Origin: Thiotrichaceae bacterium
GTDB lineage: Bacteria > Pseudomonadota > Gammaproteobacteria > Eutrophobiales > Eutrophobiaceae
DNA length: 40,432 nt
Direction of reading: 5' to 3'
NCBI GenBank assembly: GCA_012960105.1
Contig: DUBV01000007.1
Coordinates: forward strand, 1-40,432
Shown here: positions 1 to 40,432 of the stretch, in pieces
How the letters are laid out: each line of letters opens with the position of its first letter
How positions within the stretch are numbered: position 1 is the stretch's first letter
The notes under the pieces: generated by a model
Database searches by the model: none
Told to the model about the DNA's origin: nothing
What the model saw: only the letters and a program-made list of their open reading frames with translations
Translations under genes and position numbers: made by a program

Positions 1-140
1 AGTTAAGATATTCGACGGGCATAAGTGGTATTTGGATTTCTCCTTTTGGTGCCGTTACTGTTAGTGTAGCAGCGCCGTTTGGCGACGAACCTACCGATGA
101 AATACAGAATTTCCAGTTTACCTTTGGAACAACATTTTAG
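1..140 (+). CDS. bamA: Outer membrane protein assembly factor BamA, C-terminal end (partial)
   Basis: Reading frame 3 is open from the window edge to a TAG at 138-140 and encodes the last 45 or so residues of BamA, the beta-barrel protein that inserts other barrels into the outer membrane. Visible are the family's closing strands: a W-I-S-P-F-G stretch, a Pro-Phe-Gly turn, then the terminal beta-signal QNFQFTFGTTF ending in Phe. The 5' part lies outside the window. The skp start follows 19 bases later, which is the usual gammaproteobacterial order. An ATG inside this gene at 79 is in another frame, so it is not the skp start. Confidence 0.9.
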   Translation, partial: LRYSTGISGIWISPFGAVTVSVAAPFGDEPTDEIQNFQFTFGTTF

Positions 141-159
141 TTATTTGGAGTTAAAGTTA

Positions 160-666
160 ATGAAAATATCGTTTAAATTATTAGTTTCAATTTTTTGTGT
201 ATTAGTTCTTTCTACACAAGCGTATGCAGAAGGGGAACTTAAAGTTGGTGCGGTTAAAGTCTTGCAAGTACTGGAAAAATCTCCGCAATATGTGATAGCG
301 GGAAAAGCAATCGATAAAGAATTTGAACCTAGGGGCAAGGTACTAATTGCGGAACAAAAGAAAATAAAAGATCTGGCAGATAAATTAAATAAAGATCGTG
401 CGATTATGTCCGAGTCAGAAATTACTAAACTAGAAAGAGATATTCTTGCTAAACGCCGTGATAATAAGCGCAATCAAGATGAGTACCGTGAAGATTTGAA
501 TTTTCGTCGTAATGAAGAGTTGGCAAAAATACAAAAAGTAATTTTTGAAGCCATACAACAGGTTTCTAAAGACAATAACTATGACCTTGTTTTGAGCGAA
601 GGTGTTATCTATGCTAGTCCAAAAACTGACATGACAGAATTGGTTGTTGAGCATTTAAATAAATAA
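160..666 (+). CDS. skp: Periplasmic chaperone Skp/OmpH
   Basis: This 168-residue protein matches Skp, the trimeric periplasmic chaperone that holds unfolded outer-membrane proteins on the way to BamA. It has a signal peptide of about 23 residues ending S-T-Q-A-Y-A, then a short beta region (VGAVKVLQVLEKSPQ), a long charged helical section that would form the tentacle coiled coil, and a C-terminal strand (YDLVLSEGVIYAS) typical of the family. I chose ATG 160 because it starts exactly at the signal peptide and has a TTGGAG ribosome site at 145-150. An in-frame ATG at 79 would overlap bamA by 62 bases and place extra sequence before the signal peptide. Confidence 0.92.
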   Translation: MKISFKLLVSIFCVLVLSTQAYAEGELKVGAVKVLQVLEKSPQYVIAGKAIDKEFEPRGKVLIAEQKKIKDLADKLNKDRAIMSESEITKLERDILAKRRDNKRNQDEYREDLNFRRNEELAKIQKVIFEAIQQVSKDNNYDLVLSEGVIYASPKTDMTELVVEHLNK

Positions 667-731
667 ATTGATTGTGAGTTTCTCTGGGAATAGCTAAATA
701 ACTTACTAAATATCATAAGAGTAATGTTTCT

Positions 732-1736
732 ATGGCAGTCACACTTGGAGAATTATCACAAATAAGTGGAACAAGATTGGAAGGCGATGCAGACTGTGAA
801 ATCAGTGCAGTTAATACGCTGGGATTAGCAAAAGCAGGTGAAATATCATTTTTATCTAATCGCCATTATGCTCAACAATTACCTCAGACAAATGCTTCAG
901 CAGTCATTTTATCTGAGGATGATTTTAAAAACTGCCCGACTAATTCATTAGTCAGTGAAAATCCCTATTTAGCCTATGCTAAAATCGCAAACTATCTTTA
1001 TCCAAAGGTTAAGCTATCGGATTATATTGATGAAAATTCAATAATTGGCTCAGACTGTAAAATAGATAAATCATCTTATATTTCTACAAATGTTGTTATT
1101 GGTAATAACGTTGTTATTGATGCTGGAGTTAGTATTGCGTCTGGATGTGTCATAGAAGACAACGTTATAATTGGTGAAAATACCAGATTATTTGCAAATA
1201 CAACTTTGTGCCATAGTGTTGTTCTTGGAAAAAACGTGACGATTCATCCCGGTGTTGTTATTGGTGCGGATGGATTTGGTATGGCCCAAGAAAATGGACA
1301 ATGGTTAAATATTCCTCAAATAGGCTCGGTTAAGATTGGTGATAATGTTGATGTCGGTGCGAACTCAAGTATAGATCGAGGTGCAATAGAAGATACAATT
1401 ATTGCATCAGGTGTGAAAATTGATAATCAGGTTCAAATAGGACATAACGTTATTGTTGGTGAACATACGGCAATAGCTGGGTGTTCAGCAATTGCAGGAA
1501 GTACTATTGTAGGAAAACGATGTATGATCGGTGGTGCTGTTGCTATAAGCGGCCATATACAAATTGTTGATGATGTTATTATTACTGGAATGTCTGGAGT
1601 AGCAAATTCAATAAAATCTCCTGGTGTCTATTCGTCTGGTATTCCTGTTACTGAGAGTAAAATATGGAGAAGGAATATTATTCGATTTAAAAATCTGGAT
1701 GCAATATTAAAGAAAATCATAATGGAAATGAAATAA
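732..1736 (+). CDS. lpxD: UDP-3-O-(3-hydroxyacyl)glucosamine N-acyltransferase LpxD
   Basis: LpxD adds the second, N-linked hydroxyacyl chain in lipid A synthesis, using acyl-ACP, in the cytoplasm. The 334-residue length is close to that of E. coli (341). The N-terminal uridine-binding domain includes the stretch AGEISFLSNRHYA. It is followed by many left-handed beta-helix hexapeptide repeats of the I-G-x-N-V type. The GHNV motif holds the probable catalytic His238. The C-terminal helix begins after SSGIPVTESK, where the family recognises the acyl carrier. It lies 65 bases after skp and 13 bases before fabZ, consistent with one envelope operon. Confidence 0.96.
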   Translation: MAVTLGELSQISGTRLEGDADCEISAVNTLGLAKAGEISFLSNRHYAQQLPQTNASAVILSEDDFKNCPTNSLVSENPYLAYAKIANYLYPKVKLSDYIDENSIIGSDCKIDKSSYISTNVVIGNNVVIDAGVSIASGCVIEDNVIIGENTRLFANTTLCHSVVLGKNVTIHPGVVIGADGFGMAQENGQWLNIPQIGSVKIGDNVDVGANSSIDRGAIEDTIIASGVKIDNQVQIGHNVIVGEHTAIAGCSAIAGSTIVGKRCMIGGAVAISGHIQIVDDVIITGMSGVANSIKSPGVYSSGIPVTESKIWRRNIIRFKNLDAILKKIIMEMK

Positions 1737-1749
1737 AGGTAAAATTTAT

Positions 1750-2205
1750 ATGCAAGATGCTTCATCCATAATTGACGTTGAAAAAATAAAAGCCATTCTG
1801 CCTCATCGTTATCCTTTTTTATTAATTGACCGTGTACTCGAAGTTGTGGAAGGCAAGAGTCTTAAAGCATTAAAAAATGTAACGGTTAATGAACCATTTT
1901 TTCAAGGACATTTCCCAAATAAATCAGTCATGCCAGGTGTGCTTATTGTTGAAGCATTTGCTCAAGCTACGGCATTACTCGGCGCTCTTGGGTTAAATGA
2001 AAGTAGAAGCTCTAAGGATGAATTATATTATTTGGTAGGTATTGATAAAACGCGATTTAGAAAAACAGTAGGGCCAGGCGATCAATTAATTCTGGATATT
2101 GAGTTTATAACTGTAAAAAGAGGAATTTGGAAATTCAAAGCTACTGCTACTGTTGATTCAAAATTAGTGGCGTCTTCCGAACTATTAACAACTATTATGG
2201 AATGA
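1750..2205 (+). CDS. fabZ: 3-hydroxyacyl-ACP dehydratase FabZ
   Basis: FabZ dehydrates 3-hydroxyacyl-ACP in fatty acid elongation and competes with LpxA/LpxD for the same substrate. The protein is 151 residues, the same length as in E. coli. It has the N-terminal LPHRYPFLLIDRV signature and the hot-dog fold active site GHFPNKSVMPGVLIVEAFAQ, with catalytic His54 and Glu68 at the positions used in E. coli. It lies 13 bases after lpxD and 4 bases before lpxA, which suggests translational coupling. Confidence 0.97.
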   Translation: MQDASSIIDVEKIKAILPHRYPFLLIDRVLEVVEGKSLKALKNVTVNEPFFQGHFPNKSVMPGVLIVEAFAQATALLGALGLNESRSSKDELYYLVGIDKTRFRKTVGPGDQLILDIEFITVKRGIWKFKATATVDSKLVASSELLTTIME

Positions 2206-2209
2206 TTCC

Positions 2210-2983
2210 ATGATAGATGCGACAGCTATTATCCATTCTGACGCGCATTTAGATTCAAATGTGCAAGTCGGTCCTTATTCAGTTATTGGTGCAGATGTAA
2301 CAATTGAATCGGGAACAGTCATAAATTCTCATGTCGTTATAAATGGGCCAACTAAAATAGGTCCGAATAATAAGATATCTCATTTTTGTTCATTAGGTGG
2401 CGATCCTCAAGATAAAAAATATAAGGGAGAAAATGATTCCATACTGGAAATTGGATCAGACAATACGATTCGTGAGTATGTTTCCATTAATAGAGGAACA
2501 GGCGATGGCGGTGGTAAGACAGTAATCGGCGACAACAATTGGATCATGGCATACGTACATATTGCACACGATTGCATAGTTGGAAACAATACAATATTTG
2601 CTAATAATGCAACGTTAGCAGGCCATGTCAGAATTGATGATTTTGCTATTCTTGGAGGCTTTACTGGTGTTCACCAGTTTTGTCGCATTGGCAGCTATAG
2701 CTTTTCAGCAATTTCCTCAGTGATTGTCAAAGACGTTCCCCCCTATGTATTAGTCTCTGGAAATACAGCGAAACCCTCTGGACTTAATCGCGAAGGTTTA
2801 AAAAGACACGGTTTTGATTCAGATACGATTAATGTTTTACGCAAAGCGTATAAGGTAATTTATCGTGAAGGCCTCATTCTTAAAGATGCGCTTGATGTCT
2901 TGACTGAATTATCTGCTGACTCAGATAAAGTAGAGTTGATGCGTTCTTTTATAGCAGCATCAGAACGTGGAATTGTCAGGTAA
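2210..2983 (+). CDS. lpxA: UDP-N-acetylglucosamine O-acyltransferase LpxA
   Basis: LpxA performs the first committed acylation of UDP-GlcNAc in lipid A synthesis. The 257-residue protein opens with a beta-helix of hexapeptide repeats and contains the family block GGDPQDKKYKGE. The catalytic histidine motif HIAHDCIVGNN has His120, equivalent to E. coli His125. The helical C-terminal domain (about residues 185-257) follows SGLNREGLKRHGF. The start codon is only 4 bases beyond the fabZ stop. Nothing looks truncated. Confidence 0.97.
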   Translation: MIDATAIIHSDAHLDSNVQVGPYSVIGADVTIESGTVINSHVVINGPTKIGPNNKISHFCSLGGDPQDKKYKGENDSILEIGSDNTIREYVSINRGTGDGGGKTVIGDNNWIMAYVHIAHDCIVGNNTIFANNATLAGHVRIDDFAILGGFTGVHQFCRIGSYSFSAISSVIVKDVPPYVLVSGNTAKPSGLNREGLKRHGFDSDTINVLRKAYKVIYREGLILKDALDVLTELSADSDKVELMRSFIAASERGIVR

Positions 2984-3013
2984 CTCCTCTTTCCAAAAAC
3001 TAAATATAATTCA

Positions 3014-4162
3014 ATGATACGTATAGGTCTTGTCGCAGGTGAAGCATCAGGTGACATGTTGGGCGCGGGATTAATCAATGAATTAAAAAAAACAACGGAA
3101 AACATTTCGATTGAAGGAATAGGTGGGGAGAAGCTTGCCGATACCGGCATGAAGATTCTGTTTCCCATGGAACGATTATCCGTTATGGGGTTTACCGAAG
3201 TCCTAGGCCGATATAGAGAGTTAAAAGGAATTCGTGATGATCTCATAGCCTATTTTATAAAGAACCCTCCTGATGTATTCATAGGTATCGATGCCCCAGA
3301 CTTTAACCTAGGCTTAGAAAAAGAATTGCGGGAAGCCGGCATTAAAACCATTCATTATGTGAGTCCTTCTGTTTACGCCTGGCGCGAATACCGAGTAAAA
3401 AAAATTAAAAAAGCAGTAAATTTAGTTTTAAATCTTTTTCCCTTTGAATCAGAAATATACAATAAATACGATGTTGAAAATCGATATGTAGGTCATCCAT
3501 TAGCCGATAAAATTAGTAATAAGATTGATGTGAATCGTGCAAGAAAAGAACTAAGTCTCCCAACTGATAAAATAGTCGTAGCACTCCTGCCGGGAAGTCG
3601 TGTAACAGAAATAAACAAAATTGCAGGGCCACTTATTAAAGCTGCCGAAATTTCAAAAAAAACAAACGATAGTCTTCATTTTGTAAGTAGTTTAATAAAT
3701 GAAAAGTCTTTGAAGTGTTTCGAATATATAAAAAACAAGCTTGCCCCTGATTTAAAAATAGATGTGCATGTTGATAAAACTCATCAGGTAATGGAGGCTG
3801 CAGATATTATTTTACTTGCGTCGGGAACTGCAACACTCGAAGCAATGTTGTTTAAAAAACCAATGATTGTAGCTTACAAAATGTCTTGGCTTACATATAT
3901 CATTGTAAAATTACTGGTAAAGATTCCCTATGCTTCTTTGCCAAATATATTAGCAGGGCGATTTATTGTTCCGGAATATTTACAGTCTAGATGTACTGCA
4001 AAAAAAATATCTTCCGAATTGAATGAATTTCTGAGTTCTTCGAGAAAATGTGAGCAAATGAAAACAGAGCTTTCGAAGCTAACAAAGCAACTTAAGATCG
4101 GTGCCGATGAGCATGCCGCAAAAGCAGTAATGGAATTGATAAATAATGAAAAAACTACCTGA
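3014..4162 (+). CDS. lpxB: Lipid-A-disaccharide synthase LpxB
   Basis: LpxB is the GT19 glycosyltransferase that joins UDP-diacylglucosamine and lipid X to form the lipid A disaccharide at the inner membrane. Its length of 382 residues equals that of E. coli. Recognisable family blocks are [15 protein letters not shown] at the N-terminus, [13 protein letters not shown], the [12 protein letters not shown] segment, LPGSRVTEI of the nucleotide-binding half, and [20 protein letters not shown] near residue 280. The last 17 bases overlap rnhB, so the two are probably translated together. Confidence 0.97.
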
Positions 4163-4742
4163 CTTATCTTTTCTAAATAGTATTGAATTATTGGCTGGCG
4201 TTGATGAAGTAGGAAGAGGCCCGTTAGCCGGAGCTGTGGTTGCTGCTGCAGTCATTCTCGATCCGGAACAACCTATAGCAGGCTTGAATGATTCTAAAAA
4301 AATAACTCAAAAAAATCGTGAACTATTATCAATAGAAATCAAGGAGAAATCCTTGGCATGGTCATTAGGTCGTGCGGAAGTAGAAGAAATTGATGAATTA
4401 AATATTCTTCATGCGAGTTTATTGGCCATGAAACGTGCTGTCGAATCATTGAATGTATTTCCAAAAATGGTTGTCGTTGACGGTCAATATACGCCAGACA
4501 TAGAGCATGAAAAAATTGCAATCATTAAGGGCGACAGTTTAGTGCCGGCAATCAGCGCTGCATCAATTATTGCTAAAGTAGAACGTGATAATGAAATGAT
4601 TAAGTTTGATGATATTTATCCCGGCTATGGTTTTGCATCGCATAAAGGCTATCCAACCAAGAAACATATTGAAGCATTAGCCGAGTTAGGCATAACAGAC
4701 ATTCACCGTCGAAGCTTTGCTCCTGTCGCTAAATATCTGTGA
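4146..4742 (+). CDS. rnhB: Ribonuclease HII
   Basis: RNase HII cuts the RNA strand of RNA-DNA hybrids and removes single misincorporated ribonucleotides. The 198-residue protein has the signature [15 protein letters not shown] with catalytic Asp20-Glu21, the second metal-ligand region VVVDGQ, and the [11 protein letters not shown] block. It ends with [14 protein letters not shown] and HRRSFAPV, both characteristic of the bacterial enzyme. Its start lies inside the 3' end of lpxB. The order lpxB-rnhB-dnaE is standard for Gammaproteobacteria. Confidence 0.97.
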
Positions 4743-4752
4743 TTTTAATAAC

Positions 4753-7700
4753 ATGAGTTTCGTTCATTTACATCTGCATACTGAATTCTCATTAATCGAT
4801 GGGATGATGAAAATTAAACCCTTGGCAGCTAAGGCCGCGGAACTATCTATGCCGGCAATTGCAGTTACTGAACAACATCATACCTTTTCAGCAGTTAAAT
4901 TTTATCGTGCAATGCAAAGCCAGGGTGTTAAGCCGTTAATAGGTTCTGAAATAAAGGTTGTAAAAAACAATTTAAATGAAGCCTTCAACATCATATTGCT
5001 TTGCCAGCATTTCGAAGGATATCAAAATTTATCCAGATTAATATCGAAAAGTTACATAGAAGGACAACACCGAGGCATTCCTTTTGTACAATATAAATGG
5101 TTAAAAGAAAACAATGAAGGTCTAATTGTTATTGATTGTGCTGATAATGGAAGCCTTTCAAATTTATTTGTACAACAAGATGAGTCGAAAGTTGAAAAAG
5201 AATTCGAAGATTGGTCTTCATTATTTTCAAATCGATATTATCTTGAATTACAGCGTATAGGTGCTAAAGGACAAAACAACCATATTAATCAGGCGATAAA
5301 CTATTCTGAAAAATTTAATATTCCTGTCGTTGCTAGTAATAATGCTCGGTTTATTAATGAGGATGATTTTGAGGCGCATGAAGCACGTGTCTGTATTTAT
5401 CAAGGCTACACACTGAATGATACTAGACGACCGAAGCAATATACTTCCCAGCAATACCTTCGTGCAGTTGAAGAAATGCAGGAATTATTTTCTGACATTC
5501 CTGAAGCACTGGAGAATACAGTAAAAATTGCACAGCGTTGCAATATAGAGTTTTGTTTAGGTGAGAATTTTTTACCACACTTTCCTGTTAATGAAAATGA
5601 AACAGAAGATCAACGCTTAATAGACGATGCAAAAATAGGCTTACAAAAAATAATTGATGATGATGAGAAAATTACAAAAGAAAATAGTAGTAAATATTTT
5701 TCAAGGTTAGATATTGAAATTGATGTTATTACTAAAATGGGTTTTTCTGGTTATTTTCTTATTGTTGCGGATTTTATTCGTTGGGCAAAAGAGAATGAGA
5801 TCCCTGTTGGGCCTGGTCGTGGTTCTGGCGCAGGTTCACTAGTTGCTTATGCTCTGGATATTACTGAATTAGACCCACTTGAGTATGATCTTTTATTTGA
5901 ACGTTTTTTAAATCCTGAACGTGTCTCTTTACCTGATTTTGATATTGATTTTTGCATGGATCGTCGAGATGAGGTCATCGAATATGTTGCTATAAAATAT
6001 GGTCGCGATCATGTTTCGCAAATTATTACTTATGGCACTATGGCCGCTAAAGCTGTGATTAGAGATGTGGGGAGAGTATTAGGCTTTCCTTATGGCTTTG
6101 TCGATCAGTTAGCCAAGCTTATACCGTTTGATATAGGTATGACTCTGGATAAAGCCATGGACGAAGAGAAAGAACTCCTGCGACGTTATAACTCGGAAGA
6201 AGATGTTAAATCTCTTTTTGATCTGGCAAAAAAGCTTGAAGGATTATCTCGTAATGCTGGACGTCATGCGGGTGGACTAGTCATCGCACCAAAACCTTTA
6301 TCTGATTATATGCCTTTATATTGTGAACAAGGATCACATGCAACGGTAACGCAATTTGATATGGGTGATGTTGAATCTATAGGCCTGGTTAAATTTGATT
6401 TTCTTGGATTAAGAACACTAACCATTATTGATTGGACATTACGAGATATTAATCGAATAAAAAAACTCCAGAATGAAGAAGAAATTAATATTCGTAAAAT
6501 TCCATTAGACGACTCTGCTACTTATGCATTAATTCAACGCATGGATACGACGGCCGTATTTCAATTGGAATCGGACGGTATGAAAAAATTGGTAAGCCGT
6601 CTTAAGCCAGATGTGTTCGATGACCTTATTGCACTAGTTGCTTTATTTAGACCAGGACCTTTGCAATCAGGAATGGTTGATGATTTTGTCGAAAGAAAGC
6701 ATGGTCGCGCACGCGTGACATATATGCACGATGAACTTGAACCTGCACTTAAACCAACATATGGCGTAATTCTTTATCAAGAACAAGTAATGCAAATTGC
6801 TCAGGTGTTAGCTGGTTTTACTCTAGGGGCTGCTGATTTATTACGTCGTGCAATGGGAAAGAAAAAACCGGAAGAAATGGCCAAGCAAAGGACGATCTTT
6901 GTTGAAGGCTCTGTCAATCGTGGTGTCGATGAAAGGCAAGCGAAAATGATTTTTGATTTAATGGAAAAATTTGCTGGATATGGATTTAATAAATCACATT
7001 CCGCTGCCTATGCACTTGTTGCTTATCAAACAGCTTGGTTAAAAGCACATTATCCCGCTGCATTCATGGCGGCAGTGCTATCTTCAGACATGGACAATAC
7101 AGACAAAGTAGTAATGTTGTTCGAAGAAACTCGCCGGATGAAGATAGAAGTTATTCCGCCTTCAATCAATGCCAGTTTTTATAGCTTTACTGTTATCAAT
7201 GAAAAAAGTATTCAGTATGGCTTAGGCGCACTTAAAGGTGTCGGTGCAGCAGCTATTGATAGCCTTATTGAAGAGCGGGAAGAGAATGGCCAGTATGAAA
7301 ATTTATTCGACTTATGTAAACGAATAGATCTTAGAAAAGCAAATAAGAGAGTGCTAGATGCTCTTATAAAATCAGGTGCAATGGATTCACTTGGAGCGGG
7401 TCGAAGTACATTAAATGAAAACCTGATAAAAGCAACATCTCTAGCAGAACAGCATAATAAAGATATAGATAGTGGACAGAATGACATGTTTGGTCTTGAA
7501 GCCGCACCTAGTTCTAGTGATAAAGTTGATTCATCTTCTGTATATGATGTTGTTAAAGATTGGGATGATAAGCAACGTGTTATGTACGAAAAAGAGACTT
7601 TGGGCTTTTATCTATCAGGTCATCCGATCAATAGATACAAACAAGAACTCTCGCATATGACGCGGAAACTTTTTGGAATAAAAAAAGGCGATGTAAAAGT

Positions 7701-8226
7701 AGCCGGATATATTATGAGTATTCGTAAATCCGGTATGAGAGAAGAGTATGACGTTAAAATAGATGACAATACTTCTCGTAAAGTCGTTGTTGTAAAGTCA
7801 GATGATTATGAAAAATATAGACACTATTTAATTAAAGATCATTTAATAATAGTAAAAGGGAATGCCCGAAATGATGATTATTACGAAGGCGGCATTAAAA
7901 TAATGGCAGAAAGTATCTTTTCTATCGATGATATTCGTAAGCCTGATAATCCTTTTAATCTTGTCAGTTCATTGAAATTAACTCTATATGAGTCAGAGAT
8001 GAACAATGACATGATTAACAATATTAAAAGTATACTACTCAAATATAAGCATGATGTATCAAATGTAACAGTGAAATATGTTAAATCAGATGCTGTAGCT
8101 TTAGTACCGTTCGGCAAAGAATGGAATGTAAGAATTAGTGATGATTTGATAGATGAATTAATGAATATACTTGATATAAAACAAGTGGAAATCGAGTATA
8201 ATAGTAAAGTTAAAGATAATAACTAA
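4753..8226 (+). CDS. dnaE: DNA polymerase III alpha subunit DnaE
   Basis: This is the replicative polymerase, 1157 residues (E. coli 1160). The N-terminal PHP domain begins directly at [17 protein letters not shown]. The C-family palm contains [15 protein letters not shown] and the PDFDIDF motif with metal-binding Asp395 and Asp397. The fingers region includes [11 protein letters not shown] and [14 protein letters not shown]. Helix-hairpin-helix and OB-fold domains follow in the last third. I chose ATG 4753 because homologs start at [12 protein letters not shown]. The upstream in-frame codon at 4717 would add 12 residues and overlap rnhB. No strong ribosome site is visible before 4753, and the gene starts 10 bases after rnhB. 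Confidence 0.97.
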
Positions 8227-8237
8227 TTGATTTAAAT

Positions 8238-9191
8238 ATGAATTTTCTTGATTTTGAGCAACCCATTGCTGAACTCGAAGCTAAAATTGAAGAACTACGT
8301 TATGTGGGTAATGATAAAAATATAAATATTAGCGAAGAGATTTCCAGACTAAAAAAACGCAGCCGTGAACTTACGGAGTCTATTTTCTCATCCTTGAGCC
8401 CGTGGCAAATTTCCCAGATTTCCAGGCATCAGCAACGTCCCTATACACAAGATTACATTGATCGGGTGTTTACCGACTTTGAAGAATTACACGGGGAAAG
8501 ATATTTCGCTGATGATCCCGCTATTATTGCCGGTATAGCACGTCTAGATGATATGCCGGTTGCTGTAATTGGTCATCAAAAAGGCCGTGATACTAAAGAC
8601 AGGATCATGCGTAATTATGGTATGCCTAAACCAGAGGGCTATCGTAAAGCAATGAGAATTATGCTGTTGGCGGAACGCTTTAATTTACCTGTTCTGACAT
8701 TCATTGATACTCCGGGTGCTTATCCTGGCATTGATGCTGAAGAACGTGGTCAAGGTGAGGCAATTGCTAGAAATTTATTGGTAATGTCTGAGCTAAAAAC
8801 ACCTATTATTGCAACGGTAATAGGAGAAGGTGGTTCTGGTGGAGCATTGGCTATAGGTGTTGCCGATCGATTGCTAATGTTGCAGTACAGTACATATTCA
8901 GTCATTTCACCGGAAGGTTGTGCATCTATTCTTTGGAAAAGCGCTGATAAAGCTAAAGAAGCTGCTGAAATTATGGGGATTACTGCACCAAGATTAAATG
9001 AACTTGGATTGATTGACCGTATCGTTGATGAACCACTGGGTGGTGCTCATCGAGATTTTGATGAAATAGCTGAAAAACTAAAGCAGATCTTAATTGAAGA
9101 ATTAACGCAGTTAAAAAATCTATCAACGGCAGAACTTGTCATTCAAAGACAAGAAAAGATAAGACAGTTTGGTGAATTTAAAGAAAATTAA
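8238..9191 (+). CDS. accA: Acetyl-CoA carboxylase carboxyltransferase subunit alpha AccA
   Basis: AccA forms, with AccD, the carboxyltransferase that makes malonyl-CoA for fatty acid synthesis. The 317-residue protein opens with the helical [20 protein letters not shown] segment. It then carries the crotonase-like core: [40 protein letters not shown] and the oxyanion-hole region [17 protein letters not shown], followed by [14 protein letters not shown]. It sits 11 bases after dnaE. About 160-200 bases of non-coding sequence separate it from tilS, so transcription may end or restart there. Confidence 0.97.
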
Positions 9192-9393
9192 TTACATGGA
9201 AGTAATTATCGATTGTGCTCCCTGCATTTTCGACACTTCCGCCATTCATGGCGGACGTATGCCACTCAGGTGCAGTAAGTAGTCTAAGCATAAATATGCA
9301 CGGTGGAATGCAACAGTAGGCACTTTAAGCGTATCCTGAATATCTATACCCATGTTGGAGATACCGCAGGCGAAGCGAATTTGTATCAGATAT
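9192..9393. other. accA-tilS spacer with a perfect hairpin, no gene
   Basis: No open frame or RNA gene is visible. The stretch holds a perfect short inverted repeat at 9239-9254 (CCGCCAT, TC, ATGGCGG) with no T-run after it, so it is not a typical intrinsic terminator. By eye the section from about 9205 to 9350 is richer in G+C than the neighbouring genes and looks like a dispersed intergenic element, but I see no second full copy in the window. The tilS start at 9394 lies at its right edge. Confidence 0.45.
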
Positions 9394-10758
9394 ATGAAGA
9401 AAGCATCAACAACATTCCTCTGTAAAGATAGGTTCCTATCTGATTTAAATCAATTTTCTACGGCGGAGAAATTCTGGGTCGCTTGTAGTGGCGGTATGGA
9501 TTCCTGCGTTCTATTACACCTTTTCTATTTAAACAAAAGTGTAATAAATCAGGATATTGAAGTACTTTATGTCAATCATGGTTTGCAGGAAGAAGCGAAT
9601 GATTGGGCTGAATTTTGTGAAGAACAATGTAAGCAATACGGTCTTTATTTCAGACAGTTAAAGATAAATGAAGATTGTCCGAAAGGAGCGAGTATTGAAG
9701 CATGGGCTAGAGAAAAACGATATTCGCTGATTGAAGAAGTAATGAATAAAAATGATGTTTTTTTTACGGCGCATCATCAAGATGATCAAGTAGAAACATT
9801 TTTTCTTCAAGCATTAAGAGGAGCTGGGCCGCGAGGGCTGGCATCAATGCCTTCCATTAAAAAACGTGAAAATATTTTTCATGCCAGACCACTATTAAAT
9901 TATTCTCGTGAAAAATTAAAATATTATGCTGAAGAAAATAAATTAATTTGGCAGCTTGATAAAAGTAATTCAGATTATCGTTATGATCGTAATTATTTCA
10001 GGCATAAAGTGATTCCAGTTATTGAAGAACGCTGGCCGGCCTATAGAGAAACGATTGCTCGATTAATTAAGCATCAAAATGAATCCAGGGTTTTGCTTGA
10101 TGACTTAGGTTGCAGCGACATAAAGCTTGCGCAGTACAAAAACACGATGGCTCTCAATCTTGGTGTCGTTAAGAAATTGAGTTTAGAAAGGCAAAAGAAC
10201 CTTATATTTTCATGGTTAAAGGAATTGAATTTAAAATATCCTGGCGCCAGGAATATGGAACAAATTATTTCGGATGTTATCTATTCTTCTACAGATAAAG
10301 CACCCTGTGTAAATTGGCTTGATGTAGAAGTAAGGAGGTATAAAAATATTTTATATGCTTCTAACGTAATGCTGCAACATGATGTAAGTACTGAGTATCA
10401 ATGGAAACCTGATAATATTTTGAATGTTTTAAATGAAACACTCATTGCTAAGTCAGATCATGGCAAAGGAATTTCAAAACTGAAATCTAAAGGTGCAAAT
10501 TTTGTTGTTAGGTATAGACAAGGAGGTGAGAAAATCCAGCCTGATCGTTCGTCACATTCGAAAACTGTGAAACAATTATTTCAAGAACAAGCTGTATTAC
10601 CATGGTTTAGGGATAGAGTGCCGCTAATTTATATTAATGGAGAACTCGCTGTGATTCCCGGAATTTGTATAGATGCGCGTTACGTTGCAGAGAAAGATGA
10701 AGCCTCCTGGGATATTTGTTGGTCTGGTTATGAAAACGCCATTGATAATAATGAATAA
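9394..10758 (+). CDS. tilS: tRNA(Ile)-lysidine synthase TilS
   Basis: TilS modifies the wobble C34 of the CAU-anticodon tRNA-Ile to lysidine, using ATP, so that it reads AUA. The 454-residue protein carries the PP-loop ACSGGMDSCVLLHL near residue 30, then LYVNHGLQEEANDW, the conserved FFTAHHQDDQVETFFLQALRGAG block, and YDRNYFRHKVIPVIEERWP. A C-terminal TilS domain includes FVVRYRQGGEKIQPD and VKQLFQEQAVLPWFRDRVPL. ATG 9394 gives a natural length. An in-frame ATG at 9352 would add 14 residues running into the spacer. The 3' end overlaps the next gene by 8 bases. Confidence 0.95.
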   Translation: MKKASTTFLCKDRFLSDLNQFSTAEKFWVACSGGMDSCVLLHLFYLNKSVINQDIEVLYVNHGLQEEANDWAEFCEEQCKQYGLYFRQLKINEDCPKGASIEAWAREKRYSLIEEVMNKNDVFFTAHHQDDQVETFFLQALRGAGPRGLASMPSIKKRENIFHARPLLNYSREKLKYYAEENKLIWQLDKSNSDYRYDRNYFRHKVIPVIEERWPAYRETIARLIKHQNESRVLLDDLGCSDIKLAQYKNTMALNLGVVKKLSLERQKNLIFSWLKELNLKYPGARNMEQIISDVIYSSTDKAPCVNWLDVEVRRYKNILYASNVMLQHDVSTEYQWKPDNILNVLNETLIAKSDHGKGISKLKSKGANFVVRYRQGGEKIQPDRSSHSKTVKQLFQEQAVLPWFRDRVPLIYINGELAVIPGICIDARYVAEKDEASWDICWSGYENAIDNNE

Positions 10759-11545
10759 TATTTTCCACCTTGCTCAACAGTGTCTCACAGAATCAAATCT
10801 GGATAAAAAAATATTACTTTCGTTAAACGCGAAAAAAATAATATTGGATAGAAAAATTAGCTTTGATTTATTTAATGTCGATCTTGAATCATTAAAACCA
10901 GGCCGACCAGAAAAACCAGTGTTGATTACACCGAAAGATGTACCTAGACGAAACATTCAAACTATCGAAGGTCGAGCGGCAATGATTCATTCATTTGCTC
11001 ATATCGAATTTAATGCCATAAATCTTGCGTGGGATTTAATTTGTCGTTTCCAGAATATGCCTGAAGAATTCTATTTTGATTGGACACAGGTGGCGGCAGA
11101 AGAAACAAAACATTTTAATTTGTTACGTAATAATTTGAATGCCATTGGCTATGACTATGGAGATTTCTCAGCGCATGATGGTCTGTGGACCATAGCGGAT
11201 AAAACAAAGCATGATATATTATTACGTTTAGCTGTCGTTCCAAGAATTATGGAGGCACGTGGCCTAGATGTTACACCGAATTTAATTGAACGTTTCAGGC
11301 AGATAAAAGACTTTGAAACGGTTGCTATACTTGAGGTAATTCTTGAAGAAGAAATTGGTCATGTACTAATTGGTACAAAATGGTATCGTTACATATGTGA
11401 TAAATTAAATCAGGAACCGGAAGAAAAGTTCAGGAAAATCGTTGATGAATTCCTTCCTTCAACTACTACAAAAAAAATAAATCATAAAGCAAGATTAAAA
11501 GCCGGTTTCACTCAGGCCGAGCTTGATTATCTTGCGCCTAATTAA
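10751..11545 (+). CDS. DUF455 family ferritin-like protein
   Basis: This 264-residue protein matches the DUF455 (COG2833) ferritin-like family, whose biochemical role is not established. A probable four-helix bundle carries carboxylate/histidine pairs of a di-metal site: Glu86 in SFAHIEFNAINLAWD, Glu117/Glu118 with His121 in AAEETKHFNLL, Glu168 in RIMEARGLDVTP, and Glu201-x-x-His204 in LEEEIGHVLIG. The spacing suggests an iron- or manganese-binding oxidoreductase-like protein, but no substrate can be inferred. ATG 10751 overlaps the tilS stop by 8 bases, suggesting coupling. A longer in-frame start at 10673 would run deep into tilS and is unlikely. Confidence 0.85.
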   Translation: MNNIFHLAQQCLTESNLDKKILLSLNAKKIILDRKISFDLFNVDLESLKPGRPEKPVLITPKDVPRRNIQTIEGRAAMIHSFAHIEFNAINLAWDLICRFQNMPEEFYFDWTQVAAEETKHFNLLRNNLNAIGYDYGDFSAHDGLWTIADKTKHDILLRLAVVPRIMEARGLDVTPNLIERFRQIKDFETVAILEVILEEEIGHVLIGTKWYRYICDKLNQEPEEKFRKIVDEFLPSTTTKKINHKARLKAGFTQAELDYLAPN

Positions 11546-11560
11546 ACTATAAATATACCA

Positions 11561-12283
11561 ATGAATATTTTTCGTAAAATAAAGTCATTTATTAGTAATA
11601 AAAATAAGAAAATTGAGACTCCTGTTAATGCTCCCGAAATATCTATGAGTGAGCGAGAAGATAAGTTTTATGGAGAAGGGCAATTAACTTTACAAAAATT
11701 ATATGAGAAATGGGCATGTAAAGATAAATGGTTGCTCTATGATGAAGGCATTCCTTTGTTGTATGGTTTACAACCGGCTATTAAAGCGTCTTTGGATGAG
11801 GAAGTATTAACTAAAATAGAAAGTTTGTGGGAACATGCGCAGGAATGTGTTCATAAAAAACTCTTATCTGTTATTAATTTAGAGCAGCCTGAAAAAGAAT
11901 GGGAGGTGCTGCCGCTAGATCTTTATCGCTGGGCTACAGTGAGTCGAATTTCCTTACCTGATGAATTTACTACGCTGATGGCATTTGTCTCACAGACAGT
12001 TATGCCGACAGCTACGGCATCCGGATCTGTGCAGAGCCTCGGGGAAGAAGATATGTTGTATCAAAAACATAGGGAAATTGTTTTAGGAGCTGCAACATCA
12101 TTATTAATAAACGTGCCGGGACTATGCAAAAATAAAAAAGGTCGAATTGTTAGTAATCAAATTGCAAAGAATATTATGGAAAATGAAGGCCAATGGTTTG
12201 GCAATGATCGACCATTATTAACGGAATCATCTATGACGGACTTAATAAATGAATATCTAAAGTTAAGTCAACCTATAGTATGA
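11561..12283 (+). CDS. Hypothetical protein of unknown family
   Basis: I do not recognise this 240-residue protein. The first 30 residues are strongly basic (MNIFRKIKSFISNKNKK) and contain no signal peptide. The rest is soluble, mixed acidic-helical, with the aromatic-rich segments YEKWACKDKWLLYDEGIPLL and LPLDLYRWATVSRISLPDEF, and a Gly/Ser patch TATASGSVQSLGEED. No membrane helix or catalytic motif stands out. It begins 15 bases after the DUF455 gene on the same strand and probably shares its transcript. It converges with the VWA-FHA gene 27 bases away, with no clear terminator between them. Confidence 0.7.
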   Translation: MNIFRKIKSFISNKNKKIETPVNAPEISMSEREDKFYGEGQLTLQKLYEKWACKDKWLLYDEGIPLLYGLQPAIKASLDEEVLTKIESLWEHAQECVHKKLLSVINLEQPEKEWEVLPLDLYRWATVSRISLPDEFTTLMAFVSQTVMPTATASGSVQSLGEEDMLYQKHREIVLGAATSLLINVPGLCKNKKGRIVSNQIAKNIMENEGQWFGNDRPLLTESSMTDLINEYLKLSQPIV

Positions 12284-12310
12284 GTAAACTATTTAGCAGA
12301 TAAATATTTT

Positions 12311-13819
12311 CTAATGCGTACTTGGTTCCCGGGTTTTTTGCATTACAGTAGATTCTTCCAGTGAATAATCAGATGCGAGTTGTGTAAAGTTTAGGAAAAA
12401 ATCTCCTATTTCAAGAACATCTCCTTCGTGTAACTCTGCCTTTCCAATTTTCTCATCATTGATGTAAACACCATTCATTGAGTTCATGTCAATGATATCA
12501 AAAGTGCCATCGCTGTTTCTATGGATTTCAGCATGACGTCGGGATATAGAAGTATCATCCAGACTTAATTCATTACCTTTACTTCGACCAATTCGCCAAA
12601 TGGTACGTGTGATGGGATATCGTGTTTCATTACCATCATTTTCAATCAAATAAGCATATGGTCTGTATTCATTTTCAGTACTATGTACCTTAGTTTCCGG
12701 TTTTCTCCAAAGAAGAAATAGAGTTATTAATATGAAAATGATAATAATAATGAATGCTGCAGGTAAGCCATACCAAAGCCATAAATTTATGGGTTGTACA
12801 GGAGCTTGTTTCGTTACTATTTGTATTGGTGGAGTGTTAACGGTGTTATTGTTTGTTTGTAACTGTTCTGTAGATGATTTTTTTGTAGCGGCAGGAATAG
12901 TTTGAGCAGCCTTCATTGCAATTTTAATAGTGACAGGAACACTAATATGTTTTATTCCTGCACTTGTTTTAAATGCTAATTTAACGAAAGTCACTGGATT
13001 GTTATTCTGATATAGTTTATTCAAATCTATGGAAAAAGAGCCGCCTGTATCAATATTAATCAAGGTCTGTTTAAAAATATCCTCTGATAAATTGTACGAC
13101 ATATCAGTTTCAATATAGCTTCCACCTGTCTCTTCACTTAATCTTCTTATCGTCTGTAAAGCAACGGATAAGGGGACAGAACGGGGGTAACCAATTGAGT
13201 TTATAATGATTCCGGATTTTCTTGAAAGCTTGATGATGTCTGAATGAAAGTAGGCCTTATCCTCCGCTTGTCCATCAGATAATAAAACGATAACTTTTCG
13301 TTGTGCTTCAAAAGAATTGATATGTTCTATGGCTTTTATCAAGCTCCGATATAACTCTGTTGTTTTTCCTGCAGCTTTTAAAGTATCCAGTGATTTAGTG
13401 AATAGAAATGATGATGTTCCTATTGGTGCCAGGATACGGAAAGTTTTATCGAATGAAGCTAGTCCTGCTTTTTGGTGCGGCTCTAACGATGCTGATAATT
13501 TTTTTATTAGTGCTTTGTTTTTTTCAATAACATTTTGTCTTGCCGGATCACTAGTATCAACGAGGAACAGTATAGCCGTTATGTCATTGCTTTCAGGATA
13601 GTGATTGTTTTCGCTAACTTGTAGTTCTATCTTATTTGAACTTGCGTTTATAAAAGGTGAAGTGGCTTGAGATAGTGTTCTATATTCACAATTTAAAGTT
13701 TTTGCTGTTTGCTGACATTTGATATCAAGTTCATTCGTTAGCTTATTCCACGCAAATGGCTGCCTTGATAATAAAATCAGACATGCAAAAAGTAGTTTTG
13801 GAAATAAATTCTTATTCAA
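12311..13819 (-). CDS. VWA domain - transmembrane helix - FHA domain protein
   Basis: A 502-residue bitopic protein. Residues 1-23 form a signal sequence. A von Willebrand A-like domain covers about 80-250, with ILFLVDTSDP (Asp88) and VIVLLSDGQAED; the third MIDAS residue is Pro instead of Ser, so metal binding may be altered. A Gln/Thr-rich linker leads to one membrane helix (346-371) and a cytoplasmic FHA domain (about 405-480) with intact phosphothreonine-binding residues in WRIGRSKGNEL, SISRRHAEI and NSMNGVYIN. The tail has threonines at 491, 496 and 501. The likely start is TTG at 13819; an upstream ATG is out of frame. It lies 15 bases after the two-helix gene and is probably the last gene of the six-gene minus-strand run. 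Confidence 0.82.
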   Translation of the reverse strand: MNKNLFPKLLFACLILLSRQPFAWNKLTNELDIKCQQTAKTLNCEYRTLSQATSPFINASSNKIELQVSENNHYPESNDITAILFLVDTSDPARQNVIEKNKALIKKLSASLEPHQKAGLASFDKTFRILAPIGTSSFLFTKSLDTLKAAGKTTELYRSLIKAIEHINSFEAQRKVIVLLSDGQAEDKAYFHSDIIKLSRKSGIIINSIGYPRSVPLSVALQTIRRLSEETGGSYIETDMSYNLSEDIFKQTLINIDTGGSFSIDLNKLYQNNNPVTFVKLAFKTSAGIKHISVPVTIKIAMKAAQTIPAATKKSSTEQLQTNNNTVNTPPIQIVTKQAPVQPINLWLWYGLPAAFIIIIIFILITLFLLWRKPETKVHSTENEYRPYAYLIENDGNETRYPITRTIWRIGRSKGNELSLDDTSISRRHAEIHRNSDGTFDIIDMNSMNGVYINDEKIGKAELHEGDVLEIGDFFLNFTQLASDYSLEESTVMQKTREPSTH

Positions 13820-13834
13820 AATAACATCTATTAA

Positions 13835-14350
13835 TTAACCTTTATCCTGAAATAAAGGATCAGGTAAGTCGTAGAATTCAATGTGCACTGATTTCATCCC
13901 GCGTTTTTGTTCGTCAACTTGATTAAACGTGTCATCAGGTTCTTTAAATTCACCCATTTGTTTAATGTCTTTATCTAATTTGGATTTCACATTAATAATT
14001 CTTTCATGTAATTCACTAGAATATTGTAGCTCATAAGCTCTGGGTTCTGCTGAGTCAGACATGTTTTTTATTTCAGTTAACCAAAGATACACTGAGCCTT
14101 CTTTACCTGTTTCTTTGTTAGGTTGAACAACATGAGCGGAAATCAAACGAAACTGTGAAGGAGGATGCTGAGTTGTTGGCCAGCCAAGTAGGGGCGGAAA
14201 TGAATAATAGGTTACTACATAAAAAACAGAGGTAATAATTATTGTCATGGCTTTAACCGGCCAAGACCATTTTGAATAAAGGTTAATACTTAGAAGTAGT
14301 AGTCCAAGTATAATATAAGCTGCAATGATGCCAGTTATGCCTAATGCCAC
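13835..14350 (-). CDS. Two-helix membrane protein of unknown function
   Basis: A 171-residue protein I cannot assign to a family. Two hydrophobic helices (about 3-25 and 33-54) are followed by a soluble domain of about 110 residues. That domain starts with FPPLLGWPTTQHPPSQFRLI, includes VYLWLTEIKN, and ends in a short acidic/Pro segment. With both helices inserted, the C-terminal domain faces the same side as the N-terminus. The start is GTG with a good site (TTGGAGA) eight bases upstream. It sits 27 bases after the MotB-like gene and 15 before the VWA-FHA gene, so it is probably an accessory part of the same membrane complex. Confidence 0.72.
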   Translation of the reverse strand: MALGITGIIAAYIILGLLLLSINLYSKWSWPVKAMTIIITSVFYVVTYYSFPPLLGWPTTQHPPSQFRLISAHVVQPNKETGKEGSVYLWLTEIKNMSDSAEPRAYELQYSSELHERIINVKSKLDKDIKQMGEFKEPDDTFNQVDEQKRGMKSVHIEFYDLPDPLFQDKG

Positions 14351-14377
14351 AATAATTTCTCCAAGTTCTGTTATCTT

Positions 14378-14971
14378 TTAACCAAGTCCTACAAATGATT
14401 TTGGTAAAAAATTTATCCCAAAAATAGTACCTTCACGGCCAATAGTAAATCTAAGTACTGTTTTTTCATCGCCCCTTTTTTCCATATTGACCGTGCCATA
14501 ATAGACGATTTCCAATTTAGGATTCACTTTTGCCAGTCTAACATGCACGTCAACAGGCTTGCCTGTTTCAGAAGCGTAGTAATGCAGGTTAACGACATAC
14601 TCGCCTTTAACCACGCCTCTTAAAGTAACAACTTCCTGATTAAGCGGATTTTGAACTTCTTCGCCATTGATGGTGATAGTGTCATTAACTTGTCCGCGAT
14701 CATCGCGGTCAAGATGTAATAAACCGGCTTCCGGTGTTCTAAACCAGACTATTTGTCCTTCCGGATCTTCGATCCAAACATCAATATCATCTGGGCTATT
14801 ATCTTCCCAGGTGATGGTCAAAATATATTCGGCTTTAGGATCGATAATGCCTGATTTCGCATCAGGGTTCATGAACATGATGGCGATCAAAAACAAAAAG
14901 GTAAATCCTAGAAGTGCATTGAATAGCAAATCAGTAAACGGATCGGAGCGGAGACGATCTTTAACGCGCAT
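14378..14971 (-). CDS. MotB/ExbD-like channel partner with periplasmic beta-sandwich-like domain
   Basis: A 197-residue protein with one N-terminal membrane helix (about 13-33, FTDLLFNALLGFTFLFLIAI). Its Asp14 sits at the start of the helix as in ExbD/TolR/MotB, where that Asp carries the proton. In place of the usual peptidoglycan-binding or ExbD domain, residues 47-190 look like a beta-sandwich. The motif DDIDVWIEDPEGQIVWF followed by LDRDDRG resembles DUF2135/YfaP-type or pre-peptidase-like domains. I infer a stator-type partner of the MotA-like protein encoded 5 bases upstream. The ion-carrier role is from family analogy; the domain match is by eye only. Confidence 0.72.
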   Translation of the reverse strand: MRVKDRLRSDPFTDLLFNALLGFTFLFLIAIMFMNPDAKSGIIDPKAEYILTITWEDNSPDDIDVWIEDPEGQIVWFRTPEAGLLHLDRDDRGQVNDTITINGEEVQNPLNQEVVTLRGVVKGEYVVNLHYYASETGKPVDVHVRLAKVNPKLEIVYYGTVNMEKRGDEKTVLRFTIGREGTIFGINFLPKSFVGLG

Positions 14972-14976
14972 CTTTC

Positions 14977-15720
14977 TTAAGCACCATTAATTTTTGGCAA
15001 GACATGTACTTGCGTTAAGTGGCGAGTTAGTTCGATTAACTCGTCCACGTGACGGTCTATCATATGATATTGCATCGCCGTTAAAATGCTGCAAGATAAA
15101 CCTGCAAGCGTGGTGTAGAGAGCCGTGCCCATACCATTACTCATATGCTGTAAAATTTTCTGCATATTACTAACATCAAAGTTAGCAATGTGAGCAACCG
15201 AACCGAGCATAAGAATAAAACCGATAATCGTACCGAGTAGGCCGAGCTTTAACATCATGTCAGAAACAAACCAGCCAATTTCCTGAGGGCCTTTCAAACG
15301 TGACTCATAAACTTCAATGAGTTCAGAAGGGGAGCCTGCTTCTTCACCTCCAGCCATGTTTTTATTACTGTAAAATAGGTCGCTAATATAATCGCTCATA
15401 AAGCAATCTGGTAGTTTGATGTTAGAGTTTATAAATACATCATCACCTTCTACCTTGATATCCAGTTTATCTTCATCCTTAATCATGCGATCTACTTCTC
15501 TGGATAGATTCATTTGTAAAGAAATGGAATAAATCAATTTGCCGCAATGCAAAGTAACAATTAGGTAAACTAAAGCAATAATCCAGGAGATACGACTTTG
15601 ATCTATGTGAAATAATTGAGATATAATGCCTTCATTCCAGGCAATGAGTAATGAAAATGCGATAAGGCCTGTCAAAATTAGCCATCTAAGCAATAAGCTA
15701 TGTTCTGGTTGTTCCTTCAT
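14977..15720 (-). CDS. MotA/TolQ/ExbB family proton channel protein
   Basis: A 247-residue inner-membrane protein with four predicted helices: about 10-28, 43-66, 150-177 and 193-216. A cytoplasmic loop of about 80 residues lies between helices 2 and 3, giving the MotA arrangement. The conserved channel segment is LKLGLLGTIIGFILMLGSV followed by MSNGMGTALYTTLAGLSCSIL, matching the MotA_ExbB domain. It would form the ring that conducts protons together with the Asp14-bearing protein encoded just downstream. It is not the flagellar MotA: there is no flagellar gene nearby and the partner lacks an OmpA domain. An AAGGA ribosome site is visible before ATG 15720. Confidence 0.85.
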   Translation of the reverse strand: MKEQPEHSLLLRWLILTGLIAFSLLIAWNEGIISQLFHIDQSRISWIIALVYLIVTLHCGKLIYSISLQMNLSREVDRMIKDEDKLDIKVEGDDVFINSNIKLPDCFMSDYISDLFYSNKNMAGGEEAGSPSELIEVYESRLKGPQEIGWFVSDMMLKLGLLGTIIGFILMLGSVAHIANFDVSNMQKILQHMSNGMGTALYTTLAGLSCSILTAMQYHMIDRHVDELIELTRHLTQVHVLPKINGA

Positions 15721-15760
15721 TGTTCTGCTTGTTCCTTACAGTTTAGCTTCCGTGCTGTAA

Positions 15761-16234
15761 TTAATTTTGCTCAAGAAGAAATGGATCTTCAGATGCAGCG
15801 TAGTCTACCACTGAGCGTAGAATGTTATTGATTTTTTTTGCGATTTTATCCATTTTTTTATTGCCAGTTTTCTCTGGCAACAAACGTGTTCCAATAATGA
15901 TTTTTTTACCTACTTCGGTTGCGGTTATTTTATAGGGACAATAATTAATATAAAGAGGTTCAATTATTAGCATCTCTTCTACCAAGGTTAAATTACAAAA
16001 TAAAATGACTTCGTTCTGAGGAAAGTTAGCATTACCGCGTTTCTGAATAGCTTCGCCGATATGTAATCGATTGGTTATGCGAAAATTATTTTCAGTGATT
16101 GCAAATTCACTATCCTGAATAACATGGGCAAATATTTTTTTTGTGCGTTTTTCATAAATCTGATTAGATTCATTTGAGCATGCAACAAGTGATATCAAAA
16201 AACAAAGGGCAACATATTGAGAGAGGATTTTCAT
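15761..16234 (-). CDS. DUF302 family lipoprotein
   Basis: A 157-residue protein starting with a lipoprotein signal, lipobox LVAC with Cys19. The mature part has DUF302 features: ViQDSEFAITENNFRITNRL, then HIGEAIQKRG, EVILFCNLTLVEEML and NYCPYKITATEVGKKIIIGT, with the two conserved cysteines of the fCN and yCPy motifs. The function of DUF302 proteins is unknown. Its ATG overlaps the stop of the L,D-transpeptidase gene (ATGA), so the two are translationally coupled. The MotA-like gene starts 40 bases downstream, which ties this lipoprotein to the envelope module. Confidence 0.82.
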   Translation of the reverse strand: MKILSQYVALCFLISLVACSNESNQIYEKRTKKIFAHVIQDSEFAITENNFRITNRLHIGEAIQKRGNANFPQNEVILFCNLTLVEEMLIIEPLYINYCPYKITATEVGKKIIIGTRLLPEKTGNKKMDKIAKKINNILRSVVDYAASEDPFLLEQN

Positions 16235-16794
16235 TCTTTAATAATGACAGGTGTTCCGATATCGACAAATTTTCTCAGTTCATTTATTTCTTCATTTGTT
16301 AAGGCAATGCAGCCTTCTGTCCAGTTAATTTCTTCATGGATAACAATTTTTTTTTCATTTTGTTCACCAAGCCCATGAATTCCTATAAAACCACCGAGCT
16401 TAGTATCTTGTGGAGGTGCGGTATGTTTTTTGTAGGCCGTAGCTATCCGTTTAAAATCCTTTGCATCAATGACTTTGTTTTTATAGCCATACCAGGCATC
16501 GATAAGGTTAGGGTAATCCAGTTGTATGAAATAATGGAAACGGCTACTTTTTTTAAATTGTGAGATCCGGTAAACCCCTTGTGGCGTCTTACTATCGCCT
16601 TGGCGACGTTTTGTTCCTTTGCCCCCCTTACCGCTGGAGATACGGTATTTTTTAACGACTTCACCGGCTTTTTTTACGATTAACTCGTTATTTTTTTTTG
16701 AAATCAAGATTTGATACTCACTGGCTTGCGCCAATGGGATGCAAAATAGCAGGAACATTAAAAAGAAAGAATTTAAATTAGACCGCATATACAT
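16231..16794 (-). CDS. L,D-transpeptidase family protein (YkuD domain)
   Basis: A 187-residue exported enzyme with a signal peptide ending at AQA (about residue 24). The YkuD catalytic region holds IGIHGLGE and, further on, NWTEGCIALTNEEINELR, where Cys is the nucleophile and His the partner. The T-x-G-C-I-A-L form is closer to the YafK/DpaA-like subgroup than to classic S-H-G-C enzymes, so it may either cross-link peptidoglycan or release an attached lipoprotein. I prefer ATG 16794 because an AAGGAAA site lies about ten bases upstream. ATG 16788 is possible, and the longer frame from 16869 has no signal-peptide logic. It is first in the minus-strand run. Confidence 0.86.
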   Translation of the reverse strand: MYMRSNLNSFFLMFLLFCIPLAQASEYQILISKKNNELIVKKAGEVVKKYRISSGKGGKGTKRRQGDSKTPQGVYRISQFKKSSRFHYFIQLDYPNLIDAWYGYKNKVIDAKDFKRIATAYKKHTAPPQDTKLGGFIGIHGLGEQNEKKIVIHEEINWTEGCIALTNEEINELRKFVDIGTPVIIKE

Positions 16795-16976
16795 TATTCG
16801 TAGGCTTTCCTTTAAAATTGGAAATATTCGTAATTTAAAAATGATAAGCAATTCACTGCCAAATATCATCCTGAGATAGTATTATCCTTGATATTCTCCT
16901 AAGAAAAAAGTCTGAAAGCCGGTGTGCTTGTCTTTTCAGCTATAAATCAGAAAACAGAGGCCCTTGGATATTTATT

Positions 16977-17507
16977 ATGGAAATACAGCGATACAACACA
17001 ACAGCAGTCATTATTCATTGGATTATGGCCATTTTGATCATAATGATGATTGGTTTGGGACTCTATATGACTGGTTTGGAAAAGGGCAGCGCCGAGAGAA
17101 GCTGGTTTTTTGGTTTACATAAGTCACTAGGTCTGACCTTGGCCTTATTAGCTATTATACGTCTAGTCTGGAAAATGCGTTCGATATCACCAGCTTTACC
17201 CGATTTTGTTGCACCAATCCAAAGAAAAACCGCAATTGCAACACATCATTTACTCTACTTGATGATGTTTATTCAGCCGGTTTCTGGCTATATTTCATCA
17301 TCATTTAGTGGATATAAAACCAAGTTTTGGGGAATCCCGTTACCACACTGGGGATCAAAACAACCGGAGTTAAACAAATTGTTTACGGAGATTCATGAGA
17401 TAAGTGCTTTCTGCTTAACAGCACTTCTTGTGTTGCATATTTGTGGTGTCATTTACCATATGCATAGGAAAGAGACGCAGTTGCTTAGGAGGATGTGGTT
17501 TAAGTAA
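16977..17507 (+). CDS. Cytochrome b561 family protein
   Basis: A 176-residue integral membrane diheme cytochrome b of the bacterial CybB type, which passes electrons between quinone and partner redox proteins. Four helices are visible (about 9-30, 42-63, 86-108, 145-165). Candidate heme-ligating histidines are His14 in AVIIHWIMA, His44 in GLHKSLG, the pair in ATHHLLYL, and the C-terminal LHICGVIYHMHRKE. It is transcribed alone, diverging from the L,D-transpeptidase gene and facing pqqA tail to tail. A link with quinoprotein metabolism is possible but only from position. Confidence 0.9.
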   Translation: MEIQRYNTTAVIIHWIMAILIIMMIGLGLYMTGLEKGSAERSWFFGLHKSLGLTLALLAIIRLVWKMRSISPALPDFVAPIQRKTAIATHHLLYLMMFIQPVSGYISSSFSGYKTKFWGIPLPHWGSKQPELNKLFTEIHEISAFCLTALLVLHICGVIYHMHRKETQLLRRMWFK

Positions 17508-17688
17508 AAGCTGGTAAACGTCGATTTGAAATACAGTTGCTTGCTAAAAGATTGGCGGAGGCTGTGAAAGTCGTTTCGGACTTCGGCTACTTGCTCGAAG
17601 CGCAGCTCTCGGTCTCTGTTCCAGACTCGACTCTACCGATTACACCCGTGTAATCGTACCGCCTACTTCCAGTGGGCGTCCTGTACAT
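17508..17688. other. Intergenic stretch with palindrome, no gene
   Basis: Between cytochrome b561 and the pqqA terminator there is no plausible gene. By eye the sequence is G+C-richer than its surroundings. It contains a perfect inverted repeat at 17637-17656 (CGATTACAC, CC, GTGTAATCG) followed by a second, imperfect hairpin at about 17660-17676 (GCCTAC, TTCCA, GTGGGC). It looks like a dispersed intergenic element or structured RNA rather than decayed coding sequence. No tRNA cloverleaf could be folded by eye. Confidence 0.4.
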
Positions 17689-17712
17689 AAAAAAGGGAGG
17701 CTTACGCCTCCC
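17689..17712 (-). terminator. Intrinsic terminator of pqqA
   Basis: Read on the minus strand, a perfect 7-bp stem (GGGAGGC ... GCCTCCC, plus coordinates 17695-17712, four-base loop) is followed by a run of six T (17689-17694). It begins 24 bases after the pqqA stop, so pqqA appears to be transcribed as a single-gene message. Confidence 0.88.
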
Positions 17713-17736
17713 TCTTTACTTCAGCTAAGACAACAA

Positions 17737-17811
17737 TTACTTGTTGTTGATGTACATGGTGACTTCGAAGCCGAAACGAATGTCACTGTATTCTGGAGTT
17801 TCCCATTTCAT
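17737..17811 (-). CDS. pqqA: PQQ precursor peptide PqqA
   Basis: A 24-codon gene easily missed by gene finders. The peptide begins MKWETPEYSDIRFGFEV and ends TMYINNK. It has the defining PqqA pattern: a Trp and Pro near the start, a D-I-R-F-G-F-E-V-T-M-Y core, and the Glu16-x-x-x-Tyr20 pair that PqqE cross-links to build pyrroloquinoline quinone. A strong GAGGAG ribosome site (17819-17824) lies seven bases before the ATG, and a terminator follows the stop. No pqqB, C, D or E gene is in this window, so the peptide gene is separated from the rest of the pathway at least locally. The cofactor serves periplasmic alcohol or glucose dehydrogenases. Confidence 0.93.
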   Translation of the reverse strand: MKWETPEYSDIRFGFEVTMYINNK

Positions 17812-17870
17812 GCTAACTCTCCTCATATAGTTATTGTTAAAAGAATCCGGATAAACCGGTACACATAATG
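17812..17870 (-). promoter_or_regulatory. pqqA leader with ribosome site and two small palindromes
   Basis: The strong ribosome site is at 17819-17824. Two adjacent perfect palindromes, ATCCGGAT (17845-17852) and ACCGGT (17855-17860), lie 34-49 bases before the start codon and could be an operator. I could not find a convincing sigma-70 or sigma-54 promoter at proper spacing by eye. Confidence 0.3.
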
Positions 17871-18012
17871 TTTTGTGCAACTTTTATACTCCATCAATCA
17901 TGCCAAGTTCTTTTTAATCAAAAAATACTAATAAAAACAATCGGATATGAATATATTTATGATGCGTATAATTAATGTTTCTAGTTATTTTGGTTATTAA
18001 TATCCATTTATT

Positions 18013-18043
18013 TGGTTCATTAGAACCATTTGTAGGCTATACT
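18013..18043 (+). promoter_or_regulatory. Possible promoter and operator of the two-component operon
   Basis: A TTCATT/TATACT pair (18016-18021 and 18038-18043, 16-base spacing) lies just before the sensor kinase start. It overlaps a perfect inverted repeat TGGTTC-ATTA-GAACCA (18013-18028). The overlap is what an operator would look like, but both elements are weak and are judged by eye. Confidence 0.3.
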
Positions 18044-18049
18044 CATGCG

Positions 18050-19540
18050 ATGTCCATAAGACGACCTAAGTCACTAAAAAACCTGATATTTCGCCACGAA
18101 ATAGCGATTTTATTCCTCGTTGCGGTTACAGGTTTACTGGGTGGGGTTTCAGCCTATTTTTGGCAACACAATTCCGCAGAATCTGTTCGTATTAATGCCA
18201 TGTTTTACCTTACCGAACAGATTAGGGGCGAACTCTATGCACAAATACAGGACATGATTCGTGCTCGTGTGCTTGAAGATGAGCGTGCGTTAGAAGCCTA
18301 TCCAGAGCATTCGCGTAGTATATCTGATCGATTTAATGAGCTAAGAAGACGCTCAAATTCACGCGAAGAAGATATCTCTATTCAGGAATTAAACCTTTCC
18401 TATCGAGAGATTCAAGGCGATATGAATAAGATTTTTGATGATCCTTATTCAGGTAATCGTTTAGTTCAAATACAAATTCTCAATCCGGCATTTGCACAGC
18501 AAATGGTCGGTAAATTTGAAAGTCGTTATTTTGCTTTTAAACAAGTGCTAACAGAGCAACACAAAAAGCTGGATGAAGTTCTAGCAATGTGGACAACGTT
18601 TGCTCCGTTTATTATTCCTATTCCACTTATCTTTGCCTTTATCATTGTTTTTTATACACGCCATGTTATGCGTACTGATTTTATCAAACCTTTAGCGAAT
18701 ATTATTAAAGGAGCAGGAGAGATCAGTCATGGCAAACTGGATTACCATATTGAAGAAGAAGGTGTCGAAGAGGTATCGGATCTGGCAAGTGGTATTAACT
18801 CGATGGCAAAGGAATTATCAGAAAGTAGAGATGCGCTATTAGAGACTGAAAGACAAGCGACATTGGGAGCGTTGGTTCCGGTTGTTGCGCATAATATTCG
18901 TAATCCACTAGCCAGTATTCGCGCGACCGCACAATTACTCGAAGGAGCAGAGAATCAGGAAGAAATAATTGAATCTAGCGAAGCCATTATCGAAACGACA
19001 GATCGTTTGGAACGTTGGGTCAGTTCGCTAGTTTCGTATCTCCATCCTTTAAAACCAAATCTGACAAATATTAATGCACCAGACTTAATCGATGCGGCGT
19101 TTGGATTACTTCATAATAAAATTGCAGATAAAAAAATTGAAATAATTAAAGAAGGTTGGGATATCTCACAATCATTAAGCGTTGACCCAGATTTAATGGA
19201 GCAGGCCTTATATAGTTTATTAGCCAATGCTGTCGATGCTTCACCGAAATCAAGCGCAATAAAAGTAAGCTTGGTAAAACAAGAAGATAATCTTGAGTTT
19301 CGCATACTAGACAGTGGGCCAGGATTACCTTTCGAACCTAAATCAGGAAGTCTTGAACCCGGACCTTCCACAAAAAAATTCGGTACAGGTTTAGGTATTC
19401 CTATTGCGTTTAAAATTTGTCAAAAACATGGTTGGGATTTAAGTTTCAATGTGCCAGAAGGTCAAGACAAAGGTAAGGGACAGGGAACCGAGGCGATAGT
19501 TTCTGCTCCAATACATAAATTAATAAAAGGTGAAGTTTAA
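18050..19540 (+). CDS. Sensor histidine kinase, NtrB-like HAMP type
   Basis: A 496-residue membrane sensor. A first helix (about 17-38) and a second (about 182-204) enclose a helical extracytoplasmic region of about 140 residues that is probably a four-helix sensor domain. HAMP follows (about 206-260), then the phospho-acceptor helix ALVPVVAHNIRNPLASIRA with His281, and an ATPase domain with ANAVDASP (N-box), DSGPGLPF and FGTGLGIPIAFKICQKHGW. ATG 18050 fits because the basic MSIRRPKSLKN leads into the first helix; the in-frame ATG at 17975 would add a spurious hydrophobic start. It abuts its NtrC-type regulator. The signal it senses is unknown. Confidence 0.88.
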   Translation: MSIRRPKSLKNLIFRHEIAILFLVAVTGLLGGVSAYFWQHNSAESVRINAMFYLTEQIRGELYAQIQDMIRARVLEDERALEAYPEHSRSISDRFNELRRRSNSREEDISIQELNLSYREIQGDMNKIFDDPYSGNRLVQIQILNPAFAQQMVGKFESRYFAFKQVLTEQHKKLDEVLAMWTTFAPFIIPIPLIFAFIIVFYTRHVMRTDFIKPLANIIKGAGEISHGKLDYHIEEEGVEEVSDLASGINSMAKELSESRDALLETERQATLGALVPVVAHNIRNPLASIRATAQLLEGAENQEEIIESSEAIIETTDRLERWVSSLVSYLHPLKPNLTNINAPDLIDAAFGLLHNKIADKKIEIIKEGWDISQSLSVDPDLMEQALYSLLANAVDASPKSSAIKVSLVKQEDNLEFRILDSGPGLPFEPKSGSLEPGPSTKKFGTGLGIPIAFKICQKHGWDLSFNVPEGQDKGKGQGTEAIVSAPIHKLIKGEV

Positions 19541-20944
19541 ATGCAGGCTCCATTGATAACTTCAGCAGAAGTACCCGTCTTAGAAAAACGAATACTTTTA
19601 GTTGAAGATGAAACTGTTTTTGCCAAAGCAGTAAAAAAACATTTGGAACGTGCAAGATATAAAGTTGACCTTGCAGGCGACCTAGCAACAGCAAGAGCAG
19701 AATATAAAAGTAATGCACCAGATCTTATTTTGTTAGATATGCGTTTGCCTGATGGTTCTGGCCTGGATTTTCTTGCAGAAATAAAAACGTCTATTAGCAA
19801 TACCTCAGTGCTGGTTATGTCAGCTTATGGCGAATTGGAAGATGCTGTTTCAGCAATGAAATTAGGTGCGTCGGATTATTTAAAAAAACCCATCGATCTA
19901 AAAGAATTACTAATCAATGTAGAACAAGTTTTTGATAAAAACGAACTAACACAAAAACTCACAAACTCAGCCAAGCGAGAACAAAATGCAGCAGAGACCG
20001 TGGATTTTCTCGGGAAGTGCCAACAAATTAAATCAGTACGTGAACAAGTTGAACGCATTTCTCAGTTATCACAGTCAGCAGAAGTTATTCCGCCAACGGT
20101 ATTGATACTCGGCGAAACAGGAACAGGTAAAGATGTCATCGCAAGGTTGTTACATGCGTATAGCAGCCGTAACCAAAAACCTTTCGTACATGTTGATTGC
20201 GCTTCTTTACCAAAAGACTTAATTGAATCTGAACTATTCGGACATGAAAAAGGTGCGTTTACCAATGCGCATGTCGCGCGCACCGGTTTGATCGAAGCTG
20301 CGGAAGATGGAGTATTATTTCTAGATGAAATTGGTGAGCTGCCATTAGATTTACAATCAAAATTATTAGCTGTATTAGAAAGGAGAACCTTAAGAAGAGT
20401 AGGTACTACACAGGAACGTCCGGTTGCCGCATGGATAGTTGCCGCAACCAATAGAGATATAGAATCATTAGCAGATAGCGGTGAGTTTCGATCCGATTTA
20501 TATTATCGATTGAATGTGATGTCGTTATCGATGCCGGCCTTACGTGAGCGTGGCAAAGATATTTTACTTTTAGCTGATCATTTTGCGACGCATACAGCTA
20601 GACGTTATGGATTACAGTTTGATGGCTTTTCGGATGAAGCAGAGGATATGTTGTTAGAATATCCTTGGCCGGGAAACGTGCGTGAGATGAAGCACTTATT
20701 AGAACGAGCAGTTTTATTGAAGGGCGGCGGAGTACTTGAAGAAAATAGTTTGGGTCTTAATAAAAAATCTGAAACCAAATCAGACGAAACTGACATGAAT
20801 GATGATCTGACTTTAGGCGAAGCAGAATTACATTTAATCAAGCAAGCATTAGAACGAACCAATCGCAATGTCTCTAAAGCAGCAAGAGAATTAGGCATTA
20901 CTAGAATGGCATTACGTTATCGAATAAAAAAATACGATCTATAG
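19541..20944 (+). CDS. Sigma-54-dependent NtrC-type response regulator
   Basis: A 467-residue activator with three domains: a receiver (about 16-130) with phospho-acceptor Asp66 in LILLDMRLPDGSG; a sigma-54 AAA+ domain (about 155-385) with Walker A GETGTGKD and Walker B VLFLDEIGEL; and a Fis-type helix-turn-helix at 436-465 (NVSKAARELGITRMALRYRI). The sigma-54 contact loop reads GAFTNA rather than the usual GAFTGA, keeping the key Phe and Thr. It starts right after the stop of the sensor kinase (no spacer) and is followed 14 bases later by the SRPBCC gene. Target promoters should carry -24/-12 elements. A regulatory link to pqqA is suggested only by divergent position. Confidence 0.92.
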   Translation: MQAPLITSAEVPVLEKRILLVEDETVFAKAVKKHLERARYKVDLAGDLATARAEYKSNAPDLILLDMRLPDGSGLDFLAEIKTSISNTSVLVMSAYGELEDAVSAMKLGASDYLKKPIDLKELLINVEQVFDKNELTQKLTNSAKREQNAAETVDFLGKCQQIKSVREQVERISQLSQSAEVIPPTVLILGETGTGKDVIARLLHAYSSRNQKPFVHVDCASLPKDLIESELFGHEKGAFTNAHVARTGLIEAAEDGVLFLDEIGELPLDLQSKLLAVLERRTLRRVGTTQERPVAAWIVAATNRDIESLADSGEFRSDLYYRLNVMSLSMPALRERGKDILLLADHFATHTARRYGLQFDGFSDEAEDMLLEYPWPGNVREMKHLLERAVLLKGGGVLEENSLGLNKKSETKSDETDMNDDLTLGEAELHLIKQALERTNRNVSKAARELGITRMALRYRIKKYDL

Positions 20945-20958
20945 GTGAAGTAAAAATC

Positions 20959-21372
20959 ATGGTAACAGTAAACATGGCAATTGAATTGAATGCCGCAGCA
21001 GACAAAGCATGGAGTTTAATTGGTGGGTATAACGATTTACCGAATTGGCATCCCGCATTAAAAAAAAGCGAATTAAGTGAAAACGACAGTGTACGAACTT
21101 TATTCCTTGTTGGCGGCGGTGAAGTTGTCGATAAGTTATTAATTCATAATGATAACGAACGTACTTGTTCCTATGCAATTGTAGATAGCCCATTACCTGT
21201 TGCTGATTACAGCGCAGAATTAAAAGTAATAGAGCAGGGTAGTGATAAATCAACGGTTGAATGGTCTGCCGAATTCAATGCCGATGGTGCTCCGGAATCA
21301 GAAGCAATAGGAATCATAGAAGGTATATTTCAAGCTGGATTTGATACGCTTAAAGATAAATTTGGCGGATAA
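20959..21372 (+). CDS. SRPBCC family (START-like) protein
   Basis: A 137-residue soluble protein with the START/polyketide-cyclase-like fold pattern: IELNAAADKAWSLIGGYNDLPNWHPAL at the N-terminus, a central strand-rich part (RTLFLVGGGEVVDKLL, RTCSYAIVDSPLPVADY), and a long C-terminal helix (IIEGIFQAGFDTLKDKF). Members bind small hydrophobic ligands. The superfamily also includes MxaD, which helps methanol dehydrogenase, but MxaD is exported and this protein has no signal peptide, so I do not call it MxaD. It is 14 bases downstream of the NtrC-type gene and probably in the same operon. Confidence 0.82.
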   Translation: MVTVNMAIELNAAADKAWSLIGGYNDLPNWHPALKKSELSENDSVRTLFLVGGGEVVDKLLIHNDNERTCSYAIVDSPLPVADYSAELKVIEQGSDKSTVEWSAEFNADGAPESEAIGIIEGIFQAGFDTLKDKFGG

Positions 21373-21387
21373 GGAACGTTCTGCTAA

Positions 21388-21459
21388 CGACTGCGACAGA
21401 CATTAGATCTTGAAACACCGGCAGAACGGTTTAACGCATGTGTTGCATTGACCCGTTGA
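21388..21459 (+). pseudogene. C-terminal remnant of an IS30-like transposase
   Basis: A short in-frame stretch ending in TGA encodes RLRQTLDLETPAERFNAC and then VALTR. It resembles the last residues of IS30-family transposases (R-x-R-K/Q-T-L-x-x-x-T-P-A-E-x-F). A stop codon lies just upstream and nothing else of the gene remains. The sequence that follows (GCAGCCGAAAGCGGACATTA, 21464-21483) may be the old right end. It sits between the convergent SRPBCC and NADH dehydrogenase genes, where an insertion would be harmless. Confidence 0.5.
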
Positions 21460-21488
21460 AGTCGCAGCCGAAAGCGGACATTAGACAT

Positions 21489-22820
21489 TTAATGCAACTT
21501 CATCCTGGTCTTGGTTCTTTGAGTAAGAAAATTTGCTATGGTCGTTAACGTTACTCGAATGATCCCTAATACAACTACTTGGTGCATTTTATATAAAGAC
21601 ATATAAACAAACCGCGCTAACAAGCCTTCTATCATAACACTGCCTGCTGATTTACCAAGCAAGTTACCCATCATGTTTCCAACAGTTGTATATCGACTTA
21701 GATTTATAAGCGATCCGTAATCAACATATTTATATGTAGGAAGAGGTTTGTTCTTTAAACGATTAACCATAGTTTTGGCTAACATGGTTGCTTGTTGATT
21801 CGCTGCTTGTGCGCGTGGTGGTACGGTATTATCTGTTCCTTCCATAGGGCATGCTGCACAATCACCCATAGCGAAGATATTTTCATCACGCGTTGTTTCC
21901 AACGTTGTTTTTACAATGAGTTGATTACTTCTATTAGTTTCCAGGCCGGCAATTTCTTTTAGAAAATCAGGTGCTTTGATACCTGCAGCCCAAATTTTTA
22001 TTTCTGCAGGAACTAGACCACCTTTATCGGTAACAAAACCTTCTTCAGTTGCTTCAGAAATTCGATGACCTGATAACACTTCAATATTTATTTTGTTTAG
22101 CGCTTTCTCTGTCTTTTCAGATAAACGCGGTGGTAATGCTGGTAAGATTCTATCTGCTGCTTCTATGATCGAGATCTTTATATCATTCTCTGTAGATATT
22201 TGATCCAGACCAAACTCAACTAGCTGACCAAATGCTTCATGTAGTTCAGCAGATAATTCAACACCGGTAGCTCCTGCTCCAGCAATAGCCACTTTCAACT
22301 GACCTTTACGTAAAGGTTTAGTTTCCGTGTGTGCTGCGTAGACGTCTCTTAATAAGCGCTGATGGAATAAATCTGCTTCTGTTCGCGTATCAAGGAACAT
22401 GCAATGTTCTTTTATGCCTTTAATACCAAAGTCATTGGTTTGACTACCGACGGCTATGATCAAGCTATCGTAATGAAAGGTACGTCTGGGAATGTATTCT
22501 TCGCCATTTTCATCTAGCGTAGGTTCGAGACTGATTTCCTGCTTTTCACGATCTAGTGTGTCCATACGGCCTACTCGGGAGGTAAAATTATTCTTGTAAG
22601 CCAGTGCGAGATAACTCAGTTCATCTTCATAAGAATTAAGTGTGCCAGCGGCAACTTCGTGTAGAAGCGGTTTCCAGAGATGCGTGCGTGTGGCATCAAT
22701 CAACGTAATCTCGGCTTTTTTCTTTTTGCCGAGTTTTCTGCCAAGTCTTGCCGCTAATTCAAGTCCGCCAGCGCCGCCGCCAACAATAACAATATGGTGT
22801 AAATCAGTAGAATCGTTCAT
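21489..22820 (-). CDS. ndh: Type II NADH dehydrogenase (NDH-2)
   Basis: A 443-residue flavoprotein that oxidises NADH and reduces quinone without pumping protons. The N-terminal FAD-binding Rossmann motif is IVIVGGGAGGLELAARLGRK, followed by HLWKPLLHEVAAGTL. The NADH-binding Rossmann motif is VAIAGAGATGVELSAELHEA. The second FAD-contact block is IFAMGDCAACPMEG, then PPRAQAANQQATMLAK. The C-terminal basic amphipathic helices (LLARFVYMSLYKMHQVVVLG) anchor it to the inner face of the membrane, as in known NDH-2. It is transcribed alone, divergent from the DUF1244 gene. Confidence 0.93.
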   Translation of the reverse strand: MNDSTDLHHIVIVGGGAGGLELAARLGRKLGKKKKAEITLIDATRTHLWKPLLHEVAAGTLNSYEDELSYLALAYKNNFTSRVGRMDTLDREKQEISLEPTLDENGEEYIPRRTFHYDSLIIAVGSQTNDFGIKGIKEHCMFLDTRTEADLFHQRLLRDVYAAHTETKPLRKGQLKVAIAGAGATGVELSAELHEAFGQLVEFGLDQISTENDIKISIIEAADRILPALPPRLSEKTEKALNKINIEVLSGHRISEATEEGFVTDKGGLVPAEIKIWAAGIKAPDFLKEIAGLETNRSNQLIVKTTLETTRDENIFAMGDCAACPMEGTDNTVPPRAQAANQQATMLAKTMVNRLKNKPLPTYKYVDYGSLINLSRYTTVGNMMGNLLGKSAGSVMIEGLLARFVYMSLYKMHQVVVLGIIRVTLTTIANFLTQRTKTRMKLH

Positions 22821-22906
22821 TTTTTTTGTAATTTTATAGTGGTGACAATATATCGGTATAATAGCGTGAAAATTGAGTATTTGTTAATGATTATAGGATG
22901 AAAAAA

Positions 22907-23206
22907 ATGAGCAATGATACTAATACAGAACTAGAAGCCGCCGCATTCAGAGCCTTGGTGAAACACTTGCGTGAGAAAACAGAGGTACAGAATATCGATT
23001 TAATGAATTTGGCCGGATTTTGTCGAAACTGCCTGTCGAAATGGTATCTCGCTGCAGCTAAAGAGAAGAATATCGAGATGGATTACGACAAGGCTAGAGA
23101 ACTTATTTATGGCATGCCGTATTCTGAATGGAAAGAGAAATATCAGAAAGAAGCTAGTACTGAACAGAAAGAACAGTTCAAGGAAGTAACTGGGCGGGAA
23201 GGGTAA
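22907..23206 (+). CDS. DUF1244 family protein
   Basis: A 99-residue cytoplasmic protein matching DUF1244 (COG3492), a small helical family of unknown function common in Proteobacteria. The characteristic core is FRALVKHLREKTEVQNIDLM, then NLAGFCRNCLSKWYLAAA with two conserved cysteines, and YGMPYSEWKEKYQ. I prefer ATG 22907 because an AGGA site (22894-22897) is nine bases upstream. An in-frame ATG at 22898 directly abuts that site. It converges with the TraB/GumN gene. Confidence 0.9.
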   Translation: MSNDTNTELEAAAFRALVKHLREKTEVQNIDLMNLAGFCRNCLSKWYLAAAKEKNIEMDYDKARELIYGMPYSEWKEKYQKEASTEQKEQFKEVTGREG

Positions 23207-23249
23207 AGTAAAGATTAATATAGTTATAGATTTATTTAGGTTCCTTAAT

Positions 23250-24209
23250 TCAATAAAGAACGGATAAAGTATAACCGCGCTTGTTAAGTTCGTTTAACAA
23301 GCCTTTTTTATCGGCTAAATGCGATGCACCAATTGCAACAAATACGTTTCCATTTTCGAATTCACTTTCTATTATTTCAATAATGTTGTTATTACGGTCG
23401 TATAGTATTTGTTGCATGAAGCGTTCAAATACGGCTTCATCATGATGTGGCTGGTTATTGAATTCGACTATGCCTGCCAGATCACGGTGTAGATATAAGT
23501 CGACGAGTGTTTTTGCGTCACGAGTGATTTGTTCGTGATTACAGATAGTATCTTTCAATATAATAATCTGGTCATTCATAGAGAGCCCATCTAATGCGGA
23601 TACAATTTCATCCATAGATTGCAATGACTTAATTTGTAATCGACCTTGTTGGGCTGTTTGAAATAAATTACTTTCTATTGTTGGTGCTCGGACGGGTTTT
23701 GGTCTGCCAATCAGACTAAACGCCGCCCAGGGTTTGACTAATTTAATGCGGTTTTTTTCAACACCATAGTGTTTAAGCTTTGCTGTTAATGCTTTAAATA
23801 GCTCTGGTTCTAATAAAGTATCGAGGCGTCGCTGGTCTTTAAAATACATATTGTTTAAAAAAGCCTGATTGGCGGCTTCATTTGGAATGGTTTCCATTAA
23901 CAACACTTTGCTTTTTGCCAGAGCCAATCGTGCCTGGGGTGGTATCGAACTGACGGCGTAATCTTGTGAATGGATAGTGCCAAATAGGTAGTTAGTTTTT
24001 CCTTGCTTAGTTTCTATTTTCCAGAGTAAACCGGTTTTAAATCGGCTGTTTTTTATTTGAGAGTCATTTTCATTCGGTTTTATATTTTCACTAACTGAGG
24101 TGAATTCTTTGCATGTTTCAGTGAATTTGCTGTCGGCGTGCGAGGATATTGGATTTATTAAGCTGCAAAGCAGACAAAACTGGAAAATACCTATATTATT
24201 CATGAACAT
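23250..24209 (-). CDS. TraB/GumN family protein, exported
   Basis: A 319-residue protein with an N-terminal signal peptide (to about residue 25). The TraB/GumN fold shows its two conserved stretches: YLFGTIHSQD near residue 90 with the GTIH motif, and FVAIGASHLADKKGLL near the end with the GASHL motif. The family is related to Tiki-type metalloproteases and erythromycin-esterase-like folds, but bacterial members have no firm function. ATG 24209 or 24203 are both possible starts. It is divergent from the TolC-like gene across 73 bases. Confidence 0.87.
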   Translation of the reverse strand: MFMNNIGIFQFCLLCSLINPISSHADSKFTETCKEFTSVSENIKPNENDSQIKNSRFKTGLLWKIETKQGKTNYLFGTIHSQDYAVSSIPPQARLALAKSKVLLMETIPNEAANQAFLNNMYFKDQRRLDTLLEPELFKALTAKLKHYGVEKNRIKLVKPWAAFSLIGRPKPVRAPTIESNLFQTAQQGRLQIKSLQSMDEIVSALDGLSMNDQIIILKDTICNHEQITRDAKTLVDLYLHRDLAGIVEFNNQPHHDEAVFERFMQQILYDRNNNIIEIIESEFENGNVFVAIGASHLADKKGLLNELNKRGYTLSVLY

Positions 24210-24245
24210 AAAAAAGCAGGCAGATAGAGATCTGCGATTTCATAT

Positions 24246-24262
24246 AACTGCCGGATGCAGTT
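24246..24262. promoter_or_regulatory. Inverted repeat in the TraB / TolC divergent promoter region
   Basis: A perfect repeat AACTGC-CGGAT-GCAGTT lies 21-37 bases before the TolC-like start codon, followed by an AT-rich palindrome (AAATAAT-A-ATTATTT). It could be an operator for the efflux operon or a small hairpin. Seen directly; its function is inferred. Confidence 0.28.
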
Positions 24263-24282
24263 AAATAATAATTATTTGTTAT

Positions 24283-25776
24283 ATGCATCATTCATTTATA
24301 CAACGACTCAGGTTTATCGTTCATAGCACGATTATAGCGCTACTCTGCATTACGATGCAGGGCTGTGTTAAACATAGCTATATTGCTGAACCTATCAATA
24401 CCGATCTTGTATTAAACGAAATCAATTCCTGGTCAATAGACAACGCTGGTTTGAATCAGTTTTTGCAGTTAAATGGTCTGTCTGCGGGAGAAGTAAGCCG
24501 CAATACGTTTTCCATTAAACGTTTATATCTCACCAGTTTGTATTATGACCCTGAGATGCAAGTAGCTTATAAGAAATGGAAAAAAGCATTAATAACTGCT
24601 GAACATACAGACTATAAAATAAATCCCGAGTTCTCTATCCCATTAGAGCATCATAGTGAATCTTCGGCAGGTCAATCAGAGTGGACGATTGGCTTGGTAC
24701 TTAACTTTATCTATGAACGTAAGGGTAAACGCGAAGCGAGACAGGCCAAGGCGGAAGTCGAATTGTTTAATGCTAAACTAGCAATAAATAAATTAGCGTT
24801 TGAACGTTATGGTGAATTTGAAGAAAAATATCATGCATACCAATTAGCCAAAGCAAAAATAGTTGAAACAAAAAATGAAGTTGATGTCTTTAAAGAATTA
24901 GCAGAACAGTTACAAAAGAAATATGAGTTAGGTGCAGTCAATCAATTTGAACTAAGTACGACCAAACTTGAGTTGCAACGTAGTTTGTTCCAATTGACTT
25001 TGCTTAAAAACAGTTTACAAGAAAACGGAGATGATTTGATGGCAATGACACATCTAGTTCATTCTGAATTGGATGATATTGAACTTGAGTATGTTTCTCC
25101 ATTTTCTTTTATTAATGAAGCGTATCAACAATCAATATTCATTGACGCCAGTTTTTCAAGTCTACAAAAATCGATGCTGGATAATCATCTCGATATGGCA
25201 ATACAACTGAATAATTATGCGCAAGCTGAAGCAGAGTTAAGACTAGATATAGAAAAGCAATATCCTGATTTGGTTTTATCTCCGGGTTTTCTTTTTGACC
25301 AATCCGATTACATTTGGTCGTTGGCGGCCTCATGGGTTTTGCCCTTGTTCAAAAACACCGAGCAAAATTTAAATATATTAAAAGCTTTAGAAGAACGAAA
25401 AATAAAACAGCAAGAAATTACAGTATTACAAAAAGAGTTATTAAGCATGCTGTATATAAAGCATAAATCTATAGTTCGGCATAAAGTCTTGATCGAAGTC
25501 AGCGATGAAATTATTAAGTCGATAGAGCAGCGTGCAAAAGAGATAGATAGCCAAGTTGAATTGGGTGGCGTTGACAGTGTTGTTGTATTGAGAAATAAAA
25601 TAGAATTTTATAAAGCCCGACAGGCACAGCTCGATGTTTATAGCGAAGCGGTTAATGCACTATTGGAAATAGAGCATTTATTACAAAGCTCACATGCAGA
25701 CATGGACATTAAAAATATTGTTGCATCGTGGCTAGAATTACTTGAAGAGAAAAATAATGTTAAAGCTGTTAATTAA
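24283..25776 (+). CDS. TolC-family outer membrane efflux protein (CzcC-like)
   Basis: A 497-residue outer-membrane channel component. The N-terminus is a signal with an unorthodox lipobox (TMQGC, Cys28), so it may be lipid-anchored like CusC. Two long alternating helical repeats follow, as in the outer membrane efflux protein fold. The block QLQKKYELGAVNQFELSTTKLELQRS lies in the first repeat and its counterpart IDSQVELGGVDSVVVLRNKIEFYKARQAQ in the second. It is the first gene of the TolC/adaptor/RND set and its end overlaps the adaptor start by 20 bases. Confidence 0.88.
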   Translation: MHHSFIQRLRFIVHSTIIALLCITMQGCVKHSYIAEPINTDLVLNEINSWSIDNAGLNQFLQLNGLSAGEVSRNTFSIKRLYLTSLYYDPEMQVAYKKWKKALITAEHTDYKINPEFSIPLEHHSESSAGQSEWTIGLVLNFIYERKGKREARQAKAEVELFNAKLAINKLAFERYGEFEEKYHAYQLAKAKIVETKNEVDVFKELAEQLQKKYELGAVNQFELSTTKLELQRSLFQLTLLKNSLQENGDDLMAMTHLVHSELDDIELEYVSPFSFINEAYQQSIFIDASFSSLQKSMLDNHLDMAIQLNNYAQAEAELRLDIEKQYPDLVLSPGFLFDQSDYIWSLAASWVLPLFKNTEQNLNILKALEERKIKQQEITVLQKELLSMLYIKHKSIVRHKVLIEVSDEIIKSIEQRAKEIDSQVELGGVDSVVVLRNKIEFYKARQAQLDVYSEAVNALLEIEHLLQSSHADMDIKNIVASWLELLEEKNNVKAVN

Positions 25777-26821
25777 ATCATTTCTGATTTTAATCGTTAT
25801 TAGTTTAACGATATTTTTGTTCGTCCAAACTTCTGGTGTCGACGATATAGTTAGCGAAACAATGGGCAAAGACAATGATGACGATGAAGCTAGCAAGGTT
25901 ATTATTGTCGATGGCTACAAAGCAATACAGCTTGACGAGGAAGTCATCGCTGCATCAGGTTTGGTCTTTGAAGAAGTTAGAAGCCTCTCTTTTAAAGCAG
26001 AAACGTTAGCTTATGCTGAAGTGATTGATATAGCGCCATTAGTTTCTTTGAAGTCAGAGTATCAAATATTGTTGGCCGAGAGAAAGATATTGCAAAATGA
26101 TTTACATAATCAAAATAAAATTATAGAGCGTGCAATAGCCTTGCATAAGGTTAAAAGTTTATCAACACGAGATCTGGAAAAAAATCGTGCTGATCGTGAT
26201 TTAAAATCATTTCATTTAAGCGCAATGAATACTCAGGTTAATGCGTTTGAATATAAAGTGAAATCCAAGTGGGGCGGTACCTTAAGTCGTTTGATAATAG
26301 AGAACGCTAAACAAGTAGAGTTTGATGCGCTTGCTAGTCATAAAACATCACTCCTTTTATTATCTTTGTCGAAAAACGAAACGCTAGATCATCAACAGCA
26401 AAGCGTCTTTGTTAGTAATATAAACCAACGTGATAAAGCTATTAGCATTAGTTATTTGCAACAAGCCCAGCATGTTAATAATCCTTTGTATGGTGAAAGT
26501 TATATCTATGTTCTTGAGTCTAACAAAATAAGACTAGGCATGAAGTTGTTTGCATGGATAGAAGAGAGTGGTGTCAATATTGAAGGACTTTTTGTCCCTG
26601 AAAGTGCCGTTATCTGGTATGCCAATCAGCCATGGATATATCTCGTGCAAGATGATGAACTGTTTATACGTAAACCATTAAGCGATGTTAGAAAAATTAA
26701 TGATGGTTGGTTGTTGAAAGATGACTCCCTTATAGGTGGCGATTTATTGGTGACTAAAGGTGGGCAGACTTTATTATCGGAAGAATTCAAATGGGCGATA
26801 CCAGATGAAGACGACGACTAA
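25757..26821 (+). CDS. Periplasmic adaptor (membrane fusion) subunit of RND efflux pump
   Basis: A 354-residue protein with one N-terminal membrane anchor (about 5-25) and an acidic segment (KDNDDDE). It has an adaptor core with a short hairpin (LLAERKILQNDLHNQNKIIERAIAL), a beta-barrel region, and the late GLFVPESAVIWYANQPWIYLV block that marks the family. The acidic end (WAIPDEDDD) is common in CzcB-like adaptors of this type. A classical complete lipoyl motif is hard to see, so the helical hairpin part looks reduced. ATG 25757 has an AAGAGA site upstream; a TTG at 25742 is the alternative. The stop codon touches the palindromic element at 26822. Confidence 0.8.
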   Translation: MLKLLIKSFLILIVISLTIFLFVQTSGVDDIVSETMGKDNDDDEASKVIIVDGYKAIQLDEEVIAASGLVFEEVRSLSFKAETLAYAEVIDIAPLVSLKSEYQILLAERKILQNDLHNQNKIIERAIALHKVKSLSTRDLEKNRADRDLKSFHLSAMNTQVNAFEYKVKSKWGGTLSRLIIENAKQVEFDALASHKTSLLLLSLSKNETLDHQQQSVFVSNINQRDKAISISYLQQAQHVNNPLYGESYIYVLESNKIRLGMKLFAWIEESGVNIEGLFVPESAVIWYANQPWIYLVQDDELFIRKPLSDVRKINDGWLLKDDSLIGGDLLVTKGGQTLLSEEFKWAIPDEDDD

Positions 26822-26965
26822 TATAGTATCTCTCAAAACGCGCTTTTTCCGCGATAGCGGCGTTAGCTCCGTGCTCAAATCCTCATGTATTAATCATACA
26901 CTCCGGTTCTGCGCGCGGTGCTTCCTTGCTACCACGAAAAAATCACTGTTTTTAGAGACACTATA
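26822..26965. repeat. 144-bp MITE-like palindromic element
   Basis: A long imperfect inverted repeat centred near 26893. The left end TATAGTATCTCTCAAAA and the inverted right end TATAGTGTCTCTAAAAA match at most positions. Pairing continues inward to a central TGTAT-TAATC-ATACA hairpin flanked by TCCTCA and CTCCGG. It starts directly after the adaptor stop and ends 21 bases before the RND start, with no ORF of its own worth calling. Its compact palindromic form suggests a non-autonomous mobile element or a strong RNA hairpin inside the efflux operon. Confidence 0.7.
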
Positions 26966-26986
26966 CATTTCTTTTACATTTTAATT

Positions 26987-29900
26987 ATGCTTGCAGCACT
27001 AGTCAGATTTGCTATTAATTTTCGTGGTGTTGTGATCGCTATGGCGACGCTGTTGATGATTTACAGTGTTTATCGTTTGTCGCGTGCGGGTTTGGATATT
27101 TTCCCTGAGTTCTCGCCTAATTTAATTGTTGTTCAAACTGAAGCGCCGGGTTATTCAACGGAACAGGTTGAGATACTTGTTACGCGGCCGATTGAAACGG
27201 CGTTGTCGGGTTTGATCGGTATTGATCATGTTCGTTCGGAATCTATTCAGGGTTTGTCGGTTGTTAATATTTATTTTGAAGAAGACACGGATATTTATCG
27301 TAATCGGCAACTTCTGTCTGAAAGGCTTGCAGGGTTAACTAATTTATTACCCGAAGGAGTAGGACCGGCTGTACCGGTGCCGATGGCTTCTTCGTCTGCC
27401 ACTATTCTAACTATGGGTGTGACGTCATCAACAAAAAACTTGATGGAGTTGCGTAGTGTCGTTGATTGGAATCTTATCCCGACGATCTTAAGTGTTCCTG
27501 GTGTTGCGGATGTTAATGTTTTCGGTGGTGAAATAAAACAGCTGCAAATTCAGATTGATGAAAATAAATTAAGAGAATATGACTTAGGTATTAATGAAAT
27601 AGTAGTGGCGGCAAAAAATGCTACGGGAATTTTTGGTGCAGGTTTTATTGAAAACAGTAATCAGCGTTTAACCTTAAGTCTTACCGGCTTGCCGGATAAT
27701 AAAAAAGAACTGGAACAAGTTGTGGTTAAGCATGTTAATGGCGTCAGCATAACATTAAGTGATGTTGCGACTATTGCTTATGGTGCTGAGCCTGCTTTTG
27801 GTAAAGGTTCTGTTATGGGTCAAGAAGGTGTAGTGCTGATGGTAATAGGTCAGTATGGCGCGAATACATTAAATGTTTCCAATGCTGTAGAAGAATCTAT
27901 AGAAGGGCTCGGTAAGATTTTTTCTGAAAACGATATTACTCTTTACCCAACATTGTTTCGCCCGGCAAATTATATTGAACGTTCTGTCAGTAGTATTACC
28001 AGTCATTTAATCGTAGGTGGTTTATTTGTCATTATTGTTCTAGCCGTATTTATGTTTAATTTTAGAACGGCTTTTATTTCAGTAATGGCGATTCCATTAT
28101 CTTTATTGACAGCAATTTTAATTTTGCTGGAGATGGGGGTGAACCTTAATATTATGGTGATTGGTGGTTTGGCCATTGCATTAGGCGAAGTGGTTGATGA
28201 TGCAATTATCGACACTGAAAATATATTCAGACGCTTACGACAAAATAAATTATTGAATAAGCCGCTGCCGATGAAAGAAGTTGTATATAACGCATCAATG
28301 GAAGTGCGTGGCTCTGTTGTTTATGCCAGTTTTATTGTGGCATTGGTATTTGTACCTTTGCTAAATCTTAGTGGCATTACCGGAAGGTTGTTTGAGCCGC
28401 TGGGTATGGCTTATATATTATCAATCATGATGTCTTTGTTGGTGGCTTTAACAATAACCCCTGCACTGTGTTATTTGTTTTTAGCGAAAGATGAGTTGAA
28501 GAATATAGATCCACCTTTAATTAAAATGTTGCAGCCACTCTATGCGAAATCATTGACGTTAATATCCCAGTCACCTTATCTGGTTTTATTATCGACAGCA
28601 CTTTTTTGCGTAGCAGGACTTTCAGTTTTACCTGGCGTTGGTGGACAATTTATTCCTAACCTTCGTGAAGGGCATTATATTGTCCATACTTCCAGTATTT
28701 CTGGAACTTCTTTAAAAGAATCTCTTCGTGTTGGCAATCAAGTGACAAAATTATTTCTTGATATTCCGGGCGTGACATCGGTCTCATTATGGTCGGGACG
28801 AGCCGAGCGGGGTGCGGATACCTTTGGTAGTCATTACAGTGAATATGAAGTTGATTTGGATGGTAGTTTAAGTGGTTCGGAACAACAGCAAGTATTAGAT
28901 GCAATTAGACATACGCTTAATGAATTTCCAGGCTTACGATTTGAAGCACACAATTTTTTATCAGAAAGAATTCATGAAACGATTTCAGGATATACAACGC
29001 CAATCGTAGTTAATGTTTATGGTAATGATCTTGACTCGCTCGATAGAAAAGCAACGGAAGTTGCCGAGGTTATGAAAACAATTGAGGGCGCTAGTGGTGT
29101 ATTAGTGCAATCATCATCAGCAACACCCTTGCTGCAAATTGCTTTAAAACTGGATAAGTTAAAAGAACATGGGCTTGCACCGTTAGAAATAGTTAACAGT
29201 TTAAAAACGGCATTTGAAGGTTTGTCTGTTGCCAAGTATCAGGAAGATAATCGTATTTTTGATGTAACAGTAACTTTGCCTGAAGAGAAACGCCAAACGA
29301 CGGAAGATGTACGAAAATTACCTATCAAAACAGCCGGTGGTTTGTTATTGCCGTTAGAAGAGTTTGCTGACATAAGACAGCAAAGTGGTCGTTATAATAT
29401 TTTGCATCAGGATGGACAACGTTTACAAAGTATTACTAGTAATGTTGTTGGTCGTGACATCGTTAGTTTTATGGAAGAACTTGAATCTACCGTATTAGAA
29501 AAAGTAACGTTTAATTCTGAACTTTATCCTGAATTTACTGGCGCAGCAATTGAGCAAGAAAAAGCAAAAGAAGAGTTACTTATATTATCTTTGTTAGTGA
29601 TGGCCGTAGTTATGATGCTTATTTATATAGCCATAGGTTCTTTTCGTAATGTGATATTAATGATGGTTAATTTGCCTTTTGCTTTAGTAGGTGGTGTGAT
29701 TGCGGTATTAGTGACGGGAGGTAGTTTGTCTGTAGGTTCCTTGGTTGGCTTTGTCACACTTTTCGGCATCACGATTCGTAACTCAATTATGTTGGCTTCG
29801 CATTATCAATTTTTAGTACAGAAGGAAGGTTTGCCATGGAATCTGGATGTCGCTATTCAGGGGGCGCAGGAAAGATTACCTTCAATATTAATGACGGCAC

Positions 29901-30073
29901 TCGTAACGGCATTGGCAATGTTGCCGATAGCAATCAATAGCGATAATCCAGGTAGAGAAATCATGGGCCCGATGGCGGCAATTATTATTGGTGGTTTGGC
30001 TTCTTCAACTATTTTGAATTTATTGATTATGCCTACGATTATGCTTAAGTTTGGCAAGTTTAAGCAGTCATAA
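26987..30073 (+). CDS. RND efflux transporter permease (CzcA/HME-like)
   Basis: A 1028-residue proton antiporter of the heavy-metal-efflux RND family. The first helix (FAINFRGVVIAMATLLMIYS) leads into a porter domain starting GLDIFPEFSPNLIVVQTEAPGYS. Helix 4 carries the proton relay in GEVVDDAIIDTENIFRR (Asp404, Asp405, Asp409, Glu411), typical of CzcA-like pumps. The second half repeats the pattern and ends with GFVTLFGITIRNSIML and PMAAIIIGGLASSTILNLL. Substrate (metal ion or organic compound) cannot be read from sequence. ATG 26987 is chosen because homologs begin at that helix; the in-frame ATG at 26918 lies inside the palindromic element. Confidence 0.92.
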   Translation: MLAALVRFAINFRGVVIAMATLLMIYSVYRLSRAGLDIFPEFSPNLIVVQTEAPGYSTEQVEILVTRPIETALSGLIGIDHVRSESIQGLSVVNIYFEEDTDIYRNRQLLSERLAGLTNLLPEGVGPAVPVPMASSSATILTMGVTSSTKNLMELRSVVDWNLIPTILSVPGVADVNVFGGEIKQLQIQIDENKLREYDLGINEIVVAAKNATGIFGAGFIENSNQRLTLSLTGLPDNKKELEQVVVKHVNGVSITLSDVATIAYGAEPAFGKGSVMGQEGVVLMVIGQYGANTLNVSNAVEESIEGLGKIFSENDITLYPTLFRPANYIERSVSSITSHLIVGGLFVIIVLAVFMFNFRTAFISVMAIPLSLLTAILILLEMGVNLNIMVIGGLAIALGEVVDDAIIDTENIFRRLRQNKLLNKPLPMKEVVYNASMEVRGSVVYASFIVALVFVPLLNLSGITGRLFEPLGMAYILSIMMSLLVALTITPALCYLFLAKDELKNIDPPLIKMLQPLYAKSLTLISQSPYLVLLSTALFCVAGLSVLPGVGGQFIPNLREGHYIVHTSSISGTSLKESLRVGNQVTKLFLDIPGVTSVSLWSGRAERGADTFGSHYSEYEVDLDGSLSGSEQQQVLDAIRHTLNEFPGLRFEAHNFLSERIHETISGYTTPIVVNVYGNDLDSLDRKATEVAEVMKTIEGASGVLVQSSSATPLLQIALKLDKLKEHGLAPLEIVNSLKTAFEGLSVAKYQEDNRIFDVTVTLPEEKRQTTEDVRKLPIKTAGGLLLPLEEFADIRQQSGRYNILHQDGQRLQSITSNVVGRDIVSFMEELESTVLEKVTFNSELYPEFTGAAIEQEKAKEELLILSLLVMAVVMMLIYIAIGSFRNVILMMVNLPFALVGGVIAVLVTGGSLSVGSLVGFVTLFGITIRNSIMLASHYQFLVQKEGLPWNLDVAIQGAQERLPSILMTALVTALAMLPIAINSDNPGREIMGPMAAIIIGGLASSTILNLLIMPTIMLKFGKFKQS

Positions 30074-30124
30074 ATATAGTTTCTCAAGTAAAACATAACG
30101 AAAAAACTCAACTAGTCTAAATAC

Positions 30125-31381
30125 ATGAAAATATTAATAATTGATGACTCCCGTGATTTCAGAGCCTTATTAAGGTTGTATCTAAATAAGGAACTGAAAG
30201 ATGTCGAAATAATTGAGTACGATTTTGACAAACTGGGTAAACCAGTAGAAAACTATGATTGGTCTCCTTATGATATTTTATTTTTAGATTATAAACTTGG
30301 GCCTCATGAGGATGGTTTAGAGTGGTTAAAAGAATTTAGAGATAAGCCGGGCTTTCCGCCTACGATCGTTTTAACTGCTGAAGGTGATGAATATGTTGCT
30401 GTTAAATCAATTAAGTTAGGCGCTGCTGATTATATTAATAAAGTCGATATCAAACCTAAACGTATTGCTGAAATGGTTGATGAAGCGACTGAGTTTTCAA
30501 AGCGTTCTAATACTTCTCAAGAAAAGGAACTAGATGACGCAACAAGAATAATCAAAAAAGTTATTAAAACTGAATCAGTTCTGGATACAAGCCTAAATAT
30601 TGGTTATAAATTTGTTCGAATGATCGGCGAAGGTGCCATGTCCAAGGTTTATTTGGCAGAACGTGTTAAAGATAAAATGACCCTCGTATTAAAAGTGCTT
30701 GACCTAACACGTGTTAAAGTACATGAACCAAAATTGATTCAACGGTTTATACAAGAAGCAAAGCTCATATCAGAATTAAACTCTCCATTTGTCGTGAAAA
30801 TATTTGACCACGGTCTTACTGAAGAATACGGTTATATAGCTATGGAATTCTTTTCTCGGGGCGATCTTAAACAACGTGCCGAGTTAGGTTTAGATCATGA
30901 GATTGCGACGATTTATGCGACTCATATTGCTTATGGCCTGGAGCAAATCCATGCAATAAATGTTGTGCATCGAGATCTTAAGCCAGCAAACCTTATGTTT
31001 CGTGGAGATGATAGTCTTGTTCTGGCTGATTTTGGGATCTCGAAAAAATTAGATGAGATTAATGACATTACTACAATGGGGAAAATATTGGGAACGCCCC
31101 ATTATATGAGTCCTGAACAAGGGGAAGGGGCTAGTGTCGATGCGCGTACCGATCTTTATAGTTTAGGTGTGTTGTATTATGAATTGCTAACTGGAAAGAA
31201 ACCTTTTTCGGCAGCAACAGCGGCGGCGCTAATATATCAGCATGTACATGCGCCGATACCTACCTTGCCTGATGAATTAAAGCAGTACCAAAGCATTATT
31301 GATTTACTCCTGGCTAAAAAAGCCGATGATCGTATGCAAACTGCCCGTGAACTAATTATTGCCTTAGAAGCATTTCAATAA
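30125..31381 (+). CDS. Receiver domain - serine/threonine protein kinase fusion
   Basis: A 418-residue cytoplasmic signalling protein. Residues 1-125 form a CheY-like receiver with Asp7/Asp8, phospho-acceptor Asp55 (LFLDYKLG), Thr84 and Lys106. Residues 159-418 are a Hanks-type kinase with glycine loop IGEGAMSKVYLAE, catalytic Lys190, Glu211, VVHRDLKPANLMF (Asp284), ADFGISKK, an activation loop with Thr316/Thr317, and GTPHYMSPEQ. All kinase key residues are present, so it should be active. There is no membrane helix. The fusion implies that an aspartate phosphorelay controls Ser/Thr phosphorylation. It lies 51 bases after the RND gene and may be co-transcribed. Its histidine kinase partner is not identifiable here. 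Confidence 0.92.
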   Translation: MKILIIDDSRDFRALLRLYLNKELKDVEIIEYDFDKLGKPVENYDWSPYDILFLDYKLGPHEDGLEWLKEFRDKPGFPPTIVLTAEGDEYVAVKSIKLGAADYINKVDIKPKRIAEMVDEATEFSKRSNTSQEKELDDATRIIKKVIKTESVLDTSLNIGYKFVRMIGEGAMSKVYLAERVKDKMTLVLKVLDLTRVKVHEPKLIQRFIQEAKLISELNSPFVVKIFDHGLTEEYGYIAMEFFSRGDLKQRAELGLDHEIATIYATHIAYGLEQIHAINVVHRDLKPANLMFRGDDSLVLADFGISKKLDEINDITTMGKILGTPHYMSPEQGEGASVDARTDLYSLGVLYYELLTGKKPFSAATAAALIYQHVHAPIPTLPDELKQYQSIIDLLLAKKADDRMQTARELIIALEAFQ

Positions 31382-31406
31382 AACTATTTCAATACGTTTA
31401 TTTTGA

Positions 31407-32639
31407 CTAACTTTGTTGGATGAGTTCTGAATTTTTCTTTAACAATTCAAGCCACCATTGTGCCTGTTCATTGGTTGATTTATCAGATAAGGCCTGAGTA
31501 AACGCACGTGTAGCCATAGGTAAATTTTCAGAATGATATTGGCCTATACCTAATAAAAGATTAATTTTAGAGAGTAATACTTTATCTCTAGACTCAAGTT
31601 TTACATTCAGTATTTCTACAGCTTTTCCCCATTCTTCTGAATCAAGATAAAGTTGGCCTAAACGAAGTCTGGCCGTATCATCGTTAAACTTTTTAATGAT
31701 TTCCTTGAATACGGATTTTGCTTTATCTCTTTCTTGCGCGAGCAACCAACTATCGACTAACAGGTTGAGCATTTTTTTATTAGGTTCAATATCACCGACA
31801 GCCATTTCTTTTTCTATAAGGTTTGCTGCTTTCAGCGGCATATCCATATAATGATAACTTTTAATTAACTGAATGATACCTTCTTTTTTTAATAACTCTT
31901 GTTTGTAAGCAAGCTCATAAACGGCTAATGATTTTTTATCTTGTTCCAGTTGCTGATAAATTCCGGCAAGCTGTAACCAATAGTCTTTTTTGTCGGGATG
32001 TTTTGAAATAATTGTTTCAAGAATAAGCGCTGCATTCTTATAATCTTTTGTTTCATAGTACCCGGCTAATAATAGTTCATGCCAGTTTAACGGTGCTTTT
32101 TTTGAAAGTGCGATGGCTTTTTCTACATGTACGATTAATTGCTTATAGTCTTCAGTGTAATAATAAGCGGTTGCAGCTAGTATATGTGCTTCTGCTTTTG
32201 GTTTAGCTTCATCAGCGAACCATTTGGATAAAAACTTTAAACCTTCTTTCGGTTTTTCTATATGTATTAATAATTGAGCTGTAGAAAAGTATAAGTCGTG
32301 CGTAACTTCTTTTGGTAATGCATTTAAAGAGAGCGCTTTTATGAAATGTTTGGCTGAGCTTTTAAAATTGGTCAGTCCGTTTTCAGCAAACCCCATAGTT
32401 TGATAGACAACGGCGGCATCGTAATTTTTTAATTTGTCGGATGAAATTAGAGTGTTTAATTTTTCTAGCGCTTCGGCATTATTACCTGCCTGCATACTTT
32501 TATGTGCTTCACTCAGCACAGAATGAGTGCTTGCTTGTAATAAATAAGTTTCTTCTTTTGCTAGTGCATAATGGCTACAAAATAAAAAAAGCGTAATGAA
32601 TACGGAAATTAGTTTGAATTTTATAAAAGAATTATTCAT
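31407..32639 (-). CDS. TPR repeat protein of the TonB2-type operon
   Basis: A 410-residue exported protein. The signal peptide runs to about residue 27, and the rest is built of tandem helical repeats. Examples are AHKSMQAGNNAEALEKLNTL, YYETKDYKNAALILETIISK and LYLDSEEWGKAVEILNVKL, each matching the tetratricopeptide pattern (W-L-G-Y-A-F-A-P type spacing). Its ATG overlaps the tonB stop (ATGA), so it is coupled to the energy genes. It probably assists the TonB complex or its receptors in the periplasm; that role is inferred from position. Confidence 0.85.
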   Translation of the reverse strand: MNNSFIKFKLISVFITLFLFCSHYALAKEETYLLQASTHSVLSEAHKSMQAGNNAEALEKLNTLISSDKLKNYDAAVVYQTMGFAENGLTNFKSSAKHFIKALSLNALPKEVTHDLYFSTAQLLIHIEKPKEGLKFLSKWFADEAKPKAEAHILAATAYYYTEDYKQLIVHVEKAIALSKKAPLNWHELLLAGYYETKDYKNAALILETIISKHPDKKDYWLQLAGIYQQLEQDKKSLAVYELAYKQELLKKEGIIQLIKSYHYMDMPLKAANLIEKEMAVGDIEPNKKMLNLLVDSWLLAQERDKAKSVFKEIIKKFNDDTARLRLGQLYLDSEEWGKAVEILNVKLESRDKVLLSKINLLLGIGQYHSENLPMATRAFTQALSDKSTNEQAQWWLELLKKNSELIQQS

Positions 32640-33328
32640 CGTTGTAATTTGAATTTTACATCTTGTCTGGCACGTTTTTCCACCGGTTTTCCATCAACCA
32701 TATCAGGGCTAAATTTCCAACGGCTAATTGATTTTAAAACGGCTTTATCAAAAATCTTCGGTGGTTTAGCTTTCACAACGACGGCATCTTTGACTGAACC
32801 ATCAGCAGAAATAGTAAACTCGACAGTTACTACGCCTTCTATACCACTACGCAAGGCTCGAGCAGGATAGACGGGTGGAATTCGTAATGTAGGTACAACA
32901 TTAGTATCAATTTTAGGCCTGGCAGGTTTGGCTCTTGGTTTGTTTCTCTTCATGCTCTTTGCAAAGTCACCAAGATACGGGGTGCCGGATAGAGATAAAG
33001 GAATATCTATTTCAGGTAAGGTCAACTCCATTTGCATAACTTGAGCTTGTTCAATTTGAGGTTGCAGTACCTCCGGCGGTGGCGGTTCTTGCTCCGGCGG
33101 TGGTTGTTCTAGGTCTTCAATATTTTTTTCTTGTGTTGGTGGTTCTATCTTTTGTTCAAGACGGATAAAATCAACTAAATTGATAGCTTCCAGTTTAATA
33201 ATAAATCCATTTTCTTTATTAACTAATTGCTGGATAAGAATAAATATTGCGAAGTTAAAAAGCAGAGCTAGTAAAATAAATGAGGGGAGTTTCGTTATCT
33301 CCAATATATGTTGTTTTGATAGTTGCAT
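32636..33328 (-). CDS. tonB: TonB-family energy transducer
   Basis: A 230-residue TonB. One N-terminal membrane helix (about 13-34) is followed by a Glu/Pro-rich periplasmic spacer (EQPPPEQEPPPPEVLQPQ) and a basic patch (KRNKPRAKPARPK). The C-terminal TonB domain has PPVYPARALRSGIEGVVTVE, ADGSVKDAVVV and FDKAVLKSISRWKFSP. It transfers proton-motive-force energy to outer-membrane receptors. ATG 33328 is preferred to an in-frame TTG at 33337, although neither has a clear ribosome site. Short spacers link it to exbD on one side and the TPR gene on the other. Confidence 0.92.
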   Translation of the reverse strand: MQLSKQHILEITKLPSFILLALLFNFAIFILIQQLVNKENGFIIKLEAINLVDFIRLEQKIEPPTQEKNIEDLEQPPPEQEPPPPEVLQPQIEQAQVMQMELTLPEIDIPLSLSGTPYLGDFAKSMKRNKPRAKPARPKIDTNVVPTLRIPPVYPARALRSGIEGVVTVEFTISADGSVKDAVVVKAKPPKIFDKAVLKSISRWKFSPDMVDGKPVEKRARQDVKFKLQR

Positions 33329-33350
33329 GAGTCGCAAAAGGAAAAATTAA

Positions 33351-33755
33351 CTAATCGTTAGACGCCGCGATAGAAACATTTGTTACTCCTGCTAAACGCA
33401 CTTGATCTAACACTGCAACAGTAAGTCCTGTTCGAGAATCTTTGTCAGCGAGTATAATCACGGTTCCTTCAGGATTTTGTGCATGGTTATGCTCCACATG
33501 CGCTCGAACTGCTCGCAAATCAATTTTCTGATTTTCCATCCATATCTCACCATCCTTATTGATGCCTATAATCATACTACCTTGTTCTTCTCTAACAGCC
33601 GTTTGCGCAGTAGGCCGGTCAACATCTATTCCTGATTCTTTAGTGAAGGATGCCGTCACTAGAAAGAAAATGAGTAAGATAAATACCATATCAATGAGCG
33701 GCGTCATGTTAACGCTTTCCGCTGCTGTTTCTTGTTTCGAATGTGTATGTCTCAT
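33351..33755 (-). CDS. exbD: ExbD/TolR biopolymer transport protein
   Basis: A 134-residue ExbD. After a short cytoplasmic start comes the single helix VNMTPLIDMVFILLIFFLV with the proton-carrying Asp22, then the periplasmic domain (ESGIDVDRPTAQTAVREEQG, IGINKDGEIWMENQKI) ending VRLAGVTNVSIAA, all as in the ExbD family. It begins two bases after the exbB stop and sits 22 bases before the tonB start. It works with ExbB and TonB. Confidence 0.95.
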   Translation of the reverse strand: MRHTHSKQETAAESVNMTPLIDMVFILLIFFLVTASFTKESGIDVDRPTAQTAVREEQGSMIIGINKDGEIWMENQKIDLRAVRAHVEHNHAQNPEGTVIILADKDSRTGLTVAVLDQVRLAGVTNVSIAASND

Positions 33756-33757
33756 AA

Positions 33758-34273
33758 TTAGTTATGTGCTAATAATTCTTTTGCGAATAATTCTTTTGAT
33801 TTAGTGCGTTTGTTTAAATCCGCACTAAAGTAAATGCCAATGATAGATGTCACCAGCCCCGCTGTTGTCGGCAATAGTGCTTTGGAAATACCATCAGCCA
33901 TGCCACGAGCATTGCCATTTCCAAAAACATTGAGCACTTCAAAAATAGCAATCATTCCAGTAACCGTACCTAGCAAACCTAATAAAGGTAGTATTCCGGT
34001 TAATGCCTGTATAGGAATTAAATTATGTTTGAGCGAAATTGATAATTCGCTTAAAAAACCATCGCGTATTTTTAAGGCATACCATGACGAATGTTCTCGT
34101 CGGCGATGCCATTGGTTCACAATTGTTTCTAGACGCTTAGGATAAATTTTGTATAGAAAGTAATAGCGTTCAAGAATTAATATCCATAAAAAAATAGATA
34201 AGACAAAGACGCTGGTTAATACCGGGCCACCTTTAGCAAAAAAATCTCGTAATATGTCTATTTGATCAAGCAT
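33758..34273 (-). CDS. exbB: ExbB/TolQ-type proton channel (TonB2-like short form)
   Basis: A 171-residue three-helix channel protein. The first helix GGPVLTSVFVLSIFLWILIL is followed by a cytoplasmic segment with basic residues (KRLETIVNQWHRRREHSSW). The conserved pair of channel helices is LTGILPLLGLLGTVTGMIAIF and GISKALLPTTAGLVTSIIGIYF. The short length resembles ExbB2 of Vibrio TonB2 systems rather than E. coli ExbB (244 residues). Its start overlaps the end of the TtpC-like gene by 8 bases. Confidence 0.93.
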   Translation of the reverse strand: MLDQIDILRDFFAKGGPVLTSVFVLSIFLWILILERYYFLYKIYPKRLETIVNQWHRRREHSSWYALKIRDGFLSELSISLKHNLIPIQALTGILPLLGLLGTVTGMIAIFEVLNVFGNGNARGMADGISKALLPTTAGLVTSIIGIYFSADLNKRTKSKELFAKELLAHN

Positions 34274-35612
34274 TATTTCTTAAGCGATTTATTTCAGCGA
34301 GTAGGGCGACGAATGCTGTACTTTTTTCATCAAGTATTTGAACTAATGTATTACTCTTTGATGAAAGAAAGCTATGGAATAACAACAGAGGTATCGCGAC
34401 AAGTAATCCCATTACTGTCGTTACCAATGCTTGTGAAATACCGCCGGACATCGTGCGTGGATCACCCGTGCCATATAAGGTGATCGATTGAAATGTTTCA
34501 ATGATACCTGTGACTGTTCCTAATAAGCCTAATAACGGGGATATAGCGGCAAGTAATGCTAAGGCTCCTAATCCACGTTGAATTCGTGGCATTTCTTTTA
34601 AAATAGCTTCATCCAGTTTTAAACCCAGGGTTTCTGTACCTACATCAGGGTTGGCTTCATAAACCTGCATGATACGACCAAGTGGGTTGTCTCCCGGTTT
34701 TCTACTTTTAAGTTGTTTTTTAACTTTACGCCCGGTCAGTACTAATACGATTAATCGTTCTAATGATATTAATACTCCTATAAAACCAACAATGATAATG
34801 ACATAACCAATGAGGCCGCCTTGTACTATGCGTTCCTTCATGTTTGGTTTTTGAACTAGCAGTGCCAGCATTGCACCACGTGTAGGATCGATAGGAAAGG
34901 CGTGAATTCCTGAAGTGGCATTTTCAAGATCTTGTGCCATATTTCGGAATCGATCGCCGGGTTGTCTACCGGGTTCGATTAACTTTCCTGTTTCAGGCAG
35001 GTTTCTTAAGAATTGTCCGTTTGATACGGCATTAAATACACCAATACGGGTGACTTCCTGTTCAACTTCATTACCTGCGGCGGTAATTATTTTTCCTTTG
35101 AAGGTGACTACTTTGCCGGACTCGACCATTTCGTCCATGGCTAGTATCCATAGCTCTTCCAGTTCTTGTAACGAAGGCAACTCTTTTCGGCTGGACAGAA
35201 TATCAAGTATTTTATCGCGATCAGGTTTTTGTGCTGAAACAATAGATGTATCGATAATGACATCGAGATCACCAGCAATTTGCTTGACGATGCCATCAAG
35301 CTCTCCAAGCGCCCCCATTTTTTCTTTTAAAACGATGTTTTGTCTGGCGATAGTTTGATCATAACTAGCGTAGCTTTTTCTTAGAGATTCACTACGCTTT
35401 TCATCTGCTTCAAGTTTTTTTAATGCGGCATTCAAAATTTGTTTTTGTTTGTGACGCGCTTTTTTAAATTTCATTTCGCGTATGGCCAGTTGTTCTTTTT
35501 CTTGCGCGCGATCTTCTTTTACTTGCTCTAGCAGTTCTTGCAGACTTGTGGGTTCTGCTGCAAATGTAGGAGTAAGAAATAAAACCAGACTTATTAAGAT
35601 TAATTTATTCAT
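34266..35612 (-). CDS. TtpC-like long MotA/TolQ/ExbB protein of TonB2 system
   Basis: A 448-residue protein with a signal peptide (to about residue 18), a long charged coiled coil (about 20-115) in the periplasm, a soluble section to about 265, and a C-terminal three-helix MotA_TolQ_ExbB domain: GLIGYVIIIVGFIGVLISLE, then LGALALLAAISPLLGLLGTV and GISQALVTTVMGLLVAIPLL. This architecture and its place next to DUF3450, ExbB, ExbD and TonB match TtpC, the fourth component of TonB2 systems in Vibrio and relatives. It lies two bases after the DUF3450 gene. Confidence 0.9.
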   Translation of the reverse strand: MNKLILISLVLFLTPTFAAEPTSLQELLEQVKEDRAQEKEQLAIREMKFKKARHKQKQILNAALKKLEADEKRSESLRKSYASYDQTIARQNIVLKEKMGALGELDGIVKQIAGDLDVIIDTSIVSAQKPDRDKILDILSSRKELPSLQELEELWILAMDEMVESGKVVTFKGKIITAAGNEVEQEVTRIGVFNAVSNGQFLRNLPETGKLIEPGRQPGDRFRNMAQDLENATSGIHAFPIDPTRGAMLALLVQKPNMKERIVQGGLIGYVIIIVGFIGVLISLERLIVLVLTGRKVKKQLKSRKPGDNPLGRIMQVYEANPDVGTETLGLKLDEAILKEMPRIQRGLGALALLAAISPLLGLLGTVTGIIETFQSITLYGTGDPRTMSGGISQALVTTVMGLLVAIPLLLFHSFLSSKSNTLVQILDEKSTAFVALLAEINRLRNNA

Positions 35613-35614
35613 AA

Positions 35615-36385
35615 TTATTTTCCTGCCACGTTGACAGGCAATTTAATTAGCTCAGGCGGCGCCTGTTTTTTTGCTATTTGTAGGCCTTGTTTAATAGAAC
35701 GGTTGTATTCCGAAGGTAATTTTTTCCATGCATTAAATTCTTTGTCCCAAGTGCCACTGACGTTGCCATCCAGTGTTTGGAATGTCATAAGTAATCGGCC
35801 GACGCGTAATATGTCTACGGTATATTCCTTATCATCCATCTTGATGGTGTCGGTATAGCTTTCTATGGTGCGACCATATTCCATTTCAATTTGATAGGAT
35901 TCCATAATACGGCGATATTTTTCAGGTAGAGTTACGTCTGGACGATCCATAATTTCTTTTAAACTAGCGACGCGTTGTTGTCGTTCTTCGAGTAAAAACG
36001 GAATATCTAAACCGACAAATTTACCCAGAGTATCTATCATTTTCAACATGAGTGGAACGATGCTGCGTTGCGTTTCTTCGACATTATCAAGTTGACGTTT
36101 AATCGCATTTAGATCTTTTTTCTGTTGCTTTATTAATTTGGCTAATTGAGTGTTATAGGTGCCAAGACTGTTAGATTTTCGGATAGCATTACGATATTCC
36201 TGAGCTAAATCTCTAGTCTGCTCAACTAATGAATCAACTTTCTTTTGCGATGTGACAACATCGTTTTGTCCCTGCAGTTTAGTTTCGACGGCTGATTTTA
36301 ATGCTTCAGTTTCTGCCGCTGAGATATTAGAGAGAGTAAGGCCAAAAATAAGAGTGCCGAGTAAGGATTTAATGAGCTTATCCAT
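35615..36385 (-). CDS. DUF3450 family periplasmic coiled-coil protein
   Basis: A 256-residue protein with a signal peptide ending near ISA-AE (residue 24) and a predominantly coiled-coil body (QKKVDSLVEQTRDLAQEYRN, QQKKDLNAIKRQLDNVEETQ), then MLKMIDTLGKFVGLDIPFLL and a C-terminal beta-rich part with LRVGRLLMTFQTLDGNVSG. DUF3450 genes are habitually found first in TonB2/TtpC operons, as here. The molecular role is not established; a periplasmic partner of the coiled coil in TtpC is a reasonable inference. Confidence 0.9.
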   Translation of the reverse strand: MDKLIKSLLGTLIFGLTLSNISAAETEALKSAVETKLQGQNDVVTSQKKVDSLVEQTRDLAQEYRNAIRKSNSLGTYNTQLAKLIKQQKKDLNAIKRQLDNVEETQRSIVPLMLKMIDTLGKFVGLDIPFLLEERQQRVASLKEIMDRPDVTLPEKYRRIMESYQIEMEYGRTIESYTDTIKMDDKEYTVDILRVGRLLMTFQTLDGNVSGTWDKEFNAWKKLPSEYNRSIKQGLQIAKKQAPPELIKLPVNVAGK

Positions 36386-36564
36386 AAGGAATTTTTCCTA
36401 ATTTATTATATAGTTACTGAATAATTTATATTCATATTGTAGATTAATATGCAATATTAATACACAAAACTAACGATATTGTTATTAATAACGAATATAT
36501 TAGTTAGCATTAATAAATCGGCTTTATGGTCTAATTCTTTAATCAAGATAGGTAGAAATATTTA
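36386..36564. promoter_or_regulatory. Divergent promoter region with palindromes
   Basis: This very AT-rich spacer separates the TonB2-type operon (minus) from the two-component pair (plus). It holds two perfect inverted repeats: ATTAATAT-GCA-ATATTAAT (36443-36461) and GTTATTAATAAC (36481-36492). Either could be a regulator site, but AT-rich sequence produces such repeats by chance more often. An AGGTAG ribosome site precedes ATG 36565. No promoter hexamers could be assigned with confidence. Confidence 0.35.
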
Positions 36565-37908
36565 ATGAGTCTCAGAGTCAGGTTAAACCTGCTGATAACC
36601 TTGCTATTTATCAGTTTGTTCATTTGTAGTAGCTTTTATCTCATTTCAAATGCGCGCATAACGGTGCAGCATGAAGTTGAATCTACCGCTCATTTGGCTT
36701 TAAAACTGATTCAGATCGCCATTTCTCCAGAATCACCCGAAGTAAATGAAAGCAAGCAATTAAATTTGTTACAAAATTTGTCTGAGCTAGATCAAACCAG
36801 ACATCTGTATATTGATATTCAGAATCCAAATAGCACGATTACACCTGTTAAAGAGTTTAATGTTTTAACTCAGTCGAATGCGCCAGAATGGTTCGTCAAA
36901 CTTGTGCAGCCTCCACCTACGGAAATACGTCAATGGTTTTATAATCCTACGATTGCACCGACGGGCGTTGTTATTCGTGCCGATCCTTCAGATGAAATTG
37001 ATGAAACATGGAATGAAGTACGTAGCGTACTTATTTTGTTATTTGTTTTTATCTTTTTGGCGAATATCCTGGTTTATATTGCCGTAGGTCATTATCTGGC
37101 GCCTATTGATAACATATTAGATGGCTTGACGGGGATTGAAAAAGGGCATTATCAATTAGAGTTACCCCACTTTCGTTTACCGGAACTTGATCGAATATCA
37201 CAACAATTTAATCACATGGCAAAGGTCTTATTAGATAGTAAGGCAAAAAATAGTTTATTAACGCAACGTTCATTGGAAATACAGGAAGAAGAGCGAAGGC
37301 ATCTTGCGCAAGAGTTGCATGATGAGTTAGGGCAAACCATCGCCGCGATTAAAGCCGTTGCCGTTGCCATATCGAATAAAAAAGATGTAGATAAAGAACA
37401 TATTGATGCTAGTGTAGATACTATAGTTGAATATTCTGATCATATTTATCAAGTAGCAAAAAACATGATGCACCGATTACGCCCTTCGGTACTTGATGAA
37501 CTAGGTTTGATTAAAGCCTTACAAAATATGATTGATGACTGGAATAGTCGACAAGACGATATTTTTTGTCACTTTACTTTCTCTGACATCCCGACTGATC
37601 TCTCTGAGTCATTGAATATTAATTTTTACAGAATCATTCAGGAAAGTTTAACTAATGTATTAAAACATTCATCTGCCAGCAAGGTTTCAATATCAATGGA
37701 AAAATTTAAGTTGGATGGAGTCGATAAAATTAGTTTAATCATTGATGATGACGGTGTTGGCTTGGGCGAAAATAAAACGATGTCGGGTTTGGGTGTGCCA
37801 GGAATGAAAGAGCGTGTGGAAATGAATAATGGAACGTTTGAGCTTTCTAGCATTCCAAATCAGGGTATAAAAATTGAAATAATAGTTCCTGTAATTAACA
37901 AGAGTTAA
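36565..37908 (+). CDS. NarL-type sensor histidine kinase (HisKA_3)
   Basis: A 447-residue membrane sensor. Helices at about 8-27 and 153-174 enclose a periplasmic sensor of about 125 residues. A HAMP domain (about 175-225) follows, then the HisKA_3 dimerisation helix EERRHLAQELHDELGQTIAA with His252, and the ATPase domain with RIIQESLTNVLKHSSAS, DDDGVGLGEN and GLGVPGMKERVEMNNGTFEL. It pairs with the LuxR-type regulator encoded 16 bases downstream. Similar pairs control quinoprotein ethanol dehydrogenase genes in Pseudomonas. The neighbouring PQQ-associated genes make the same role plausible here, but the periplasmic ligand is unknown. Confidence 0.92.
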   Translation: MSLRVRLNLLITLLFISLFICSSFYLISNARITVQHEVESTAHLALKLIQIAISPESPEVNESKQLNLLQNLSELDQTRHLYIDIQNPNSTITPVKEFNVLTQSNAPEWFVKLVQPPPTEIRQWFYNPTIAPTGVVIRADPSDEIDETWNEVRSVLILLFVFIFLANILVYIAVGHYLAPIDNILDGLTGIEKGHYQLELPHFRLPELDRISQQFNHMAKVLLDSKAKNSLLTQRSLEIQEEERRHLAQELHDELGQTIAAIKAVAVAISNKKDVDKEHIDASVDTIVEYSDHIYQVAKNMMHRLRPSVLDELGLIKALQNMIDDWNSRQDDIFCHFTFSDIPTDLSESLNINFYRIIQESLTNVLKHSSASKVSISMEKFKLDGVDKISLIIDDDGVGLGENKTMSGLGVPGMKERVEMNNGTFELSSIPNQGIKIEIIVPVINKS

Positions 37909-37924
37909 ATTAAACAATAAAATT

Positions 37925-38566
37925 ATGAGCGACAAAATAAAAGTGATGTTAGTTGATGACCATGCTGTGGTTCGTGCCGGTTATCAAATGTTATTGAAAA
38001 ATTCTCCAGAAATAGAAGTCATAGCTGAAGCCGATAGTGGAGAAGAAGCCTATCGATTGCATGCGCTTCATAAACCAGATGTTATTGTTATGGATATTTC
38101 TTTACCGGGTATGGGTGGTATCGAGGCGATAAAACGGATACATTCTAAAGATAATCAAACTAAAATTCTTGTGTTTAGCATGCATGAAGAAATAATTTTT
38201 GTAGAGCAAGCTTTACAAGCAGGTGCTAAAGGCTACATTACTAAAAGTACTGATCCGCAGTTACTTGTTGATGCAATTAAACGTCTTTCTAGAGGCGAGA
38301 ATTATATCGATGCGGAACTTGCACAACGACTTGCCTATGAAAAATCTCGCGGGCAGGACACACCATTATCCGATTTTTCTACGCGGGAATTTGAAATATT
38401 CTGTATGTTGGCCGAAGGTTTGAATACCAGTGAGATAGCAAAGCGATTATCACTAAGTTATAAGACCGTTGCTAACTACAGCACACAAATAAAAAACAAG
38501 CTTGATGTCGCTACAGTGGCTGATATTGCAAGGATTGCTATTAGATACAATATTATTCAGGCTTAA
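37925..38566 (+). CDS. NarL/LuxR-type response regulator
   Basis: A 213-residue regulator. The receiver domain (about 5-120) has Asp11/Asp12, phospho-acceptor Asp57 in VIVMDISLPGMGG, and Lys107 in AKGYITKSTDP. A LuxR-type helix-turn-helix (about 148-205) carries LSDFSTREFEIFCMLAEGLN and then SEIAKRLSLSYKTVANYSTQ. It belongs to the same class as ExaE/AgmR/PedR, regulators of PQQ-dependent alcohol dehydrogenases. That identity is suggested by the neighbours, not proved by sequence. It converges with the beta-propeller gene across a shared terminator. Confidence 0.93.
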   Translation: MSDKIKVMLVDDHAVVRAGYQMLLKNSPEIEVIAEADSGEEAYRLHALHKPDVIVMDISLPGMGGIEAIKRIHSKDNQTKILVFSMHEEIIFVEQALQAGAKGYITKSTDPQLLVDAIKRLSRGENYIDAELAQRLAYEKSRGQDTPLSDFSTREFEIFCMLAEGLNTSEIAKRLSLSYKTVANYSTQIKNKLDVATVADIARIAIRYNIIQA

Positions 38567-38570
38567 ATAA

Positions 38571-38599
38571 AAAAGGCGCTACTTTAAGTAACGCCTTTT
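38571..38599. terminator. Bidirectional intrinsic terminator
   Basis: The stem AAAAGGCG-c-TACTT, one-base centre, AAGTA-a-CGCCTTTT is symmetrical except for one C/A mismatch. A-runs and T-runs flank both sides, so it can end transcription from the response regulator (stop at 38566) and from the convergent beta-propeller gene (stop at 38634). Confidence 0.82.
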
Positions 38600-38633
38600 A
38601 AGTTGTTTAATTTGAACTGCTTTAAATTAATAC

Positions 38634-39587
38634 CTAGTCGTTAATAACCACGCCCCATGGAAATTTACCAACTTCAATAGTTTTGATAACTTCATTTTTA
38701 TCGGTATCTATTACTGAAACGGTACTGCTGACGCCATCAGTGGTAAATAGACGTTTACCATCTTTAGACATCGCTAAACCCCATGTACGTTTTCCTACAG
38801 GGATGCCTTTGATAATTTCGAGTGTATCAGCATCCATAACAATGATTTTATTTGCTCTGCCACCGGCCACGTAAATTACTTTTTCATCTTTGCTTAAAAC
38901 AACATCTTTTGGTTTTGACTTACTATCACCTGTGGAGCCAGTTTTAATAATCTTTGCGTTGATCATGTCTACCTTAACGACTTCTCCACTAATTTCAGCT
39001 GTTGCATAAGCGATATCACCAGATTGACTGAAGGTTGCGGCACGTGGACGAGAACCAATAAGAATATTATTTTCTATTGTATTTCCCGGCACGGTAATGA
39101 CGTGCAACATATTTGTTGATTCACTGGTGATAATTACACGTTTGCCATCAGGAGAAATTGCCACGCCTTCAGGTTCTAATCCCACTTTGATCTCAGCAAT
39201 TTGTTCCCCTGTCTTTGGATTAAATACGGTTGCTTTGGCATCGTCTTCATTGGAAATATAAATATTGCCATTAGGATGCACAGCGAATGTTTCCGGATCA
39301 GAACCCGCTTCAAATTCTCTAATGATTTTTAGTGAAACAGGATCGACAACCTTGATTTTATTTTCTTCACTTACTGCAATATAGAGTTCAGCGCCATCTG
39401 GGGAGAGGCCAATGCCGCGTGGACGTTCGCCTATTTCAATCGTTGCTTCTACTTCTAATGTAGAGCCATTAATAACTGAAACAGAATCACTTCGTTCATT
39501 AGTAATAAAAATCCGTCCGGATGGTGCAGCTAATACTGAATTCGCAAGTACTGCTAATAGTATTAATGGCATAAATAATAATTTCAT
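38634..39587 (-). CDS. PQQ-associated YVTN beta-propeller protein (TIGR03866-like)
   Basis: A 317-residue periplasmic protein with a signal peptide ending SVLA-AP. The mature part is made of about seven YVTN-type blades, each with a pattern such as I-F-I-T-N-E-R-S-D-S-V-S-V-I, E-V-E-A-T-I-E-I-G-E-R-P-R-G-I and L-S-P-D-G. Blade ends like LYIAVSEENKIKVVD and KRLFTTDGVSSTVSVID repeat along the chain. The length and neighbour match the beta-propeller of PQQ-dependent alcohol catabolism clusters. Its exact role is unknown. A good AGGAG ribosome site precedes ATG 39587. A palindromic element separates it from the gene upstream. Confidence 0.85.
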   Translation of the reverse strand: MKLLFMPLILLAVLANSVLAAPSGRIFITNERSDSVSVINGSTLEVEATIEIGERPRGIGLSPDGAELYIAVSEENKIKVVDPVSLKIIREFEAGSDPETFAVHPNGNIYISNEDDAKATVFNPKTGEQIAEIKVGLEPEGVAISPDGKRVIITSESTNMLHVITVPGNTIENNILIGSRPRAATFSQSGDIAYATAEISGEVVKVDMINAKIIKTGSTGDSKSKPKDVVLSKDEKVIYVAGGRANKIIVMDADTLEIIKGIPVGKRTWGLAMSKDGKRLFTTDGVSSTVSVIDTDKNEVIKTIEVGKFPWGVVIND

Positions 39588-39618
39588 TTTTAAACTCCTG
39601 ATAAACTTTAATAATTAA

Positions 39619-39778
39619 GGAATCTCTGATTAAGTCTGGGTCGAATAGATTGCTGGTTAAAACTTTCTGGTTCAAGGCGTGAAACGCGCGTAATAGCATG
39701 GCTATTGCGAAGTTTTACAACGCAGAAACAGGATGTTTTAATCGCAAGATATCGATTCATGACTTAGTCATAGGCTCC
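39619..39778. repeat. 160-bp MITE-like palindromic element
   Basis: The two ends form a long imperfect inverted repeat. The left end starts GGAATCTCTGATTAAGTC, and the right end read inverted starts GGAGCCTATGACTAAGTC. Further matched blocks (TCGA, TTGC, TTAAAAC, AATAGC) continue inward to a centre near ATAGCATGGCTAT. It lies wholly between the stop of the ABC substrate-binding gene (39794) and the beta-propeller ribosome site, and has no ORF of its own. It is most likely a non-autonomous transposable element remnant. Confidence 0.7.
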
Positions 39779-39793
39779 TCTATTTTTGTAGAC

Positions 39794-40432
39794 TTATTTT
39801 TTGCAGTCTAGCATCCCAAGGCTGTCTAATGTGGGAGGTTTGGCTATACCACGAACAGGTGCTTCTGCAACAATGTTGTCTTTTTCAACTAACAATAAAA
39901 GCTGTCGTAATTGTCCGGTTTTTCTAAAATTCATATTGCTGCCTTTTTGACCATCAAAGGTTAATTCTGTTTTTAGATAAAGTAACATCTCTGCTGGTTT
40001 GACAATTTTAGTTCTTGCAACCGTGTCCGATGTCATTTTAATTGCGGCCCAACCTGCCCATGAATAATCATCCATGGTTGTATGCTGATTTTTTTTAAAA
40101 CGTTTATTTAGATCACGTGCGGCAAATTTTACAAAGTCAGGATGCCAGGCGTTTGCTTCGGCTTTAGAATCAGATATTTTTTTCTGCCATTGGGATATCG
40201 CATCTGCTTTCATGCTTACACTTGGAATAATATGCAATGCATTATTGATGCATGCTGTTCGTAAACTATCGTTATCTATCGATAAATTAAACACGGGAGT
40301 ATTTGGTGAGCTTGTACTAAGGTTTGTAAAAACTTCAGCATCAACTGCTGTTAATATGGCTATGTATTTAGAGAAATCATGTGCAGATGAATCGCTTTCT
40401 GAAATAACATCAAGTTTATATTTTTGATTTAA
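39794..40432 (-). CDS. PQQ-linked ABC transporter substrate-binding protein, 3' part (TIGR03863-like, partial)
   Basis: The frame is open from the window edge to a TAA at 39794-39796, so about 212 C-terminal residues are visible and the 5' end lies outside. The protein resembles the substrate-binding protein of the PQQ-dependent alcohol dehydrogenase ABC system. Matching blocks are AWHPDFVKFAARDLNKRFKK, YSWAGWAAIKMTSDTVARTK, NFRKTGQLRQLLLLVEKDNI and a C-terminal L-D-S-L-G-M-L-D-C ending with a Cys. A GTG at 40294 is an internal codon, not the start, because the frame continues upstream without a stop. Assignment is by recall of the family's C-terminus; no database was searched. Confidence 0.75.
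   Translation of the reverse strand, partial: LNQKYKLDVISESDSSAHDFSKYIAILTAVDAEVFTNLSTSSPNTPVFNLSIDNDSLRTACINNALHIIPSVSMKADAISQWQKKISDSKAEANAWHPDFVKFAARDLNKRFKKNQHTTMDDYSWAGWAAIKMTSDTVARTKIVKPAEMLLYLKTELTFDGQKGSNMNFRKTGQLRQLLLLVEKDNIVAEAPVRGIAKPPTLDSLGMLDCKK

What the first reader, a model, noticed from the sequence alone, without database searches (positions are those of the whole stretch)
12311..16794. Six-gene envelope module: L,D-transpeptidase, lipoprotein, proton channel, beta-sandwich partner, VWA-FHA
Six minus-strand genes are packed with gaps of 40 bases or less, one ATGA overlap, and no visible terminator inside. Seen: a YkuD enzyme, a DUF302 lipoprotein, a MotA-type four-helix channel, an Asp14-bearing single-helix partner, a two-helix protein and a VWA-TM-FHA protein. 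Known: MotA/TolQ-type channels pair with single-helix Asp partners to couple proton flow to periplasmic work. Inferred: this set couples proton-motive force to an adhesive or force-bearing VWA protein, under phosphothreonine control and near the peptidoglycan. I know of no named system with this gene content.
Basis: partly seen in the sequence, partly recalled or inferred. Interest (0 to 1): 0.72.

Follow-up and report, generated by a model that had tools for sequence, protein, structure and literature searches.

The report
Proton-motor module tied to lanthanide enzymes
These genes encode an undescribed, widely conserved three-protein membrane machine that probably runs on proton flow and carries a likely metal-binding domain outside the inner membrane; it is tied to bacteria that oxidise alcohols with (probably rare-earth-dependent) PQQ enzymes, and some viruses of bacteria carry the same three genes.

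Summary
The six minus-strand genes are real and tightly packed. Comparison splits them into a conserved core and lineage-specific extras. The core is MotA-like, MotB-like and a two-helix protein, adjacent and in that order in nearly every locus examined, across Gamma- and Alphaproteobacteria and delta/Nitrospirae MAGs. The MotA-like protein keeps the ExbB/TolQ pore motifs, and Asp14 of the MotB-like protein is the family's membrane Asp. So a proton-driven 5:2-type motor is well supported, though no complex could be modelled. The MotB-like periplasmic domain is predicted to have the fold of TerD, a calcium-binding protein (Z 11.8), with invariant acidic residues. Neither the MotB-like nor the two-helix family has a Pfam, NCBIfam or PHROG model. 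Of 24 such enzymes in or near these loci, 22 carry the extra Asp typical of lanthanide enzymes. Rhizobial and metagenomic phages carry the same triad. A metal or cofactor role is inferred, not shown.

The parts
14977..15720 (-). core gene 1: MotA/TolQ/ExbB-type four-helix channel protein, 247 aa
   Evidence: PF01618 E 1.3e-10 over cut-off; invariant G160 G163 T164 G167 F168 and G196 A200 T203 T204 over 43 relatives
14378..14971 (-). core gene 2: MotB/ExbD-like protein; one helix (11-34) with Asp14 and a periplasmic beta-sandwich of predicted TerD fold with invariant acidic residues D62 D64 D90 D91 E113
   Evidence: no Pfam, NCBIfam or PHROG family
13835..14350 (-). core gene 3: two-helix protein with a small periplasmic domain (OB-like arrangement, weak), 171 aa, conserved GWP, W90 and P103-R104
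   Evidence: no known family
12311..13819 (-). branch-A accessory: signal peptide, VWA domain, one helix, cytoplasmic FHA domain
   Evidence: PF00092 1.2e-10 and PF00498 5.4e-20; found only in part of branch A
15761..16234 (-). branch-A accessory: DUF302 lipoprotein (lipobox LVAC)
   Evidence: PF03625 7.8e-7 over cut-off
16231..16869 (-). branch-A accessory: YkuD L,D-transpeptidase-family protein, resembling LdtF/DpaA (YafK); a start at 16794 is likely
   Evidence: PF03734 2.6e-22; NF040599 1.3e-14 over part of the model, below cut-off
38634..39587 (-). context: PQQ-associated beta-propeller (TIGR03866)
   Evidence: 322 bits, cut-off 287.3
39794..40432 (-). context: substrate-binding protein of the PQQ-dependent alcohol dehydrogenase ABC system (TIGR03863), cut by the window end

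Best explanation
The core (MotA-like, MotB-like, two-helix) is a proton-driven motor of the 5:2 type. A MotA-like pentamer surrounds a MotB-like dimer; protons pass Asp14 and the threonine-lined pore and turn or pull the dimer, which moves its TerD-like, probably Ca2+/Ln3+-binding domain in the periplasm beside the domain of the two-helix protein. Accessories couple this movement to different envelope partners: L,D-transpeptidase, DUF302 lipoprotein and VWA-FHA in branch A (this window), a 230-aa lipoprotein in branch B. In branches A and B the machine most likely serves the periplasmic PQQ alcohol-oxidation system, by energising handling of the metal or cofactor, or assembly of the (mostly lanthanide-type) dehydrogenase. 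Shown by computation: gene conservation, pore and Asp motifs, predicted fold, co-occurrence and linkage. Inferred: stoichiometry, proton flow, metal binding and the role in PQQ-enzyme physiology.
For: Core order conserved across phyla. Pore motifs and Asp14. TerD-like fold: the top VIA-align rows are TerD-family or equal-fold structures at Z 9.1-11.8, with the next at 6.8; one is titled as a calcium-binding TerD. The only profile alignment with TerD, though not significant, puts W55 on W29 and D62/D64 on the TerD DxD, and the structural alignment starts in the same register. D62 D64 R89 D90 D91 G93 E113 are invariant across chromosomal and phage members. PQQ link: 28 of 37 genomes with the module have a PQQ alcohol dehydrogenase, against 36 of 332 without (odds ratio 25.6); 16 of 16 families with accessory-bearing modules against 25 of 166; at least 8 loci within 20 kb of a dehydrogenase against about 4% expected. 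PedF, SoxYZ-like, quinoprotein-relay hydrolase, CXXCW and PedC/PQQ-ABC genes are direct neighbours. Of 24 such dehydrogenases, 22 have the WD-x-D lanthanide-type Asp (signature described in PMC11845868).
Against: A third branch (bare core, 8 genomes with only this form) has no PQQ dehydrogenase, so the core can work without it. 36 PQQ-positive genomes lack the module, so it is not required. Sequence homology to TerD is not significant (hhalign probability 0.4%, E 0.14). No metal binding, complex or phenotype has been measured. Co-occurrence is partly phylogenetic, and the PQQ cut-off (E 1e-60) was chosen after seeing the data.
Confidence: 0.45

Rival explanations
1. A generic envelope-homeostasis motor (Tol-like: coupling inner membrane, peptidoglycan and outer membrane). 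The PQQ association reflects shared lifestyle, not a direct role.
For: Bare-core branch without PQQ enzymes, in small genomes beside housekeeping genes; in branch A the site beside TilS/AccA/DnaE is conserved; L,D-transpeptidase and lipoprotein partners point to peptidoglycan and outer membrane.
Against: PQQ accessory genes recur as direct neighbours on several separate branches; all accessory-bearing families sampled have a PQQ dehydrogenase.
Confidence: 0.3
2. One reading: a proton-driven adhesive, gliding or force-bearing VWA machine under phosphothreonine control.
For: VWA and FHA domains with conserved binding motifs; vWA proteins paired with TolQ-like motors are proposed as force transducers (PMC12204202).
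Against: The VWA-FHA gene is missing from branches B and C and from part of branch A; its helix follows the VWA domain and carries no Asp, unlike the published motor-bound vWA families; MIDAS is mostly DTSDP rather than DxSxS.
Confidence: 0.1
3. A TonB-like energiser dedicated to lanthanide, lanthanophore or PQQ import across the outer membrane.
For: TonB-dependent receptor genes lie near some loci; PQQ/lanthanide ABC genes are neighbours; lanthanide import is known to use a TonB-dependent receptor and ABC transporter (PMC7391723).
Against: No TonB-type protein in the module, and a conventional ExbB/ExbD/TonB set is encoded separately at window 31.4-36.4 kb.
Confidence: 0.1
4. A phage-defence or superinfection-exclusion device like Zorya.
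For: Weak ZorA matches for the MotA-like protein; rhizobial and metagenomic phages carry the triad.
Against: No ZorB match and no other PADLOC match; conserved position beside TilS/AccA/DnaE in branch A; kept in small genomes.
Confidence: 0.05

Closest known systems
ExbBD / TolQR / MotAB ion-driven 5:2 motors
   Same: MotA_ExbB channel domain with GLLGT and A..TT pore motifs; single-helix partner with a conserved membrane Asp (FTD/PFxD)
   Different: Partner has a TerD-like beta-sandwich instead of an ExbD/TolR or OmpA domain; an obligate third two-helix protein; no Pfam or NCBIfam model for partners 2 and 3
vWA force-transducer families next to TolQ-like motors (Mol Biol Evol 2025, PMC12204202)
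   Same: TolQ-like motor gene near a vWA protein
   Different: There the vWA protein itself carries the motor-binding or transpore helix; here a separate MotB-like protein does, the VWA protein is optional and has a cytoplasmic FHA domain
TerD family (tellurite resistance; calcium-binding beta-sandwich)
   Same: Predicted fold, Z 11.8 over 135 residues; DxD and an acidic loop in a matching order
   Different: Membrane-anchored and predicted periplasmic; sequence homology not significant
Ped / Lut systems (PedA1A2BC, LutABEFH) for lanthanide-dependent PQQ alcohol dehydrogenases
   Same: Frequent neighbours of the module; members also inside this window at 38.6-40.4 kb
   Different: No MotA/MotB-type core was reported in the lut and ped clusters described in the papers read
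Zorya ZorAB
   Same: MotA/ExbB domain distantly like ZorA
   Different: No ZorB-like partner, no further Zorya genes, short MotA-like protein

Membership tests
MotA/TolQ/ExbB family (PF01618) | match over the curated cut-off, with helix-3 GxxGT and helix-4 AxxTT pore residues | tested here: met
   41.5 bits against cut-off 22.9; invariant G160 G163 T164 and A200 T203 T204
5:2 ion-driven motor | pentamer:dimer stoichiometry and ion-driven rotation | not testable with these tools
   no multimer prediction or experiment available
MotB/ExbD/TolR partner | single N-terminal helix with conserved Asp near its start | tested here: met
   helix 11-34; D14 invariant over chromosomal, distant and phage members, replaced only in one subfamily
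MotB/ExbD/TolR partner | ExbD/TolR or OmpA-like periplasmic domain | tested here: not met
   no ExbD or OmpA match in Pfam or NCBIfam at E 1; predicted TerD-like fold instead
TerD (PF02342) | TerD fold | tested here: met
   VIA-align Z 9.1-11.8 to TerD-family chains, well above the next rows at 6.8; a predicted model
TerD (PF02342) | sequence homology | tested here: inconclusive
   no Pfam match; hhalign probability 0.4%, E 0.14, but a matching register of W and DxD
vWA force transducers of PMC12204202 | vWA protein with an N-terminal SHLS helix or an Asp-bearing transpore helix | tested here: not met
   helix lies after the VWA domain and contains no Asp (sequence); a separate MotB-like gene is present
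Zorya | ZorA plus ZorB plus effector genes | tested here: not met
   PADLOC: only weak ZorA matches to the MotA-like protein
lanthanide-dependent PQQ alcohol dehydrogenase (neighbours) | extra Asp two residues after the catalytic Asp | tested here: met
   22 of 24 aligned enzymes have D, 2 have S; four lack the catalytic Asp itself
YkuD L,D-transpeptidase | YkuD domain over cut-off | tested here: met
   80.4 bits against 23.4

The most novel reading that the evidence does not exclude
A new class of ion-driven motor whose moving part is a TerD-like Ca2+/Ln3+-binding domain: a proton-powered metal-handling machine that loads, strips or delivers lanthanides (or PQQ) for periplasmic alcohol dehydrogenases, and that tailed phages have captured for their own use.
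Probability: 0.2. Interest if true: 0.9.

Novelty: new variant of a known kind. Interest (0 to 1): 0.7.

Why it matters
Very few proton-driven 5:2 motors have an assigned job. This is a widespread, unnamed family with two protein families that have no domain model, a predicted metal-binding rotor domain not described for such motors, and a strong genomic tie to lanthanide-type alcohol oxidation in marine and soil bacteria. Lanthanide handling in the periplasm is an open field, and the module gives it a directly testable candidate. Phage copies raise the question of what a virus gains from a membrane motor.

Tried and rejected
Asp10 rather than Asp14 as the proton residue: suggested by the first alignment (Asp14 lost in four sequences), rejected when distant and phage members showed Asp14 invariant and Asp10 not. 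A DUF2135-like domain, recalled from memory: no Pfam support; the fold search pointed to TerD. TerD membership by sequence: not significant. Two-helix protein fold: only OB-like arrangements at Z 6.4 or less, inconclusive. Defence system: PADLOC gave only weak ZorA matches. Plasmid copies of the MotA-like protein: none; a distant MotB match in Azospirillum replicons was not followed. Rfam and tRNA scans of the window: nothing. A VWA gene 1.8 kb from the triad in phage RHph_I1_18 is separated by tRNAs, looks like another kind of VWA protein, and was set aside. Literature searches found no description of this gene set; the library is open-access only.
Full report
The observation. Families: YkuD, DUF302, MotA_ExbB, VWA and FHA are over Pfam cut-offs, while the MotB-like and two-helix proteins match no model in Pfam, NCBIfam or PHROGs. 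Terminator-like sites are at chance level.

Conservation. The MotB-like protein is found in 41 of 369 genomes of the class and in at least 384 places of the species-level genome collection, in Gamma- and Alphaproteobacteria and in MAGs labelled Deltaproteobacteria, Betaproteobacteria and Nitrospirae. MotA-like, MotB-like and two-helix genes are adjacent and in that order in almost every locus. A tree of the three concatenated proteins and the neighbourhoods sort the loci into: branch A, with L,D-transpeptidase, DUF302 lipoprotein and often VWA-FHA, usually beside TilS-AccA-DnaE (this window); branch B, with a 230-aa lipoprotein as the next gene and none of the branch-A extras (HIMB59-type Alphaproteobacteria, Thiothrix, Thiodiazotropha and others); and branch C, a bare three-gene core. 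A few loci mix these states.

The motor. Across 43 MotA-like proteins the invariant residues include G160 G163 T164 G167 of helix 3 and G196 A200 T203 T204 of helix 4, the pore motifs of ExbB/TolQ (established knowledge of that family). The MotB-like protein has one helix, 11-34, beginning DPFTDLLF. In an alignment including distant and phage members, Asp14 is invariant and Asp10 is not. One subfamily has DPITAVLFK instead and often two copies of the two-helix gene; it may be non-conducting or may use Asp10. I could not model the complex.

The periplasmic domain. AlphaFold2 predicts a beta-sandwich with confidence (pLDDT 87). Foldseek alone gives nothing significant. VIA-align ranks TerD-family or same-fold chains first at Z 9.1-11.8 over about 130 residues, the next row being 6.8. 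One of them is titled for the calcium-binding properties of TerD. A profile comparison with TerD proteins collected here is not significant, but its single alignment puts W55 on TerD W29 and D62/D64 on the TerD DxD; the structural alignment starts in the same register. D62, D64, R89, D90, D91, G93 and E113 are invariant in chromosomal and phage members. I infer a metal site of Ca2+ type; lanthanides commonly occupy such sites. This is not shown. The two-helix protein has two helices and a small domain with conserved GWP, W90 and P103-R104 and no clear fold match.

The functional context. Neighbours of branch-B loci include, over NCBIfam cut-offs, a PQQ methanol/ethanol dehydrogenase, cytochrome PedF, SoxYZ-like carrier, quinoprotein relay hydrolase, CXXCW protein, PedC-type permease, PQQ beta-propeller and PQQ substrate-binding protein. 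Branch-A loci L101, L105 and L176 have a dehydrogenase nearby, and L072, L079 and L109 the beta-propeller and binding protein. In this window the PQQ beta-propeller (over cut-off) and the binding protein lie at 38.6-40.4 kb, about 22 kb from the module, with a two-component pair beside them, and the genome has several PQQ dehydrogenase genes. Over the 369 genomes, 28 have both module and dehydrogenase, 9 module only, 36 dehydrogenase only and 296 neither (odds ratio 25.6). The nine exceptions are branch-C genomes plus one 64%-complete MAG. By family, 16 of 16 with accessory-bearing modules have the enzyme against 25 of 166 others. At least eight loci lie within 20 kb of a dehydrogenase, against about 4% expected per locus; the expectation is rough. 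Of 19 genomes behind named loci, ten of them HIMB59-type, 15 have the enzyme over cut-off and three more have partial matches. In the alignment of 24 dehydrogenases from these loci or the same genomes, 22 have the extra Asp that marks lanthanide-dependent enzymes and 2 have Ser; four of the 22 have Gly at the catalytic Asp (signature from PMC11845868). PedA1A2BC and Lut, the systems to which the ABC neighbours belong or are related, import lanthanides (PMC6839425, PMC7391723).

Limits of the link. Branch C has the core without PQQ enzymes, and many PQQ genomes lack the module. Metal or cofactor handling for PQQ enzymes is therefore the best-supported role for branches A and B, not for the family as a whole. 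Genome handles in the genome search are unnamed, so names beyond record titles are guesses.

Phages. The MotB-like gene occurs in 27 rhizobial phage records, including phage 16-3 and Pootjesviridae. In the 150-170 kb phages it sits between a short MotA-like gene and a two-helix gene, and metagenomic viral contigs L203, L205 and L207 carry triads beside phage genes. The MotA-like protein of L203 passes the PF01618 cut-off. In phage 16-3 and X2_25 the upstream gene did not align as MotA-like. I found no paper on this.

Verdict. Closest known kind: the ExbBD/TolQR/MotAB motors, of which this is a new variant with its own rotor domain and third subunit.

Noticed in passing
L197, L199, L200 (rhizobial phages RHph_I1_9, RHph_I1_18, RL38J1); L198 (phage 16-3); L203, L205, L207 (IMG/VR): Tailed phages carry the MotA-like, MotB-like, two-helix triad, annotated only as hypothetical proteins. 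A trypsin-like peptidase gene is adjacent or near in 16-3, X2_25, I3_11 and the prophage-like locus L165.
   Followed up: partly
L068, L101, L113, L115, L139, L176: A MotB-like subfamily has lost Asp14 (DPITAVLFK or similar); most of these loci carry a second two-helix gene: perhaps a non-conducting or differently gated version.
   Followed up: partly
window 31407-36385: A separate ExbB-ExbB-ExbD-TonB-TPR cluster with a DUF3450-like gene, followed by a two-component pair and PQQ-system genes.
   Followed up: partly
L135, L136 (genomes G119 and G235): Close relatives of this genome carry a second, diverged copy of the module next to a PQQ dehydrogenase; the window's own genome has only one copy.
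   Followed up: partly
window 30125-31381: A response regulator fused to a Ser/Thr protein kinase, a possible phosphate source for the FHA domain, 13 kb from the module.
   Followed up: no
MotB-like profile A2 against PDB 11pb and PHROG 1735: Weak matches (E 0.45 and 0.02-0.05) to a phage virion structural protein and an unknown phage family over the same acidic beta-sandwich stretch.
   Followed up: no
L099, L104, L171, L175: PQQ-dehydrogenase homologues in which the catalytic Asp is Gly while the lanthanide-type Asp is kept; L175 is in the window's own genome.
   Followed up: no
L122, L123: Branch-C cores sit beside a gene for a PP2C-type phosphatase (about 620 aa).
   Followed up: no
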